This document shows, piece after piece, positions 1 through 64,000 of a stretch of 64,000 nt of DNA; position 1 is the first letter of the stretch; the number at the start of each line of letters is the position of its first letter. Source of the stretch: Mariprofundus sp. NF. Lineage in GTDB: Bacteria > Pseudomonadota > Zetaproteobacteria > Mariprofundales > Mariprofundaceae. The position numbers and the translations under genes were made by a program. The notes under the pieces are model-generated. The model ran no database searches and was not told the origin of the DNA. It worked only from the letters and a program-made list of their open reading frames with translations. The DNA is taken from the NCBI RefSeq assembly GCF_013387455.1, contig NZ_VWNC01000001.1, positions 372,001-436,000 of the forward strand. The letters are read 5' to 3'.

Positions 1-1
1 T

Positions 2-361
2 CGCAGGGGAAGCCCGCGCGAGGCGATCAAGCAGGTGATCCATGATGGTACAGCTATGCTGGAGCAGGAGCGCTGGGTGGTGATCTTTCCCGAGGGGACA
101 CGCTCAGCTGTGGGTGCTACAGGTAACTATCAACCAGGCGGTGTGATTCTGGCGCAGAAGGCGAAGGCTGGCATTTTGCCGATGGCACACAATGCCGGAG
201 CCCTCTGGCCCAAACGCGGTTTCATCAAGAAACCGGGAACCATTACCTTCCGTTTTCTCCCCTATATCTCTGCAGATGAGGTGAACGCGGTGCGGCGCAA
301 TGATCTGCTCAAACAGCTTGAGAGAGATATCGAAGCTGCCACCCGCGAACTCGGCGGTTGA
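2..361 (+). CDS. 1-acylglycerol-3-phosphate O-acyltransferase (PlsC family), 3' part
   Basis: The gene is cut by the left edge: the frame is open from base 2 and reads RRGSPREAIKQV before the first internal start-like codon at 35. The visible 119 residues carry the PlsC acyl-acceptor block VVIFPEGTR followed by a Gly-rich stretch, the typical C-terminal half of lysophosphatidic acid acyltransferases, which make phosphatidic acid at the inner membrane. The catalytic HxxxxD motif would lie upstream, outside the window. The stop TGA at 359-361 is followed within 40 bases by a strong terminator. A paralogous acyltransferase of the same broad superfamily is impossible to exclude from half a protein. 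Confidence 0.85.
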   Translation, partial: RRGSPREAIKQVIHDGTAMLEQERWVVIFPEGTRSAVGATGNYQPGGVILAQKAKAGILPMAHNAGALWPKRGFIKKPGTITFRFLPYISADEVNAVRRNDLLKQLERDIEAATRELGG

Positions 362-400
362 GGTTACATTACATTACTCTGTTTTTGAGTTATCAGAGAT

Positions 401-438
401 AAAAAAAGGGCGGCACCGATTTCGGGCCGCCCTTTTTT
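401..438. terminator. Bidirectional rho-independent terminator
   Basis: A 7-bp GC stem (GGGCGGC at 408-414 with GCCGCCC at 426-432) is flanked by an A-run on the left and a T-run on the right, so it can end transcription from both sides: the acyltransferase on plus and the DUF4389 gene on minus, which converge here. Confidence 0.85.
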
Positions 439-455
439 ATTGAGATAGTAGCAGG

Positions 456-950
456 TTAATCTTTTTTCTCTTCACTACTGATTTCAGGTTCGGAGTCAGC
501 AGGTTTCTCTTCTTCAGCCTCTTTCCTGGCTGCAGGTTTGCGTGGTTTACGCTTTGGTGCTGGCTTCTTCTCTTCAACGACTTCTGCTTCTGCGACAATT
601 TCCGGTTCAACAGCAGGAGCCTCTTCGGCAGCAACGACTACTTCGTCCTCAGCTTCATTGTCATCCAGTAGGGCTTCATCGGATGGGAAATCATCAAAAG
701 GAAACGGACGTTTTTCGGTGTTGAAACTCAGGTAACGGTAGATTTGATAGAGAAAGGTTGCCAGCTGAGAGCCGAAGGAGAGCAGTTTATCATTGCGCTT
801 GGCGGTAAATAGTACCCAGAGGAACTGCACAGCTATGACAGCTACCAGTACCACACGTGTAGCAGCAAATACCACGGCAAACAGCAGCATGAAAACCAGT
901 CGCAGCCAGATGTTGGTATCCATGACATTTTCTTTGAGATCATCACTCAT
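456..950 (-). CDS. DUF4389 domain membrane protein with charged tail
   Basis: A 164-residue protein. Residues about 13-50 form a long hydrophobic segment (one or two membrane helices) followed by the conserved segment ending in FNTEKRPFPFDDFP, which is characteristic of DUF4389 proteins; their function is not known. The C-terminal half (about 90-164) is low-complexity Glu/Ala/Lys/Pro, probably disordered and cytoplasmic. The start at 950 has an AGGAG about 7 bases upstream. It follows hppA on the same strand after 46 bases and is likely in the same transcript, ending at the terminator at 401-438. A second ATG at codon 10 is a possible alternative start. Confidence 0.75.
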   Translation of the reverse strand: MSDDLKENVMDTNIWLRLVFMLLFAVVFAATRVVLVAVIAVQFLWVLFTAKRNDKLLSFGSQLATFLYQIYRYLSFNTEKRPFPFDDFPSDEALLDDNEAEDEVVVAAEEAPAVEPEIVAEAEVVEEKKPAPKRKPRKPAARKEAEEEKPADSEPEISSEEKKD

Positions 951-996
951 GATTATAACTCCTGATAATTATGGTCTGATAACAGACCGATTCGGG

Positions 997-3000
997 CTAT
1001 CCTAGCAGAGGTGCGATCACCAGAGAAACGATGGCCATCACATTAATCAGGATATTCATTGATGGGCCGGAAGTATCCTTGAACGGGTCACCCACAGTAT
1101 CGCCAACAACCACGGCTTTGTGAACATCTGAACCTTTACCGCCGAGATTACCCTGTTCGACATATTTCTTGGCATTGTCCCAGGCACCACCGGCATTGGC
1201 CATGGTCAGTGCCAGCAGCACACAGCAGACCAGCGCGCCACCAAGCATGCCGCCGAGTGCCTCTGGTCCCAACCCGAAGCCGACGAGTACAGGGGCTGCC
1301 ACAGCCAGAACACCGGGCAGTACCATCTTTTTCAGAGCGGCATTGGTGGCGATGCTGATACAGCGTTCATGATCGGGTTCTCCTGTACCCTCCATCAATC
1401 CGGGAATTTCACGGAATTGCCTACGAATCTCTTTGATCATCTCAAAGGCGGCATCTCCGACAGCTGTCATGGTCAGGGATGCGACCCAGAAGGGGAAGAG
1501 GGCACCGATAAACATACCGACCAGCACAATGGGATGAGAGAGCTCAAGGCTGAAGTCGGGGACATTGGCCGATACGGTCTGTACATAGGCGGTGATGATG
1601 GCCAGTGCAGCAAGGGCTGCTGCACCAATGGCAAAACCTTTGCCGATGGCGGCGGTGGTGTTGCCCAGCTCATCGAGAGAGTCGGTGATAGCACGTGTCT
1701 CATCACCAAGGCCTGCCATCTCCGCGATGCCGCCTGCATTATCGGCAACCGGGCCGTAGGCATCGATGGCCATGGTCATGCCGACTGTGGCCAGCATACC
1801 GACAGCAGCAATGCCAACGCCGTAGAGGCCACACAGATTCGTGGAGATAAAGATGATCGCAGCAATGGTCAGTACGGGGATAATCACCGACTGCATGCCG
1901 ATAGCCAGACCGGAGATGATGACGGTGGCAGGGCCGGTTTCACCAGCCTTGGCAATATCACGAACCGGCTGGTCGCCGGTATAGTATTCTGTGATAAGTC
2001 CAATGACGATACCGCCAAGTGCACCGGAGATAACAGCTCCCCAGACATGGGTAGAAACATCACTAAGTGAGATGACGAAATAGGAGGCGGCAATAAACAG
2101 CAGTGTGGCACCAATGGTGCCGGTACGCAGGGCAGCCTCTGCCTGATGGGCTGATAACATTTTGACCAGTCCAATGCCGATGATCGAGCAGATCAGGCCG
2201 GTAGAGGCGAGCGCCAGCGGCAGAAACATCAGTGACTGCTGTGCGCCCAATGGATCAAGAATGTCTGCTGCCAGCGTTGAGGCCATAGCGATCGTTGCAA
2301 TGATAGCACCGCAGTAGGATTCGAAGATATCCGAGCCCATGCCAGCCACATCACCGACATTATCACCGACATTATCGGCAATCACACCGGGATTACGCGG
2401 ATCATCCTCAGGTATTCCCGCTTCAATCTTACCCACCAGATCGGCACCGACATCAGCACTTTTGGTGAAGATGCCACCACCGACACGTGAGAAAAGGGCA
2501 ACGGATGAGGCACCCATACCGAAGCCGTGGATGGCGTGTGCCGTGGCAGGGTCACCACCGAAAAAGAGGTAGAGGGTGCCAAGTCCCAGCAGGCCGAGTG
2601 AAGCAACGGTAAGTCCCATGACTGAGCCGCCGAAGAAAGCGATGGTCAAGGCTGTGCCTGCACCCTCATGCTGGGCGGCTACGGCTGTGCGTACATTGGC
2701 TTTGGTTGCAGCAAACATGCCAAAGTAGCCGGCCATCGCTGAGCAGGCGGCACCGACCAGAAATGCAATCATGGTATGGCTGCCCAGGCTGACGAAGAGG
2801 GCGAAAGCGACGACGGTTACAAAGATGGCCAGAATTGTATATTCACGCCGCATGAAGACCATGGCACCAAGGTGAATGGCGGCCGCGATTTCGGTGACTT
2901 TACCCTCGCCTGCGGGGAATCGCTTAACGGCCAGATAGATGTACCAGGCGCAGGCCAGTCCCAACATGCCAAATATGATCGGAATCATAGTTGTGATCAT
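997..3000 (-). CDS. hppA: Membrane-bound proton/sodium-translocating pyrophosphatase
   Basis: A 667-residue, roughly 16-helix membrane pyrophosphatase that couples PPi hydrolysis to cation pumping across the inner membrane. Substrate-site motifs include the [11 protein letters not shown] and DNVGDNVGD segments and the C-terminal [12 protein letters not shown]. The subtype motif reads GNTTAA, with Ala where potassium-independent enzymes carry Lys, so this should be the potassium-stimulated class; whether it pumps H+ or Na+ cannot be read with confidence. The start was set at 3000, where GGGAGG precedes ATG by 5 bases; an upstream in-frame ATG at 3033 lies inside the terminator of ppa and is rejected. 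ppa is immediately upstream. Confidence 0.95.
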
Positions 3001-3033
3001 TAGAACCTCCCTGTCGACATTTTGAATAGCCAT

Positions 3034-3067
3034 AAAAAAAGGTGGCTGATTGCTCAGCCACCTTTAT
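3034..3067 (-). terminator. Terminator after ppa
   Basis: The stem AGGTGGCTGA / TCAGCCACCT with a TTGC loop ends, on the minus strand, in a run of seven T. It separates ppa from hppA, so hppA probably has its own promoter or depends on read-through. Confidence 0.8.
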
Positions 3068-3087
3068 GAAGTTTTAAAACGAAACCG

Positions 3088-3621
3088 TCAAGCTTCAGCC
3101 TTGTAATTGGCAATGGAATCCGTGATCTCCTTCTTGGCTGCTTCAGCATTACCCCAGCCTGTTACTTTCACCCACTTGTCTTTTTCGAGATCTTTGTAGT
3201 GCTCAAAGAAGTGTCGAATTTGAGCAGTCAGGAAGGAGGGCAGATCTTCAGGACCATGAACACGACAATTCACAGGTTTTAACTTTTCCGCAGGTACTGC
3301 CAGCACTTTAGCATCCATGCCCGCTTCATCTTCCATCTGTAGTACGCCAATAGGACGGCAGTTGATCACGCAGCCTGGAATAAGAGGGAACTGAGAGACC
3401 ACCAGCACATCTACCGGGTCACCATCATCAGAGAGGGTATTGGGTATAAAACCATAGTTGCACGGATAGTGCATGGCGGTGTGCATGAAACGATCTACGA
3501 AAACGGCGCCGGACTCTTTATCCAGTTCGTATTTGATCGGATCGCCATGCTGAGGTACTTCGATAACTACATTGATATCATCTGGCGCATTATTGCCGGC
3601 AGGAATTTTTGTGATGTCCAT
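3088..3621 (-). CDS. ppa: Soluble inorganic pyrophosphatase, family I
   Basis: A 177-residue cytoplasmic enzyme hydrolysing PPi to phosphate, driving biosynthetic reactions forward. Family I signatures are visible: [16 protein letters not shown] near the start and the metal-binding block [10 protein letters not shown] with its Asp residues around 66-71. Length matches bacterial hexameric PPases (about 175). The ribosome binding site GGGGAGA sits 6 bases before ATG. It lies next to hppA, so soluble and membrane PPi-hydrolysing enzymes are side by side, though separated by a terminator. Confidence 0.97.
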
Positions 3622-3651
3622 GTTTAACTCTCCCCTATGTCTATGCTCGGA

Positions 3652-4746
3652 TTATACATTAAATCTGAAGTGCATGACATCGCCATCCTTGACGATGTAC
3701 TCCTTTCCTTCAAGCCTCATTTTGCCTGCCTCTTTGGCTTTGGCTTCGCCACCAAGGCTAACATAATCTTCATATGCGATAGTCTCGGCACGAATAAAAC
3801 CTTTTTCAAAATCATTGTGAATCACTGCCGCAGCTTTGGGTGCGGTATCACCACGATGAATAGTCCAGGCACGCACCTCTTTTACTCCGGCTGTGAAATA
3901 GGAGATCAGATCGAGCAGTGTGTATGCCTCGCGGATCACGGTATTTAAGCCGGGCTCGGACAGTCCCAGATCAGCCAGAAACTCTGTCTGTGACTCCTCA
4001 TCCATCTCAATCAATTCAGCTTCGATCTGGGCGGATACAACGGCAACACCGGCACCCTCCTGAGCTGCAAACTCACGCACCTTTTCGACATAGGCATTAC
4101 CATCGGGCAGTGAGCCATCATCAACATTGGCCACATAGAGGACCGGTTTGGCGGTCAGCAGGCAGAGCTCTTTGATCTTAACCAGCTCATCAGAACTTAA
4201 ACCCTGACGACGGACGGGTGTGCCATCCTCCAGCCCCTTGCTTACCTTTTTGAACACTTCAGCCTGCAGTTTGGCATCCTTGTCGCCTGTGCGCGCCAGC
4301 TTCTCGATGCGGATTAAGCTTTTCTCAATGCCATCCATATCCTTGAGCATCAACTCGGTGTCGATAATTTCGATATCGGAGAGCGGATCAATCTTACCCG
4401 CAACATGGGTTACATTTTCATCATCAAAGCAGCGTACCACGTGAGCAATAGCAGAGCATTCGCGAATATTGGCGAGGAATTTATTACCTAACCCTTCGCC
4501 ACTGGCAGCACCGGCCACGAGTCCGGCAATATCTACAAACTCAACGATGGCGTGTTGGATCGCCTGCGGTTTGACGATGGCAGAGAGTGCATCAATGCGT
4601 TTGTCCGGCACTGGTACAATGCCGACATTCGGATCAATCGTGCAGAATGGGTAGTTGGCCGCTTCTGCGCCGCCACCATTAAGTGCGTTAAACAATGTCG
4701 ATTTACCTACATTGGGAAGACCTACAATTCCGATGCTCAGTGCCAT
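3652..4746 (-). CDS. ychF: Redox-regulated ATPase YchF
   Basis: A 364-residue Obg-like P-loop ATPase that associates with ribosomes. The G1 motif GLPNVGKST is at residues 8-16, followed by the switch and G3 region DIAGLVAGA; the C-terminal TGS-like domain ends the protein with the conserved KDGDVMHFRFNV. The family binds ATP in preference to GTP because the NKxD element is altered. The gene follows pth on the same strand after 75 bases, part of the classical rplY-pth-ychF order. A GAGGT ribosome binding site precedes the ATG. Confidence 0.97.
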   Translation of the reverse strand: MALSIGIVGLPNVGKSTLFNALNGGGAEAANYPFCTIDPNVGIVPVPDKRIDALSAIVKPQAIQHAIVEFVDIAGLVAGAASGEGLGNKFLANIRECSAIAHVVRCFDDENVTHVAGKIDPLSDIEIIDTELMLKDMDGIEKSLIRIEKLARTGDKDAKLQAEVFKKVSKGLEDGTPVRRQGLSSDELVKIKELCLLTAKPVLYVANVDDGSLPDGNAYVEKVREFAAQEGAGVAVVSAQIEAELIEMDEESQTEFLADLGLSEPGLNTVIREAYTLLDLISYFTAGVKEVRAWTIHRGDTAPKAAAVIHNDFEKGFIRAETIAYEDYVSLGGEAKAKEAGKMRLEGKEYIVKDGDVMHFRFNV

Positions 4747-4821
4747 GTTATTACCTCGTAAGGAGTTAGGGGCAGGGTGTCAGGGGAAGAAGAAGTGAAT
4801 TTATGCCTCACGCTCTCCTCC

Positions 4822-5406
4822 TTACGCCTCACCCGCACGTAGTGCGATATGAATGCGATTGGCTGCAGTGTCTGACTGGCCATCGAGCAGGGTTCCTGCC
4901 TCTTCGAGCAGGGCTGCAAAGATTCGGTTTTCATCAGCACGATCACCCTCATCGGGTTTGCCCAGTACCCACGCAGTGACATCGCCATGAGGCGGGCGAC
5001 CGATACCGATTTTGATACGCGTGTATTCAGGCGTTTCCAGATGTGCGTTAAGCGACTTCAGCCCGTTGTGGCCACCGTGGCCACCACCCTGTTTGATGCG
5101 CAGTTTGCCGCTGGGTAGATCAAGATCATCATAAACAACGAAGATATCCTCGTCATCCACCTGATAATAACGGGCCAGAGCACCAACGGCATCGCCGCTG
5201 TGGTTCATGAACGTCTGGGGTTTGATCAGTAGAACGCGCTGACTGGGTGAGCGGTTCCATATGCAAGTCTCGGCATGAAAACGAGGGGCTGCGTCAAAGC
5301 GCAGCCCCTCCGATTTCGCCAGCAGATCGAGAAAACGAAAGCCGATGTTATGGCGCGTCTGCTCGTATTTGCTACCCGGATTACCCAGGCCGACAAGCAG
5401 TTTCAT
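4822..5406 (-). CDS. pth: Peptidyl-tRNA hydrolase
   Basis: A 194-residue enzyme that releases peptides from prematurely dropped peptidyl-tRNA. The active-site residues Asn9 (GLGNPG) and His19 (TRHNIGF), the segment FMNHSG, the catalytic Asp region VYDDLDL and GGHNGLKS are all present. It starts 7 bases after the rplY stop codon, so the two are almost certainly co-transcribed and perhaps translationally coupled. ychF follows. Confidence 0.97.
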   Translation of the reverse strand: MKLLVGLGNPGSKYEQTRHNIGFRFLDLLAKSEGLRFDAAPRFHAETCIWNRSPSQRVLLIKPQTFMNHSGDAVGALARYYQVDDEDIFVVYDDLDLPSGKLRIKQGGGHGGHNGLKSLNAHLETPEYTRIKIGIGRPPHGDVTAWVLGKPDEGDRADENRIFAALLEEAGTLLDGQSDTAANRIHIALRAGEA

Positions 5407-5413
5407 TTAAGCT

Positions 5414-6055
5414 TTACTCTGCTGAGCCGTTTTCTGTTTCTGTTTCTACTACTGCTTCTGCAGATTCTTCGGTTTCTTCAGCTTCTGCTGCCTTAGGTGG
5501 GGCGATGTTCAGAATGGTGAAGTTAACATCGTGATGGACTTCCGCGCCTTCTGGCAGCGTGACGTCTTCGATGTGCACAGTAGCGCCCATCTCAAGTCCG
5601 GTACAGTCGATTTCGATGCTCTCAGGAATAGAGTCAGCACGGCAGGTAACTTCCAGCGCGTGGCGAATGAGAGCGACCATGCCACCCTGAGCAACACCCG
5701 GGCATGTTTCGAAGTTGATGGCAATCACTGGAACTTCCATAGTGATGCTATCTGCAGCAGATACACGCATGAAATCAAGGTGTGTAGCAGTGTCTTTCAG
5801 AGGATCATACTGGGAATCCTTCAGCAGAACGGTGTTCTTGCCGCGTGAGCCTTTTACTTTTACTTCCAGCATGGAAGTGTGGAATGCTTCCTGATTCAAC
5901 AGCTTGGAAACAGTGTTATAGTCCATGGTGATTGGCAGGTCAGGTTTGTCACCGCCATAAATAATGCCGGGCAGTTTGCCAGCACGGCGCATGCGGCGTG
6001 CGGCGCTGCGGCCAGTCTCTTCACGAAGCTCAGCTTCAACAACAAAATCAGTCAT
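5414..6055 (-). CDS. rplY: 50S ribosomal protein L25/general stress protein Ctc
   Basis: A 213-residue long-form L25 (CTC/TL5 type) that binds 5S rRNA in the large subunit. The N-terminal L25 domain (about 1-95, EETGRSAARRMRRAGKLP) is followed by the TL5 beta domain and a Glu/Ala-rich acidic tail. The start was chosen at 6055, where GGAGG precedes ATG by 7 bases and the N-terminus matches the family; the frame stays open for 35 codons upstream without a ribosome binding site. It heads rplY-pth-ychF; its usual neighbour prs lies 5 kb away at 11.2-12.1 kb. Confidence 0.95.
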   Translation of the reverse strand: MTDFVVEAELREETGRSAARRMRRAGKLPGIIYGGDKPDLPITMDYNTVSKLLNQEAFHTSMLEVKVKGSRGKNTVLLKDSQYDPLKDTATHLDFMRVSAADSITMEVPVIAINFETCPGVAQGGMVALIRHALEVTCRADSIPESIEIDCTGLEMGATVHIEDVTLPEGAEVHHDVNFTILNIAPPKAAEAEETEESAEAVVETETENGSAE

Positions 6056-6279
6056 AGTATATCCTCCAAAAATACACCGTCGGGTTATCCCGTGACGGCG
6101 GCGTTGATACAGGTTTTCAACGCGGGCGCGCACTCTATGCATTGCATCATAAAAGTCCAATTCATCGTCTCCCCTCTATTGGGGCTATACAGGTTTCGGC
6201 TATACGTTGAGAGTTGGCGGCTGAATGGATTGGTGGGAGCAGGTGTTGATTAGAATAAAATCTGGCAGTGGAATTTGAG

Positions 6280-6546
6280 ATGACAGTACAAACAGTCATG
6301 ATCATGACGTTGCTACTGACCATGAATAGCGCTTTTGGGCTCTATGTCTATATCCGTTTCGGGCCTAAGAGACTGTTCATGATTGAGATGTCCGAAGAGC
6401 AGTGCCGGCGCTATAAAGAGTCCCTGCCTCCGATAAGCAAGCTCAATGGTTATGGCAGGAAACTGGTGCTGTTCACCTGCCTGACGGTGATCATCTCGCT
6501 GCTGCTTCTTTTTGAACTGTTTCGTGCGTTGCCCCCCTTGCTGTAG
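6280..6546 (+). CDS. Small two-helix membrane protein, unknown function
   Basis: An 88-residue hypothetical protein with a hydrophobic helix at about 3-25 and a second at about 63-83, joined by a basic cytoplasmic-type linker. I do not recognise the family. Start is uncertain: ATG at 6280 was chosen, GTG at 6268 is in frame and no good ribosome binding site is visible for either. It is divergent from rplY, and no co-directional gene is close enough to suggest a role. Confidence 0.5.
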   Translation: MTVQTVMIMTLLLTMNSAFGLYVYIRFGPKRLFMIEMSEEQCRRYKESLPPISKLNGYGRKLVLFTCLTVIISLLLLFELFRALPPLL

Positions 6547-6575
6547 AGATCAACGCCATCGCTTTTGATCTTAAA

Positions 6576-7052
6576 TTACTCAGGAGTAGGCGTTCTTCCG
6601 TCACACCGCGTGCACTGCAGTGGGCATTGCCATGCATCCAGATGAGCTTTAGCCGTTAAATTTTTACACGTCGTATTCACAGCCGAGCCTTGTTCATCAA
6701 CACATCGAACGATGGAGCTTGCGATAGCGATGAATTTTTCCGGATGGTATGGCTTAGATAAGAAATGGCATATTTTCTTTTCGTAGGCGTCTTGGCCTTC
6801 ATCGTAACCAGAGGTCACTACGATTTTCTGTTGAGGATATTTCGCATGAATTTTATCGATTAATGTGAGTCCACTCATCTCAGGCATACGGACATCAGTA
6901 AAGATGGCTATGGGAGAGACATAATTCTCACTGTGGAGATATGCGATGTAATCAAGCGGATTTGAGAAAGCTGTCGCCTGATAGCCTGCAGAGGTGAGTA
7001 GTTCTACCGCCAGCTCACACAGGATGATTTCATCATCAATGATATGAAACAT
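6576..7052 (-). CDS. Stand-alone response regulator receiver protein with Cys-rich tail
   Basis: A 158-residue protein with one REC domain (about 1-118): acidic pocket Asp6-Asp7, phospho-acceptor Asp53 in TDVRMPEMSG, switch Thr80/Ser81 and Lys100 in SKPY. No DNA-binding or enzymatic output domain follows; instead the last 40 residues hold the motif CPLQCTRCDGRTPTPE, suggestive of a small metal or redox site. No kinase lies next to it. It may act as a phosphate sink or through protein contacts; the role is unknown. Confidence 0.8.
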   Translation of the reverse strand: MFHIIDDEIILCELAVELLTSAGYQATAFSNPLDYIAYLHSENYVSPIAIFTDVRMPEMSGLTLIDKIHAKYPQQKIVVTSGYDEGQDAYEKKICHFLSKPYHPEKFIAIASSIVRCVDEQGSAVNTTCKNLTAKAHLDAWQCPLQCTRCDGRTPTPE

Positions 7053-7253
7053 GTCTTAGATTGTGGATGGCTATGCATGATGCAACAACCCCGAGTTTTC
7101 GTCAGGAATAGTCTGTCTGGAAGTATGGAATGGGAGTTCAATGACTACAGGCTTTGTGGAAGTAATGGAGTTGATTGACTAATATGTGCTGCAACACTGT
7201 ATGAGCTGCCCTTTAATGGGCGATTGAACAGTTGTAATAAGGAGAATAATCCA

Positions 7254-7595
7254 ATGAAGTTGAATACCATAGTCATAGCTATCGCTGCTGTAGTTACACT
7301 CTCTTTAGCAGCCTGTTCAAATGAAAAACCTGCAGAGACAGCGATTCCGGCTGCGGCTTCCGATGCTATGGATGCAGCTTCTGAAACTGCAACTGATGCA
7401 GCAAAAGCTGTGAGCGAGGCTGCTTCTAAAGCTGTGGATGCCGCTTCTGAAGTTGCCTCTGATGCAGCCGAGGTTGTCAGTGAAGCTGCCTCTGATGCTG
7501 TTGATGCCACTGCTGAAGTGGCAACTGAAGCAGCAGAAGTCGTTAGTGAAAAATCTTCCGATGCCGTTGATGCCGCTGCGGCTGCCATGAAGTAA
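7254..7595 (+). CDS. Small Ala-rich repeat lipoprotein
   Basis: A 113-residue predicted lipoprotein: a signal peptide with lipobox LAAC, lipidated at Cys21, then almost entirely Ala, Ser, Glu, Asp and Val in a 22-residue periodic pattern. The start ATG at 7254 is preceded by AAGGAG at 8 bases. The repeats (see separate entry) should form a long amphipathic helix in the periplasm, broadly reminiscent of LEA/apolipoprotein-like helices, but I recognise no named family. A strong terminator follows, so it is probably a single-gene transcript. Confidence 0.75.
   Translation: MKLNTIVIAIAAVVTLSLAACSNEKPAETAIPAAASDAMDAASETATDAAKAVSEAASKAVDAASEVASDAAEVVSEAASDAVDATAEVATEAAEVVSEKSSDAVDAAAAAMK
7341..7592 (+). 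repeat. Four tandem 66-bp coding repeats
   Basis: Protein residues 30-51, 52-73, 74-95 and 96-113 (the last incomplete) align as 22-residue units of the form xVSEAASxAVDAxxEVAxxAAE. The DNA repeats are diverged, indicating an old expansion with the protein pattern retained. Confidence 0.8.
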
Positions 7596-7623
7596 CCCGA
7601 TTCGGGTTAGAAGCGAAGTAATC

Positions 7624-7650
7624 AAGGTCTGGCGTAAGTCAGGCCTTTTT
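7624..7650 (+). terminator. Terminator of the repeat lipoprotein gene
   Basis: A 10-bp stem with G-T wobbles (AAGGTCTGGC / GTCAGGCCTT), GTAA loop and a run of five T. Confidence 0.75.
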
Positions 7651-7779
7651 ACGTTTCCAGATATTAATATGGCAGTCAGATCCATTGCTGTGATGAGAAG
7701 AGTCTAACTTCAGCCGATGATTGGTGATAAGTTTAGGGCTGAGTGTGAAATCGAAATTTTGGGAGGCATGCAAAAGCGG

Positions 7780-8412
7780 ATGAAAGAGAGACTGTTGATT
7801 TGGCTGGTGCCGCGATTGATCAAGCTGATCATCGCATTTCTGTCGCATACCATTCGCTGGCAGCGAGTGGGTGATGCTTACGATCCGGCTGATCCAGAAC
7901 GCCATATCTTCGCCTTCTGGCATGCTCGTATCCTGATGATGGGGGTCGCTCTGAAAGGGTGTCGTGGTTATACACTGATCTCCGAACATCGCGATGGCGG
8001 TTATATTGCTGACACACTGCACCTGCAGGGTTTCAGAACCATACGCGGCTCTTCCACGCGAGGAGGGGCCAGAGCACTACTGCAGATGGTGCGCACTTTC
8101 CAGAGAGAAAACTGTGATTTCGGCATTACACCGGATGGCCCCAAGGGGCCACGCGAGAAGGTACAGCTCGGAACGATTCAGCTGGCTAAAAAGACCGGGC
8201 TGCCGATTCGCCCGGTTATCTGGGCAACCAAACGGCAGTGGCGCATCACTTCATCATGGGATCACTTCTATATTCCCAAGCCCTTTACTGCGGGTGTGAT
8301 TGTCTATGGTGAGGCTGTGAACGTGACAGCCGATGGTGATGATGAAGCTCTGCAGCGTGTTCAGCAGGCCATGGATGCCACGCAGCAGGCAGCAGACAGC
8401 TATTTCGGGTAG
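7780..8412 (+). CDS. DUF374 lysophospholipid acyltransferase-like protein
   Basis: About 210 residues with the DUF374 layout: an N-terminal amphipathic membrane segment, FAFWHARILMM (acyltransferase His region), SEHRDGGYIA, and GITPDGPKGPRE. The family is related to lipid A and lysophospholipid acyltransferases and is often found near lipid A or Kdo genes; the exact substrate is unknown. The start is uncertain: GGGAGG sits 1 base before ATG 7768 and 13 bases before ATG 7780; 7780 was chosen. An in-frame ATG at 7717 has no ribosome binding site. It converges with the cyclopropane synthase gene, whose stop is 5 bases away. Confidence 0.8.
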   Translation: MKERLLIWLVPRLIKLIIAFLSHTIRWQRVGDAYDPADPERHIFAFWHARILMMGVALKGCRGYTLISEHRDGGYIADTLHLQGFRTIRGSSTRGGARALLQMVRTFQRENCDFGITPDGPKGPREKVQLGTIQLAKKTGLPIRPVIWATKRQWRITSSWDHFYIPKPFTAGVIVYGEAVNVTADGDDEALQRVQQAMDATQQAADSYFG

Positions 8413-8416
8413 CGAA

Positions 8417-9727
8417 TTACCTGTAGAGGTCAGCACGGGTGAGCGGCACTCCTGAGGGGCCTTTGGAAGCGCGCTTGCTTGCTACGACCTGACAGATATG
8501 CATGGAGCCGTCGGTAAAACCAATGGCTACTCCGGCCAGATAGAGCGTCCACATGTTGAACTTCTCCTTACCAACCAGAGCGATCGCCTCATCTTTGCGC
8601 TGCATCAGTTGGCGATACCAGTGCTGGCAGGTGAGCGCGTAATGTTCCCGCCACGCCTCCATATCGTGCACCTCGAAACCACTTATCTCCATCATATCGA
8701 TGGTGTGACCAACATTATCCAACTCGCTGCCCGGGAAGATATATTTGAGTAGTAGACGCCGCTCTCTCCTGATCTTTTTGCCGGCTCTTGTTGACGGTTT
8801 AGCGTGCCTTGAGATGCCGTGGTTCAATAGAATACCGCGGTCACGCAGCAACGAATTTATTTTCTTGAAATATTTCTCCATATTATCGATGCCGATATGT
8901 TCGAACATGCCGACACTGGAGATCTTGTCAAAGCTACCCTCCAGCTTCTCATAATCCTTAAGCTCAATAGTGATTTGATCTTGCAGGCCAAGTCGTTTGA
9001 TCTTCTCGGTGGTAAAATCGAACTGTTTTTTTGACAGCGTCACGCCGTGCGCCTGGACACCGTAGTGTTGGGCTGCATGGCAGACCAGACCTCCCCAGCC
9101 ACAGCCAATATCGAGAAACTTATCACCCGCTTTCAGCCGCAGTTTTTTGCAGATCATATCCAGTTTGTCAAACTGAGCCTGATCAATGGAGTTATTTGGA
9201 TCAGTGAAATAACCGCATGAGTACTGCATCTCCTTGCCGAGAAAGAGTGCGTAGAATTCGTTGCTGATATCGTAATGGAACTGAATGAAGTCCATGTTCT
9301 TTCTGCGAGACTCTTTGCGTCCTACTGCATCGTTGTTGTAGCTGTGCTGCACTTCAATTTTGTCAGTGGGTGCGAAGAGGAGCGGGAAAGCTGTTTTGAG
9401 CAGTTGCAGGCGCCCAGGCCGTTTACTGCGATCACGCGGCTGCTTTTGGCGAGCAAGATTAACGAAATTGATCAGGTCACCATGAATTTCTATAGTTCCA
9501 TTGGCGTAGTGAAACAGAAGGTTCTCATAGCTGGGTTTGCGCATCAGTGAGCCAAGAACCCCCGCTCCTGAGATGGCGATGAAATAGTCCGGATCGCTAT
9601 TTTCCCCCAGTGGTATCAGTGAGCCATCCCATAGTTGTACCGATATGCGTCGATTGAGCTGCGGGGCCAGCAACGTGAACAGCTGACGGGCAGCATCCAG
9701 CTGTTGCTGTTCTGAAAAGATAGCCAT
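8417..9727 (-). CDS. cfa: Cyclopropane-fatty-acyl-phospholipid synthase family protein
   Basis: A 436-residue SAM-dependent enzyme expected to add a methylene bridge to unsaturated acyl chains of membrane phospholipids. An N-terminal lipid-binding-like region (1-130) precedes the methyltransferase core with DIGCGWGGL, VEHxGxxxxxxYF-type FEHIGIDNMEKYF and a C-terminal SAM-methyltransferase tail. It belongs to the CFA superfamily, but the exact product (cyclopropane or another modification) is inferred. The start at 9727 was chosen because a run of ten G ends 7 bases upstream and acts as the only plausible ribosome binding site; an in-frame ATG at 9748 lies beyond the tract without one. Confidence 0.85.
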   Translation of the reverse strand: MAIFSEQQQLDAARQLFTLLAPQLNRRISVQLWDGSLIPLGENSDPDYFIAISGAGVLGSLMRKPSYENLLFHYANGTIEIHGDLINFVNLARQKQPRDRSKRPGRLQLLKTAFPLLFAPTDKIEVQHSYNNDAVGRKESRRKNMDFIQFHYDISNEFYALFLGKEMQYSCGYFTDPNNSIDQAQFDKLDMICKKLRLKAGDKFLDIGCGWGGLVCHAAQHYGVQAHGVTLSKKQFDFTTEKIKRLGLQDQITIELKDYEKLEGSFDKISSVGMFEHIGIDNMEKYFKKINSLLRDRGILLNHGISRHAKPSTRAGKKIRRERRLLLKYIFPGSELDNVGHTIDMMEISGFEVHDMEAWREHYALTCQHWYRQLMQRKDEAIALVGKEKFNMWTLYLAGVAIGFTDGSMHICQVVASKRASKGPSGVPLTRADLYR

Positions 9728-9734
9728 CACAAAT

Positions 9735-9744
9735 CCCCCCCCCC
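9735..9744 (-). repeat. G10 homopolymer at the cfa ribosome binding site
   Basis: Ten consecutive G on the coding strand, 7 bases before the cfa ATG at 9727 and 1 base after an upstream in-frame ATG at 9748. Length change by slippage would alter the spacing or shift the frame from 9748. Confidence 0.85.
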
Positions 9745-9822
9745 TCATGAAATGAAATCAACTTTCTACCTTAAGGTTAGCAGGTGTTTTTCGATCAGCA
9801 AGGTGGGTTAGGTTGAATGGGT

Positions 9823-11151
9823 TCAGCTCAAGCAGGCAAGTTCTGACATCATTGCAGCGAGCAGGGATGCCCCTTTGGCAATCTGCTGGGGAGAGCTCTG
9901 CTCATCAGGCGAATGGCTGATGCCGTTACGACATGGGATAAAGATCATGCCGACGGGAATAGTTGTGCCATCACCCCTCACTTGTCGGGCTACAGTTCCA
10001 GCATCATGCCATGCCCCGCTAGGCAGAGTGATGTGCTTGAGGTTTAGTGCGTGGCTGGTTTCGGCCATTAAGTTCTGAAGATCAGAATTCAGTGCTGGAA
10101 TACCAGCTTGATCAGAGAATGTATCGATCTCCACGCTGACCCCAAATCTATTGGCCGTGTCATGAATCAGCGCAAAAGCACGATCACAGTAGCTGTTCAC
10201 GCTCTGCGCATCACAGCCGCGCACTTCAAAAGAGAAGCAGGCTGCGCCACTTACTTTGGTGAGGGCATTATCACGAAGAGGCATGCTGAAACCGGATTGT
10301 TGAGACGGATTGATCAGGCCCACGGTTTGCACAAGATCAGCGCCATCATTATTGGCTTGCCCAATCAACTGATCGAGTTCGACCATGGTATATGCCATAG
10401 CCAGATTGGCATCCTGCCTGAATTCAGTCCCCATCGGCGTGGCACCGGAGTGGTCGAAGGTACCGTGAAGATTGACCCAGCTGCGTCTGGAGCCGCGGAT
10501 GGCAGTGACGATGCCGATATCAGTGTCACTGCATTCGAGCACTTTGCCTTGCTCAATATGCAATTCAAAAAAAGCGGCAATGCCATCACGTTCATGATCA
10601 TCCATTGCAGGTTTTCCTAAGCGAATAAATTCAGGATCGGCCTGCTGCTCAAGCATGGCATCAGCAAGTGTTTTTCCCTCATAGGTCTGATCAAGTGCCG
10701 ATGCATCAAGTTCGCCAAATGCAGCTTTTGAACCGATGGAGGTGACACCAAAGGTGGCAGACTCTTCTCCGCGCCATATGCGCAGACGAAGTCCGTGTTT
10801 TAAAACAGTTTCGGATTTGTGGATGGCTAATAGTGCTGCAAGGCCGGCCACTACACCTGCGGTACCATCGAAATTACCACCGCCTGGAACAGTGTCGATA
10901 TGAGAACCTGTTTCAATCCATGTTGAAAAGGAGCCGGGTGTTTCAACGATCAGGTTGCCGACAGCATCAGATCGGCAGTTAAGCCCTGCTGTGGTCGCGG
11001 TCTGTTGGATATAGCTGATCGCAGCCGTTTCGGCATCGGAGTAGGGGGCACGCAGGAAGCCACTGTTCAGAACACCATCGAGAAGACCGATCCGGTTCAG
11101 CGCAGCGTAGAGATGCTCAATAGTTTGGGCATGAATGTGGATCAGGTTCAT
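9823..11151 (-). CDS. M20-family amidohydrolase (allantoate/N-carbamoyl-amino-acid hydrolase type)
   Basis: A 442-residue cytoplasmic dimetal hydrolase. Metal-binding motifs are intact: GSHIDTV, NFDGTAGV, RGEESATF, ELHIEQG and the C-terminal SGAWHDAG. The pattern matches the Zn-dependent group of N-carbamoyl-L-amino-acid hydrolases, allantoate amidohydrolases and ureidoglycolate hydrolases; no pyrimidine or purine-degradation genes are nearby to choose among them. It follows prs on the same strand after 45 bases and may be co-transcribed. A GGGA element precedes the ATG. Confidence 0.85.
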   Translation of the reverse strand: MNLIHIHAQTIEHLYAALNRIGLLDGVLNSGFLRAPYSDAETAAISYIQQTATTAGLNCRSDAVGNLIVETPGSFSTWIETGSHIDTVPGGGNFDGTAGVVAGLAALLAIHKSETVLKHGLRLRIWRGEESATFGVTSIGSKAAFGELDASALDQTYEGKTLADAMLEQQADPEFIRLGKPAMDDHERDGIAAFFELHIEQGKVLECSDTDIGIVTAIRGSRRSWVNLHGTFDHSGATPMGTEFRQDANLAMAYTMVELDQLIGQANNDGADLVQTVGLINPSQQSGFSMPLRDNALTKVSGAACFSFEVRGCDAQSVNSYCDRAFALIHDTANRFGVSVEIDTFSDQAGIPALNSDLQNLMAETSHALNLKHITLPSGAWHDAGTVARQVRGDGTTIPVGMIFIPCRNGISHSPDEQSSPQQIAKGASLLAAMMSELACLS

Positions 11152-11196
11152 CGGCTTCCCGTCATGTTGGCATCTGTGAGATGCCGCTTCTAGGAA

Positions 11197-12147
11197 TCAG
11201 TCCTCGTAGAGGCTGCTGATCGAGCGGGCGTCGTAAATGCGGGTGATCGCTTCACCCATCAACGGGGCGATGGAGATGCTACGCACTTTGCCGGTATCGA
11301 GAATCTTCTGAGGTTGCAGGATGCTGTCAGTAATCACCAGTTCATGCAGGTTGGACTCGGCAAGGCGCTGAGCAGCAGGTCCTGAGAGGACACCGTGAGA
11401 TGCGTAAGCGCTCACCTTGGTTGCACCACGCTCAAGCAGCGCTTCAGCAGCACCACAGAGGGTGCCGGCAGTATCAACCATATCATCAATCAGGATGCAG
11501 TGTTTACCTTCAATATCACCAATGATATTCATCACTTTGGCAACGTTTGGAGCAGGACGACGTTTATCTACAATGGCCATATCGACATGCAGGCGACCGG
11601 CCAGCGCACGGGCACGAACCACACCACCGACGTCTGGAGATACGATGATCACATCTTCCATGTTTTCATTTTTCTCTTCGATATCCTTGCCGAATAGCGG
11701 AATGGCAAAGATGTTATCAACCGGGATATCGAAAAACCCCTGAATCTGGGTGGCATGCAGATCGAGTGTTAATACGCGTGTTGCGCCTGCACGCGAGATC
11801 AGGTCGGCAACCAGCTTGGCAGAGATCGGTGTGCGGCCTGCACTTTTGCGATCCTGACGGGCATAACCGAAATAGGGGATGACTGCACAGATGTTGCGTG
11901 TTGAGGCGCGTTTGGCTGCATCAATGAAGATGAGCAGTTCCATCAGATTGTCGTTGGCAGGAGAAGATGTGCTCTGGATAAAAAACGCATCCAGACCTCG
12001 GATGGTCTCTTTGACCTGGATGAAGATTTCACCATCGGAAAAGCGCTGGGTATAGATCTCACCCTGAGGTTTGCCGATGTGTTCACAGATTGCCTGTGAA
12101 AGCGGTGGATTGGAGGTGCCGGAAAAAAGCCGCAGTTTCTCGTACAT
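11197..12147 (-). CDS. prs: Ribose-phosphate pyrophosphokinase
   Basis: A 316-residue class I PRPP synthase, making phosphoribosyl pyrophosphate from ribose-5-phosphate and ATP for nucleotide, His and Trp synthesis. Visible elements: FSGTSNPPLS, the ATP-binding YFGYARQDRK flexible loop, DLHATQIQGFF, the VDKRR segment and the PRPP-binding IDDMVDTAGTL. AGGAG precedes the start. tRNA-Gln and ispE are upstream in the usual proteobacterial order, but rplY-pth-ychF do not follow directly. Confidence 0.97.
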   Translation of the reverse strand: MYEKLRLFSGTSNPPLSQAICEHIGKPQGEIYTQRFSDGEIFIQVKETIRGLDAFFIQSTSSPANDNLMELLIFIDAAKRASTRNICAVIPYFGYARQDRKSAGRTPISAKLVADLISRAGATRVLTLDLHATQIQGFFDIPVDNIFAIPLFGKDIEEKNENMEDVIIVSPDVGGVVRARALAGRLHVDMAIVDKRRPAPNVAKVMNIIGDIEGKHCILIDDMVDTAGTLCGAAEALLERGATKVSAYASHGVLSGPAAQRLAESNLHELVITDSILQPQKILDTGKVRSISIAPLMGEAITRIYDARSISSLYED

Positions 12148-12215
12148 GGTGAGATCACTCCTCTGTTCGATAGTGTAAGCGATGATCGTTTACTTTATCG
12201 GGTTCTGCTAAAAAC

Positions 12216-12290
12216 TGGCTGGGACGGCAGGATTCGAACCTGCGCATGACGGGATCAAAACCCGCTGCCTTACCGCTTGGCTACGTCCCA
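12216..12290 (-). tRNA. tRNA-Gln (TTG anticodon)
   Basis: A 75-nt cloverleaf with encoded CCA. The acceptor stem TGGGACG / CGTCCCA shows the U1-A72 pair typical of tRNA-Gln and discriminator G; the anticodon loop TTTTGAT gives TTG; the T-arm GGTTCGAATCC is canonical. Its first 21 bases overlap the 3' end of ispE, and prs is 68 bases downstream. Confidence 0.97.
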
Positions 12291-13157
12291 ATATTTCTCA
12301 TCAAGCGGATGTTTCTGCTGCATGCTGCCGACAAACGTCCAGTAGGCCGGGTTCTGCATCTTTAGATGCTCTGCCACGGCGCTTGCCTGCTCCGGATCAT
12401 CGAACAGGGCAACAGATGTCGAGCCACTTCCGCTCATCCATACTGTCTCTGAATGTTTGCGCAACGCTTGCAACAGTTGCGACACCTCCAGACTCAGGCT
12501 GCATGCGCTGCCCTGGAGATCATTTTTCCCAAGGCTGCTTGAATCGCGGCGGATGGTATCCAGCCCCTCTGACGGGGTCAATGTGCGATCCCCGCTATGA
12601 ACCTGATGATCAAAGTGTCGGAATACTTCGGCGGTGGAGAGGCCTGCATCCGGCCAGACCAGTAGCAGCGCCTTTTCAGGCAGTGAATGCGGGTAATTAT
12701 ATAGCTTTTCACCAATGCCGTGCGCCTGGCTGCTCTTACCAAACAGGAAGCAGGGGATATCAGCACCGAAGGGCGCTGCAAAAGTAATCAGTTCTTGCAG
12801 CGGAATATCTGCATGCCATAACCGGTTGGCTGCAAGCAGCGCGGTGGCTGCATCGGAGGAGCCGCCACCCAAGCCGGCCTGCGCAGGAATCTTTTTAATG
12901 ATATGCACGGCGAGTCCCTGTCTGATCTCATATCTCTCTCTAAAAGCTGCAAGCAGCTTATGCACCAGATTCTTTTCGCCTGAGAGATCTGGATTAGAGC
13001 AGCTGACTCTCAATTCGTCACAAAGCTCTATCTCCAATTCATCACAGATATCTGTATAGGCGAAACTGGTATCAAGTTCATGCATGCCATCCTTACGAAT
13101 GGCGGTAACAAACAGGTGCAGGTTAATTTTAGCCGGTGCCGGAAGCCTCAGTTTCAT
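12270..13157 (-). CDS. ispE: 4-diphosphocytidyl-2-C-methyl-D-erythritol kinase
   Basis: A 295-residue GHMP kinase of the MEP isoprenoid pathway, phosphorylating CDP-methylerythritol. The N-terminal PAPAKINLHL and the ATP loop PAQAGLGGGSSDAA are canonical, as is the C-terminal GSGSTSVALF. The start overlaps the lolB stop by 4 bases (ATGA), indicating coupling. The odd feature is the end: after the customary HPL-type C-terminus the frame continues through YWDVAKR and stops at TAA inside the D-arm region of tRNA-Gln, so 21 bases are shared. Confidence 0.96.
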   Translation of the reverse strand: MKLRLPAPAKINLHLFVTAIRKDGMHELDTSFAYTDICDELEIELCDELRVSCSNPDLSGEKNLVHKLLAAFRERYEIRQGLAVHIIKKIPAQAGLGGGSSDAATALLAANRLWHADIPLQELITFAAPFGADIPCFLFGKSSQAHGIGEKLYNYPHSLPEKALLLVWPDAGLSTAEVFRHFDHQVHSGDRTLTPSEGLDTIRRDSSSLGKNDLQGSACSLSLEVSQLLQALRKHSETVWMSGSGSTSVALFDDPEQASAVAEHLKMQNPAYWTFVGSMQQKHPLDEKYWDVAKR

Positions 13158-13699
13158 GGTTGAATCAGCATCGTTGCCCGGCGCCCATGTTTAATGTCAG
13201 TCATGGTCAGTTTATGTAGTGACGGGGTCCACTGCAGGCGAATCGGGTTGCCGGATGCTCTGCTCTCCCAGAGCCCCTCTTGCTTGTTGATGAAATGGCC
13301 GGGCATCTGACCCAGTAGAATAGAGGCCAGCTGTTGCGGAGGAATAACGATACCCTGACTGCCCAGTTGTACTGCTTCGATGGGTTCCCACATCCGGGAC
13401 TGCGTGCTGCGAAGCTGCATCTGATCATCAAGCCAGCGCAGTTCGATGACGGTGCCGGTAGCGGCATGGGTGAGTCTTACATCGCCCCTGTCAGGGGAGT
13501 CGGCATGCCACTGCAGCATCACCTGCCAGCGGCGCTTGGGTTCGATGACAATAAGCCGGGCTGTAAAGTTGCTGAAGGGGCCGATAGATGTTTTTTCAGT
13601 CGTTGTAACAGGCTGTTTAACACATGCCGATGTCAGCATAGCTGTGAAGATTAACAACAGCGCTAGAGAGCTGAACCGAGATCTGGCCGCTGCAAACAT
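13154..13699 (-). CDS. lolB: Outer-membrane lipoprotein LolB
   Basis: A 181-residue lipoprotein with lipobox LTSAC (Cys26). The sequence fits the LolB fold by size, position and the weakly conserved beta-rich pattern (RWQVMLQW, LLGQMPG), and the neighbourhood lolB-ispE-tRNA-Gln-prs is the standard proteobacterial order. LolB accepts lipoproteins from LolA at the outer membrane. It overlaps the upstream TPR gene by one base and ispE by four. Sequence conservation in this family is low, so the name rests partly on context. Confidence 0.85.
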   Translation of the reverse strand: MFAAARSRFSSLALLLIFTAMLTSACVKQPVTTTEKTSIGPFSNFTARLIVIEPKRRWQVMLQWHADSPDRGDVRLTHAATGTVIELRWLDDQMQLRSTQSRMWEPIEAVQLGSQGIVIPPQQLASILLGQMPGHFINKQEGLWESRASGNPIRLQWTPSLHKLTMTDIKHGRRATMLIQP

Positions 13700-15429
13700 C
13701 AGTCGCTATCCAGGCCGTGTTGAATTTTATTATTGAGCTTATCGGCATTCTCACTATTCATCTGCAGTGATTTTTCCCATGCCTTACGGGCAGCAGGCTG
13801 ATCGCCATTTTTCCACAGTATATCACCAAGATGTTCAAACATGATGGCGTCATCACTGATCTGTTTGAGGGCTCTGTTCTGGGTGGTCAGTGCCTTCTTG
13901 AATTCGCCACGCTGGAAGTAGACCCATGCCAGAGAATCAAGGTAGTAACCATCATCCGGTTTCAGATCCAGCGCCTTAAGGATCAGTTTTTCGGCTTTAT
14001 CCAGTTCAATGCCCTGAATGGCATAGCTGTAACCGAGGAAATTCATCGCCTCAGAGTGTTTCGGGGAGTGGGTGAGCAGTTGTGAGAGCATCACCTCAAG
14101 CTGGTCATACTGTTTCAGGTGATCAAAAGCGACAGCCCGGTTAAACAGCAGTTGCGGATGCACCTTGTCCATTGCAGAGAGGTCACGGGTCTCCTCAATC
14201 AGCAGCTTATACTGCTTTTGGGTCAGGCGAATGGCTGAGCGCATCAGATGGGCTTCGGTGTCGGACGGTTTGGATTCCAGAACACGATGCAGTCGTGTTA
14301 AAGCACTTTTCAGATCATCCTTTGTGAAATCCATGCCAGCCAGACGTATCTGTGCAGCATCTCCCATTGCCCCTTTCGGATCGATCTGCTCATAAAACGG
14401 TTTTGCTTCATCAGGGCGCTCCAGTGCCTCAAGGCTGGCAGCGAGGTAAAAACGGCTCTGATCGTCAGGACTGTTTTGGTGCAGCTTTCTGAAGGTGGCT
14501 TCTGATTTCTCAAAATCCTTATAGCGGAAATAGAGCATGCCAAGCGTTTTCAGGATTTCCGGGTTCTGACCACTCTGGTTGACCAGATCACGATAGATCA
14601 TGATCGCTTCTGCGATGCGGTTCTCCTCAATGAGCACTTTACCAAGGGCGTGCCCCACCCGGATGGCATGCGGATAGGCATTGAGGAAATCACGCAGCTC
14701 CTTCTCGGCGCTGTTGCTATCATCCTCATTCAGGGCGATGCTGCTAAGTAGCAGTACAGCAGTATCATTTTCAGGGGCCAGAAGACGCATGCGCTGCAGT
14801 GATACCCTGGCGGCTTTGCTGTCGTTCTGTTTGAGCAGCAGTTGCGCCTGCAGAAGACGGAATTCGGGCAGCTCTTCGATAAGGATTGCCTCATTGATAG
14901 CAGTCAGTGCCTCATCAAAACGCTTCTGACCGGAGAGGATGCGCGCCTGCAGGTCACGGCCGGGCAGGTTGGCAGGGTTCTCTTTGAACAGCTCATCAAG
15001 AAGGGCGAGCGCCTCATCCTGCAGGTTTTTGCTCACCTTCATGCGAGCCTGAGTCAGTAGCAGTCTCTCCAGGTCATCTTTTTTAAGCTCTTTTTTGAGC
15101 AGCAGCGCAATCTGTTTCTCTGCATCATCGCTCTTGCCCAGCTGCAAGAGAAGGCTGGTCAATTGGATCTGTGGTTCAATAGCCTCAGGGTCTTTCTCGA
15201 CAAGAGAGGTGAGGAACTTCACTGCCAGAAGGCGGTTGCCATCTTTGAGTGCATTTTGAGCTGCCAGATAGAGAAACTGGGGATCCATCTGCGCTATCTG
15301 TTGCTGCTGCTTCTTTTCTGCTCTCTCAGATTCAAGCTTTGCTGATTCCTGGCCAGATTTCTGGATGCTACAGGCTCCGAGCAGGGCTGCGCAGAGCAGC
15401 AGGATGGATGCTTTTAAGCAGGCGTTCAT
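13699..15429 (-). CDS. TPR-repeat lipoprotein
   Basis: A 576-residue protein with signal peptide and lipobox LGAC (Cys20), then tandem tetratricopeptide repeats across nearly its whole length. Similar TPR lipoproteins precede lolB in many proteobacteria; the function is not firmly established, with envelope assembly the natural guess. The gene overlaps the JAMM-protease gene by 4 bases upstream and lolB by 1 base downstream, so these genes form one operon. Confidence 0.85.
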   Translation of the reverse strand: MNACLKASILLLCAALLGACSIQKSGQESAKLESERAEKKQQQQIAQMDPQFLYLAAQNALKDGNRLLAVKFLTSLVEKDPEAIEPQIQLTSLLLQLGKSDDAEKQIALLLKKELKKDDLERLLLTQARMKVSKNLQDEALALLDELFKENPANLPGRDLQARILSGQKRFDEALTAINEAILIEELPEFRLLQAQLLLKQNDSKAARVSLQRMRLLAPENDTAVLLLSSIALNEDDSNSAEKELRDFLNAYPHAIRVGHALGKVLIEENRIAEAIMIYRDLVNQSGQNPEILKTLGMLYFRYKDFEKSEATFRKLHQNSPDDQSRFYLAASLEALERPDEAKPFYEQIDPKGAMGDAAQIRLAGMDFTKDDLKSALTRLHRVLESKPSDTEAHLMRSAIRLTQKQYKLLIEETRDLSAMDKVHPQLLFNRAVAFDHLKQYDQLEVMLSQLLTHSPKHSEAMNFLGYSYAIQGIELDKAEKLILKALDLKPDDGYYLDSLAWVYFQRGEFKKALTTQNRALKQISDDAIMFEHLGDILWKNGDQPAARKAWEKSLQMNSENADKLNNKIQHGLDSD

Positions 15430-15929
15430 GCAGCAGCCACAACAGGATTCTGCTGAAAGCGATCGCCACTATCATTGACAGACCAGCAGCGAAGATCGGC
15501 AGCTTTGCCGTCACAGATGCTGATGATGGGGTAAGCGAAACCTTCCCATGCGCTGCCAAGATCGGTCGGTGAAGGTTTTGCCGGACAGTCAGGATGGGAG
15601 TGATAGACGCCAACGATCTCATGGCCAGAACCACGCAGTTCACGGTCAATGCGCTGGTAGGCTGCCGGATCAAGCTCGAAACGATCAGCTGCCCGCTCGC
15701 TGTTAAGGTTATCAACCTGCCTGACTTCCGCGATCATCCAGCCATGTTCTGTGATGCTGCCAATCAGCAGGCCACATATCTCATGCGGGTAACCAGCTTC
15801 ACCCTGGCATTGCATCGCCTCTTTGCAGGAGGCCGGCAGAGAGAGTTGTGCTGTGGATTCACTATCATCGAGAACCGCGAGATACTCCGGGCTGCTGAAA
15901 CGTACAGGTTCATAAACGGATATGGTCAA
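15426..15929 (-). CDS. JAMM/Mov34-type metallopeptidase (M67 family)
   Basis: A 167-residue Zn-dependent protease of the JAB1/MPN family. The catalytic Glu lies in HEICGLL and the JAMM motif reads YHSHPDCPAKPSPTD. Bacterial members trim C-terminal tails of ubiquitin-like sulfur-carrier proteins (CysO/ThiS type) in cysteine or thiamine synthesis; no sulfur-carrier gene is visible here, so the substrate is open. The start chosen is TTG at 15929 with GGAG 7 bases upstream; an in-frame ATG at 15965 lacks a ribosome binding site. It overlaps the TPR gene by 4 bases. Confidence 0.85.
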   Translation of the reverse strand: MTISVYEPVRFSSPEYLAVLDDSESTAQLSLPASCKEAMQCQGEAGYPHEICGLLIGSITEHGWMIAEVRQVDNLNSERAADRFELDPAAYQRIDRELRGSGHEIVGVYHSHPDCPAKPSPTDLGSAWEGFAYPIISICDGKAADLRCWSVNDSGDRFQQNPVVAAA

Positions 15930-16049
15930 AGTGGTTCTCCATAGGTGTGGTGATGGAATCGGCATCTGTGATGGGCTCAGCGATCAGGGCTTAACCTATC
16001 GTCTGACAGGGCGTTGCCAACCATCGGCATATAGCAGGATACAAAAAAT

Positions 16050-16082
16050 GCAAAAAAAAAGGGAAGGCGCAATGCCTTCCCT
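16050..16082 (-). terminator. Terminator of the rplM-rpsI operon
   Basis: The stem GGGAAGGC / GCCTTCCC with a 5-base loop is followed on the minus strand by a T-rich run, 25 bases after the rpsI stop. Confidence 0.9.
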
Positions 16083-16104
16083 ATTAAAATGTCTCTTGCG
16101 AAAC

Positions 16105-16497
16105 TTAACGCTTGGAGAACTGTGGAGCACGACGTGCTTTCTTAAGGCCTGCCTTCTTACGCTCAACCTTACGAGAGTCACGGGTCAGGAAACCAGCAGC
16201 TTTCAGTGCAGGACGAAGACCAGCATCATATTCGAGCAGAGCACGAGCGATACCGTGGCGAATTGCGCCAGCCTGGCCTGAAGTGCCACCGCCAAAGACG
16301 TTAACACGAACATCAATGCGGCCGATCAGATCATTTGCAGTCAGTGGCAGCAGTGCCTGCTGACGAACAATCTCAACCGGGAAGTAGTTTTCTACTTCAC
16401 GACCGTTAACCAGTACATTGCCCTTACCGGACTGGATGATTACACGGGCTACGCTACGTTTACGGCGACCAGTGCCGCGATACATTGTCTCTGCCAT
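16105..16497 (-). CDS. rpsI: 30S ribosomal protein S9
   Basis: A 130-residue S9 with the conserved [13 protein letters not shown]-terminus, [19 protein letters not shown] core and the basic C-terminal tail ending in QFSKR that reaches the ribosomal P site. It follows rplM after 13 bases. Confidence 0.98.
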
Positions 16498-16510
16498 CTT
16501 TATGTTCCTC

Positions 16511-16942
16511 TTAATTCAGTTTCATTACTTCAGGTTGCTGAGCGGCATGCGGATGATCGCTGCCAGCGTAAACCTTCAGTTTTTTCAGCATAGCGCGGCC
16601 CAAAGGACCCTTTGGCATCATACCTTTAACAGCCAACTCAAGAATACGCTCCGGGAATTTCTCGCGCTGTTTTTCCAGCGTGATGCTTTTCAGACCGCCG
16701 GCATAACGGGTGTGGCGATAATAGGTTTTGGCGCTCTCTTTATTGCCGGTAACAGCAATTTTTTCAGCGTTGATAATGATAACATGGTCACCACAGTCAG
16801 CTTCGGGCGAGTACTGCGGACGATGCTTGCCGCGCAGAACGGTTGCTACCTGAGTAGCCAGACGGCCCAGAATAAGATCATTGGCATCTACAATATACCA
16901 TTTGCGTTCAATATCGCCGGGGCGAACAGTCCAAGTACGCAT
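16511..16942 (-). CDS. rplM: 50S ribosomal protein L13
   Basis: A 143-residue L13 (142 in E. coli) with [17 protein letters not shown] and [16 protein letters not shown]. Start set at 16942: GGAG lies 9 bases upstream and the [15 protein letters not shown] start matches the family. The frame is open for 35 further codons upstream without support. Confidence 0.97.
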
Positions 16943-17173
16943 AAAAATTTTCTCCATGTTTGCGAGTGTTACGATGACCCCTTTTTCAAGGTGGTCTGCC
17001 GTGCAAGGGCGGCGCATTATAAGTTGGGGGTGGTGGTTGTCAAACACTGTATGCGCAAGAGAGGAGCGCTGCTCCTGTTGTCCCCCATTTGGGGGAGATA
17101 AGCCCTTTCCCTAGAGTTTTGGCGAACTTCTTGCTAATTTTTTGGTGTGATTAAGAAATAGGGGTTAAATCAT

Positions 17174-18016
17174 ATGCATATCAAGGATCTGAAGGAACAT
17201 GATGACCATCACCTGCACCTGACGGGGCTGCGCAAAGTGCTCAATGAGCTGCTTTTTGATACGCGTACGCTGGCCGGGCGCATCACCAACTGGAGCATGC
17301 TTGCTCTGATTATGATTGTGGTGATTGGCTCCATGGTTAACACTGTTGAAGCCTATAATGCGCAGTGGGGTGAGCAGATTCATGAGTTTGAGCGCTGGGT
17401 GCTCTACGCCTTTGCACTTGAATATGTGTTGCGGGTTTATTCGGCGCGCAACCGTAAGCATTACATACTCAGTTTTAACGGTGTTGTAGATCTGATTACG
17501 GTGTTGCCACTGTTTGTTGTGGGTGACTCATTTGTGTTGGTGCGTCTGCTGCGTCTGGCACGTGTGATCAGGGTGGCGATCTCATTCCCCGTTGTTCGTT
17601 CCCTGTTTGCCTCACTCAGAGGTTCACTGAAGCTGCTTATGGGTGTACTGGGAACTATCGGCCTGATCTCTGTGATGGTAGGCAATATGATCTATATCCT
17701 TGAGCCGGAGACTTACTCCAACGCATTTGAAGGAACATGGTGGTCGCTGGTGACCATGAGTACGGTGGGTTACGGTGATTTTGTCCCGCAAACTGCAGTC
17801 GGCAAAATGTTGGCGGCAAGCCTGATCATGTCCGGTATCTGTATGTTTGCGATGGTGACGGCGGTGATTTCTGTGAAAGTGGGTCGAATGATTAATCATT
17901 CTGCCAAGTGCAGCTCCTGTAAACACGGTATAGCACCGGATTATCTCTTCTGCCCACACTGTGCTACTGCGCAGGAAGGGGCTCAACCAGAGGTTTTCGA
18001 AGAGGATGACGCCTGA
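17174..18016 (+). CDS. Voltage-gated-type potassium channel with C-terminal zinc ribbon
   Basis: A 280-residue six-helix channel subunit. S1-S3 hydrophobic segments are followed by an Arg-rich S4 (LVRLLRLARVIRV), S5, the pore with selectivity filter TVGYGD (197-202) and S6. The cytoplasmic tail carries CSSC and CPHC pairs forming a probable zinc ribbon, which is not part of the ordinary Kch/KvAP plan. The family passes K+; ligands of the tail are unknown. AGGGGT lies about 8 bases before the ATG. guaB follows on the same strand after 95 bases. Confidence 0.9.
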   Translation: MHIKDLKEHDDHHLHLTGLRKVLNELLFDTRTLAGRITNWSMLALIMIVVIGSMVNTVEAYNAQWGEQIHEFERWVLYAFALEYVLRVYSARNRKHYILSFNGVVDLITVLPLFVVGDSFVLVRLLRLARVIRVAISFPVVRSLFASLRGSLKLLMGVLGTIGLISVMVGNMIYILEPETYSNAFEGTWWSLVTMSTVGYGDFVPQTAVGKMLAASLIMSGICMFAMVTAVISVKVGRMINHSAKCSSCKHGIAPDYLFCPHCATAQEGAQPEVFEEDDA

Positions 18017-18021
18017 TCTGA

Positions 18022-19587
<1,566 letters not shown>

Positions 19588-19744
19588 TTTTTAGACGCAG
19601 ATGAACGCAGATATACGCTGATTTAGCATTGACCTCTGTTCATCTGAGTCTCTTAAGGGTTTGGAGTCGCGCAAAAATATTTGATTTTATTATGACGTTG
19701 GTTTGCCATTTATCTGTGTTGATCTGCGTTCATCTGTGTCTAAA
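19588..19744. repeat. Gene-less inverted iteron array between guaB and guaA
   Basis: The left arm TTTAGA plus three 10-bp units at 19596-19605, 19606-19615 and 19616-19625 (CGCAGATGAA, CGCAGATATA, CGCTGATTTA) mirrors a right arm at 19709-19744 whose reverse complement reads CACAGATGAA, CGCAGATCAA, CACAGATAAA. A decayed third copy is at about 19635-19656. The units match those bounding the GxxExxY gene at 25984-26426, but only about 80 non-coding bases lie between the arms here. The array starts directly after the guaB stop and ends 12 bases before the guaA ATG. Confidence 0.85.
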
Positions 19745-19756
19745 GGTTGGGTTATA

Positions 19757-21307
19757 ATGGATAAAATATTAATTCTGGATTTTGGTTCACAGTATACGCA
19801 GCTGATTGCGCGGCGTGTACGTGAAGCGCAGGTCTATTCTGAGCTGCATCCCTGGGATATGACAGAAGCGGATATCCGCGCCTTTAAGCCATCCGGTATT
19901 ATTCTCTCAGGTGGCCCAAACTCAGTCTATGAAGATGAGACCCCTAAGGCTCCGGCCTGTGTGTTTGAACTGGGCGTGCCTGTGCTCGGTATCTGTTACG
20001 GCATGCAGACCATGGCTGTGCAACTTGGTGGTGTGGTTGAAACCGGCCATGTGGCTGAATTCGGCTATGCTGAAGTCATGCCTTGCGGTGATTCGTCACT
20101 GCTGCGTGGAATCGATGAGGGTAAAGAGGGAGGTGCCCTTGATGTCTGGATGAGTCATGGTGATAAGGTCTCAGCACTACCTGCCGGTTTTGAAGTGATC
20201 TGCAGTAATGCCTCTACACCGATTGCCGGCATGGCTGATGAATCACGCCGTTTTTATGCACTGCAGTTCCATCCGGAAGTGACCCACACCCATCAGGGCA
20301 AGGCGATGCTCTCCCGCTTTGTGCATGATATCTGCGGCTGTGGTCGTGAATGGACCATGCCGCACTATATTGATGAGGCGGTCGCCCATATCCGTGAGCA
20401 GGTGGGTGAGGAAGATGTGATTCTCGGCCTCTCCGGAGGTGTTGACTCCTCCGTAGCTGCTGCGTTGTTGCAGCGTGCCATCGGTAGTCAGTTGACCTGT
20501 ATCTTTGTCGATAACGGATTGCTGCGCCTGCATGAGGCTGAGCAGGTGATGGAGATGTTCGCCAATAACCTTGGTGTGAAAGTTGATCATGTTGATGCCT
20601 CTGAGAAGTTCTTAAGTGAGCTGGCCGGTGTCTCTGATCCGGAAGCCAAACGCAAGATTATCGGTCGCGAATTTGTACATGTGTTCCAGGAAGAGGCGGA
20701 GAGTATGCCTAACGCCAAGTGGCTGGCACAGGGTACGATCTATCCTGATGTGATCGAGTCGGCCGGTTCCAAAACCAAAAAAGCCCACACTATCAAGAGT
20801 CATCATAATGTCGGTGGCCTGCCAGACACGCTGCATCTGAAACTGCTGGAGCCACTGCGTGACCTGTTCAAGGATGAGGTGCGTGAGCTGGGTGTGGCGC
20901 TCGGTCTACCTCGTGAGATGGTCTATCGCCATCCGTTCCCGGGTCCCGGGCTTGGTGTTCGAATCTTAGGCGAAGTGAAAAAAGAGTATGCCGAACTGCT
21001 GCGTCGTGCTGATGCGATTTTTATCGAGGAGCTGCGTGCCTCAGGCTGGTATGAGAAGACCAGTCAGGCATTTGTTGTCTTCCTGCCGGTAAAATCGGTC
21101 GGTGTGATGGGTGATGGCCGTACCTATGAGTGGGTGGTTGCGCTGCGTGCTGTAGAGACTCAGGACTTTATGACCGCACTCTGGGCAGAGTTGCCGCATG
21201 CACTGTTGGCCAAGGTATCCAATCGTATTATTAATGAGGTGCGTGGCATCAACCGTGTGGTCTATGATGTTTCGGGCAAACCGCCAGCTACGATTGAGTG
21301 GGAATAA
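19757..21307 (+). CDS. guaA: GMP synthase (glutamine-hydrolysing)
   Basis: A 516-residue enzyme (525 in E. coli) converting XMP to GMP. The class I glutamine amidotransferase domain has Cys80 (GICYGMQ) and QFHPEV; the ATP-pyrophosphatase domain has LSGGVDSS; the C-terminal dimerisation domain ends [21 protein letters not shown] 19757 begins the conserved [14 protein letters not shown]; the frame extends upstream into the iteron array from a TTG at 19703, which is not credible. The ribosome binding site is weak (AAGG, partly from the array end). Confidence 0.97.
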
Positions 21308-21409
21308 ATTATAGGCAGAGGGTCACAGTGAAATATTTGGCCTTGCCATATTCAGAGATATCAGCTTTGATAAGCGGGTAGTTAATAGTTTCTTATGAAG
21401 GGAGAGATC

Positions 21410-22183
21410 ATGAAAAAGGTATTTATTCTTGCCTGTGTTGTTCTGCTTGCTGCATGCAGTCAGCAGGAAGAGAAAAAGGCTCCGGCGCTAACGCTTGATA
21501 GCGAAGAGTCCAAGCTCGCTTATGCCATTGGTATGGATATCGGCATGTCACTGAAAACAATAGGTACTGATCTGGATCGGGCCGTGATGATTGCCGCAAT
21601 CAATGATCGACTGGATGGCGCCGACAGCAAATTGAGTCAGGAAGATGCCAACAAGGTGAAACAGGCCTTTTTTGTGAAACAGGCTGAGAAGAAGGCGGCT
21701 GAGCAGAAGGCGGCAGCTGAAAAGAACAAGGCAGAGGGCGCCACTTTTCTTGCTGAGCATGCAGGAAAAGAGGGTGTGACTGTAACACCGAGTGGTCTGC
21801 ACTATCAGGTTATCCTGCAGGGTGAGGGTGCCAAACCTACTCTGAACGATAAAGTTACCGTTCACTACAAAGGTACAACCATTGATGGTGTTGAGTTCGA
21901 CTCCTCCTACAGCCGTGGTGAGCCGATCACTTTTCCTCTGGCTGGCGTGATTGCCGGTTGGCAGGAGGGCGTTCAGTTGATGAATGTCGGCTCCAAATAC
22001 AGGCTCGTTCTGCCATCTGAGCTTGCTTATGGTGAGCGTGGTGCCGGAGCCAAAATCGGCCCCAACAGTGTTCTGATCTTTGAGGTTGAGCTGATTGCGA
22101 TCGTCGATGAGAAGGCTGAGGCAGAGGCTGCGGCCAAGCTTGAAGAGGCTGCCAAAGCGGCACAGGCCGAAGCCAAAAAGTAG
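21410..22183 (+). CDS. FKBP-type peptidyl-prolyl isomerase lipoprotein
   Basis: A 257-residue envelope protein: lipobox LAAC with Cys16, an N-terminal FKBP dimerisation region (about 30-110, SEESKLAYAIGMDIG), a linker helix, then the FKBP catalytic domain (about 120-225) with VTVHYKGTTIDGVEFDSSY and the terminal PNSVLIFEVELI. A Lys/Ala/Glu tail follows. It resembles FkpA/Mip foldases but is lipid-anchored. GGGAGAG precedes ATG 21410; an ATG 15 bases earlier lacks one. Confidence 0.92.
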   Translation: MKKVFILACVVLLAACSQQEEKKAPALTLDSEESKLAYAIGMDIGMSLKTIGTDLDRAVMIAAINDRLDGADSKLSQEDANKVKQAFFVKQAEKKAAEQKAAAEKNKAEGATFLAEHAGKEGVTVTPSGLHYQVILQGEGAKPTLNDKVTVHYKGTTIDGVEFDSSYSRGEPITFPLAGVIAGWQEGVQLMNVGSKYRLVLPSELAYGERGAGAKIGPNSVLIFEVELIAIVDEKAEAEAAAKLEEAAKAAQAEAKK

Positions 22184-22249
22184 GAAGGCATGAATGATGC
22201 GTCGTAATAGATTCATCATTTTGTCATAATTCTCAGATAACATTGCTGA

Positions 22250-22281
22250 CCCTTCCCCCGTATGGGGGGAGGGTTATTTTT
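22250..22281 (+). terminator. Terminator after the FKBP gene
   Basis: A 10-bp C/G stem at 22250-22259 and 22264-22273 with a GTAT loop, followed by TTATTTTT. Confidence 0.8.
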
Positions 22282-22332
22282 ATGAAATAACCGGAGTCAC
22301 GCATGACTTTGGCATGAGATAGGAGATCTGAA

Positions 22333-23070
22333 TTGAAAGAGAAGATGTTGAAGTCGTACAAGGCATGGGATGCCCCCACGCGTATTTTCCACTGGGTGAA
22401 TTTCACGACCGTGCTACTGCTTATCTTTATGGGCCTGATGATGCTGTTTAAAAAGGATATGGGCATCACCAGTCTGGAGGCGAAGATCACGCTGAAAACC
22501 ATTCATGTGTTGATCGGTTACGTTTTTGTATTGAATCTGGCTGTGCGTATTGGCTGGGGTTTTGTCGGCGGTCGTTACTCCCGCTGGATGAATATCTTTC
22601 CCGGTAAGGGATATATCGGTGAGCTGAGCAGTTATCTTGCCAGTATTAAAGCGGGTGAGCCAAAACAGTATGTGGGTCACAATCCGCTGGGTCGTCTGGC
22701 TGTAGCGGTGATTATGCTCTCGCTCTCTGTGATGGCTGTGACCGGTCTGGTTCGTGCCGGTACCGATATCTATTACCCGCCGTTTGGTTCAACGTTTGCC
22801 GCACAGATCGCCGCCGATGGTGTTGATCCTGCAACGATCAAACCGTATGATAATACAGGTACTGATGCAGCGAAGGCCAAGGCGCTGAGCGCATTCAAAG
22901 GCCCGTTCGGCACTGTGCACATCTACACTTCCTACTTCCTGATGTTCCTGATCCTGCTGCATATCTTCGTGGTGGTACGTACCGAGATCAAAGAGGGTGG
23001 AGGGCTGGTCTCTGCGATGATCACCGGGCGCAAAGCGCTTACCAAAGAGCCGGAAGATCTCAACGGTTAA
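22333..23070 (+). CDS. Cytochrome b561-type membrane protein
   Basis: A 245-residue four-helix di-heme b-type cytochrome of the bacterial b561/Ni-hydrogenase cytochrome b class. Heme-ligand candidates are the His in RIFHWVNF, His in TIHVLIGY, and the His pair in VHIYTSYFLMFLILLHIF. Such proteins pass electrons between quinones and a periplasmic partner; no partner gene is adjacent, so the redox role is open. The start is TTG at 22333, with AGGAG 7 bases upstream; the first ATG (22345) is too far from it. Confidence 0.85.
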   Translation: MKEKMLKSYKAWDAPTRIFHWVNFTTVLLLIFMGLMMLFKKDMGITSLEAKITLKTIHVLIGYVFVLNLAVRIGWGFVGGRYSRWMNIFPGKGYIGELSSYLASIKAGEPKQYVGHNPLGRLAVAVIMLSLSVMAVTGLVRAGTDIYYPPFGSTFAAQIAADGVDPATIKPYDNTGTDAAKAKALSAFKGPFGTVHIYTSYFLMFLILLHIFVVVRTEIKEGGGLVSAMITGRKALTKEPEDLNG

Positions 23071-23093
23071 TCAGAAAGCTGTAAGTGCAATAG

Positions 23094-23123
23094 AAAGGCC
23101 CCGCAAATGCGGGGCCTTTTTTT
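23094..23123. terminator. Terminator between cytochrome b561 and ileS
   Basis: An 11-bp stem AAAGGCCCCGC / GCGGGGCCTTT with AAAT loop, A-run before and T-run after; usable for the convergent genes on both sides. Confidence 0.9.
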
Positions 23124-23199
23124 CATCCTGAAATTTCTGCTGCATCCATGCGGCAGATCCATTCGCCCCATCCCCGACCGAATGGAAATTGTTTTGCCC

Positions 23200-25971
23200 T
23201 TATGTCACTGCTTCAAAGCAGCGTGGGCAGAGCTCATTGTGCACTGCATGCGTTGAATCTGCAGGCGCACTGAAGTTCCAGCAGCGTGGGCACTTCACAC
23301 CATCCGCAGCTCTGATCGTGATGGCATCACCAGATTCTACTTTGGCGACGATGAACAGCTGTTCCCAGCTCTCACCTACAGCTTCAGCAAATGCGTTATC
23401 CAGATTTGGCACTGTCACAGTTGCCGCAATGGATGAACCGACAATCTTATCCTTCTTGGCCTGATCCATTGCCGTGTTGACCTGCTCACGCAGGGCAAAG
23501 AAGACTTCCCACGCCTTCTCATCCACCTTTATATCAGCAACCGGATGGAAGCGCTGCAGGTGGATGCTCTTGGCATCAGAGCCGGGCAGGAACTCCCACG
23601 CTTCATCAGCGGTGAACGGTACAATCGGAGCAATCAGTCGAATCAGGGTATCGGCCAGATCAAACAGGGTAGCACGCGCAGAGGCACGGCGATTGGAATC
23701 CGCCGCATCACAGTAGAGGCGATCCTTGATGATATCGAGGTAGAAGCCGCCCAGATCAACCGAACAGAAGTTATGCACCTCCTGATGGATACGGTGGAAC
23801 TGGTAGTGCTCATAAGCGTCATGCACCGCATGTTCAACCTGTGAAAGCCTGTGGCTGGCCCACTGATCAAGTGGTGTGCGATCTGCCACTGCAACAGCAT
23901 CACGAACCGGATCAAAACCATTGAGGTTACTCAGCAGGAAGCGGATGGTGTTGCGAATGCGGCGATAGGCTTCAGCCAGCTGCTTTAAAATCTCATCAGA
24001 GATGCGGATATCCGCTGAATAGTCGGCAGATGCGATCCACAGGCGCAGGATATCAGAGCCGAGTTGCTGGATGATCTTCTGCGGTGCTACGACATTGCCT
24101 TTGGACTTGGACATCTTGTTGCCGTTTTTATCCACCACAAAACCGTGCGTGAGCACACCTTTAAATGGTGCAACGCCACGGGTACCGACACTCTCCAGCA
24201 GTGAGGACTGGAACCAGCCGCGATGCTGATCAGAGCCCTCAAGGTAGAGATCGGCAGGGGTAGAGAGATCGTCACGATGTTCCAGCACGCAGGCGTGCGT
24301 ACTGCCTGAATCAAACCATACATCGAGAATGTCGGTCTCTTTCTCAAATTCCGAGCCGCCACAATCAGGGCAGGTTGCATCGGCAGGCAGGAATGCATTC
24401 ACATCCTTGGCAAACCATACATCTGCACCACCGGCTTCTACCTGTTTGGCAATACCTTCAACTACCTCAGCAGTGGTCACTTTATGGGAGCCGCAGGCGC
24501 AGCGGATGGCGGTGATCGGTACACCCCAGTTACGTTGACGTGATACACACCAGTCAGGGCGCTGCTCCACCATTGCGCGGATACGGTTTTCACCCCATTC
24601 CGGTGTCCATGCTGTCTTTTTAATCTCAGCCAGTGCTTTGTTGCGCAGGTCATTGGCATCCATGGAGATGAACCACTGTGGCGTAGCGCGGAAGATCAGT
24701 GGTTTGTGGCAGCGCCAGCAGTGCGGATAGGAGTGGCGAACTTCACTGGTCTCAAGCAGGGCACCACAGTTAAGCAGATGCTCAACCATGATGGCATTGG
24801 CCTGATAGACGTGGCGACCGGCAACAACAGGGGTGGCCTCATCAAATATGCCGGTATCACCGACAGGGTTGAAAGCCTTCAGGCCATATTTCATGCCGAT
24901 CTCGTAATCTTCCTGACCATGGCCCGGTGCGGTGTGCACCGATCCTGTGCCCGCTTCCAGTGTGACATGATCACCCACCAGAATCGGAGCATGCTGATCG
25001 AGATAGGGGTGGCGGAAATTGCGTTTGTCCAGCTTCTCACCGCTAAAGGTTGTTACAACCTCACCTTCAGCGCCGATAGCCTGCATTACTCCGGCGCGCA
25101 GATCCTCCGCCAGGATGATGGTTTCACCGGCTTTGAGGTTGCGGTTATCTCCGGTAGCGGTGATTTTAACGGCTGAGTATTCGATAGCGGGGCCGACTGA
25201 GACAGCCAGATTGGCAGGGATCGTCCACGGCGTGGTGGTCCAGATAACAATAGAGAGATCACCTGTCAGTTCAGGTGCGATATCGCTCAGATCTTCACCG
25301 GCAGCAAATTTCACATAGATCGAGTGTGAGGTGTGATCCTCATACTCCACCTCCGCCTCTGCCAGAGCGGTGGCGCAGGAGACACACCAGTGCACAGGTT
25401 TGGCGCCCTTATAGAGGCCACCATTGCCGAGGAACTTGCCGATCTCACGAACGGTGTTGGCCTCAAAGTTATAATCCATGGTGACATACGGGTTTTCCCA
25501 GTCACCGGTGATACCGAGGCGCTTGAACTCTTCGCGCTGCACATCGATCTGCCCTTTGGCATATTCACGGCACTCGGCTCTGAATTCAGAGTCGGAGATA
25601 TCCTCTTTTTTGCGTTTCTTCTTTTTGAACTTCTCTTCCACCTTCAGCTCAATGGGCAGACCATGGCAGTCCCAGCCCGGCACGTAAGGGGCATCAAAAC
25701 CGAGCATGGTACGGGAGCGGGTGACGACATCTTTAAGCACTTTGTTCAGGGCGTGGCCGATATGGATGCTACCATTGGCGTATGGCGGGCCATCATGAAG
25801 CACGAATTTCGGGGCATCTTTACGAGCTTCGCGAATCTGCGCGTAGAGATCTTCATCTTCCCATTTTGCGAGGCGTTTAGGCTCACTCTGCGGCAGGTTG
25901 CCACGCATGGGAAAGTCTGTTTTCGGCAGGAAAACAGTGGATTTATAATCGAATACTTCTTGCTCAGACAC
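23200..25971 (-). CDS. ileS: Isoleucyl-tRNA synthetase
   Basis: A 923-residue class I synthetase charging tRNA-Ile. The HIGH-type motif is in [16 protein letters not shown], the editing CP1 domain includes [18 protein letters not shown] is in NKMSKSKGN, and the C-terminal zinc finger has CPRCWNFS and CPRCF. The start is GTG at 25971 with GGAG 7 bases upstream. The iteron array of the GxxExxY element begins one base beyond this ribosome binding site. ribF, the usual upstream partner, lies past that element. Confidence 0.98.
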
Positions 25972-25983
25972 AGTGTTGCTCCA

Positions 25984-26426
25984 TTTTAGACGCAGATGAA
26001 CGCAGATATTCGCAGATTTAACTTCTGCTCTCTATCTTGCGCCGGATTTCCACCCGTTTCTCTGCGAAGTTAATCAATAGTCCGATTTCAAGGCCTGTTG
26101 CCTTGAGATAGTTGACCAGTTGAACTTCATGAACCGGCAGGATATGCGATACTGATTTCAATTCCACTATGATTTTATCATTCACCACCAGATCAGCGAA
26201 ATATTCACCAACACATTTCCCATGATATGTGACGTGCAAAGGTTTCTGCTGTTCTACTTTTAGTCCAATTCTGGTCAGTTCAATAACCATTGCATTCTCG
26301 TAAACTTTTTCCAAAAAGCCTGAACCCAGAGCATTGTGAACCGTGAATGCAGCCTGAATAATCTGTTCAGTCAGCGCTGCATGCTTATATCCATCTGTGT
26401 CCATCTGCGTTAATCAGCGTCTAAAA
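25984..26426 (-). mobile_element. GxxExxY element bounded by inverted 10-bp iteron arrays
   Basis: Left arm: TTTTAGA at 25984-25990 and units CGCAGATGAA, CGCAGATATT, CGCAGATTTA at 25991-26020. Right arm (reverse complement): TTTTAGA at 26426-26420 and units CGCTGATTAA, CGCAGATGGA, CACAGATGGA at 26419-26390. The only gene inside, GxxExxY, begins in one arm and ends in the other. The outer right end also encodes the last residues and TAA of ribF; the outer left end touches the ileS ribosome binding site. No transposase and no clear target duplication are seen, so mobility is inferred from structure and from the gene-less copy at guaB-guaA. Confidence 0.7.
26018..26404 (-). CDS. GxxExxY protein, PD-(D/E)XK nuclease-like
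   Basis: A 128-residue protein of the GxxExxY family. The name-giving motif is Gly29-Glu32-Tyr35 in [10 protein letters not shown]; the nuclease-like core has Asp71 and Glu81-x-Lys83 in [17 protein letters not shown], all intact. Such proteins are predicted to have the PD-(D/E)XK fold, but no function is established to my knowledge. The start codon and first residues (MDTDGYKH) are encoded by the iterons, no ribosome binding site is evident, and the stop TAA is in the opposite array. It sits in the transcription direction of ribF and ileS. Confidence 0.9.
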
Positions 26427-27342
26427 TCTGCCTGGCCATATCACAATCTTTGGCGATCTGGGCGGCCAGATCGGCGTGACCGGTGAATTTGCGATCCTCA
26501 CGAATACGCTGAATAAAGCTGACATTCAGGCACTGGTCATAGAGATCAGGTGAATCATCCAGCAGGTGGGTCTCCAGCAGCAGGGTGCGGCCATTGAAGG
26601 TGGGGCGGTAACCAAGATAAGCGGCACCATTCCACTGTTTTGATCTGTCTCTGGTATTGGCACGTACGGCATAGATACCAACCGGAGGGTGTGCCAGATC
26701 AGCCACATCAACATTGGCGGTCGGGAAATTCATTTCGCGGCCCCGTTTTTCACCGTGCAGTACTTTACCGGCAATCGAGTAGTCGCGACCAAGCAGTGTT
26801 TTAGCCAGTTCAAAATCAGCGGCTTCCACCGCCGAGCGGATACGCGAGCTGGAGACGACTGCCCCCATCATCTCAAAGGCAGCAGCTACCGTAACGTTAA
26901 ATCCAACCTCATCACCGAGATTGCGCAGATCATCAACATGACCTTCGCGATCATGGCCAAAGGCAAAATCGTAACCGACATGCATATGTTTGAAGGCGAA
27001 TGTTTCATAGAGGGTGGAAGAGAACTTTTCGGCAGGCCATCCAGCCAGCTCTTTGGTGAACTCCAACAGCAGTACGGCATTCACACCTTCAGCTTCAAGG
27101 TAGCCCAGTTTCTCCTGTAGATGACACAGACGGCGCGGTGCCTCTTCAGGATAGAGTACGGCGCGCGGATGCGGTTCAAAGGTGACCACAATCGTTGGCC
27201 CGTCGGCATTCATGGCGTGGCCGCGTGTCTCGGCCAGCACCTGCTCATGACCCATGTGCACGCCATCGAAGTTGCCGAGGGTGATGGCACCGCCGCGAAT
27301 TTCGGAGGCGCGAGCCTCATCCCATGAGTGAAAAATCTGCAT
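26410..27342 (-). CDS. ribF: Bifunctional riboflavin kinase/FAD synthetase
   Basis: A 310-residue enzyme (313 in E. coli) making FMN and FAD. The N-terminal FAD synthetase nucleotidyltransferase has LGNFDGVHMGH and SSSRIRSAV; the C-terminal riboflavin kinase has GRDYSIAGKV, NFPTANV and WNGAAYLGYRPTF. Start set at 27342 by homology; no good ribosome binding site is seen and the frame is open to 27402. The last residues LDAD and the stop lie in the iteron array of the element separating it from ileS, a normally adjacent gene. Confidence 0.95.
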   Translation of the reverse strand: MQIFHSWDEARASEIRGGAITLGNFDGVHMGHEQVLAETRGHAMNADGPTIVVTFEPHPRAVLYPEEAPRRLCHLQEKLGYLEAEGVNAVLLLEFTKELAGWPAEKFSSTLYETFAFKHMHVGYDFAFGHDREGHVDDLRNLGDEVGFNVTVAAAFEMMGAVVSSSRIRSAVEAADFELAKTLLGRDYSIAGKVLHGEKRGREMNFPTANVDVADLAHPPVGIYAVRANTRDRSKQWNGAAYLGYRPTFNGRTLLLETHLLDDSPDLYDQCLNVSFIQRIREDRKFTGHADLAAQIAKDCDMARQILDAD

Positions 27343-27441
27343 GTTCGCAACTATATCGTCAGACAGCGCAATTAAACAGAGAACAGGAATAGGGGGACTC
27401 ATGCTTGAGTCGGAGGTGATCTGTCGGCACGATACCGCACC

Positions 27442-28512
27442 ATGGATATTGTGACACAGGGATTGGCAGGCGCTGTATTGGCTCAGAGCTTCAGCAAAAA
27501 AGGTGAGACACGCATCGCCATGGTGATCGGTTTTCTGGCCGGACTGCTGGCCGATATTGATGCACTGTTCACCCGGTCCGAAGTTGACCCTCTCCTACAA
27601 CTCGATTTTCATCGGCACTTTACCCACTCGATCTTCTTTATCCCTTTTGGTGGTCTGATCGCTGCCCTGTTGATGTGGCCGATGCTGAAAAAGGTACTGC
27701 CTTTCAAACGGCTGCTGATTTTCACAACCGCCGGTTACGGCACATCAGGATTGATCGATGCCTGCACCAGCTACGGCACATCACTGCTTTGGCCACTTAC
27801 CGATGAACGTATCTCCTGGAATATTATCTCGATCCTTGATCCGCTCTTCTCCATCGCATTGATCACCGCCATCGCCTTTGCCGCAGTCAAACGCACACCG
27901 CGCTATGCCGCCTTCGGCCTCTGCTTTGCGATCTCCTACCTGCTGGTCGGTTTCTCCCAGCATGAGCGTGTGGAGGCGATGGCCATGGCACTGGCTGAAT
28001 CGCGCGGGCATCAGGTGGAGCGTATCGAGATTAAACCAACGATGGGTAATCTGGTGTTGTGGCGATCGATCTATGAGGCCGATGGTTATTTCCACATGGA
28101 TGCCCTGCGCGCCGGACTACCCGGTGAAGAGAAGTTGTACAGCGGCGAATCGGTAAAACGCTTTGAGCTGACCGACCTGCCGGAAGTGGCAGAAGGTTCA
28201 GTGCTGGCAGAAGATATCAAACGCTTTGAGTTTTTCTCAGATGGTTACATCGCTCTGTTTCCCGGAGAGAAACCTTTGATTGGTGATACCCGCTACTCGA
28301 TGCTGCCAACCTCCACCAAGCCGATCTGGGGCATCGAACTGGATCTGGCTGATCAACAGCGCCATACCCCTTTCAACCAGTTCCACGACTCATCTGATCT
28401 GACCCGCCAGACCTTTATCGATATGCTGTTGGGAGATGATATCCGCATCGTAAAAGAGGACGCCAAACCTGAACCGCAGGTAATGGCTGATTCACTCGAA
28501 AAGAAAATTTAA
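27442..28512 (+). CDS. YdjM-like membrane-bound metal-dependent hydrolase
   Basis: A 356-residue inner-membrane protein. The N-terminal half has the YdjM/DUF457 plan: QGLAGAVLAQ, AGLLADIDAL, the His-rich DFHRHFTHS and four or five membrane helices; the C-terminal 180 residues are soluble and make it nearly twice the size of YdjM. The family is classed as metal-dependent hydrolase from conserved His/Asp; the substrate is unknown. It is divergent from ribF with 99 bases between the starts. Confidence 0.85.
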   Translation: MDIVTQGLAGAVLAQSFSKKGETRIAMVIGFLAGLLADIDALFTRSEVDPLLQLDFHRHFTHSIFFIPFGGLIAALLMWPMLKKVLPFKRLLIFTTAGYGTSGLIDACTSYGTSLLWPLTDERISWNIISILDPLFSIALITAIAFAAVKRTPRYAAFGLCFAISYLLVGFSQHERVEAMAMALAESRGHQVERIEIKPTMGNLVLWRSIYEADGYFHMDALRAGLPGEEKLYSGESVKRFELTDLPEVAEGSVLAEDIKRFEFFSDGYIALFPGEKPLIGDTRYSMLPTSTKPIWGIELDLADQQRHTPFNQFHDSSDLTRQTFIDMLLGDDIRIVKEDAKPEPQVMADSLEKKI

Positions 28513-28664
28513 CCACAGGTTTCTGCAAGTCAAAAGCAGTCACTTTCTCGGATTTAATTAAGTGAAAAACCATAGGTCATGAATTCCGATCTTAAAATAC
28601 TTGAAGTCGTAAAATAACTGGTTTAATTTCTGCTTATAAATTGTTATTACTTTCAGGGAATAGT

Positions 28665-31583
28665 ATGGCGAAAAAAAGCGAAAATAAGATTGATTCAGTC
28701 CTTTCAAAAGAGAGTGATAGTCAGCCAAGCTATTATGTAGGTATCGGCGCCTCGGCAGGCGGGCTGGAAGCAATTGAAGAGTTTTTCAAGCAGGCGCCCG
28801 AAGATGCAGGCATGGCCTATGTTGTGATTCAACACCTCTCACCAACCCATAAAAGTATGATGGTGGAGTTGCTCTCCCGTCATACTGAGATGCCGGTGTT
28901 GCGCGCAGAAGATGGCATGGATGTTGAGCGTGATACCATTTATCTGATTCCACCCAATAAGACCTTAAGTATTTTTCACGACAAGCTGTTGCTCTCGGAA
29001 GTGGATCATTCGCGTGAACTGAATCTTCCGATTGATATCTTCTTCCGCTCTCTGGCAGAGGATCAGGGGGAGAAGGCGATCGCTATTGTGCTCTCCGGTA
29101 CCGGCAGTGATGGCACACGGGGGCTGCGTAATATCAAGGAGAAGCTGGGTATGGTGATGGTGCAGGAGCCATCCTCCGCGAAATTTGATGGTATGCCGAA
29201 GAGTGCGATAGCCACCGGCCTGTGTGATTATATTCTGCCTCCTAATGAGATGCCGGGTCAGCTGATGGAGTATGCCAAGCACCCCTATGCCAGCCGCTCC
29301 AAGATATCAGAGACTGTGTTAACCGATGAGGATGGTTTGACGCGTATCTTCTATCAGTTAAGAGAGAAAACAGCTGTTGATTTTACACTCTACAAGCCGA
29401 GCACGCTGGTGCGTCGCATTGAGCGTCGCATGCTGGTCAATCAGATGCATGATCTGCCAGATTATGTGCGTTTTCTGGAGTCCAATCAGACCGAAGTGAT
29501 GACCCTGTATAGGGAGATGCTGATTGGCGTGACAAGCTTCTTTCGCGACTCCAAAGCATATGAGCTACTGGAAAAAACATTCCTGCCTGAGTTGATTCGT
29601 AAAAAAGAGGGGCAGGAGCTGCGCATCTGGGTGGCAGGCTGTTCTACCGGCGAAGAGGCCTATTCACTGGCCATGCTCTGCCATGATTGCATTGAACGGT
29701 TGGAGATTTCAGTGAAGGTGAAAATCTTTGCCACTGATGTCGATCGCGATGCCATTATCCGGGCCGGTAACGGTGTCTATCCGCAGTCGATCGCTGCCGA
29801 TGTTCCGGATCGCCTGCTTGCGCGATATTTTTACCGTCATGAAGATAGCTATCATATCATTCGCCAGATTCGTGAAATGGTGGTCTTTGCGCAGCAGAAT
29901 CTGGTGAAGGATCCGCCATTTACCAATATGGATATGGTCACCTGCCGCAACCTGTTGATCTATCTGCAGCCGATTCTGCAGCGCAAGGCGCTGGAGATGT
30001 TTAACTTCTCGCTCAGGCCGGAGGGCATTCTGTTTCTCGGTGCGAGTGAAACCACCGGTGAGATGTTCGAATACTTCGAGTCACTGGATAACAAATGGAA
30101 AATCTTCCGCTCTCGCGGCAAGCGTCGCGAACGCTCACTCACCGATGCTGATTCGATGCTGTATCGCAAAACAATAACCAGCATGCCCTATTCGAGCACT
30201 CCGCTACCGCGCAGCTATTCGCAAAGATTGCAGGAGGAGGAGCGGATTCTTGATCGGCTGTTGCAGTCGATCACTGGCAGTGCCCTGACCCTGGCACTGG
30301 CGGTCAATGAGCAGATGGAGCTGCAGTATGTAGCTGGTGACACGGATGGTTTTTTCAAACTGCCGTCAGGCAAGATTGAAAACAATATCGCCAAGATGGC
30401 GGTAAAGGATCTCTCGATTCCGCTCTCTACCGGTATTCAGAAAGCCTTCGCCAAGGGTGAAGAGGTACTCTACTCCAACATCTCCATTGAGCATCGCAAC
30501 GGCCCTAAAGTGTATGATATGCGGGTAAAACAGCTGGCAAAGAAGAAGGGGCAGGCGCCACTGGTTGGTGTGTTCCTGAATGAGAACAGAAAAATTCCGG
30601 TCATAGAAGAGAATGGTGATGCCTCGCATGTTTATGATGTCAGCAAAGAGGCGCAGCAGCGCATCATCGATCTGGAGCAGTCTCTGCAGTTCCATAAAGA
30701 GAATCTGCAGGCAACAGTGGAGGAGCTGGAGACCTCCAATGAGGAGTTGCAAGCCACCAATGAGGAGCTGATGGCCAGTAACGAAGAGCTGCAGTCCACC
30801 AATGAGGAGCTGCAGTCGGTCAACGAAGAGCTCTATACGGTGAATGCTGAGTATCAGAGCAAGATTGTTGAGCTGACCGAAGCCAACAACGATCTGGAAA
30901 ACCTCAACGCCAGCACCAATATCGCCACTGTGTTTCTCGATGAGAACTTTGATATTCGTAAGTTTACGCCCGCCTTTTCAACGGTGTATAAGATCATCGA
31001 ATCGGATGCCGGGCGTCCATTCAGCCACCTGAGCCACTATCTGCACGCTATCGACCCCTATGAGGTGGTGAAGTCTGTGGCCAGAGATGGTGGACCGGTG
31101 GAGATGGAGGTGGAGCACGAAAACGGTAACACCTACTTTATGCGCGTACTGCCCTACTATATCGCTCCGGAAGTCTATTCGGGAGTGGTGCTCAGCTTTA
31201 TTGATGTCAGCCCGCTAAAAGCCGAAAGCCATGAGCGCAGGCTGATCAACGCTGTGCTGAATGGCATGGTCGATGGGCTGGTGGTGTGCGACAGCTCTGG
31301 TGTGATCAGGCATGTGAATCCGACGGCATGTAAAATTTTCGGCTATGCGGAGAAGGATCTTCTCGGCCAGAGTGTGAATATACTGATGTTTGAGAAAGAG
31401 GCGAATGAGCATGATAAGCATATCGCCAGGCAGATGAGTAGCGGTAAGCACGTGAATGCCTGTGGTCAGGATGTGACTGGCAGACATCAGGATGGCAGCA
31501 GCGTTGATCTGCATATCACACTCTCCGAATCCTTTCTGGAGGGTAACAAATACTTTACTGCTGTGATCAGGAGACAGGATTAA
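28665..31583 (+). CDS. CheB/CheR fusion with coiled coil and PAS domains
   Basis: A 972-residue signalling protein. The CheB methylesterase domain (about 22-205) has the triad Ser30 (GASAGG), His57 and Asp149 (GTGSDG); the CheR methyltransferase domain (about 225-490) has RRIERRM and the SAM site [15 protein letters not shown] heptad coiled coil (about 660-740) leads to two PAS domains at the C-terminus. No receiver domain precedes CheB. Proteins of this design commonly end in a histidine kinase; here the kinase is the separate next gene, 3 bases downstream. GGGA precedes ATG 28665. No chemoreceptor gene is nearby, so its target may not be chemotaxis. Confidence 0.93.
30720..30834 (+). repeat. 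Tandem 21-bp heptad repeats
   Basis: Five to six consecutive heptads of the form xxNEELQ encode an uninterrupted coiled coil between the CheR and PAS parts, probably a signalling stalk or dimer interface. The pattern is a hallmark of CheB/CheR/PAS fusions. Confidence 0.8.
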
Positions 31584-31586
31584 AGC

Positions 31587-33674
31587 ATGGAGGGGAAATC
31601 TCGAGAGTTTGATGCGCGCTTTTCAAGGCTAAAAGATCAGGCCGAGGAGCTGCTGCGTGAGGATCCGCAGCGGGTTCATGAAATTGATGCGGCGCATGAT
31701 CTGATTCATGAGCTGCAGGTCTATCAGGCCGAGCTGGAGATTCAGAATGAGGAGTTGCGGGCAAGCCAGCAGGCGCTCGCGGCCTCGCGCGATCGTTTCT
31801 CCTACCTCTATCACGAGGCGCCGGTCGGTTATGTCTCTCTGGACCGCGATGGGATAGTGCGTGAAGCCAATGCCAGGATGGCACAGATGCTAAAGGTTCA
31901 GCTCTCTGATCTGATTGGCAAGTCGTTGCAGAATTTCATCTATCCCGGTGACCGGGATATCTATTTAGGACGATACCGCGCTTTTTACAATGCACCGGAT
32001 GGCAAAGAGCTGGAGCTGCGCATGGAGTGCTCGGATAACAAGGTAATGGATGTGCTGATTGAGGGGCGTTCAGCAACATTGAAGCATGAGGATATCTCCT
32101 GCGACGTGCTGGTATTGATGGTGATCACCGATATCAGTGAAAGAGTGGCGGCAGAGGCGAACCTTCGTCTGGCCGATAAGGTGATTCAGACGGCTCAGGA
32201 GGCGGTGATTGTGACCGACAGCGCTGGCCTGATTATTAGCGTTAACCCCTGTTTTGAGAAGACCACCGGCTATCAGAAGCATGAAGTGATCGGAAAAAAT
32301 CCGCGCATCCTGCAGTCCGGGCGGCAGGATAGATTTTTTTATGAACAGATGTGGCAGGAGATTGTTCATAAGGGGCAGTGGCAGGGTATTGTCTGGAATC
32401 GCAAGAAGAGTGGTGAAGAGTATGCCGAGCGACTCTCGATTAGTTGTATTCGCGATACTCGCCAACATATCACCCATTATGTTGGTGTGTTTACCGACAT
32501 TACCGAGCAACTCGAGCTCGAGGAGCAGCTCAGGCAATCCCAGAAGATGGAGGCGATCGGAACACTGGTTGGCGGCATCGCGCATGATTTCAACAATATG
32601 CTGGCCGGCATCACCGGTAACCTCTATCTGGCCAGAAAAGCCAGTGCAGACAGGCCAGAGGTTGTTTCTAAACTGGATGTGATAGAAAAGCTCAGCCTTG
32701 ATGCAGCGACCATGATCTCTCAGATGCTGGTGTTTGCTCGCAAGGATCTCGTTCGGCATGACTATCTGGATTTGAATCGCCTTGTGCAGCAGTTCAGTAG
32801 TAGCGTGGCTCGGGTAACCATTCCAGAGACCATTCAACTCGATGTCCAGCTGGAAACAGAATCTATGGTGGTATTGGCCGATGCCACGCAAATTCAGCAG
32901 GTCATTCTTAACCTGTTAAGTAATGCCCGTGATGCTGTAGCCGCCATCCGACAACCTGAGATCAGCATTGAGTTGGAGCGGTTTATCCCCGATGAGCTGT
33001 TCAAGTTACGCAACCAACACTTTTCCGGGATGGAGCTTGTTCGATTAACGGTGCGCGATAATGGCTGTGGAATGGATGAGGAGATACAGAAGCGCGTGTT
33101 TGAGCCGTTTTATACCACCAAAGAGGTTGGTGAAGGTACCGGACTTGGGCTCTCCATGGTGTATGGTGCAGTGCAAGGCTTTGACGGGCTGGTTGAGATT
33201 GATAGTCAGCCTGATGCTGGCACGGCAATACATATCTATCTGCCACTTCATAAGGCGGAGATTGATGATATAGCCAGTAGTGATGAAGAGGTGCCGAGCC
33301 TTGAATCTCGTGGTGAGTTGATTCTTATCGCTGATGATGATGCCATGGTTCGTGAAGTCACCTCAGAAACCCTGAAGAACATGGGTTATCGCGTTATTGA
33401 GGCCGAAGATGGCTCCAGGTTGCTGGATCTTTTTATTGAGCATCGAAATGAAGTTGATCTGGTTCTGCTTGATATGGTGATGCCGAAGGTGAGCGGCTGG
33501 ACGGCTGCTGAGAAGTTGCGCCGATTGCGGCCTGATCTGCCTATTATATTTATGACCGGATATGATCGTGAGCATGTGCTGGATGAACATGGAGAGATGG
33601 ATAATACACGCGTTCTATCAAAGCCATTTCCGCCCGATCAACTTAATGCTGCAATGCGGTCGCTGTTAACCTAA
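31587..33674 (+). CDS. Hybrid sensor histidine kinase with PAS domains and receiver
   Basis: A 695-residue cytoplasmic kinase with no membrane segment. Order: N-terminal coiled coil (LQVYQAELEIQNEELR), PAS (about 70-190), second PAS/PAC (about 195-310), HisKA with His333 in GGIAHDFNNM, HATPase_c with NLLSNARDAV and GTGLGLSMVYG, and a C-terminal receiver with Asp629 in LLDMVMPKVSG. The HDFNN box marks the NtrB-like class. It starts 3 bases after the CheB/CheR-PAS gene, so the two form one signalling unit; the stimulus is unknown. Confidence 0.93.
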   Translation: MEGKSREFDARFSRLKDQAEELLREDPQRVHEIDAAHDLIHELQVYQAELEIQNEELRASQQALAASRDRFSYLYHEAPVGYVSLDRDGIVREANARMAQMLKVQLSDLIGKSLQNFIYPGDRDIYLGRYRAFYNAPDGKELELRMECSDNKVMDVLIEGRSATLKHEDISCDVLVLMVITDISERVAAEANLRLADKVIQTAQEAVIVTDSAGLIISVNPCFEKTTGYQKHEVIGKNPRILQSGRQDRFFYEQMWQEIVHKGQWQGIVWNRKKSGEEYAERLSISCIRDTRQHITHYVGVFTDITEQLELEEQLRQSQKMEAIGTLVGGIAHDFNNMLAGITGNLYLARKASADRPEVVSKLDVIEKLSLDAATMISQMLVFARKDLVRHDYLDLNRLVQQFSSSVARVTIPETIQLDVQLETESMVVLADATQIQQVILNLLSNARDAVAAIRQPEISIELERFIPDELFKLRNQHFSGMELVRLTVRDNGCGMDEEIQKRVFEPFYTTKEVGEGTGLGLSMVYGAVQGFDGLVEIDSQPDAGTAIHIYLPLHKAEIDDIASSDEEVPSLESRGELILIADDDAMVREVTSETLKNMGYRVIEAEDGSRLLDLFIEHRNEVDLVLLDMVMPKVSGWTAAEKLRRLRPDLPIIFMTGYDREHVLDEHGEMDNTRVLSKPFPPDQLNAAMRSLLT

Positions 33675-33718
33675 AGAATAATTTGAATCGAAGGCCGGAA
33701 GCGGTGATTCATTACGAC

Positions 33719-34369
33719 TTAAATAGCAGTTGGTTTTTCGGGCCAGGTGCATTCTGCGGCTACGGCGCAGGTGTGGCATTTGGGTTTTCGGGCAGTACAG
33801 GTGTAGCGGCCATGCAGGATCAGCCAGTGGTGGGCATGCTGCATAAACTCTTTGGGGATTCTTTTCAGTAGTCCCTTCTCCACATCCAGTGGCGTTTTAC
33901 CCGGTGCTATGCCGGTGCGGTTGCCGACCCGGAAGATGTGGGTATCCACCGCCATGGTCGGTTCACCGAATAGTACGTTAAGCACCACATTGGCGGTTTT
34001 TCTGCCTACGCCCGGCAGTGCTTCCAGCTCCTTGCGGGTGCGAGGAACCTGACCATTGTGCAGCTCAACCAGCATCGCACAGGTCTCCATCAAGTGCTTT
34101 GCTTTGCTGTTATAAAGCCCGAGGGTGGCGATATAGGATTTCAGTCCCGCCTCACCAAGATCGAGAATCATCTGCGGCGTATTGGCAACCGGATAGAGTT
34201 TGGCGGTGGCTTTGTTGACACCCACATCCGTGGACTGGGCTGAGAGCATCACGGCTGCCAGCAGTTCGAAATCATTGCTGTAGTTAAGTTCGGTGACCGG
34301 TTCAGGATCAATGGATTGCAGGTGTTCAAAGAAACGCCGCACATTGGCAGTCGTCATGCGTTTTGCCAT
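33719..34369 (-). CDS. nth: Endonuclease III
   Basis: A 216-residue DNA glycosylase/AP lyase for oxidised pyrimidines. The helix-hairpin-helix LPGVGRKTA with catalytic Lys, the catalytic Asp in VDTHIFRV, and the 4Fe-4S loop C-x6-C-x2-C-x5-C near the C-terminus are all intact. The start has no clear ribosome binding site; a second ATG four codons in is possible. It converges with the kinase gene and follows the pilP-like gene by 13 bases. Confidence 0.96.
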   Translation of the reverse strand: MAKRMTTANVRRFFEHLQSIDPEPVTELNYSNDFELLAAVMLSAQSTDVGVNKATAKLYPVANTPQMILDLGEAGLKSYIATLGLYNSKAKHLMETCAMLVELHNGQVPRTRKELEALPGVGRKTANVVLNVLFGEPTMAVDTHIFRVGNRTGIAPGKTPLDVEKGLLKRIPKEFMQHAHHWLILHGRYTCTARKPKCHTCAVAAECTWPEKPTAI

Positions 34370-34382
34370 GTGAGGGGGACTG

Positions 34383-34880
34383 TTACTCGTTAACTTCGTT
34401 CATGGTCAGATTGACCTGACGATCGATAATCTCACCGGCGGGATTGAGCACCTGTTCAACGAGGAAGAGGGTATCACCGGTGATCTTCTCGATCTTACCG
34501 TTGTTTTTACCCATGTAGTTACCGCGACGTACGATATAACCCTTGGCAGTGCCATCCTGCACCATACCTACGCGCTCACCACCCATTGAGAATATGGCAA
34601 CCAGCTTCAGTGTGGAGAGATCATAATCTTCGAGTTTTTCGCGTTCGCGGTTGGAGAGGCGGGTTTTGCTATTGAGCAGGGCGCTCTGACCACGTGAAGC
34701 GACACGCACCAGATAGGAGGCGAAAGGATCACGCAGATTGGCAAAATCGATCTCAGGGGCGGTAACCAGATGCTGCATGGCATCAGGCATCGATCCCTCT
34801 TCTGATGTGACAGCATCTTCTGCCGATGCCGTAAAAGCACCTGTTAAACATACCGCCAACAGACCGGCCCAAAACTTCAT
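34383..34880 (-). CDS. PilP-like pilus assembly protein
   Basis: A 165-residue exported protein with a cleavable signal peptide (about 1-20, ending ASAED). The PilP domain is recognisable: RDPFASYL, EDYDLSTLKLVAIFSMGG, MVQDGTAKGYIVRRGNYMGKNNGKI. PilP connects the PilN/O inner-membrane complex to the PilQ secretin of type IV pili. The usual pilMNO and pilQ neighbours are absent; it lies alone upstream of nth. It may serve a pilus locus elsewhere. Most PilP proteins are lipoproteins; no lipobox Cys is seen here. Confidence 0.75.
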   Translation of the reverse strand: MKFWAGLLAVCLTGAFTASAEDAVTSEEGSMPDAMQHLVTAPEIDFANLRDPFASYLVRVASRGQSALLNSKTRLSNREREKLEDYDLSTLKLVAIFSMGGERVGMVQDGTAKGYIVRRGNYMGKNNGKIEKITGDTLFLVEQVLNPAGEIIDRQVNLTMNEVNE

Positions 34881-34903
34881 CGTTATCTCCCTGCTGCCAT
34901 AAA

Positions 34904-34928
34904 ACAGACGTTTATGCAGATCGTCTGT
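34904..34928. promoter_or_regulatory. Inverted repeat upstream of the pilP-like gene
   Basis: A perfect 7-bp inverted repeat ACAGACG / CGTCTGT with an 11-base spacer lies 23 bases before the ATG. It could be an operator or a 5' leader hairpin; nothing identifies the factor. Confidence 0.35.
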
Positions 34929-34993
34929 GAATTAGAGCATTGTTATCAATGTGATGCAAAGCAAATCTGAGGCCAGCCGGATGCACGCTGCCT

Positions 34994-35446
34994 CTACTTT
35001 CTGCCGGAGCTGCCAAAACCGCCGCTACCGCGCTGGGTTTCAGAAAGCTCTGAAACTGCTTCGAAATTAGCCTGCACAAACGGGGCAATGATCATCTGGG
35101 CGATGCGGTCGCCACGGCTGACAGTGAATGGTTCTTTGCCGTGGTTGATCAGGATTACACCCACCTCGCCACGGTAGTCGGCATCGATGGTGCCCGGTGT
35201 ATTGAGCACGGTGATGCCGAATTTCAGGGCAAGACCTGAACGGGGACGAACCTGGGCTTCAAAATTATCAGGCAGGGCCATGGCGAAACCGGTTTTGATC
35301 AGTGCTGTCTCTCCGGGTTGAATGATCACATCATCATCAACCGCTGCGCGAAGATCGGCTCCCGCCGCGTGGGTGGTGGCGTAGAAGGGGAGATCAATAC
35401 CTTCACCATGAGGTAGTCGTTGAATCTGTACTTTCGGGTTGCTCAT
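34994..35446 (-). CDS. dut: dUTP diphosphatase
   Basis: A 150-residue trimeric dUTPase with its five motifs visible: [36 protein letters not shown] and the C-terminal [10 protein letters not shown]. It removes dUTP and supplies dUMP. ATG 35446 overlaps the coaBC stop by one base (TGATG), with GGAG 8 bases upstream, so translation is coupled. The coaBC-dut order is common in proteobacteria. Confidence 0.97.
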
Positions 35447-36627
35447 CACTTTAGCTCCGTAATGTGTTGAATAATCTGTTCGGCAAAGGCCTGTTTGCTG
35501 ACTGTGTCGATCGTGGTTTCGCTCTGCGGAGTGATCCACCAGCCGCTGGCATTGTGCGATCCCATGTTGTTGACATCGTTAGCAACAATCGCATCGACAT
35601 TTTTTTGCGACAGTTTGCTCTTTGCATACGCGATATGGTTGGACGATTCAGCGGCAAAGGCGATGACGTGAGACGGGCGCTTCTCCATCTTGGCGATGTG
35701 GGCGACGATATCGGGGTTGGCGATCAGTTCGACATGCATGCTGGTTGTGCCGCCGCGTTTCATCTTCTCGGTATACATCTCATGAAAACGGAAATCACTG
35801 ACGGCGGCTGTGGCGATAAATGTATCGGCACCTCTGGCTGCTTTCAGGCATGCACTGAGCATATCATCTGCAGATTCAACATCGATGCGTTTCACCTGCG
35901 GATGAGTATGAGGGGTTCCCGGGCCTGCAATAAGTGTAACCGCTGCTCCCATGGCTGTGGCAGTTGAGGCAAGCTGTGCACCGAGTTTGCCGCTGGCGCG
36001 ATTGGTCAACACGCGCACGGCATCCCACGCCTCGACAGTCGGTCCGGCATTGATCACCCACTGTTGACCTTTCAGAGCCTGATCTTGCCAGAGCAGCGGT
36101 TGCAGTGCCGCGACAATCGCTTCCGGTTCAGAGAGGCGGCCTGTTCCCTGTTCTCCGCAGGCCAGTGTCCCCGCTTCAGGGCCGATAAATGATATGCCGC
36201 GCGCTTTGAGTGTTTCAACATTGCGGCAGGTGGCATCGGACTCCCACATCGAGCTGTTCATGGCAGGAGCAAGTAGAATTGGTGCCTCATTGACCTGCAT
36301 CATGGTGGTCAGCAGGTCATCGGCGATACCATATGCAAGCCGGGCCAGAATATTGGCCGTGGCCGGTGCGATCACTACGGCATCAGCCCAGCGTGCCAGT
36401 TGAATGTGGCCCATATTACGCTCAGATGTCAGATCAAAAAGCTCTGTGTGCACCTCATTGCCTGTCAAAGCCTCAAAAGTCAGTGGTGAAACAAACTCGG
36501 TTGCCGAGCGGGTCATGATGCAACGCACCTCTGCCCCTGCCTTGATCAGCAGGCGGGCAAGCTCGGCCACGCGGTAGACGGCAATGCCGCCACCGATGCC
36601 GATGAGGATGCGTCTGTTCTGTAACAT
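35446..36627 (-). CDS. coaBC: Phosphopantothenoylcysteine decarboxylase/phosphopantothenate-cysteine ligase
   Basis: A 393-residue bifunctional enzyme of coenzyme A synthesis. CoaC (1-185): [10 protein letters not shown], His74 in [15 protein letters not shown] and the flap Cys in [10 protein letters not shown]. CoaB (190-393): [23 protein letters not shown] and [13 protein letters not shown]. It starts 1 base after the bcp stop codon and overlaps dut, so bcp-coaBC-dut form an operon. Confidence 0.97.
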
Positions 36628-36628
36628 G

Positions 36629-37111
36629 TTAGCTCTGTGCTTCCTTCAGAGTGTTCAGCACCTCTTCAACATGACCGGCAACCTTCACTTTGCGCCAGAC
36701 GTTAGTAATCACACCTTCAGGGTTGATGATGAAAGTGGAGCGCTCAATGCCAAGGTACTCTTTGCCGTAGTTCATCTTCATCTGCAGAACATCAAAGGCT
36801 TTGCAGAGTGTTTCATCAGGATCAGAGATAAGCGGGAAGTTGAGATCCTGTTTGGTAACGAAGTTCTGGTGTGATTTCACGGAATCACGACTGACACCGA
36901 CAATGGCTGCATCGGCAGCGGAGAAGTCGGGCAGGGCATCGCGAAACTCACATGACTCGGTGGTGCAACCGGAGGTGCTGTCTTTCGGATAGAAGTAGAG
37001 AATGACCCACTTGCCTTTCAGATCAGCCAGCTTAAGTGTGCCTTCAGGCCAAGTCTGCAGCTCGATATCGGCTGGTGCGGCATCGCCGGGATTGATGGTG
37101 TATGTGCTCAT
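36629..37111 (-). CDS. bcp: Thiol peroxidase Bcp (PrxQ-type peroxiredoxin)
   Basis: A 160-residue peroxiredoxin with peroxidatic Cys49 in DSTSGCTTES and the helix-located resolving Cys54, the pattern of PrxQ/BCP enzymes reducing hydrogen and lipid peroxides. RSTFIINPEGVI and the C-terminal HVEEVLNTL helix agree. It is divergent from ispH across about 97 bases and leads the bcp-coaBC-dut run. Confidence 0.96.
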   Translation of the reverse strand: MSTYTINPGDAAPADIELQTWPEGTLKLADLKGKWVILYFYPKDSTSGCTTESCEFRDALPDFSAADAAIVGVSRDSVKSHQNFVTKQDLNFPLISDPDETLCKAFDVLQMKMNYGKEYLGIERSTFIINPEGVITNVWRKVKVAGHVEEVLNTLKEAQS

Positions 37112-37208
37112 TTAAAGCTCCTTGGCTGAGGTTGTCAGTCCAAAACTGGATTATCGGATGCGCAAGCATAGGACACGATGCTAGCCTTCGCCACATGGAG
37201 ATATGTTT

Positions 37209-38135
37209 ATGAGTCAGGTGCTGTTGGTTGAGCCGCGTGGTTTCTGTGCCGGTGTGGATCGCGCTATCGAGATTGTTGAGCGGGCGCTGGAGGTCTACGG
37301 CGCACCGGTTTATGTGCGTCATGAGATCGTCCATAACAAATTTGTCGTTGAAGGGTTGAAGGCGAAAGGGGCGGTGTTTATCGCTGAGGTGGATGATGCA
37401 CCGGATAATTCGCTGCTGATTTTCTCAGCCCATGGTGTGAGTAAGTCGGTGCGTAGCAGTGCCGATGTGCGTGGTCTGCGTGTGATTGATGCTACCTGTC
37501 CGCTGGTGACCAAGGTGCATCTTGAGCTGCTGCGCCACTATCAGAATGGTGATCAGGTGATTTTGATCGGCCATGCCGGACATCCTGAAGTAGAGGGCAC
37601 AATGGGGCAGGCACCAGAGGGTTCTGTGTTGCTGGTTTCACAACCTGAGGATGTCGAGCAGCTTGAAGTTGCAGATGCGGAGAGGGTTGCCTATGTTACC
37701 CAAACCACACTTAGTGTTGATGATACGGCCGATGTGATTGCCGCGTTACAAACACGGTTCCCCAATATTCAAAGCCCGAAACGTGAAGATATCTGTTATG
37801 CCACCAGCAACCGTCAGGCGGCGGTCAAAGAGCTGGCTGCTAATTCTGATGTGGTGCTGGTGATAGGCTCCAAAAACTCATCCAACTCGAATCGCTTGCG
37901 TGAAGTGGCTGAACGTTCGGGTTGCTCCGCCTATCTGATTGATGGTTGTGAAGATATCGAACCTGGCTGGTTCGGTTTTGATGACCGCATAGGTATCTCG
38001 GCCGGTGCATCTGCACCGGAAGTGCTGGTTGAGCAGGTGAGTGAGTGGCTGAAGGCACGTGGTTTTGCTGCTCCGCAAGTGCTTAAGGTACGTGAGGAGA
38101 ATGTTACCTTCAGTCTGCCGACTGAGCTGCGCTGA
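37209..38135 (+). CDS. ispH: 4-hydroxy-3-methylbut-2-enyl diphosphate reductase
   Basis: A 308-residue Fe-S enzyme, last step of the MEP pathway giving IPP and DMAPP. Cluster ligands: Cys13 (GFCAGV), the Cys in DATCPLV, and the Cys in [10 protein letters not shown]; the active-site Glu region VEGTMGQ is present. ATG 37209 was chosen since GGAG ends 8 bases upstream; an ATG 6 bases earlier is too close. The other MEP gene here, ispE, is 24 kb away. Confidence 0.97.
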
Positions 38136-38195
38136 ATTTCTTATTTTGATGGGTTTAGTATTAAAAAGAGGGTAACAATTCAGTGCATACATTCA

Positions 38196-38332
38196 GAACC
38201 ACGAATGGCCCTGACCACCTTCTCTGCATAGTGGTACATTCACCTTGTAGACACAAATGAGCACGAATTTAAAGATATTCAACCAGTACGGCCTCTCTTA
38301 TTCGTGTTGATTTGTGTGCATTCGTGGTTCGA
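38196..38332. repeat. Diverged inverted iteron array between ispH and purB
   Basis: GAACCACGAATGG at 38196-38208 and units CACAAATGAG, CACGAATTTA near 38251-38270 face a right arm at 38298-38332 whose reverse complement reads CACGAATGCA, CACAAATCAA, CACGAATAA. The 10-bp spacing and CxCxxAT core resemble the guaB-guaA and ribF-ileS arrays, with a shifted consensus. No gene lies inside. It fills the space between the convergent ispH and purB. Confidence 0.7.
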
Positions 38333-38349
38333 TTTTATGTTTTTTGTAA

Positions 38350-40210
<1,861 letters not shown>

Positions 40211-40213
40211 TGA

Positions 40214-40297
40214 GCGAGGATGGCGGAATTGGTAGACGCGCTGGTTTTAGGTACCAGTACCTTTGGTGTGGGGGTTCGAGTCCCCCTCCTCGTACCA
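40214..40297 (+). tRNA. tRNA-Leu (TAG anticodon)
   Basis: An 84-nt class II tRNA with encoded CCA: acceptor GCGAGGA / TCCTCGT, D-arm AATTGGTAGACGC, anticodon loop TTTTAGG giving TAG, a long variable arm and T-arm GGGGGTTCGAGTCCCCC. tig follows 83 bases later. The 268-bp repeat ends 3 bases before its 5' end, so its promoter must lie in or beyond the repeat. Confidence 0.97.
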
Positions 40298-40380
40298 TTT
40301 ATTATAGATAGAAGGTGACCCTGCCTTCTACTTGTTCAGTGATAAGTAGCAGGTGAGATCCTGCATATTTGGAGATGGCA

Positions 40381-41706
40381 ATGATTCAGACAGAAGTGAA
40401 GTCCCTTGGTAATAATGAGCATGAAGTGCACGTGGTTGTGGCGCAGAGCGAGTTTGATCGCATCTACGCTGAGCAGACCAAAAAGGTGATGCAGAAGGCT
40501 AAACTTCCGGGATTTCGTCCGGGCAAAACTCCGAATGGCGTGATTAATAAGCAGTTCGGCCCCCAGATCCGTGAAGATAGCATCTCTGAATTGATTCAGA
40601 CGCACTTTATCGCTGCCATTGAGTCCTCCGGCCTTACCCCTGCTGTGCAGCCGCAGCTGCAGATTGTACCTGCACCGGAAGAGGGCGGGTTCGCATTCAC
40701 CATGAAAGTAACCACATGGCCTGAAATTAAGTTGAATGCACTGGACAAGCTGAAGTTCGAGACAACAACCGTTGAAGTGGATGACGCTGACGTCGATCAG
40801 GTGGTTACACGTTTGCAGAAGTCTCAGGTGAAGTTTGAGGCAGAGGCAGAGCGTCCTGCAGAGAGTGGTGATCAGCTGCATATCGATTTCGTAGGTTCGA
40901 TTGATGGCGAAGAGTTTGCAGGTGGCAAGGGTGAGGATGTTCCTCTGGTGCTCGGCGAAGGCCGTTTCATTCCCGGTTTTGAAGAGCAGTTGGCTGGCAA
41001 AAAAGCCGGTGATGATGTCATGATTGAAGTGACCTTCCCTGCCGACTATCAGGCCGCTCATCTTGCAGGTAAAGCTGCAAGTTTTGCCACTACCCTCAAA
41101 ACTGTGGGCAAACCGCTCACCGCTGAGAATGATGATGAGCTGGCGAAAATGCTCGGTTTTGATGATGCGGCAGCCCTGCGTGAAGATGCCCGCACCCGTC
41201 TGACTGAAGAGGCCAAAGAGGCTTCTCATCAGGTTACCCGTGAGGCGGCACTTGATGCGCTGCTTGATGCCAATGCGATTGAGTTGCCTGAGGCGCTGAT
41301 TGAGCAGGATGTAAAAGAGACCGCAGTGCGCGTGGGTCAGAATATGAAACAGCAGGGTCTGGAAGTTACCCCTGAAATGTTTAAAGACGAAGCGTTCAAC
41401 GCTGAGATTCGTATCCGCTCTGAGCGTGGTTTGAAACTCTCCGTACTGCTTCAGGAAGTTCGCGAAGTCGGTGGTTTGACGCTTGATGATGCAGAGGTTG
41501 ATGCTGAAATTGATCGCCAGTCTGCCCAGTATCCAGAGGCGCAGCGCGGCCAGTTTAAAGAGTGGATCAAATCGCAGCAGGATCAGATGGCTTCCATGCG
41601 TGATGCACTGCTGGAGCGTCGTTGTGTTGATTATATTGTTTCCCAGGCCAAGACAAAATCTGTGACCAAACCACTCTCTGTCTGGCAGGCTGAACAGGAA
41701 CGCTAA
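40381..41706 (+). CDS. tig: Trigger factor
   Basis: A 441-residue ribosome-bound chaperone and prolyl isomerase. The N-terminal ribosome-binding domain has the signature region LPGFRPGKTP; the FKBP-like domain (about 155-240) has DQLHIDFVGSIDGEEFAGG; the C-terminal chaperone arms follow. GGAG lies 6 bases before ATG 40381. It leads the conserved tig-clpP-clpX-lon-hupB order. Confidence 0.97.
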   Translation: MIQTEVKSLGNNEHEVHVVVAQSEFDRIYAEQTKKVMQKAKLPGFRPGKTPNGVINKQFGPQIREDSISELIQTHFIAAIESSGLTPAVQPQLQIVPAPEEGGFAFTMKVTTWPEIKLNALDKLKFETTTVEVDDADVDQVVTRLQKSQVKFEAEAERPAESGDQLHIDFVGSIDGEEFAGGKGEDVPLVLGEGRFIPGFEEQLAGKKAGDDVMIEVTFPADYQAAHLAGKAASFATTLKTVGKPLTAENDDELAKMLGFDDAAALREDARTRLTEEAKEASHQVTREAALDALLDANAIELPEALIEQDVKETAVRVGQNMKQQGLEVTPEMFKDEAFNAEIRIRSERGLKLSVLLQEVREVGGLTLDDAEVDAEIDRQSAQYPEAQRGQFKEWIKSQQDQMASMRDALLERRCVDYIVSQAKTKSVTKPLSVWQAEQER

Positions 41707-41716
41707 TTCTCCGGGC

Positions 41717-41751
41717 ACCCTGCTCCTGAAAGGGAGAGGGTCTCTTTTTTT
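41717..41751 (+). terminator. Probable terminator after tig
   Basis: An imperfect stem ACCCTGCTCCT / AGGGAGAGGGT followed by CTC and a run of seven T. clpP has a TATACT -10-like box downstream at 41811-41816. Confidence 0.55.
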
Positions 41752-41864
41752 ATCATAGTGGACGGCTTTGCGAGCCTTTGGCAAGCTGCGTGCTATGACT
41801 TTTGCCTGCGTATACTTTATGCTGAGCCGCAAAACTATTGATCGATTGTGATAAAGGAGAGTTT

Positions 41865-42485
41865 ATGAATCTGGTTCCGGTTGTTGTGGAGCAAACTGCA
41901 CGTGGAGAGCGTTCCTACGACATCTTCTCCCGTCTGTTGAAAGAGCGTATCATTTTCCTTAATGGTCAGGTTGATGATCATATGGCCAATCTGATTATTG
42001 CACAGCTGCTATTTCTTGAGTCTGAAGGGCCGGATAAAGATATCTTTATCTATATCAATAGCCCCGGCGGACTGGTGACTGCCGGACTGGCTATTTACGA
42101 TACCATGAACTATCTCCGCTGCGATGTATCAACACTCTGCGTGGGTCAGGCCGCCAGTATGGGTGCGCATCTGCTCTCAGCAGGCACCAAGGGGAAACGT
42201 TTCGCACTGCCCAATGCCCGCATTATGATCCACCAGCCACTGGGTGGTTTCCAGGGTCAGGCGACCGATATTGAAATTCATGCACGTGAAATCCTTAAAC
42301 TTAAAGATCGTTTGAATGAGATGATGGCCGAGCATACCGGTCAGCCGCTGGAGAAGATCACCGATGATGTGGAGCGGGATTATTTCCTCACCGCACAGGA
42401 AGCGGAGAGTTACGGTTTGATTGATAAGGTGCTCACTTCCCGAGCGGAAATAGTGACTGGAGGTCCTGATGGCGACACAGAGTAA
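41865..42485 (+). CDS. clpP: ATP-dependent Clp protease proteolytic subunit
   Basis: A 206-residue serine peptidase that forms the two-ring proteolytic chamber. Catalytic Ser98 (GQAASMGA) and His123 (MIHQPLGG) are present, with YINSPGG. AAGGAG stands 6 bases before ATG 41865; a start 27 bases upstream is unsupported. It overlaps clpX by 17 bases. Confidence 0.98.
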
Positions 42486-43740
42486 CGGCGGAGATAACAC
42501 GCTATACTGTTCGTTTTGTGGAAAATCGCAGCACGATGTAAAGAAGTTGATTGCCGGCCCTACCGTTTTCATCTGTGATGAGTGTATTGAGCTATGCAAT
42601 GAGATCATCGTTGAAGAGCTTTCCGGTGAGCCGAAAGAGGGCAAAGAAGAGGGTGGTCTGCCAAAACCTCTGGAGATTAAAAACTTTCTTGATGAGTATG
42701 TGATTGGTCAGGAGGCCTCCAAGCGCCTGCTATCGGTTGCGGTCTATAACCACTATAAACGCATTGCCCACAATGAGACCTCTGATGTGGAAATTTCTAA
42801 ATCCAATGTGCTGCTGCTGGGGCCGACCGGTTGTGGTAAAACACTGCTGGCACAGACACTGGCGCGTGTGTTTGATGTGCCGTTTGTGATGGCTGATGCT
42901 ACAACACTGACCGAAGCCGGTTATGTCGGTGAAGATGTTGAAAATATTATTCTTAAGCTGTTGCAGGCTGCTGATTACGATGTCGAAAAGGCGCAGCGTG
43001 GCATCATCTATATTGATGAGATCGATAAACTTTCCCGTAAGTCTGAAGGGCCATCAATCACACGTGATGTCTCCGGTGAAGGTGTGCAGCAGGCGCTACT
43101 CAAGCTGATTGAGGGTACCGTTGCGGCAGTTCCGCCACAGGGTGGTCGCAAACATCCACAGCAGGAGTTCATGCAGGTTGATACGACCAATATCCTGTTT
43201 ATTCTCGGCGGCGCATTTGCCGGCCTGGAAAAACTGATTGAAGTGAAAGGTAAACCCCGCTCCATCGGTTTTGGTGCTGAGGTGGTTGCTGATAGCGAGA
43301 AAGATATCGGTGTGATTTTAAGTCAGGTGGAGCCTGAAGATCTGATCAAGTTCGGTCTGATTCCTGAGTTGGTAGGGCGTCTTCCTGCCGTGGCAACATT
43401 GGGCTTGCTGGATAAAGATGCGCTTCTGCGTATCTTGACTGAGCCAAAAAATGCGCTGGTAAAACAGTATGCTGCACTGATGAAATATGATGATGTGGAT
43501 CTTTCGTTTACGGATGACGCACTCGAAGCGATTGCCGAAAAGGCCATTTTACGTAAAACAGGTGCACGTGGCCTGCGCGCCATCATGGAGTCGGTGATGC
43601 TGGATGTGATGTATGATATTCCGAGCATGACCAATGTTGAGAAGTGTGTGGTCAACCGCGAAGCTGTTGAAAACAAAAGTAAACCGGTACTGATGCTCAA
43701 AGGAGATCAGGATGATCAGGTGGCAGAGGCCGCGTCCTGA
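42469..43740 (+). CDS. clpX: ATP-dependent Clp protease ATP-binding subunit
   Basis: A 423-residue AAA+ unfoldase partner of ClpP. The N-terminal C4 zinc finger (YCSFCGKS with ICDECIELC) binds adaptors and substrates; Walker A GPTGCGKT, Walker [10 protein letters not shown], and the pore and ClpP-contact loops follow. The start lies within the clpP end, with GGAGG 5 bases upstream, so translation is coupled. Confidence 0.98.
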
Positions 43741-43772
43741 TCTTATTACTACGATTGATTATGGTTTTCATT

Positions 43773-43801
43773 CCCTGTGGCTTGCCGCAGGGTTTGTGTT
43801 T
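43773..43801 (+). terminator. Intercistronic hairpin clpX-lon
   Basis: CCCTGTGG / CCGCAGGG with CTTG loop, followed by the weak T-rich TTTGTGTTT; likely an attenuator rather than a full stop. Confidence 0.5.
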
Positions 43802-43820
43802 CTGGCTTAAGGAGTAACAG

Positions 43821-46253
43821 GTGGCTGAATTTTCCAAAGAGAAGCAAGCTGAGGTGACGCAGGAGGTAGAAGATATCCTGCCGGTACTGCCGCTCAGAGA
43901 TATTGTGGTCTTCCCGCACATGATCGTGCCGCTTTTTGTCGGGCGCGAAAAATCGGTTAAGGCACTGGAAGATGTGATGGGTAGCGGCAAGAGGATTGTG
44001 CTGCTGGCTCAGAAGGATGCCCAGCACGACGATCCCGGTATCGATGATCTCTATCAGATCGCCACGATCGGTAATATTCTGCAGCTGTTGAAACTGCCTG
44101 ATGGCACAATCAAGGTGCTGGTTGAAGGTGGCGAACGCATCTGCATTGATGAGATGTTCGTTGAGGGTGATTTTCTGCGTGCCCGTTTCTCTCCTATGCA
44201 GGAGATCAGTGATGATGAGCAGGAGCTCGATGCTGTTGCCCGCTCGCTGATTAATAAATTTGAATCCTATGTGAAGCTGAACAAGAAGTTGCCTCCTGAG
44301 GTGATGGTCTCTGTATCTGCCGTGGATGAGGTGGATAAACTTGCCGATACCATTGCAGCACACCTGAATCTGAAGATTGAAGAGAAGCAGGAGCTGCTTG
44401 AGCTGCGCAGTGTGATCGGTCGTCTTGAGCGTCTGTATGGTCATATGGAAGATGAGATGGAGCTGCTGCAGGTGGATAAACGCATCCGTGGCCGCGTTAA
44501 GCGTCAGATGGAGAAGAGCCAGCGCGAGTATTACCTCTCTGAGCAGATGAAAGCGATCCAGAAAGAGCTCGGGGATGAAGATGGCGAGAGCGACCTGCTC
44601 AAGCTGGAAGAGAAGATCCAGAAGCTGGGCCTGAGCAAGGAAGCCAAAGAGAAGGCCGAAGCTGAGTTTAAGCGACTGAAAATGATGCCTGCGATGAGCG
44701 CGGAAGCAACCGTGGTACGCAACTATCTCGACTGGTTGATTGATATTCCGTGGAAGAAGCGTTCCCGTGTCAATAAAGATATCACTGCTGCCGAGAAGAT
44801 ACTGGAAGATGACCATTACGGTCTTGAGAAGGTGAAGGAACGCATTCTCGAGCATCTGGCAGTGCTGCATCTGGTACGTAAGATGAAAGGGCCGATCCTC
44901 TGCTTTGTAGGCCCTCCGGGCGTGGGTAAAACCTCACTGGCCAGATCCATTGCGCGAGCAACCAAACGTGAATATGTACGTATGAGTCTGGGCGGCGTGC
45001 GCGATGAAGCCGAGATCAGGGGGCATCGCCGTACCTATATCGGCTCGATGCCGGGCAAGGTGATTCAGTCGATGAAGAAGGCGGGCACGAAAAACCCGCT
45101 CTTCCTGCTCGATGAGATCGACAAGCTGGGCGCTGATTTCCGCGGTGACCCATCCTCCGCACTGCTTGAGGTGCTTGACCCCGAGCAGAACCATAGTTTT
45201 AACGATCACTATCTGGAGGTTGATTACGATCTCTCAGATGTGATGTTTATTACCACGGCCAATAGTTACAATATTCCCGGGCCACTGCTTGATCGTATGG
45301 AGATTATCTCCATCTCAGGTTACACCGAACATGAGAAGCTTGAGATCGGACGTCGCTATCTGCTTGAGAAGCAGCTCAAGAATCATGGGCTGGATGAGAG
45401 TCAGTTGGTGATTGAAGATGATGTGCTGACTGAGATTATCCGTTACTACACACGTGAAGCCGGTGTGCGCGGTCTCTCCCGTGAACTGGCCAAGCTCTGC
45501 CGCAAGGTAGCACGTAAGTATGTGCAGTCGGCAGGAAAAGAGCCTATTCGTGTGGCAGCAAGTGATGTTGAGGATTTCCTTGGCGTGCGAAAGCACCGCT
45601 TTGGTCTGGCTGAAGAGCTGGATCAGATTGGTGTGGTAACCGGTCTTGCCTGGACAGAGGTAGGTGGCGAGCTGCTGCAGATCGAAACCGCACTGATGCC
45701 TGGTAAGGGCAAACTTACAGTGACAGGTCAGCTGGGTGATGTGATGCAGGAGTCGATTCAGGCAGCACTGACCTACGTGCGCTCACGTGCTTCTGAGCTG
45801 GGTCTGAAGCCTGATTTCCATCAGAAGGTGGATATCCATGTGCATGTGCCTGAAGGTGCTATCCCTAAGGATGGGCCATCGGCTGGCCTTGCTATGGCAA
45901 CCTCGATTGTTTCAGCTTTGACAGGCATCCCTGTCAGACGTAATGTCTGCATGACCGGAGAGATCACCCTGCGAGGTAAGGCACTACCAATCGGTGGTTT
46001 GAAGGAGAAACTTCTGGCTGCCCACCGCGGTGGTTTGACTGAAGCAATCATCCCTGAAGAGAATGAAAAAGACCTGAAAGATATTCATAAGGATATTTTG
46101 CAGGGATTGAGCATTCATATAGTGCCAAACATGGATAAAGTGCTAGAACACGCCTTGACTCGCTTGCCTGCAGGTATGAGTATGTCCGGGAATTTTGTGC
46201 CGGGGAGCGTTGGCGATATCTATCTGGATGACAGCTCAACGGTGGCGCATTGA
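43821..46253 (+). CDS. lon: Lon protease
   Basis: An 810-residue AAA+ protease. The N-terminal substrate domain starts [15 protein letters not shown]; the coiled coil includes [17 protein letters not shown]; Walker A is GPPGVGKTS; the proteolytic domain has Ser687 in [10 protein letters not shown] and the Lys of the dyad in [13 protein letters not shown]. The start is GTG at 43821 with AAGGAG 6 bases upstream. hupB follows, as in E. coli. Confidence 0.98.
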
Positions 46254-46280
46254 AAATAGAGAAAAAATCAAAAATACTGG

Positions 46281-46311
46281 TTGACAGGATATGGGGTCTA
46301 TTGCTTATAGT
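46281..46311 (+). promoter_or_regulatory. Probable sigma-70 promoter of hupB
   Basis: TTGACA at 46281-46286 and TATAGT at 46306-46311 with a 19-base spacer, 32 bases before the hupB start. The -35 box is consensus; the spacing is longer than ideal. Confidence 0.6.
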
Positions 46312-46343
46312 TCGCGACCCATTGAACGCAGCGGGAGGAATGA

Positions 46344-46616
46344 ATGAATAAAGCAGATTTGGTAAACCACGTGGCCGCATCAGCGGACCTTAGCAAAAGT
46401 GCAGCTGGTGATGCTGTCGAAGCAGTTCTGAGCGGTATTAGTGGCGCTCTGGCTGGCGGCGATTCAGTAAGCATCGTTGGTTTTGGTACTTTCTCAGTAG
46501 CGGAGCGTGCAGCACGTACAGCACGTAACCCACGTACTGGTGAAGCTATCGAAGTTGGCCCATCTAAGGCTCCTAAGTTTAAAGCCGGTAAAGCTCTTAA
46601 AGACGCAGTTAAGTAA
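46344..46616 (+). CDS. hupB: DNA-binding protein HU-beta
   Basis: A 90-residue histone-like protein. The DNA-binding arm segment [14 protein letters not shown] and the C-terminal [13 protein letters not shown] are characteristic. GGGAGGA precedes the ATG. It closes the tig-clpP-clpX-lon-hupB block and is directly followed by a terminator and tRNA genes. Confidence 0.98.
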
Positions 46617-46642
46617 CACCTGAGAGCAGAACATTTCGAGGA

Positions 46643-46670
46643 ACAAGGGCTATTTAGCCCTTGTTTTTTT
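46643..46670 (+). terminator. Terminator after hupB
   Basis: ACAAGGGC / GCCCTTGT with a 6-base loop and a run of seven T. tRNA-Val begins at 46672, one base beyond. Confidence 0.85.
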
Positions 46671-46671
46671 C

Positions 46672-46747
46672 GGGCGCTTAGCTCAGCTGGGAGAGCAACG
46701 GCCTTACAAGCCGTAGGTCGCAGGTTCGAACCCTGCAGCGCCCACCA
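46672..46747 (+). tRNA. tRNA-Val (TAC anticodon), copy 1
   Basis: A 76-nt cloverleaf with encoded CCA; acceptor GGGCGCT / AGCGCCC, anticodon loop CTTACAA giving TAC. Identical to the copy at 46993. The 5' end directly follows the hupB terminator, with no room for an independent promoter. Confidence 0.97.
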
Positions 46748-46753
46748 TTTATA

Positions 46754-46786
46754 AAGGCTCTGTGCATCTGATGCGGAGCCTTTTTT
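46754..46786 (+). terminator. Terminator after tRNA-Val copy 1
   Basis: AAGGCTC / GAGCCTT stem with a 15-base loop and a run of six T. Confidence 0.7.
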
Positions 46787-46801
46787 CCGGTCAACTTTTT
46801 A

Positions 46802-46831
46802 TTGGTTGATTTTCGGGGAGTAAGTTATTAC
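46802..46831 (+). promoter_or_regulatory. Candidate promoter of tRNA-Asp copy 1
   Basis: TTGGTT and TATTAC with an 18-base spacer, followed by a GC-rich discriminator (GCGCCCCC) of the kind seen at stringently controlled stable-RNA promoters, 17 bases before the tRNA. Confidence 0.45.
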
Positions 46832-46848
46832 TTTGCGCCCCCACCGCT

Positions 46849-46925
46849 GGAGCGGTAGTTCAGTTGGTTAGAATGCCGGCCTGTCACGCCGGAGGTCGCG
46901 GGTTCGAGTCCCGTCCGCTCCGCCA
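46849..46925 (+). tRNA. tRNA-Asp (GTC anticodon), copy 1
   Basis: A 77-nt cloverleaf with encoded CCA; acceptor GGAGCGG / CCGCTCC, anticodon loop CTGTCAC giving GTC. Identical to the copy at 47094. Confidence 0.97.
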
Positions 46926-46931
46926 CATAGT

Positions 46932-46959
46932 GAGCCCCTGTCATGGGGGCTCTTTTTTT
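46932..46959 (+). terminator. Terminator after tRNA-Asp copy 1
   Basis: GAGCCCC / GGGGCTC stem and a run of seven T. tRNA-Val copy 2 begins only 34 bases later. Confidence 0.75.
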
Positions 46960-46992
46960 AATCCCGGCAGGTTGATTTAACCTGCTGAAGAT

Positions 46993-47068
46993 GGGCGCTT
47001 AGCTCAGCTGGGAGAGCAACGGCCTTACAAGCCGTAGGTCGCAGGTTCGAACCCTGCAGCGCCCACCA
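46993..47068 (+). tRNA. tRNA-Val (TAC anticodon), copy 2
   Basis: Identical over 76 nt to the copy at 46672. Between the preceding terminator and this gene is only a short palindrome (CAGGTTGATTTAACCTG) and no recognisable promoter. Confidence 0.97.
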
Positions 47069-47093
47069 TCTTGAAAACACTGATTACCTCAAT

Positions 47094-47170
47094 GGAGCGG
47101 TAGTTCAGTTGGTTAGAATGCCGGCCTGTCACGCCGGAGGTCGCGGGTTCGAGTCCCGTCCGCTCCGCCA
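47094..47170 (+). tRNA. tRNA-Asp (GTC anticodon), copy 2
   Basis: Identical over 77 nt to the copy at 46849; 25 bases after tRNA-Val copy 2, so certainly on the same transcript. Confidence 0.97.
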
Positions 47171-47172
47171 CA

Positions 47173-47214
47173 TAAAAAAGGCCCTCGATGCATCCGCATC
47201 GGGGGCTTTTTTTT
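47173..47214 (+). terminator. Terminator of the tRNA cluster
   Basis: GCCCTCGATG / CATCGGGGGC, 10 bp with one wobble, 6-base loop, A-run before and a run of eight T after. Confidence 0.9.
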
Positions 47215-47261
47215 ATATTGCTAGGCGGATGGCGATGAGGGCCCGATTGGGTCTGACAAAA

Positions 47262-47415
47262 TTGCAGGAGCAATTTTGAACGTCGGAGGCACGACGACGG
47301 CCCGCAGGGGGTGGAGGGCAGGAAGCCCGGAGTACAATTTGCAGGAGCAATTTTGAACGTCGGAGGCACGACGACGGCCCGCAGGGTGGAGGGCCGGAGC
47401 CCGACATAGTCCCGT
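47262..47415 (+). repeat. Tandem pair of about 77-bp direct repeats
   Basis: Units start at 47262 and 47339, 77 bases apart; the first 49 bases of each are identical, beginning TTGCAGGAGCAATTTTGAAC and continuing through the GTCGGAGG and GACGGCCCGC segments; the second halves diverge slightly. Each contains the palindrome AATTGC-AGGA-GCAATT and a GGGC/GCCC stem. It lies between the tRNA terminator and the TPR gene; no coding function is apparent. Confidence 0.85.
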
Positions 47416-47443
47416 CATCAGCCTGTGTCTTTACAGCGTTCTA

Positions 47444-48259
47444 TTATTTTCCAGTTCGATCTTTGCTTCCCATATCCAGCCCTCGCTGCATCTGATCAGC
47501 CCGCTGCTTGTAACCAAGCGAACGTAGCGTGTTTACAAGCCGCTGACGCGTCTCTTTCTCAGGCTCTATAGCAAGACTGCGCTGATAGGCGGTGAGCGCC
47601 TCCTGCTCCATTTTAGAGCTGCGCAGGATGTCACCATATTTGCGCCAGCAGGGGGAGCAATCGGGTAGCAGCCTTGTGGCTTTGTCTCCGTGTTTTAGGC
47701 CATGGTCTGCAAGTTTGTGACGTGATTGAAATGCCGCATAGTGAAGGTAGGCAAAACCATTAAGCGGATCGACTTTCAATGCCTTGCGATATTGTGCGGT
47801 GGCTTTGGTGATGTTGTTTTGCTGTTCAGAAATGGCGGCCAGCATATACCACGGGGTTGCCTCATGTCTGAGATTTTTGGTTCCCTTCTCAAGCCACTGT
47901 TGCGCTTTGGCTGTATTGCCTGACGCTTTCAGTGCTGATGCAAGGTTAGCCAGGCTGGGCAGATGCCAGGCGATGCCTAAATTCTCCTGGTATAGAGATA
48001 TGGCATCGGATTTGTGGCCGGACTGCTCTAGAATAATGGCCAGATTATAGCGGGCTTCGACATTATCCGGGCGTATGCGAAGCTCTGATTCAAGGGCGCG
48101 CCGTGCTTCTGTGGTTTGCCCTGTTTCAATGAACTGTTGAGATGCCTGAAATGGTGTTTCTGCCTGAGTTGAGAGAGGTGTGAGTGCAACGATAAAAAAA
48201 GGCACGGCCAGTGCAAAAGAGCTTAGCCACGCGGTTGAATTATTGATGTGAAGGCGCAA
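47444..48259 (-). CDS. Exported TPR-repeat protein
   Basis: A 271-residue protein with a signal peptide (about 1-33, cleavage near STQA-ETP) and five or so TPRs (such as NVEARYNLAIILEQSGHKSDAISLYQ). The start is TTG at 48259, with AGGA 6 bases upstream, inside the mlaD end (20-base overlap), and it yields a complete signal peptide. Context suggests a periplasmic helper of the Mla-type transporter; this is inference. Confidence 0.8.
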   Translation of the reverse strand: MRLHINNSTAWLSSFALAVPFFIVALTPLSTQAETPFQASQQFIETGQTTEARRALESELRIRPDNVEARYNLAIILEQSGHKSDAISLYQENLGIAWHLPSLANLASALKASGNTAKAQQWLEKGTKNLRHEATPWYMLAAISEQQNNITKATAQYRKALKVDPLNGFAYLHYAAFQSRHKLADHGLKHGDKATRLLPDCSPCWRKYGDILRSSKMEQEALTAYQRSLAIEPEKETRQRLVNTLRSLGYKQRADQMQRGLDMGSKDRTGK

Positions 48260-49148
48260 TGCCCATCCTGCCTGTGGTCATTAACATCTCTTCCATCTTC
48301 TCCTGCCTGGCCCGTTTACTGGCTTTTATTTCAGGCTTTTCACTCATCAGTTTCCATGGGTTGCGTCTGATATCATCAGAGAAAGTTTCAAGATTTTCTG
48401 AGGTTTTGCGCAGTTCAAAGAGGGTTCGATAGAGATTTTCACGGTTATCAAGCAGCGTGCTGTTCAGGGCTTCAGATGCTTTAGCACCCTCTTCAAAGAA
48501 TTTTCGACTGGCGCGTGTTGTCTGCGGCAGATCTTTCTCTAACTTCTGCATCAGACGCTGAAGTGATGTGGTGACCTCTCTGATCTGTGATCTGTTCTCT
48601 TTGACCATCATACTCAGTTCCTGGGAGGCAGCATTGATGTTGGCAATGACCTGCTGGAAAGATTCACGGCCTTCACTGCTCCTGCTGCCGGTCAGAGACT
48701 GGGTGAGTTTTTTGATATCATCGGTGATGCCGGATGCTTTAGCTATAAAAGTGTTGATGTCACCGGCTGGATCAGAAGGGATGATGGCACCATCAGGCAG
48801 GATCTCCGTATCACCGGGTGTGGCAGTGAGGCCGAGGTTTTTTTCGCCAACAAGGCCGCGGCCAATGATAGTGGCCCGGGTCGATGCAGGCAGCATAACA
48901 CCGGGATTCAGCGCGATTTTAACTACGGCACGACCGCCTCTGAGATCGATCTCCTGTACAACGCCGACTTTAACACCTGCCATGCGAACCGGAGACTGAA
49001 CATCCAACCCCAGAATATCATCAAACTCAGCCTCAACAACATTATCATCCTGTTTGGGCCAGGCGATATCACCAATTTTGCCGGTGGCAAAAGCGAGAAG
49101 AAGCAGGGCGGCAAGCACAAAGGCTCCAAGGCGGGCATGTGGGTTCAT
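48240..49148 (-). CDS. mlaD: MlaD-type MCE domain protein
   Basis: A 302-residue protein: one N-terminal membrane helix (LGAFVLAALLLLAFATG), the MCE domain (about 35-115, LDVQSPVRMAGVKVGVV) and a long helical C-terminal region. It is the periplasmic lipid-binding ring of the Mla phospholipid transporter class; the helical extension makes it much longer than E. coli MlaD (183). ATG 49148 overlaps the mlaF stop by 4 bases and has GGAGG 10 bases upstream. Confidence 0.9.
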   Translation of the reverse strand: MNPHARLGAFVLAALLLLAFATGKIGDIAWPKQDDNVVEAEFDDILGLDVQSPVRMAGVKVGVVQEIDLRGGRAVVKIALNPGVMLPASTRATIIGRGLVGEKNLGLTATPGDTEILPDGAIIPSDPAGDINTFIAKASGITDDIKKLTQSLTGSRSSEGRESFQQVIANINAASQELSMMVKENRSQIREVTTSLQRLMQKLEKDLPQTTRASRKFFEEGAKASEALNSTLLDNRENLYRTLFELRKTSENLETFSDDIRRNPWKLMSEKPEIKASKRARQEKMEEMLMTTGRMGIAPSHQ

Positions 49149-49942
49149 CGTTGTACGGCCTCCTCGATCTGTTTTCCCCATAAACTGCAGTTGATCGGGC
49201 CTTCTGCTTTACCCTCAACAAATTGTCTGAGCATGGGATCCTGATTAGAGTCTAGTTCATCAGATGCGATTTGCATATGAATTCGCCCCTGGCAGAGCAG
49301 GGCGATATGGTCGCTGATCATGGCAGCGCTCTTCATGTCGTGGGTAATACTGAGGATTGTGGCGCCGGAATCTTTATGCAGGCGTACGATCAGCTTGTTG
49401 ATGACATCGGACATGATCGGATCAAGTCCGGTGGTAGGTTCATCGAAAAACACGATGTCCGGCTTGTGGCATATGGTGCGTGCCAGCCCTACGCGCTTGG
49501 CCATGCCGCCTGACAGTTCGGCAGGCATAAGCTCTTCAACCTTATGCAGTCCCACCCATTCCAGAACTTCAATAGCACGCTCTTTCGCTGACGATTTACT
49601 TGTGCCCCGGCGCAGCAGCGCAAAGGAGACATTCTCCCAGACAGGCAGTGAGTCAAACAGAGCTGCACCCTGAAATAGCATGCCAACTCGCTGCATGCGC
49701 TGCAGTTGATCATGTTCCTTCAGTTCAAGCCAGTTCTCTCCATCAATCAGTATTTCGCCACTATCGGGTTTGAGCAGGCCAAGAATACACTTGATCAAAA
49801 CACTTTTGCCGGTGCCGGACATGCCGATTACCGTGGTTGATTTACCTGACATGATATCAAGATCGACACCGTCGAGGATGATCTTGTCATCGAACTGTTT
49901 TTTCAGGCCTCTTATGCTGATACGCGGGGTCTCGCTATTCAT
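49145..49942 (-). CDS. mlaF: ABC transporter ATPase MlaF
   Basis: A 265-residue ATPase of the Mla-type lipid transporter. Walker A GMSGTGKSV, signature LSGGMAKRVGLAR, Walker B DIVFFDEPTTGLDP and the H-loop THD are complete. The start at 49942 overlaps the mlaE stop by 4 bases (ATGA). No gene for the STAS protein MlaB or the periplasmic MlaC follows. Confidence 0.94.
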   Translation of the reverse strand: MNSETPRISIRGLKKQFDDKIILDGVDLDIMSGKSTTVIGMSGTGKSVLIKCILGLLKPDSGEILIDGENWLELKEHDQLQRMQRVGMLFQGAALFDSLPVWENVSFALLRRGTSKSSAKERAIEVLEWVGLHKVEELMPAELSGGMAKRVGLARTICHKPDIVFFDEPTTGLDPIMSDVINKLIVRLHKDSGATILSITHDMKSAAMISDHIALLCQGRIHMQIASDELDSNQDPMLRQFVEGKAEGPINCSLWGKQIEEAVQR

Positions 49943-50757
49943 CCGAACATCCAAGCGGTGAGAAAGTAATCTGAAATCAGAATACTCATGCAGGAGATCA
50001 CCACCGCGCGCGTGGTGGCTATACCGACACCTTCAGCGCCACCTTTACAGTTAAAGCCCTCCGTGCAGCCGATTATGCCAATCAGCAGACCAAAAAAGGC
50101 GGCTTTGACGAGGCCTGAATAGAAGTCGGAAAGCTCCATGTACTGGGTGGTGTTCTCAATATAAACAGCCGGGTTCTGGTCGAGTAAATGAACGCTGATG
50201 GCATAGCCGCCATAGATGCCGACAAAATCTGCAACAATGACCAGCAGCGGCATCATCAGGGTAACAGCGATCAGGCGTGGAATGATCAGATAGCGAACCG
50301 GGTCGGTGGAGAGGGTCCAGAGTGCATCGATCTGCTCGGATACGCGCATGGTGCCCAATTCCGCAGCAAAGGAGGCGCCGATTCTGCCTGCCACCATAAG
50401 TCCTACCAGAACCGGGCCGAGTTCACGCACGACCGACATCGAAACAACAAGGCCGGTCAGGCTTTCGGCAGAAAAACGGTGAAATACGATGTAGGACTGT
50501 AGCGCCAATACCATGCCTGTGAAGAGGGCGGTGAGCAGTACGACGGGTAGGGATTGCACGCCAACCTGTTCAGCCTGCTGCAGCAGCATGCGCAGGTGCC
50601 AGGGTCTGGAGTTCATTCTGCTAACAGCGCGGGCAAAAGTGTGAGCATAGAGCCCCAATCTGATGCAGAGACCCTCCACAACTTTACCGGTTGCTGACAG
50701 CATGTTGATCACACTAGGGCCTGTTAACACTGATTTTGCTTGCAGCGGCGAGGTCAT
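49939..50757 (-). CDS. mlaE: Mla-type ABC permease MlaE
   Basis: A 272-residue permease as called. The MlaE core is clear: VGVQSLPVVLLTALFTGMVLA, ELGPVLVGLMVAGRIGA, EQIDAL and five membrane helices. The start is notable. ATG 50757 lies inside the 268-bp repeat, is in frame and has AGGAG at exactly 7 bases, adding MTSPLQAKSVLTGPSVIN to the ordinary N-terminus; ATG 50703 is the ancestral-looking start but has no ribosome binding site now that the repeat abuts it at 50716. Upstream is alr on the same strand. Confidence 0.85.
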   Translation of the reverse strand: MTSPLQAKSVLTGPSVINMLSATGKVVEGLCIRLGLYAHTFARAVSRMNSRPWHLRMLLQQAEQVGVQSLPVVLLTALFTGMVLALQSYIVFHRFSAESLTGLVVSMSVVRELGPVLVGLMVAGRIGASFAAELGTMRVSEQIDALWTLSTDPVRYLIIPRLIAVTLMMPLLVIVADFVGIYGGYAISVHLLDQNPAVYIENTTQYMELSDFYSGLVKAAFFGLLIGIIGCTEGFNCKGGAEGVGIATTRAVVISCMSILISDYFLTAWMFG

Positions 50758-50983
50758 TTTTTCGCTCCTGCAAGGCATTGTTAGCGTAATGTCCTTGTTG
50801 CACATCAGCGCGCAATAACACAGCAGGATGGAAAAATGGCCCGCCCCGTAGGGCTGCGTGCCAAATGAGGCTATTCAGCGTTCCTCGTTGTTCATTTGGA
50901 TTTACCAAACTTCACTCCTCGCGCCTTGACTGGCCTCATTTATCACTGCAGCGCTTCAATCAAAATCTGTATTATCAGGCCCT
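50716..50983 (-). mobile_element. 268-bp structured repeat, copy 2 (MITE-like)
   Basis: Same length as copy 1 and aligned without gaps to it in inverse orientation. Termini: AGGGCCTGATAATACAGATT at the alr side and AATCAGTGTTAACAGGCCCT at the mlaE side. The internal stem is kept as AAATGAGGC / GCCTCATTT by paired substitutions relative to copy 1; TTTGG-loop-CCAAA is unchanged. The alr-side terminus contains the alr stop codon; the other side carries the AGGAG and ATG usable by mlaE. No target duplication is clear. Confidence 0.85.
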
Positions 50984-52042
50984 TACTCTCCTCACTCGTT
51001 CGCCAATGCCGGTGAACAGGGTATAACTGATCGTGTCGATCTGCGCTGCCACTTCATTGGCGGAGATGTGTTCACCCCAGAACTCCACCTGATCCCCCGC
51101 TTGCACCTCACTGTTACTGATATCAACCATAGTATAGTCCATACAGACGCGTCCGATAACCGGATATTTCTGGCCACGTATAAAAACGGTGCCCCTGTTG
51201 GATAGTGGGCGAGGAATACCATCAGCATACCCCATGCCGATAACGGCAATGCTCATCGGTTGCTCTGCAGTGAAACTGGCACCATAGGAGACTGCATCAC
51301 CGGGTTGTATGTCGCGGCGCTGCATCACCTCGCCGGTCAGAGTCATTGCCGGTTTTAGTCCCATGGCTTGATCTGCAACAGGCTCTGCACCGTAGAGTGC
51401 AATGCCCGGCCTGACCACTTCAAAGGTGTGGTCAGGCAGGGAGATCAAACCCGCACTGTTGAGCAGTGATTTCGGTGTCTCTGGTGCGAGATGATTACAG
51501 ATCTCGAGGAAGCTGTTGGCTTGCGCGAGATTCATCGGATGCTCTGCTTCATCGGCACAGGCAAGGTGTGACATGAATCCGCAGATATGCAGGTCGGAGC
51601 TTTCAGCCAATGCAAACAGTTCGACTGGATCAGCTGCGCCAAGCCGGTTCATGCCGGAATCGAATTTGAGCCAGATGTCACCGCTGAACTCTGCTTTGGT
51701 CAGCAGTTTGATTTGATATGGTTCTGTAATCACCGGTGTAAGTCTGTGATCTACGCATAGTTCGGCATCGTCTTCATCGAACAGGCCTGAGAGCAGGGTG
51801 ATTGCTGTACTCTCTAATTCGCCAATGATAGCGCGCAGCTCCGAGCCCTCTGTGGCATCGGTAACGCCGAAGTTTCTGCACCCCTCTTCAAACAGCGTGG
51901 GGGCCACCAGGTACTGTTCGTGGCCATAGGCGTTGGCTTTAACCACAGCCATAATTTCACTTCTTCCCGCTCTTTGTTTGAGCAGGCGATAGTTATGGCG
52001 CAGGTGATCGAGATTGATTCGGGCAATGGCTGGTCTGGACAT
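50975..52042 (-). CDS. alr: Alanine racemase
   Basis: A 355-residue PLP enzyme providing D-Ala for peptidoglycan. The PLP-binding Lys35 is in MAVVKANAYGH, and the catalytic Tyr in VSYGASF; RVCMDYTMVDIS is the second signature. The last two residues and the TGA stop come from the terminus of the 268-bp repeat, near where homologues naturally end, so the enzyme is probably intact. It leads alr-mlaE-mlaF-mlaD-TPR. Confidence 0.96.
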   Translation of the reverse strand: MSRPAIARINLDHLRHNYRLLKQRAGRSEIMAVVKANAYGHEQYLVAPTLFEEGCRNFGVTDATEGSELRAIIGELESTAITLLSGLFDEDDAELCVDHRLTPVITEPYQIKLLTKAEFSGDIWLKFDSGMNRLGAADPVELFALAESSDLHICGFMSHLACADEAEHPMNLAQANSFLEICNHLAPETPKSLLNSAGLISLPDHTFEVVRPGIALYGAEPVADQAMGLKPAMTLTGEVMQRRDIQPGDAVSYGASFTAEQPMSIAVIGMGYADGIPRPLSNRGTVFIRGQKYPVIGRVCMDYTMVDISNSEVQAGDQVEFWGEHISANEVAAQIDTISYTLFTGIGERVRRVRA

Positions 52043-52130
52043 CTGAAAATCTTGGCTGATTTCAGGTCAATGATAAAGTGTTTATTGCTGTCGCTGGGAT
52101 GGTAATGCTATGTTTGGGTTGAAACATTGC

Positions 52131-52158
52131 TTGCTAATCGCTTGAGTCATCATATTAA
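52131..52158 (+). promoter_or_regulatory. Weak candidate promoter for the surface-sugar cluster
   Basis: TTGCTA and TATTAA with a 16-base spacer, about 93 bases before the epimerase start in the divergent alr/epimerase gap (52043-52251). Only modest matches. Confidence 0.25.
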
Positions 52159-52251
52159 TGGTTTGATGTTTTTTTCACTGTAGACGAGATGAGGCAGGTC
52201 GGAAAACGGGATTGGATTATTTGATGGTGCTTTTTCAATATAGGAGTTGAT

Positions 52252-53169
52252 ATGAAAGTCCTTGCCTTGGGTGGAAATGGTTTTATTGGTTCACATGTCG
52301 TGGATCAACTGCTTGCCGCTGGACATAGCGTTCGTGTGTTTGATCGATCTGCAGAATGTTTTCGCCACCCTTTGCCGACGGTGGAATACCTCTTGGGGAA
52401 TTTTAACGATACATTCCAAGTGGCTGAAGCCCTGCAGGGTGTTGATGCCGTTTGCCACCTGATTAGCACTACCATTCCAGGGACATCGAATCTTGATCCG
52501 GTTGCCGATGTTGAAAGCAACCTGATCAACACATTGCATCTCCTTGAGCAGATGAGAAAGAAAAATATTAGCAGAATTCTTTACCTTTCATCCGGTGGCA
52601 CTGTGTACGGCAACCCTGAACACTCTCCGGTCAGCGAAAGTTGTCTCCTGAATCCGATCAGTTCCTATGGCGTTGTGAAGGTGGCAATCGAAAATTATCT
52701 ACATATGTATAAGCATCTCTATGGTCTTCAGCCAGTTATTCTGCGGCCTTCTAACCCCTATGGGCCAAGGCAGGGAGGGGCAGGCCTGCAAGGTCTGATA
52801 GGCACATTGTTAACATGTATATTGCATGATGAAGGTATTGAAATATGGGGTGATGGTTCCATAGTGCGCGACTATATCCATGTTAGTGATCTTGCTCGTT
52901 TATGTGTTATGGCCTTGGAGAGTGAAAGCTGTGGCTTGTTTAATGCAGGAAGTGGCATGGGGTGTTCAATCAATGAGATGATCACTCTGATTCAATCTTT
53001 GGTTAATGAGCAGCTGCAGGTGCAGTATCGGGAAGGGAGGGCATTTGATGTGGAAGAGATAGTCCTTGATATCAGACGTGCTGAAAATCGATTTAATTGG
53101 AAGCCAGAGATTTCTCTGGGTGATGGAATTAGAGGGCAAATGAATTGGCTGCGTGGTTTACGCTGTTGA
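52252..53169 (+). CDS. NAD-dependent sugar-nucleotide epimerase/dehydratase
   Basis: A 305-residue extended short-chain dehydrogenase. The Rossmann motif GGNGFIGSH opens the protein; SSGGTVYG and the catalytic YGVVK pair follow, with RPSNPYGPRQ and GDGSIVRDYIHVSDLA typical of UDP-glucose 4-epimerase-like enzymes. The substrate is not determinable. GGAG precedes the ATG by 6 bases. It is the first gene of the surface-sugar cluster; AT-richer sequence begins here. Confidence 0.88.
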   Translation: MKVLALGGNGFIGSHVVDQLLAAGHSVRVFDRSAECFRHPLPTVEYLLGNFNDTFQVAEALQGVDAVCHLISTTIPGTSNLDPVADVESNLINTLHLLEQMRKKNISRILYLSSGGTVYGNPEHSPVSESCLLNPISSYGVVKVAIENYLHMYKHLYGLQPVILRPSNPYGPRQGGAGLQGLIGTLLTCILHDEGIEIWGDGSIVRDYIHVSDLARLCVMALESESCGLFNAGSGMGCSINEMITLIQSLVNEQLQVQYREGRAFDVEEIVLDIRRAENRFNWKPEISLGDGIRGQMNWLRGLRC

Positions 53170-53420
53170 CGTGCCTTTGGCCTAATGAAGAGCTGTTGTA
53201 TGGGGTGATGATTAGAGCAAAATGCTAACCCCTATGCTGTGAATTGGATTGCATTCCAAGTAATTTGAGTCGAGTGTTGCGAGGGCTTTGCCTCTCTGAA
53301 AAAGGGGTGACATCATTCTTACGTATGTTTTATAGCAAAGACATTTTTTAATTATTGTCTGATGCAAGGAGTAGGGCTTCTCGTGCAAATGCCACTAGAT
53401 TTTGGTTGCTTGATCCAAAT

Positions 53421-55226
53421 ATGATTATAGTTCGGAAGCTATGGTATTTGCTTACTCGAGAGCATCGTCGAGCGGCTATGATTTTACTAGGTTTTATGTT
53501 GCTTGGCATGTTGCTGGAAACTTTGGGTATCGGGCTGGTAGTGCCTGCGTTATCTATTATGACACAAGACGACCTCGTCGCGAACTATCCATCACTTGAA
53601 CCATGGTTATATAGTATTGGTAACCCCAGTCATGAGCAGCTAGTTATTATCGGAATGCTTTTGTTGGTTGGTGTGTATGCTGTTAAAGTGCTTTTTCTTT
53701 CTTATTTGGCTTGGAAGCAGATGCGGTTTGTCTATGGTGTTCAGGCAGATTTGTCGCAACGATTTTTTGTTGGGTATTTGAATTTACCATATACGTTTCA
53801 CTTGCAACGGAATTCAGCCGAACTCATTCGAAATATTCTGACTGAAACATATCAATTTACGCATACAGCGCTTATGGCGGGTGTGATCCTTCTGTCAGAA
53901 CTAATGGTCTTGATTGGTATTATGGCTCTCCTTCTAGTTGTCGAGCCGGTTGGTGCAATGATTGTGATGAGTGTGCTTGGTATGGCGGGTTTTTCGTTTC
54001 ATCGCCTGACTCGCCACTATATCTCTCGCTGGGGGGAAGCAAGACAGGTGCATGAAGGGTTGCGTATTCAGCGTCTTCAAGAGGGTTTGGGCGGAGCTAA
54101 GGATGTGAAACTTCTTGGTCGAGAGGCGGACTTCTTTGCTCAATATCAAATGCATAATACTGGCAGTGCCAGAGTTGGCCAGAGGCAGGCAACGCTTCAG
54201 CAACTGCCTAGATTGTTGCTTGAGTTCCTTGCTATCTGCGGATTGGCGGCTCTAGTGATCGTTATGATCAATCAGGGGAAACCATTGTCAGCTTTGGTTC
54301 CAACGCTGGGCTTGTTTGCAGCTGCTGCATTCCGCCTGATGCCTTCTGCGGTTCGGGTAATTGGAATGTTTCAAAATGTGCGCTATGCGTTGCCAGTTAT
54401 TGATACCCTGTGTAATGAAATGCGGCAGTTTGATACTAATGTGTCGACTCAACAATGTGACAAGCCAGTGCTGTTTAATGAGAAACTGACTCTTGAAGGC
54501 GTGAACTTTTCCTATCCATCTTCTGAAACGCGTTCTCTGAAAGATATAAATCTCTCTATTGTAAAAGGAAGCTCGGTCGGATTTATTGGTGGCAGTGGTG
54601 CAGGGAAGAGCACGTTAGTAGACCTTATGCTTGGTCTGCTTAGCCCGAGCAACGGAAGTATCTATGTTGATGGAATTGATATTAAGGGCAACCTGCGTGG
54701 CTGGCAGGATCAGATTGGTTATGTGCCGCAGACTATTTTTCTGACTGATGACTCCCTTCGCCGCAATGTTGCGTTTGGGCTGCCGCATGATCAGATTGAT
54801 GATGCAGCTATCAAGCGTGCAATTGTTGCTGCCCAGTTAGAGGAGTTCGTCAATGAGTTGCCTCTTGGTTTGGATACGATTGTAGGCGAGCGAGGGGCGC
54901 GTCTCTCAGGAGGGCAAAGGCAGCGGATTGGTATTGCCAGAGCGCTTTATCATGATCCACAGGTTTTGGTGCTGGATGAAGCTACAAGCGCTTTGGATAC
55001 CACCACCGAGCGCGGTGTTATGGATGCTGTGCGTGCCCTGAAAGGTGATAAGACGATTCTTATCGTTGCCCACCGGTTATCAACCGTAGAACATTGTGAT
55101 TATCTGTTCCACCTTGACCACGGTTGTGTGGTGAATGAGGGTAAGGCTGAAGCTGTATTGGCCAGTTTAGACGGGCAGACCGGCAGTATTGAAGAAGTTA
55201 AACCCATCAAAAAAGAATCCACGTGA
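53421..55226 (+). CDS. ABC transporter, fused permease-ATPase (polysaccharide flippase type)
   Basis: About 601 residues: six membrane helices (about 20-300), then the ATPase with Walker A GGSGAGKST, signature LSGGQRQRIGIAR, Walker B VLVLDEATSALD. In a nonulosonic acid cluster it most resembles PglK/MsbA-type exporters that flip lipid-linked glycans. The start is uncertain: ATG 53421 was chosen, with TTG at 53355 in frame, neither with a ribosome binding site. The 250-base gap before it holds no gene. It overlaps the possible GTG of pseB by 4 bases. Confidence 0.88.
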   Translation: MIIVRKLWYLLTREHRRAAMILLGFMLLGMLLETLGIGLVVPALSIMTQDDLVANYPSLEPWLYSIGNPSHEQLVIIGMLLLVGVYAVKVLFLSYLAWKQMRFVYGVQADLSQRFFVGYLNLPYTFHLQRNSAELIRNILTETYQFTHTALMAGVILLSELMVLIGIMALLLVVEPVGAMIVMSVLGMAGFSFHRLTRHYISRWGEARQVHEGLRIQRLQEGLGGAKDVKLLGREADFFAQYQMHNTGSARVGQRQATLQQLPRLLLEFLAICGLAALVIVMINQGKPLSALVPTLGLFAAAAFRLMPSAVRVIGMFQNVRYALPVIDTLCNEMRQFDTNVSTQQCDKPVLFNEKLTLEGVNFSYPSSETRSLKDINLSIVKGSSVGFIGGSGAGKSTLVDLMLGLLSPSNGSIYVDGIDIKGNLRGWQDQIGYVPQTIFLTDDSLRRNVAFGLPHDQIDDAAIKRAIVAAQLEEFVNELPLGLDTIVGERGARLSGGQRQRIGIARALYHDPQVLVLDEATSALDTTTERGVMDAVRALKGDKTILIVAHRLSTVEHCDYLFHLDHGCVVNEGKAEAVLASLDGQTGSIEEVKPIKKEST

Positions 55227-55243
55227 AGACAGGCAGACACACT

Positions 55244-56242
55244 ATGTTCAATGATGAAACAATATTGATTACCGGTGGTACAGGTTCTTTCGGTCACACT
55301 TTTGTACCGATGACACTGGAGAGGTTTAATCCGAAGAAATTAATTATATTTTCTCGGGACGAGATGAAGCAATGGGAGATGGCCAAGCTGTATGGCAATG
55401 ACCCCAGGGTGCGTTTTTTCATTGGAGATGTCAGGGATAAAGAGCGCTTGCATCGTGCTCTCAATGGTGTCGATTACGTTGTTCATGCGGCAGCGACAAA
55501 AATTGTACCGACCGCTGAATATAATCCTTTTGAGTGTGTGAAAACCAATATTAATGGTGCGATGAACCTGATCGATGCTTGTATTGATCAAGGTGTGAAG
55601 CGCGTTGTCGCGTTATCGACAGATAAGGCAAGTAGCCCTGCAAATTTATACGGTGCCACCAAACTTGCATCCGATAAGCTTTTTATCGCAGGGAATTCAT
55701 ATGCTGGCGGTAATGACACAAAGTTTTCAGTTGTTCGATATGGAAATGTTATGGGATCGAGAGGTTCGGTGATTCCTTTTTTTCTTAGTCTTGCTGAATC
55801 AGGACACTTACCGATCACGGATTCACGCATGACCCGGTTTATGATTACCCTTGAACAAGGGGTAGAGCTTGTATGGCATGCTTTTGAAGACATGGTTGGT
55901 GGAGAGGTCTATGTTAAAAAGATTCCATCAATGAACCTGATAGATATAGCTCAAGCTGTTGCTCCTGAGGCAACGCAGGACATCGTTGGTATTCGCCCGG
56001 GAGAGAAGCTGCATGAGCAGATGATTAGCAGTGAAGACTCATATTTCACTTACGAATATCCTGAGCATTATAAAATATTACCGGCTATCCATGAATGGAG
56101 TGAAGACCCGACGCGAATTAAGAATGGAGTCAAGGTGGCGGAAGGTTTTTCATACGCATCGGACAACAATAAAGAGTGGATGGATGTTGCAAGCTTGCGG
56201 CGGTGGATTGAAGAACACAGGAGAAAAATAGGGGAAATTTAA
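55244..56242 (+). CDS. pseB: UDP-N-acetylglucosamine 4,6-dehydratase (inverting)
   Basis: A 332-residue enzyme (about 334 in Campylobacter) doing the first step to pseudaminic acid: dehydration with C5 epimerisation of UDP-GlcNAc. TGGTGSFG is the NAD site; SRDEMKQWEM, AAATKIVPTAEYNP, and LSTDKASSPANLYGATK with the catalytic Lys are PseB hallmarks. Start set at 55244 by homology; GTG 55223 is also in frame. It overlaps pseC by one base. Confidence 0.95.
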   Translation: MFNDETILITGGTGSFGHTFVPMTLERFNPKKLIIFSRDEMKQWEMAKLYGNDPRVRFFIGDVRDKERLHRALNGVDYVVHAAATKIVPTAEYNPFECVKTNINGAMNLIDACIDQGVKRVVALSTDKASSPANLYGATKLASDKLFIAGNSYAGGNDTKFSVVRYGNVMGSRGSVIPFFLSLAESGHLPITDSRMTRFMITLEQGVELVWHAFEDMVGGEVYVKKIPSMNLIDIAQAVAPEATQDIVGIRPGEKLHEQMISSEDSYFTYEYPEHYKILPAIHEWSEDPTRIKNGVKVAEGFSYASDNNKEWMDVASLRRWIEEHRRKIGEI

Positions 56243-57411
56243 TGACAGGCGTAATTCCTTATGGGCGACAGGATATTTCTGAAGCTGACATCCAGACTGT
56301 TGTGGATGTATTGCGTTCAGATTTTTTGACGCAGGGCCCGGCCGTTCCCTCATTTGAAAAGAGTGTTGCCGATTACTGTAGTGCTCAACATGCTGTAGCT
56401 GTGAATAGTGCCACCAGTGCTCTGCATATCGCATGTCTGGCATTGGAGATAGGTCCGAATGATGTGGTTTGGACAACCCCTGTCACCTTTGTCGCAAGTG
56501 CCAATTGCGCACTCTATTGCGAGGCGACTGTAGATTTCATTGATATTGATCCGCTCACTTACAATATGAGTATGCCGAATCTGGCTGAAAAATTACTACA
56601 AGCTGAGCAGGCAGGAAAGCTACCTAAAGTTGTGATACCTGTGCATCTCTGTGGCCAGTCCTGCGATATGGCTTCTTTATATGCTTTGGGCCAGAAATAT
56701 GGGTTCAAAATCATTGAAGATGCTTCGCATGCCATTGGCGGGAAGTATCGTGGCAAGCCCATTGGCAATTGCTGTTATAGTGATATCACCGTATTCAGTT
56801 TCCACCCGGTCAAGATCATTACAACAGGCGAGGGTGGCATGGCCATCACTAACGATGCCGGACTGGCAAAAAAAATGGAGCTGTTGCGCTGTCATGGTAT
56901 CACCAGTGATGCGGCAGATATGCACGCTCGGCCACCAGAAGAGATCTGGAACTATCAGCAGATAGAGTTGGGTTTCAACTACCGTATGACAGATATTCAG
57001 GCTGCGCTAGGCCTGAGCCAGATGCAGAGACTGGACGTTTTTATCAGTAAACGACATGATATAGCCCGGCGCTATGATGAAATGCTGGATGATTTGCCTG
57101 TCATGAAGCCCTGGCAGCATGCGGACAGCTATTCCAGTTTTCATCTTTACCCGGTGCGTTTGAAATTGGCTGAAATCAAAAAGACGCATCGCCAAGTTTA
57201 TGAAGAAATACGTGCGCAAGGGATACTTGTAAACTTGCATTACATCCCTGTTTATCTACAGCCTTACTATGAAAAGATGGGCTTCAGAGAAGGATATTGT
57301 CCCGAAGCGGAGCGATACTACTCAGAAGCTATCAGTATACCGATGTATCCGACAATGAGTGAAACTCAGCAGGATCAGGTGGTGGAAGCCATGCGAAAAG
57401 CGGCGTGTTGA
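56242..57411 (+). CDS. pseC: UDP-4-amino-4,6-dideoxy-N-acetyl-altrosamine transaminase
   Basis: A 389-residue DegT/DnrJ/EryC1 aminotransferase. PLP-binding Lys191 lies in SFHPVKIITTGEGG; PYGRQDISEADI and NYRMTDIQAALG are PseC-typical. It aminates the PseB product at C4. Its start shares one base with the pseB stop (TAATG), so the pair is coupled. Confidence 0.95.
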   Translation: MTGVIPYGRQDISEADIQTVVDVLRSDFLTQGPAVPSFEKSVADYCSAQHAVAVNSATSALHIACLALEIGPNDVVWTTPVTFVASANCALYCEATVDFIDIDPLTYNMSMPNLAEKLLQAEQAGKLPKVVIPVHLCGQSCDMASLYALGQKYGFKIIEDASHAIGGKYRGKPIGNCCYSDITVFSFHPVKIITTGEGGMAITNDAGLAKKMELLRCHGITSDAADMHARPPEEIWNYQQIELGFNYRMTDIQAALGLSQMQRLDVFISKRHDIARRYDEMLDDLPVMKPWQHADSYSSFHLYPVRLKLAEIKKTHRQVYEEIRAQGILVNLHYIPVYLQPYYEKMGFREGYCPEAERYYSEAISIPMYPTMSETQQDQVVEAMRKAAC

Positions 57412-57412
57412 G

Positions 57413-58291
57413 ATGAAAGTTGGCCTTGGCACCGTTCAGTTTGGCGTGGATTACGGGGTTTCGAATCCTTCTGGAAAAACGGACAGGGAAGAAGTAAAAC
57501 GGATTCTTCAGTATGCCTGGGAGCTTGGCATTACTGTTGTAGATACTGCCGCAGCATATGGGCAGAGTGAATCTGTTATCGGGAGTGAAACTCCGCCAGA
57601 GGCATGTTTCTCTATTGTAACCAAGCTTCCACCTTTTACGAATGCCGTAATTTCCAGACATGATGTTGCATCTGCGCAAGGCATTTTGGATCAATCATTA
57701 GAAAAATTACATCGGGACAGTGTGCATGGTTTGCTATTACATCAGGCGAGCGATCTTCTTAAAGAGGGTGGTTCAGATTTGTATGAGCAGTTGTGTGCGT
57801 TCAAGTTATCCGGGCAGGTAAAAAAGATCGGAGTTTCTGCATATGACCGGGAGACACTGGACCGGGTTCTTCAGGCTTTCGAAATTGATCTGATTCAGGT
57901 GCCGGTCAGCGTACTGGATCAACGCCTTCTGGAAGGAGGTTATCTGGCATCTGTGCATCAATCCGGCGTTGAAGTTCATGCAAGATCTGCTTTTTTGCAG
58001 GGGCTGTTGATGATGGACCCTGCCTCGTTGCACCCTTACTTTTCATCTGTTCGTGAGCACTTGATCGGCTACAGGGTCTTCCTGGATAAAAAGGGGATGT
58101 CGTTGCTTGCAGGCTCACTTGCGTTTGTATCCGCACTGGATGAGGTCGACTCAGTAATATGCGGTGTGAATAATCTTGATCAACTTAAGGAGATTGTTAT
58201 GGCCTCTTCGTTGGAGGTGGATGTGTCCGATTTCTTTCAATTCTCTATTCAGGATGACAGGGTTTTAAACCCTTCGAGATGGGAGTTGTAA
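57413..58291 (+). CDS. Aldo/keto reductase
   Basis: A 292-residue (beta/alpha)8 oxidoreductase. GLGTVQFGVDYG opens it; the tetrad Asp and Tyr (VVDTAAAYGQSE), Lys (VTKLPP) and His (LLLHQ) are present. It starts 1 base after the pseC stop. Reductases of this kind recur in nonulosonic acid clusters, but the step is unknown. Confidence 0.85.
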   Translation: MKVGLGTVQFGVDYGVSNPSGKTDREEVKRILQYAWELGITVVDTAAAYGQSESVIGSETPPEACFSIVTKLPPFTNAVISRHDVASAQGILDQSLEKLHRDSVHGLLLHQASDLLKEGGSDLYEQLCAFKLSGQVKKIGVSAYDRETLDRVLQAFEIDLIQVPVSVLDQRLLEGGYLASVHQSGVEVHARSAFLQGLLMMDPASLHPYFSSVREHLIGYRVFLDKKGMSLLAGSLAFVSALDEVDSVICGVNNLDQLKEIVMASSLEVDVSDFFQFSIQDDRVLNPSRWEL

Positions 58292-58292
58292 C

Positions 58293-58964
58293 ATGATTCA
58301 GGATGAGGTTTTTTATTCCGGTGAAGGGGATTCATGGTTTGAGCGGAATAAACAAAGTATATGTCAGAACAGAGGTGATGATCTCCCTTTTCAAATTCTA
58401 AAAGAGTCATTACAGCTGGCTGAAGTTAAATCTGTTCTTGAGGTGGGATGTGCTAATGGCTGGAGGCTAAATTTGCTCTCCGAGATGTTTCCTGATGCAA
58501 CTTTTTCCGGCATGGATGCCAGTCTGGCAGCCATAGAAGATGGCAAAAAACGTTATCCGGGAATCACCTTGACTCATGGGTTGTTGTCAGAGATTCCGTT
58601 TGAGAAAAGCTTTGATCTCGTAATTGTCAATTTTGTGCTACATTGGGTGGATCGCAGCTCTTTGATAAGATCAGTCTCTGAAATCGACAGAGTTGTGAAT
58701 GATGGAGGTTACTTGTTATTGGGTGATTTTTTACCGGATATGCCTCAGCGAAGAATATATCACCATGTGGATCAAGGCGTTTATACTTATAAGCAGGATT
58801 ACCCTCAGCTGTTTAAGTCCTTGGGGACATATCAGGAAGCTGTGCGTAAACTGTTTAATCATGATGATAAATCAAAATCACTGGCTGAGACGGATGCTTC
58901 ATCACGTGCAGTGTGCTCTTTATTGGCTAAATCTTTGTCTGACTATTACATGGAAAGCGAATGA
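58293..58964 (+). CDS. Class I SAM-dependent methyltransferase
   Basis: A 223-residue methyltransferase: SAM motif I VLEVGCANGWRLNLL, acidic motif GMDASLAAI, and VIVNFVLHWVDR. Probably modifies a sugar of this cluster. GGGAG lies 9 bases upstream; it overlaps the next gene by 4 bases (ATGA). Confidence 0.85.
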   Translation: MIQDEVFYSGEGDSWFERNKQSICQNRGDDLPFQILKESLQLAEVKSVLEVGCANGWRLNLLSEMFPDATFSGMDASLAAIEDGKKRYPGITLTHGLLSEIPFEKSFDLVIVNFVLHWVDRSSLIRSVSEIDRVVNDGGYLLLGDFLPDMPQRRIYHHVDQGVYTYKQDYPQLFKSLGTYQEAVRKLFNHDDKSKSLAETDASSRAVCSLLAKSLSDYYMESE

Positions 58965-59734
58965 TCCTGGCTATTTTACAAGCAAGACTATCATCTACGC
59001 GCCTGCCAAATAAGGTTCTGCTTCCTTTGTTTGGTAAGCCTATGCTGGTCAGGCAGATCGAGCGTGTAATGCGTTCAAATCGAATTGATCAACTTGTCGT
59101 TGCCACGAGTGATGGGGCATCAGATGATGCGATTGAAACGCTGTGCGACTCCTTAAACATCAGTTGTTTCAGGGGGAGTCTTGATGATGTGCTTGATCGC
59201 TTTTATCAGGCTACGGTTATGCAAGGGCCTGATCATGTGGTCAGATTAACTGGTGATTGCCCATTGGCAGATCCGGACGTGATTGATGGTGTTATTCAAA
59301 TGCATCTGTTGAATCAGAATGACTATACATCAAACTGTATTCATCCGACGTTCCCCGATGGACTGGATGTTGAGGTGATTCGTTATGAGGCCTTAAAAGA
59401 GGCCTGGAGCAATGCTGAGTTAAAGTCTCAACGCGAACACGTTACCCCATATATTTATCAGCACCCAGAGCGATTTAAAATCTCGAACTATTATCACTCT
59501 GGAGAAAACCTGTCCCATCTTCGGTGGACGGTAGACGAGGCGCGTGATTTTGAATTGGTCACTGAAATTTATCAGAGGCTATATCCGGAAAAGCCGGAGT
59601 TTAACATGCATGATGTGCTGGAACTTCTCGAGGAACACCCTGTGTTAAAAGCTATAAACACTCATATAGAGCGAAATGAAGGATATCAGAAGTCACTATT
59701 AGATGATGGTGTTGAGCATAAAAAAGAGATGTAA
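58961..59734 (+). CDS. SpsF-type cytidylyltransferase, first copy
   Basis: A 257-residue NTP-transferase of the SpsF/CMP-sugar synthetase class. The nucleotide-binding start is AILQARLSSTRLPNKVL, followed by RLTGDCPLADPDV and FPDGLDVEV. It could activate the nonulosonic acid as CMP-sugar, a role normally given to PseF, or a second sugar. A second SpsF-like gene begins at 63820. Confidence 0.85.
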   Translation: MILAILQARLSSTRLPNKVLLPLFGKPMLVRQIERVMRSNRIDQLVVATSDGASDDAIETLCDSLNISCFRGSLDDVLDRFYQATVMQGPDHVVRLTGDCPLADPDVIDGVIQMHLLNQNDYTSNCIHPTFPDGLDVEVIRYEALKEAWSNAELKSQREHVTPYIYQHPERFKISNYYHSGENLSHLRWTVDEARDFELVTEIYQRLYPEKPEFNMHDVLELLEEHPVLKAINTHIERNEGYQKSLLDDGVEHKKEM

Positions 59735-59796
59735 ACATGAGTGAATATTGTCATTTAAATATTAAGCAGCACTTGATTAAGAGTTAAGGAGTCATC

Positions 59797-61107
59797 ATGG
59801 GCACAGGCCAAAAGCTATATAAAAGAGCAAAGAATGTTATTCCCGGCGGTACGATGCTGCTATCGAAGCGACCTGAAATGTTTCTGCCTGATCTTTGGCC
59901 GTCGTATTTCAGTAAATCAAAAGGTTGTAAAGTTTGGGATTTAGATGATAACGAGTTCATTGATATGTCGATTATGGGCATTGGCACTAATACCTTAGGC
60001 TATGGTCATCCGGAAGTGGATGAAGCGGTAATCCAAACAGTAAGAAATGGTAATATGTCTACCTTTAGCTGTCCTGAAGAGGTATATCTTGCAGAGAAAC
60101 TGATTGATATGCACCCGTGGGCAGACATGGTGAGGTTAGCCAGGGCCGGCGGTGAAATTAACTCTATCGCGATACGTATTGCCAGGGCTGCAACTGGAAG
60201 AGATAAGATCGCAATTTGCGGATACCATGGTTGGCATGATTGGTATTTATCAACGAACTTGAATAGTGATAAAAACCTGGATGGACATTTGTTGCCAGGC
60301 CTGCAACCAAATGGCGTACCAAGGGGGTTAACAGGCACTACTCTTCCATTTAATTATAACGATCTTGAGCAGCTACAAGGTCTTATTGATTCAAATCCTG
60401 ATCAAATCGCGGCAATAAAAATGGAAGTGTCTCGAAATGAAGGCCCTGAAGATAACTTTTTACAGAAAGTGCGTAAGCTTGCAACAAAACATGGCATAGC
60501 CTTAATTTTTGATGAATGCACATCAGGGTTTAGAGAAACCTTTGGAGGGTTGCATAAAAAATATCAGGTTGAGCCAGATATCGCTATTTTTGCGAAAGCA
60601 TTAGGTAATGGTTTTGCTATATCAGCATGTATCGGTAAGAAGGAGTTTATGCAGGCGGCTCAGCAAACCTTTATAAGCAGTACGTTCTGGACAGAGCGTG
60701 TTGGGCCAACGGCTGCGTTAAAAACACTGGAAGTTATGGAGCGAGAAAAGTCTTGGGAGAAAATAACGGCAACAGGTTTGGATATTACTTCCAGATGGAA
60801 AAAATTAGCTGAAAAATATGAACTGGGTATAAATACTTGGGGTTTGCCCTCTTTAACGGGTTTTAGCTTTACGAGTGAAAATGTATTGGCATATAAAACA
60901 TTATTGACTCAGGAGATGTTGGCAAAGGGTTATTTGGCAGCAAATAGTGTTTATGTGTGTACTGAGCACTCTCATGAAGTAGTTGATGGTTATTTTGAGG
61001 CATTGGAGCCAATATTTTCTTTAATTAAAGAGTGTGAAGATGGAAAAGATGTGATGAGCCTTTTAAAAGGACCTGTGTGTCACGGTGGTTTTAAGCGGTT
61101 AAATTGA
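59797..61107 (+). CDS. Class III aminotransferase (glutamate-1-semialdehyde aminomutase-like)
   Basis: A 436-residue PLP enzyme: NVIPGGTMLLSKRPE, LDDNEFIDMSIMGIG, GYHGWHDWY, FDECTSGFRE and PLP-binding Lys267 in FAKALGNGFA. The heme-pathway enzyme HemL shares these motifs, but the setting argues for a sugar or amino-acid modification. AAGGAG precedes the ATG by 7 bases. It joins pseG with a stop/start overlap or 17-base gap depending on the pseG start. Confidence 0.85.
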   Translation: MGTGQKLYKRAKNVIPGGTMLLSKRPEMFLPDLWPSYFSKSKGCKVWDLDDNEFIDMSIMGIGTNTLGYGHPEVDEAVIQTVRNGNMSTFSCPEEVYLAEKLIDMHPWADMVRLARAGGEINSIAIRIARAATGRDKIAICGYHGWHDWYLSTNLNSDKNLDGHLLPGLQPNGVPRGLTGTTLPFNYNDLEQLQGLIDSNPDQIAAIKMEVSRNEGPEDNFLQKVRKLATKHGIALIFDECTSGFRETFGGLHKKYQVEPDIAIFAKALGNGFAISACIGKKEFMQAAQQTFISSTFWTERVGPTAALKTLEVMEREKSWEKITATGLDITSRWKKLAEKYELGINTWGLPSLTGFSFTSENVLAYKTLLTQEMLAKGYLAANSVYVCTEHSHEVVDGYFEALEPIFSLIKECEDGKDVMSLLKGPVCHGGFKRLN

Positions 61108-61124
61108 ACTCCGAAGTGCAGCAA

Positions 61125-62210
61125 ATGAAAGTTGCCATACGCGTTGATGCCTCCAGCCAAATAGGTACCGGCCATTTTATGCGCTGCCTGACTTTGGCTG
61201 AAACGCTACAGCAGCGGGGCATGCACGTTCGATTCGTTTGCCGTCATCTACCCGTGCATTTGCGTGATATGTTAACAAGCAAAACAATTGAGTTGGCATT
61301 GTATGATGTTATGGAAGATATGCATGTGGCTGATGATTTGGCACATGCGCACTGGCTCGGGGTTAGTCAGGATCAGGATGCGCAAGATATGATTCAAGCA
61401 TTGTCTGATAAAACCTGGGACTGGGTGATCGTTGATCATTACGGTATTGATCAACGATGGGAAACAACACTGCGTGGAGCGCTCGATTGCAAAATGTTAG
61501 TTATTGATGATTTGGCGGACCGCAAGCATGACTGCGATGTTCTGCTGGACCAGAACTTCTACGCAGATATGGATCTTCGTTACATCGGCAAGGTGCCTGC
61601 GCATTGCCGCTTGTTGCTGGGCCCCGGCTATGCACTCCTTCGAGAGGAGTTTCGAAAACTGCACGGGCAAATTAAACCGCGCAGAGGTCCTGTTGTACAT
61701 GTGCTGGTGTTCTTCGGTGGGGTAGATGCTGACGACTATACTGGCCGCACTATTAAGGTATTATCAGAAATCGGCATTTCTGGCCTGAATGTCGATGTGG
61801 TGATTGGTGCACAGCATCCCTGCTGTGAGGAAATTAAAAGTTCTTGCGCGTTGCACGGATTTGTTTGTCATATACAAACCGATAAAATGGCTGAACTGAT
61901 GGCAACTGCCGATTTGGCGATAGGTGCAGGTGGTTCGTCAACTTGGGAGCGTTGTTCGATGGGGTTACCTTCAGTTATTATGGTGCTTGCTGAAAATCAA
62001 AATGAAGCAGCCAAGGATTTAGAGGCTGCTGGCGTATTAATTAATCTCGGTGATGCTAAGCTGGTCACAAATGAAAAGTTATCCTATGAAATTAGAAAGC
62101 TTATGGAGGATGTGGAGTTGCGATATAAATTGTCAGTGGCCTCATTAAAGCTCGTACCTGTGTCAAAGCATAGTGGTGTCGTAGAGGTAGTGGTTGGTCA
62201 CGATGTTTAA
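61125..62210 (+). CDS. pseG: UDP-2,4-diacetamido-2,4,6-trideoxy-altropyranose hydrolase
   Basis: A 361-residue GT-B-like hydrolase that releases UDP from the PseH product. The N-terminal IGTGHFMRCLTLA with the catalytic His and the UDP site GGSSTWERCSMGLPSV are typical. ATG 61125 was preferred; TTG 61104 overlapping the previous stop is in frame. It overlaps pseH by 8 bases. Confidence 0.93.
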   Translation: MKVAIRVDASSQIGTGHFMRCLTLAETLQQRGMHVRFVCRHLPVHLRDMLTSKTIELALYDVMEDMHVADDLAHAHWLGVSQDQDAQDMIQALSDKTWDWVIVDHYGIDQRWETTLRGALDCKMLVIDDLADRKHDCDVLLDQNFYADMDLRYIGKVPAHCRLLLGPGYALLREEFRKLHGQIKPRRGPVVHVLVFFGGVDADDYTGRTIKVLSEIGISGLNVDVVIGAQHPCCEEIKSSCALHGFVCHIQTDKMAELMATADLAIGAGGSSTWERCSMGLPSVIMVLAENQNEAAKDLEAAGVLINLGDAKLVTNEKLSYEIRKLMEDVELRYKLSVASLKLVPVSKHSGVVEVVVGHDV

Positions 62211-62763
62211 TTACGATAGTTTTTCAATTCGCCCAATTGAAATCAATGACAAAGATCGAATCTTGCAATGGCGTAATTCTGAAAGAGTGCGCTGCAATAT
62301 GTATAACGATCATGTCATATCACAGCAAGAGCATGAAATATGGTTTGAGCATGTAGAGAAAGATGCTTCCGTCTGTAATTTGATCTTCTCTCATGAAGGT
62401 GAAGCGATTGGTTTTGCCTCATTTACAGGTATTAGTACCGTTAACGGACGTTGTTATTGGGCTTTTTATTTGGGTGAAGGTGATGCGCCACGTGGTGCTG
62501 GTTCGGTAATGGAGTTTTTTGCCCTTGATTATGCTTTTACTACTCTCGAAATAAGGAAGCTGTGTTGTGAGGTCTTTGCATTTAATGGGAGCGTAATAAA
62601 ACTGCATGAAAAGTTTGGGTTTATTCAGGAGGGGCGATTCCTTAAACACTATTTGAAAAATGGTAAGTATGAAGACATTGTGTGCTTAGCAAAATTTGGT
62701 GAAAATTGGATAGTTGAACGAGAGATATATAAAAAACGCCTGTTTGGCAAAAGGCATGGGTAG
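62203..62763 (+). CDS. pseH: UDP-4-amino-sugar N-acetyltransferase
   Basis: A 186-residue GNAT protein with RPIEINDKDRILQWRNSE, the acetyl-CoA region EGDAPRGAGSVMEFFAL and LHEKFGFIQEGRF. In pseudaminic acid synthesis PseH acetylates the C4 amine. The ATG is inside the pseG end (8-base overlap). Confidence 0.92.
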   Translation: MFNYDSFSIRPIEINDKDRILQWRNSERVRCNMYNDHVISQQEHEIWFEHVEKDASVCNLIFSHEGEAIGFASFTGISTVNGRCYWAFYLGEGDAPRGAGSVMEFFALDYAFTTLEIRKLCCEVFAFNGSVIKLHEKFGFIQEGRFLKHYLKNGKYEDIVCLAKFGENWIVEREIYKKRLFGKRHG

Positions 62764-62765
62764 AA

Positions 62766-63815
62766 ATGACATTGAATATTGGGAATAAAAATATTGGGCA
62801 AAAGCACCCCCCTTTTATCATCGCTGAGATGTCCGGGAATCATAATCAGTCTCTGGAACGTGCGCTGGAGATCGTTGATGCTGCAGCAAAGACAGGGGCG
62901 CATGCACTGAAAATCCAGACCTATACACCTGATACGATGACACTGGACCTGGATGAAGGTGAGTTTTTTATTTCTGATCCAAATTCTTTATGGAAGGGCA
63001 GTTCACTCTATAAGCTCTATCAGGAGGCCTATACACCATGGGAGTGGCATAAGCCGATTTTTGAGCGCTGTCGTGAGCTTGGCATGATCGGGTTTTCCAC
63101 ACCATTTGATGAAACCTCAGTGGACTTTCTCGAAGAGTTGGATGTGTCTTGTTACAAGATTGCTTCATTTGAGAACACCGATATTCCTCTGATTCGAAAA
63201 GTTGCGGCTACAGGTAAGCCAATGATTATTTCTACGGGCATGGCAACGGTCGCCGAAATGGATGAAACAGTCCGGGCAGCACGTGAGGCGGGCTGCAAGG
63301 ATTTGATTCTGCTTAAGTGCACCAGTACCTATCCAGCATCGCCGGAAAACACCAATATACTTACCATTCCACATATGCGCGAGCTCTTCGATTGCGAGGT
63401 TGGTTTGTCCGATCACACGATGGGGGTGGGGGTTTCCGTAGCGAGTGTTGCGCTAGGTGCGACGGTTATTGAGAAGCATTTTACCTTGAGCCGTGCTGAC
63501 GGCGGTGTAGATAGTGCATTTTCAATGGAGCCCGCAGAAATGAAATTGCTGGCTGTCGAGAGCGATCGTGCATGGCAAGCGCTGGGGAACATTCGCTATG
63601 GAACGACAGAGAAAGAGAAGCAGTCTCTCCTGTTTAGAAGATCGATTTATATTGCAGAGAATCTTAAGGCGGGGGATGTACTTACATCAAGAAACTTACG
63701 TTGTATACGCCCGGGAATGGGTCTGCCTCCGAAGTATTACGACGTGCTGTTAGGAAACAGGGTGAATCAAGATGTTAGACGAGGAACTCCCATGAGTTGG
63801 GATTTCCTGGGGTGA
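62766..63815 (+). CDS. pseI: Pseudaminic acid synthase
   Basis: A 349-residue NeuB-family enzyme condensing the trideoxy sugar with phosphoenolpyruvate. Motifs: FIIAEMSGNHNQSLERAL, KIQTYTPDTMTLD, ISTGMATVAEM, GLSDHTMGVGVSVASVALGA and the C-terminal SAF (antifreeze-like) domain with FRRSIYIAENLKAGDVLTSRNL. The AEMSGNHN form is characteristic of PseI versus NeuB. It begins 2 bases after pseH. Confidence 0.95.
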   Translation: MTLNIGNKNIGQKHPPFIIAEMSGNHNQSLERALEIVDAAAKTGAHALKIQTYTPDTMTLDLDEGEFFISDPNSLWKGSSLYKLYQEAYTPWEWHKPIFERCRELGMIGFSTPFDETSVDFLEELDVSCYKIASFENTDIPLIRKVAATGKPMIISTGMATVAEMDETVRAAREAGCKDLILLKCTSTYPASPENTNILTIPHMRELFDCEVGLSDHTMGVGVSVASVALGATVIEKHFTLSRADGGVDSAFSMEPAEMKLLAVESDRAWQALGNIRYGTTEKEKQSLLFRRSIYIAENLKAGDVLTSRNLRCIRPGMGLPPKYYDVLLGNRVNQDVRRGTPMSWDFLG

Positions 63816-63819
63816 TTGG

Positions 63820-64000
63820 ATGAATTCAAGTTTCTCAAAACCCAAACGCATCGCTGCAATCATTGAAGCCCGCATGACTTCCAGTCGTCTGCCCGGAAAG
63901 GTATTGATGGATGTTTGTGGAAAGCCTGCTCTGCAGCATCTCGTTGATCGCTTGCGTCAGGTTGAAACTATCGATGATATTGTGATAGCGACAACATATA
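63820..64000 (+). CDS. SpsF-type cytidylyltransferase, second copy, 5' part
   Basis: Cut by the right edge; 60 residues are visible. The frame has AIIEARMTSSRLPGKVLMD, CGKPALQHLVDRL and DIVIATTY, the N-terminal nucleotide-binding block of SpsF-like enzymes. It begins 4 bases after pseI and is therefore the better candidate for the CMP-pseudaminic acid synthetase function. Confidence 0.85.
   Translation, partial: MNSSFSKPKRIAAIIEARMTSSRLPGKVLMDVCGKPALQHLVDRLRQVETIDDIVIATTY

Follow-up and report, generated by a model that had tools for sequence, protein, structure and literature searches.

The spacer between guaB and guaA of Mariprofundus sp. NF holds a short geneless palindrome, the guaBA element, which is probably a non-autonomous mobile element, MITE- or REPIN-like, of a GxxExxY-iteron family. 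It shares its ends with a gene-bearing GxxExxY unit in the same window (the whole 64,000-nucleotide stretch that we analysed, in whose numbering positions are given). Elements of this kind were recurrently gained, lost or swapped among relatives, and their arms are associated with GxxExxY genes. The family of mobile palindromes to which it belongs is apparently widespread and undescribed, and its gene-bearing members carry a small nuclease gene. A search of one literature library returned no paper on the GxxExxY-iteron association, which is not proof of its being unknown.

Arms and interior of the guaB-guaA spacer

Two inverted arms and an interior take up nearly all of the 169-nt guaB-guaA spacer. 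The features of the spacer and of the gene-bearing unit are as follows.

18070-19587, plus strand: guaB (IMP dehydrogenase), upstream neighbour (TIGR01302, 609 bits)
19590-19622, plus strand: left arm, TTTAGAC followed by three 10-bp units (CGCAGATGAA CGCAGATATA CGCTGAT)
19623-19711, no strand: interior, 89 nt, geneless, matching neither the GxxExxY unit nor other elements
19625-19651, minus strand: inner degenerate right-arm-like copy (CTCTGTTCATCTGAGTCT), 74% pairing with the left arm
19712-19744, minus strand: right arm, inverted copy, ending in ...CTGTGTCTAAA
19757-21307, plus strand: guaA (GMP synthase), downstream neighbour (NF000848, 822 bits)
25984-26019, plus strand: left arm of the gene-bearing unit (TTTTAGACGCAGATGAACGCAGATATTCGCAGATTT)
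26018-26404, minus strand: GxxExxY protein, 128 aa (PF13366 / TIGR04256, E 2.7e-45)
26390-26426, minus strand: right arm of the gene-bearing unit (TCCATCTGTGTCCATCTGCGTTAATCAGCGTCTAAAA)

The two arms of the guaBA element, 33 nt each, are 85% complementary and lie 89 nt apart, and their 10-bp units follow the pattern CRCWGATNNA. Exact CNCAGATNNA units occur six times within 19596-19738 (143 bases), where about 0.03 would be expected by chance (11.5 per whole 64-kb window). The first-pass annotation, made from the sequence alone, had described 10-bp units in inverted arms at 19588-19744; the units are real, and both its coordinates and its description were right, including an end 12 bases short of guaA (19744 versus the ATG at 19757). 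The final AAA of the right arm overlaps a possible guaA Shine-Dalgarno sequence, AAAGG (19742-19746). Folded as RNA, the spacer forms a long stem (-62.4 kcal/mol, z = -7.2, reached in 0 of 200 shuffles), and the inner copy could also pair with the left arm. An Rfam scan of positions 17900-28000 gave no match.

GxxExxY genes and their iteron arms

The gene-bearing unit (25984-26426) sits between ileS and ribF, 6 kb from the guaBA element. A kinship between the two had been proposed in the first-pass annotation, and it was borne out by a 95% match over 37 nt between the left end of the guaBA element (19589-19625) and an arm of the unit (25984-26020). GxxExxY units (TIGR04256 / PF13366) have the same arm units and the same outer motif TTTAGAC as the guaBA element, which differs from them in being geneless. 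Read directly, the first codons of the GxxExxY gene (ATGGACACAGATGGA) and its stop both fall within its arms. The ribF frame also terminates within an arm of this unit, at window positions 26405-26426 (ATT TTA GAC GCT GAT TAA), and thus the element provides the last ribF codons and the stop. In genome G015, ribF terminates ahead of the arm.

We took the closest relatives of the window GxxExxY protein and examined the 80 named loci, bacterial and archaeal, in which they are encoded; the closest named relative itself came from a Zetaproteobacteria MAG. Most of the GxxExxY genes in these loci lie between inverted arms whose units, for example ACACGGATT, ACAGGATTA and ACGCTGATG, are 9-10 bp long, and the outer motif is often TTTAGAC. 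With an inverted-repeat score of at least 14 as the cut-off for inverted arms, 53 of the 80 GxxExxY genes had them, as compared to 3 of 115 other ORFs of the same loci. GxxExxY units thus regularly include inverted iteron arms. One unit, at an Armatimonadetes locus (L177), has its gene between nearly perfect 58-bp inverted arms and is a candidate for a recently active unit.

The guaBA element has the arms of the GxxExxY-iteron family, as defined here, and no GxxExxY gene between them; hence it is a non-autonomous relative rather than a full unit, in agreement with the first reading. That reading had also offered an internal deletion as an alternative, which was not supported: a GxxExxY remnant was undetectable in the 89-nt interior, as it was in the other geneless interiors, in a search that was insensitive to short remnants (its positive controls scored just E 0.13-0.16).

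An AlphaFold2 model of the GxxExxY protein (pLDDT 91.7) showed a PD-(D/E)XK fold. The best structural match was Cas4-like SSO0001 (Z 9.8), and lambda exonuclease, Hjc and restriction enzymes followed behind it. E32, D71, E81, K83, Q95 and other residues were invariant across 40 sequences. Having this modelled fold and the conserved acidic and lysine residues, the linked protein is a predicted PD-(D/E)XK nuclease. A sequence search of the PDB returned chance matches only, and PADLOC assigned the protein to no defence family. GxxExxY genes occur in many phyla, and the family libraries that we used assign them no function. No relative was confirmed in the viral contigs searched; a few were found in plasmids and in one archaeal virus, and this scarcity does not suggest a phage or plasmid vehicle.

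Elements in the genome and across the genus

The genome (2.53 Mb, 24 contigs) was searched with sequence patterns for further copies. The genome-wide iteron search that the first-pass annotation had proposed revealed about 10 further geneless elements with guaBA-type arms and two further GxxExxY genes whose arms are of other flavours (CGCGAATGAA and CACGAAGGA). The placement at an operon joint, which it had also put forward, was right for guaB-guaA and did not extend to the family: among 19 elements whose context could be assigned, the neighbouring genes are co-directional in 12 cases, convergent in 5 and divergent in 2, and operon joints are thus not the sole sites. The interiors of elements within this genome are mutually unrelated. 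A search for shared interiors found, apart from orthologous copies, a nested mini-palindrome and one locally duplicated pair. Thus, the geneless elements are not copies of one deletion derivative.

One-armed, head-to-tail expansions were present at C1:232586-232700 (L036; about 10 units) and at C6:144377-144466 (L043; about 7 units). The expansion at L036 is common to this genome and G015. To judge from these repeats, the iteron array can grow in a minisatellite-like manner.

Across the genus, the guaB-guaA joint varies greatly. Arms of guaBA type occur there in 5 of 22 species (Mariprofundus sp. NF, G020, G022, G012 and G013), ACAAAGGCAC-type palindromes in G007, G005 and G010, GTGAGG-type palindromes in G006 (L089), G021 (L086) and G002 (L094), and a larger GGCATCGGGCTCC...CCATGGGTGG structure in G015, G016, G019 and G011. 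The joint is nearly empty in G014 (33 nt) and measures 1-11 nt in the outgroups. The guaBA array is therefore absent from most of the genus and from the outgroups, contrary to the conservation across distant species that, according to the first-pass annotation, would indicate a guaBA regulatory element. On a tree of GuaB and GuaA, the guaBA arm type requires at least four changes.

The nearest relative on this tree is G015, with modest support (82/46). In the 60 bases adjoining the joint, the two genomes are 100% identical in guaA and 92% identical in guaB, and their spacers show no relationship (score 9, with a mean of 10.9 for shuffled sequences). The interiors of the guaBA elements of Mariprofundus sp. 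NF and G020 are likewise unrelated (z -0.7), and at another site an orthologous element has retained its interior in G020, G011 and G015 (z 5.2, 11.6 and 16.6, respectively). With flanks near-identical and spacer and interiors unrelated, the guaBA spacer was thus swapped or re-invaded recently.

We also searched six relatives for the flanks of seven elements of Mariprofundus sp. NF. At L044, which we take from its sequences to be a hldE-kdsB-like joint, stop and start codons lie a few bases apart in four relatives; Mariprofundus sp. NF and G020 have a guaBA-type element there and G016 has another iteron type. At L038 (presumably rnhB-pheT-like), the joint is empty in two relatives and holds an element of another type in G015; at L040 (presumably purH-purD-like), three relatives are empty. 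Comparison with the empty sites gave no clear target-site duplication, a possible 14-bp one being seen only in G016 at the hldE-kdsB-like joint. Whole-allele recombination could be the source of some of these presence/absence patterns.

The ileS-ribF joint shows a different series. The unit is whole in Mariprofundus sp. NF, slightly damaged in G015 and truncated in G010, G013 and G006. In G012, G022, G014 and G005 (L202, L280, L208 and L212), the GxxExxY gene is down to about 45 bp, and the remnants always span the VELK active site. The arms around these four remnants are of differing iteron types, so that either arms have changed places or this site has received several units. The series consists of deletion derivatives of a real unit, of the kind that the first reading had imagined, at a neighbouring site.

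We counted five iteron flavours, assigned by eye, across 23 genomes from the genus. Among genomes at least 90% complete, those that lack GxxExxY genes contained 3-17 iteron pairs, and most others contained tens to hundreds. Iteron load correlated with GxxExxY presence (Spearman 0.61, p 0.002). With phylogeny ignored, the arm flavours of the genes tended to match the iteron population of their genomes (permutation p 0.0001 raw; 0.006 and 0.03 after 2 and 4 matches per gene, respectively, were removed for the gene's own arms). An independent-pairs test on flavour gave three pairs for and none against, from very few pairs. Counts of GAT and GAAT iterons, each alone, correlated with both gene types. 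G022 has many GAT iterons and a GAT-type gene was not found in it; very few iterons occur in G001, which has three GxxExxY genes. The correlation of load with GxxExxY presence and the tendency of flavours to match suggest that geneless elements are mobilised in trans.

A probable mobile palindrome and its alternatives

If the guaBA element is a mobile palindrome, as we consider probable, its recognised ends would be the two inverted arms, in which the 10-bp units (ACRCWGATNN) are helically phased. The GxxExxY PD-(D/E)XK nuclease may be supplied in trans and may act on the iteron ends or on an extruded hairpin or cruciform; trans action, substrate and insertion chemistry are all conjectural here. 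Elements would land in spacers at little cost, in this case after the stop codon of guaB and ahead of the ribosome-binding site of guaA, and would survive where neither the preceding stop codon nor the following ribosome-binding site is harmed. The mutually unrelated interiors within one genome speak against this explanation, being unlike a normal MITE burst. Also against it are the failure to define a target-site duplication and the gene and iteron contents of G022 and G001. The wider proposition, that GxxExxY nucleases and their cognate palindromes form a separate mobile class, widespread in Bacteria and Archaea, in which the nuclease replaces a transposase and geneless elements are mobilised in trans, is tentative and at present rather doubtful.

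The logic of the guaBA element appears closest to that of REPINs with their RAYT genes and of MITEs. REPINs are extragenic inverted-repeat palindromes that exist in several flavours per genome, each tied to one low-copy enzyme gene that has this repeat on its flanks (PMC3116915). The GxxExxY-iteron family likewise has short extragenic palindromes in several flavours and an enzyme gene with the same repeats. However, the linked protein is a PD-(D/E)XK protein (TIGR04256) rather than a Y1 HUH transposase, the arms are built from phased iterons of 9-10 bp where REPINs have one 16-mer, and there is no conserved interior. Membership in REPIN/RAYT was rejected, since the linked gene is TIGR04256 and no Y1 (HUH) RAYT is involved; the comparison concerns only how such systems work. 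MITEs, including ERIC, Correia and Chunjie, are short, geneless and intergenic, have inverted ends, lie in operons in some cases and vary among relatives (PMC10969869). The guaBA element is also short, geneless and intergenic, has inverted terminal repeats and is present or absent between close relatives. In contrast to MITEs, it has no transposase parent, no interior common to its copies and no target-site duplication that we could find; its ends match a PD-(D/E)XK nuclease unit and not an autonomous transposon with a transposase.

Plasmid iterons are tandem, phased short repeats. The elements described here resemble them in phasing and differ in their inverted arms, many chromosomal copies and lack of a replication gene.

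The main alternative at guaBA is exaptation, because a palindrome of some sort is present there in most species of the genus. Any mobile hairpin that came to lie between the two genes would be selectively kept in the guaBA mRNA and would set mRNA processing or the guaB:guaA ratio. Nearly every species of the genus has some guaB-guaA spacer sequence, 15 of 22 spacers, from several unrelated sequence families, fold with z of about -2.4 or below, and the right arm extends into the possible Shine-Dalgarno sequence of guaA. Furthermore, processing by RNase III or RNase E is documented at Correia and ERIC MITEs (PMC10969869). However, other joints are occupied as well, the G014 joint (33 nt), those of the outgroups and the spacers of G017, G018, G024 and G004, which lack a significant fold, do not conform, and G-U wobble on the transcribed strand was not favoured among arm mismatches in a small sample (11 versus 10), from which an RNA-level function gains no support. 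We therefore regard exaptation as unlikely, if the best of the alternatives.

Somewhat less likely still is local repair or template switching in which arbitrary DNA becomes enclosed in palindromes of 10-bp units, with no discrete element being copied. This would account for conserved arms around unrelated interiors, for the one-armed tandem expansions and for the different arm types around seemingly one gene remnant at ileS-ribF. However, the empty sites, and the clean swaps that left the flanks intact, resemble the insertion of a discrete piece. Decay of a single old GxxExxY unit at guaBA, its gene lost in place, has a precedent in the ileS-ribF series, which runs from intact through truncated to about 45 bp around VELK. 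Given that the interiors yielded no gene remnant, at a low sensitivity for short ones, and that the unrelated spacer of the nearest relative marks the event as recent, we consider such decay improbable. A dedicated guaBA regulatory element, such as a purine-responsive attenuator or riboswitch, would fit the intergenic position and the strong fold, but it is largely refuted by its non-conservation within the genus and is very improbable also in view of the missing Rfam match and of the same arms at about 10 unrelated loci.

As a mobile palindrome, the guaBA element would illustrate how operon spacers can be swapped with the genes left untouched. The link of GxxExxY genes to iteron arms and geneless copies would give these genes a testable role, the mobilisation of short palindromes, and would account for many anonymous CGCAGATGA-, CACGAATNA- and CGCAGAGGA-type repeats in environmental genomes.

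Further palindromes were observed alongside these elements. One palindromic spacer family, GGCATCGGGCTCCTGCCC...CCATGGGTGG, occupies the guaB-guaA joints L080-L083 (G015, G016, G019 and G011), and another, TTCGGGGCTTCCTGCCCC..., the joints L259 and L260 (G007 and G020). The nested mini-palindrome, about 46 bp long (CACAAGGTGAATTGCGCTTGCGCAAGAGAGAGTGCCCTGGGGCA), lies inside several iteron elements, in their arms or interiors, and in several species. In Mariprofundus sp. NF, it was found at C3:223264 (L039), C5:6650 and 6890 (L041), C1:232775 (L036), C6:144290 (L043) and C6:177110 (L044), and it also occurs at the guaB-guaA joints of G005 (L091) and G010 (L092). It seems to be a second mobile palindrome, smaller in size and resident in iteron elements.

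Follow-up and report, generated by a model that had tools for sequence, protein, structure and literature searches.

The gap between ribF and ileS in Mariprofundus sp. NF is occupied, in the 64,000-nucleotide stretch of DNA analysed here (the window), by a gene of the GxxExxY family framed by two inverted arrays of short iterons (Table 1). The two arms (25983-26017 and 26393-26427) form a 35-nt inverted repeat, 83% complementary and with a spacing of 375 nt, and each of them has the same edge and then three inward-pointing 10-bp iterons of type ACGCAGATNA. The gene begins (ATG) inside the right array (ATGGACACAGATG) and ends (TAA) where the left array has its edge. The original prediction had described this arrangement, including the encoding of the ribF end by the unit and the position of the left array next to the GGAG of ileS, and each of these points is confirmed. 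The overlap with ribF is not general, because in the nearest relative (G080) the end of ribF falls just before the array. The single ORF of the unit matches PF13366 only and neither a DDE nor a serine/tyrosine transposase is present, which supports the earlier claim that the unit lacks a transposase; the claim that the gene and its arrays belong to one unit is likewise supported. A chance origin of the arrays is rejected: it is excluded by the inverted repeat of the arms, by the family-wide flank scores given below and by the abundance of the iteron pair CGCAGATNNNCGCAGAT, of which, with up to two mismatches allowed, the window contains 11 occurrences where 0.74 would be expected (none of 100 shuffles reaches 11).

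Table 1. Positions in the window of the GxxExxY unit, of the adjoining gene ends and of two gene-less elements.
Feature	Position	Strand
ileS ribosome-binding GGAG, directly beyond the left array	25979..25982	-
Left (ileS-side) iteron array TTTTAGACGCAGATGAACGCAGATATTCGCAGAT: TTTTAGAC edge, then three inward 10-bp iterons	25984..26017	+
GxxExxY gene (TIGR04256 / PF13366 PDDEXK_3), 128 aa, predicted PD-(D/E)XK nuclease	26018..26404	-
Right (ribF-side) iteron array, opposite orientation; minus-strand reading ATTTTAGACGCTGATTAACGCAGATGGACACAGAT	26393..26427	-
Last codons and stop of ribF (LDAD, TAA), provided by the edge of the right array	26410..26424	-
Gene-less element with the iteron of the ribF-ileS unit, in the guaB-guaA gap; inverted arrays ~90 nt apart	19588..19745	
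Gene-less element of the CACGAAT iteron type (that of the flanks of L003, another GxxExxY gene of the genome)	~38197..38331	

The GxxExxY protein

The protein is a clear member of TIGR04256 (153.5 bits, cut-off 35) and of PF13366 (147.1 bits, cut-off 22) and contains the GxxExxY motif (G29, E32, Y35) together with the D and ExK residues. Throughout a set of 71 homologues, G27, G29, E32, Y35, D71, K83, Q95 and Y99 are invariant and E81 is nearly so; Asp71, Glu81 and Lys83, which had been singled out as intact nuclease-like residues, are indeed intact. A sequence search of the solved structures matched nothing and the fold is therefore placed by model: in the AlphaFold prediction (pLDDT 92) the protein adopts a compact PD-(D/E)XK fold, for which the best Foldseek match is 4ic1 (SSO0001; E 5.7e-5, VIA Z 9.8), which we take to be a Cas4, lambda-type exonucleases being matched as well. 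The core fold and the D...ExK...QxxxY residues are those of Cas4/RecB proteins, and the model predicts a minimal Cas4/RecB-like PD-(D/E)XK nuclease whose active site is intact. The protein differs from Cas4 in its much shorter length and in the absence of the four-cysteine iron-sulphur site, and the unit is devoid of CRISPR genes; since its 128 residues include a single cysteine, it is not an iron-sulphur Cas4. Compared with the orthologue L004, dN is about 0.16 and dS about 1.31 (dN/dS about 0.12), the divergence being mostly silent, and the copy in the window is, as judged from these substitutions, under purifying selection.

Inverted iteron flanks across the family

Most of the GxxExxY homologues surveyed have such flanks, so that the survey proposed with the original prediction did not refute it. 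The first 80 related loci, picked by similarity to this protein, come from many bacterial phyla and from methanogenic archaea, and the set of 182 distinct genes is composed of the first loci, of most genes from 26 genomes and of a few further relatives, many of the compared genomes being metagenome bins. The inverted similarity of the flanks exceeds the 99th percentile of dinucleotide shuffles for 129 of the 182 genes, which represent about 20 phyla as a whole set, and a tandem iteron pair is present in at least one flank of 127 genes (3 after shuffling) and in both flanks of 88 (0 after shuffling). For the first 83 genes, the median inverted-flank score is 17.5; distant flanks reach 8.5 and mismatched ones 9. 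A clear inverted match is absent in roughly a quarter of the genes, many of which visibly bear arrays of another type. The iteron types of the family include ACAGGATTA, ACACGGATT, ACRCAGATNA, ACRCTGAT, CACGAATGA and others of the common form CRCNGAN.

Three loci of G022 (C14:39384-40145, C13:30822-31571 and C19:121820-122566) encode fused tandem GxxExxY domains in one frame, with lengths of 278-295 aa. Plasmids or phages as the main vehicle of the family are rejected, their records providing few matches (8 plasmid records, plus a single halovirus present in two phage records).

Iteron type and protein lineage

Across phyla, the iteron type goes with the lineage of the protein rather than with the host. 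The nearest protein from another phylum has the same iteron class in 69 of 77 cases (mean 44 and maximum 63 over 2000 shuffles), and the protein tree, whose branch support is modest and which contains two long rows, displays 3 changes of iteron class against 40 changes of phylum, with a shuffled mean of 20. Between phyla, the similarity of the iterons rises from 0.11 for proteins below 40% identity to 0.69 for those of at least 65%, and its mean is 0.16 for paralogues of the same genome. A host sequence background behind the shared iterons is rejected, because the paralogues found within one genome do not share them. Pairs from different phyla with at least 62% identity have saturated fourfold sites (30% identical) and yet share iterons in their flanks; the similarity of these flanks drops to the background once the iteron words are masked. 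Neutral hitchhiking of the flanks with the gene is unlikely, because the iterons persist where the silent sites are saturated, and this persistence therefore points to a constraint that links the protein to its iteron, i.e. a cognate recognition. Since the iteron type follows the protein rather than the host, we consider it very probable, from these comparisons, that each GxxExxY protein recognises its own iterons.

The CAGGAT and CRCNGAT classes are told apart by alignment columns among which are positions 90, 101, 106, 115 and 125-127; these would be candidates for the readout of the DNA. At the znu site of G085, the GxxExxY gene L241 is accompanied by apparently complete gene-less elements on both sides; its iterons are CGCGGAT/CGCAGAT, against CGCGAAT in its relatives L003 and G080, and an iteron switch within one orthologue set is possible.

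Gene-less elements and the abundance of arrays

Three GxxExxY genes are present in the genome, each with a different iteron. The other two are also framed by inverted arrays, made of CACGAAGGA-like and CGCGAATGAA-like iterons, and the types named for the three proteins are CGCAGAT, CACGAAT and CACGAAGG. These two further genes and the two gene-less elements of Table 1 had escaped the original prediction. Arrays are found away from these genes as well: a search for exact CAGAT-type pairs gives 45 in the genome and 4 with the reversed control, and seven delimited gene-less elements of 83-172 bp have two inverted arrays each, their interiors being mostly unrelated to one another and without resemblance to the GxxExxY gene. 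The formation of gene-less elements by internal deletion is suggested at ribF-ileS only. Four gene-less elements folded as single-stranded DNA have z-scores from -3.1 to -7.3. The element between guaB and guaA forms a long hairpin (z -5.4), and its site exists without the element in G089. No known RNA family was found at the arrays by a search of Rfam, which matched tRNAs alone in the window.

The second gene-less element of Table 1 has a TTCACCTTG segment nested inside, and another, unrelated palindromic repeat, CAAGGTGAATTGCGC...GCCCTGGGGCA, is nested within several gene-less elements (L104, L088 and L111, respectively at C5:6590-7060, C3:223150-223370 and C6:176950-177200 of G000). Two long, near-perfect tandem runs of the 10-bp iteron occur in G000, one at C1:232589-232695 (L093), with no inverted partner in the stretch read, and one at C6:144387-144463 (L200), with weak inverted partners only; these runs suggest a local expansion of the arrays. 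The window also contains four tRNA genes at 46672-47167, which seem to be one pair occurring twice in alternation, the scores being identical.

A GxxExxY gene is present in 45 of the 78 genomes of the class, and the number of arrays, obtained by simple pattern searches, varies with the matching gene. Among the Zetaproteobacteria, CAGAT pairs reach a median of 9 where the gene studied here has a close relative in the genome, of 3.5 where another GxxExxY gene is present and of 1 where there is none (p 8e-6 for the first group against the last). Within the genus, the median number of CGAAT pairs is 16.5 in the presence of any GxxExxY gene and 2 in its absence (p 0.014). In the set of 26 genomes, those with genes flanked by the corresponding iteron contain 10.0 CAGGAT pairs per Mb against 2.8 for those without (p 0.007), and 4.2 CGGAT pairs per Mb against 1.5 (p 0.002). 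Exceptions are G014, G021 and G023 (the genomes of L044, L047 and L055), metagenome bins with 61, 109 and 117 CAGGAT pairs in which no CAGGAT-flanked GxxExxY gene was found; G038 is a further exception, with many arrays and no matching gene found. An extreme amplification is observed in G087, a member of the genus, which harbours 203 CGAAT and 51 CAGAT pairs in 2.9 Mb.

Filled and empty sites

Comparison with related genomes supports an origin of the units by insertion. G080, G072, G082 and G079 lack the element at C6:176992-177163, the flanking genes being directly joined there, and the sites of other gene-less elements are empty in G072, G074 and G082. The pheA-hisC gap measures 8-9 bp in G072, G074 and G089; it is occupied by a GxxExxY unit in this genome and in G079, while G080, G082, G085 and G092 have gene-less elements of other types there. 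This genome shares the znu unit with G080 and G085, and eight others lack it. None of these comparisons of filled and empty sites, the flanks of which have diverged, revealed a clear target-site duplication. The pheA-hisC gap (L202, L234-L237, L247, L249, L250, L252) appears as an insertion hot spot that receives different elements in different species.

The ribF-ileS gap houses orthologues at 72-75% in another two genera, represented by G098 (from which L004 comes) and by G069, and L004 has arrays on both sides. Within the genus, the copy of G080 carries a frameshift, G079, G085 and G093 retain 189-198 nt of the 3' half of the gene, G082 and G090 keep remnants of 49-51 nt from the vicinity of ExK, and G072 and G074 have none, so that the comparison of relatives proposed at the outset provides intact, frameshifted, truncated and absent copies. 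Because orthologues share the gap in another genus and decayed copies persist in several species, the ribF-ileS copy is, on this sequence record, old rather than freshly mobile. The suggestion of an unrecognised mobile unit stands in part: the structure of the unit, the generality of its flanks, the empty sites and the lack of a transposase are in its favour, but the copy at ribF-ileS itself is not a recent arrival.

Discussion

The model that we propose for these repeats is that of a system resembling REP/RAYT, in which a nuclease of the restriction fold would replace the HUH transposase, and we regard it as probable. Within a family of short mobile repeats, the GxxExxY unit would be the 'master', the form that bears the gene, its ends being marked by the two inverted iteron arrays, and each GxxExxY nuclease would recognise its own 9-10-bp iteron, of the general form ACRCNGAT or ACAGGAT. 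The gene-less elements, which consist of two inverted arrays around short unrelated DNA, would be non-autonomous derivatives and would spread by means of the resident GxxExxY enzyme, in the way that REPs depend on RAYT transposases. The protein would bind the arrays, or the hairpin formed by the single-stranded arrays, and would then cut or nick the DNA at or near them, after which host repair or template switching would copy or insert the element into short intergenic gaps. That the cutting by the GxxExxY protein drives the spread is the less secure part of this model, for which our analysis gives slightly better than even chances. The wider proposal, that bacteria and archaea share a class of mobile DNA whose sole dedicated enzyme is a minimal PD-(D/E)XK nuclease, which would recognise tandem iterons at both ends and mobilise gene-less elements via host repair while enzyme and repeat specificities diverge together, is put forward tentatively, its chances being a little below even.

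The covariation of protein and iteron fits operators as well as cutting sites. The arrays could thus be operators through which GxxExxY, or a partner, regulates its own and neighbouring genes without moving any DNA, the scattered arrays having been recruited over time, and both the overlap of an array with the start codon of the gene and the location of others between genes such as guaB and guaA would agree with such a role. This explanation is nevertheless unlikely: the gene-less copies are edged blocks of 80-170 bp with paired inverted arrays, located where sister species have an empty site, the same site bears different types in different species, such a spread of blocks is unusual for operators, and the active site of the nuclease is conserved.

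It is equally unlikely that another enzyme, a RAYT/IS200-type or other host transposase, moves the elements and that GxxExxY is a passenger or an exploiter of the repeats. A search with PF01797 finds a Y1 transposase in most of the array-bearing genomes tested, including one weak RAYT-like gene in this genome, but the presence of Y1 alone does not bring arrays (G074 has a strong Y1 and few arrays) and the iteron type follows the GxxExxY lineage, not the host, across phyla. A RAYT as resident mover is rejected, the RAYT-like gene of this genome (L343) having no such iterons within 1.5 kb. Less probable still is a role of GxxExxY in host repair, recombination or defence, like that of Rpn or Cas4, with arrays that steer or restrain it and copies useful to the host; purifying selection, the long residence at ribF-ileS in several genera and a fold like that of Cas4 and of the lambda-type exonucleases agree with such a role, but the gene is patchy in the class and frequently decays, one genome has several paralogues with different iterons, and the matches to defence profiles are only weak.

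The closest known counterpart of the proposed nuclease-driven system is REP/RAYT, in which REP/BIME repeats are paired with RAYT transposases. The RAYT (TnpA_REP) genes are flanked by inverted REPs, with which they coevolve and whose abundance correlates with the enzyme (PMC2817692), and the recognition of REPs by RAYT has been studied (PMC8266576). Both systems, the REP one being also called 'REPtron', combine a single gene enclosed by a short repeat in inverted orientation, non-autonomous inverted pairs that are dispersed over intergenic gaps and form hairpins, a covariation of repeat and enzyme and a repeat number that tracks the cognate enzyme, here with the exceptions of the three metagenome bins. 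They differ by the enzyme, a PD-(D/E)XK nuclease (PF13366) instead of an HUH tyrosine transposase (PF01797), the only match to which in this genome lies elsewhere and without such repeats, and by the repeat, a tandem array of 9-10-bp iterons instead of a single tagged stem-loop. The CGTC-tagged REPs, palindromic families of several phyla reported without a dedicated transposase (PMC3733652), have stems of 8-9 bp and loops of 4-5 nt rather than iteron arrays, and classical IS/MITE pairs rely on the transposases that the GxxExxY unit lacks. The Rpn proteins (YhgA-like, transposase_31) are PD-(D/E)XK nucleases with several paralogues per genome that promote RecA-independent recombination and for which little or no sequence specificity is reported (PMC5350276). 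They belong to a different family, not known to be framed by cognate repeats, and offer a possible model for insertion by template switching.

The GxxExxY family itself is known, and what this work adds is its link to cognate iteron arrays; searches of the literature for the family name, the accessions and the repeat strings, the coverage of which is partial so that an earlier description is possible, returned no link to repeats and no function.

In conclusion, our observations attach a family that is annotated in many environmental genomes without a function to a set of cognate repeats, and thereby give it a testable role. They offer a candidate enzyme for abundant intergenic repeats of the ATCCTGT, ATCCGTGT and ATCTGCGT types, and a large natural collection of pairs of proteins and DNA targets from which a specificity code could be derived. 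If the nuclease drives the spread of these elements, it would represent a second way, independent of the RAYTs, to move REP-like repeats.
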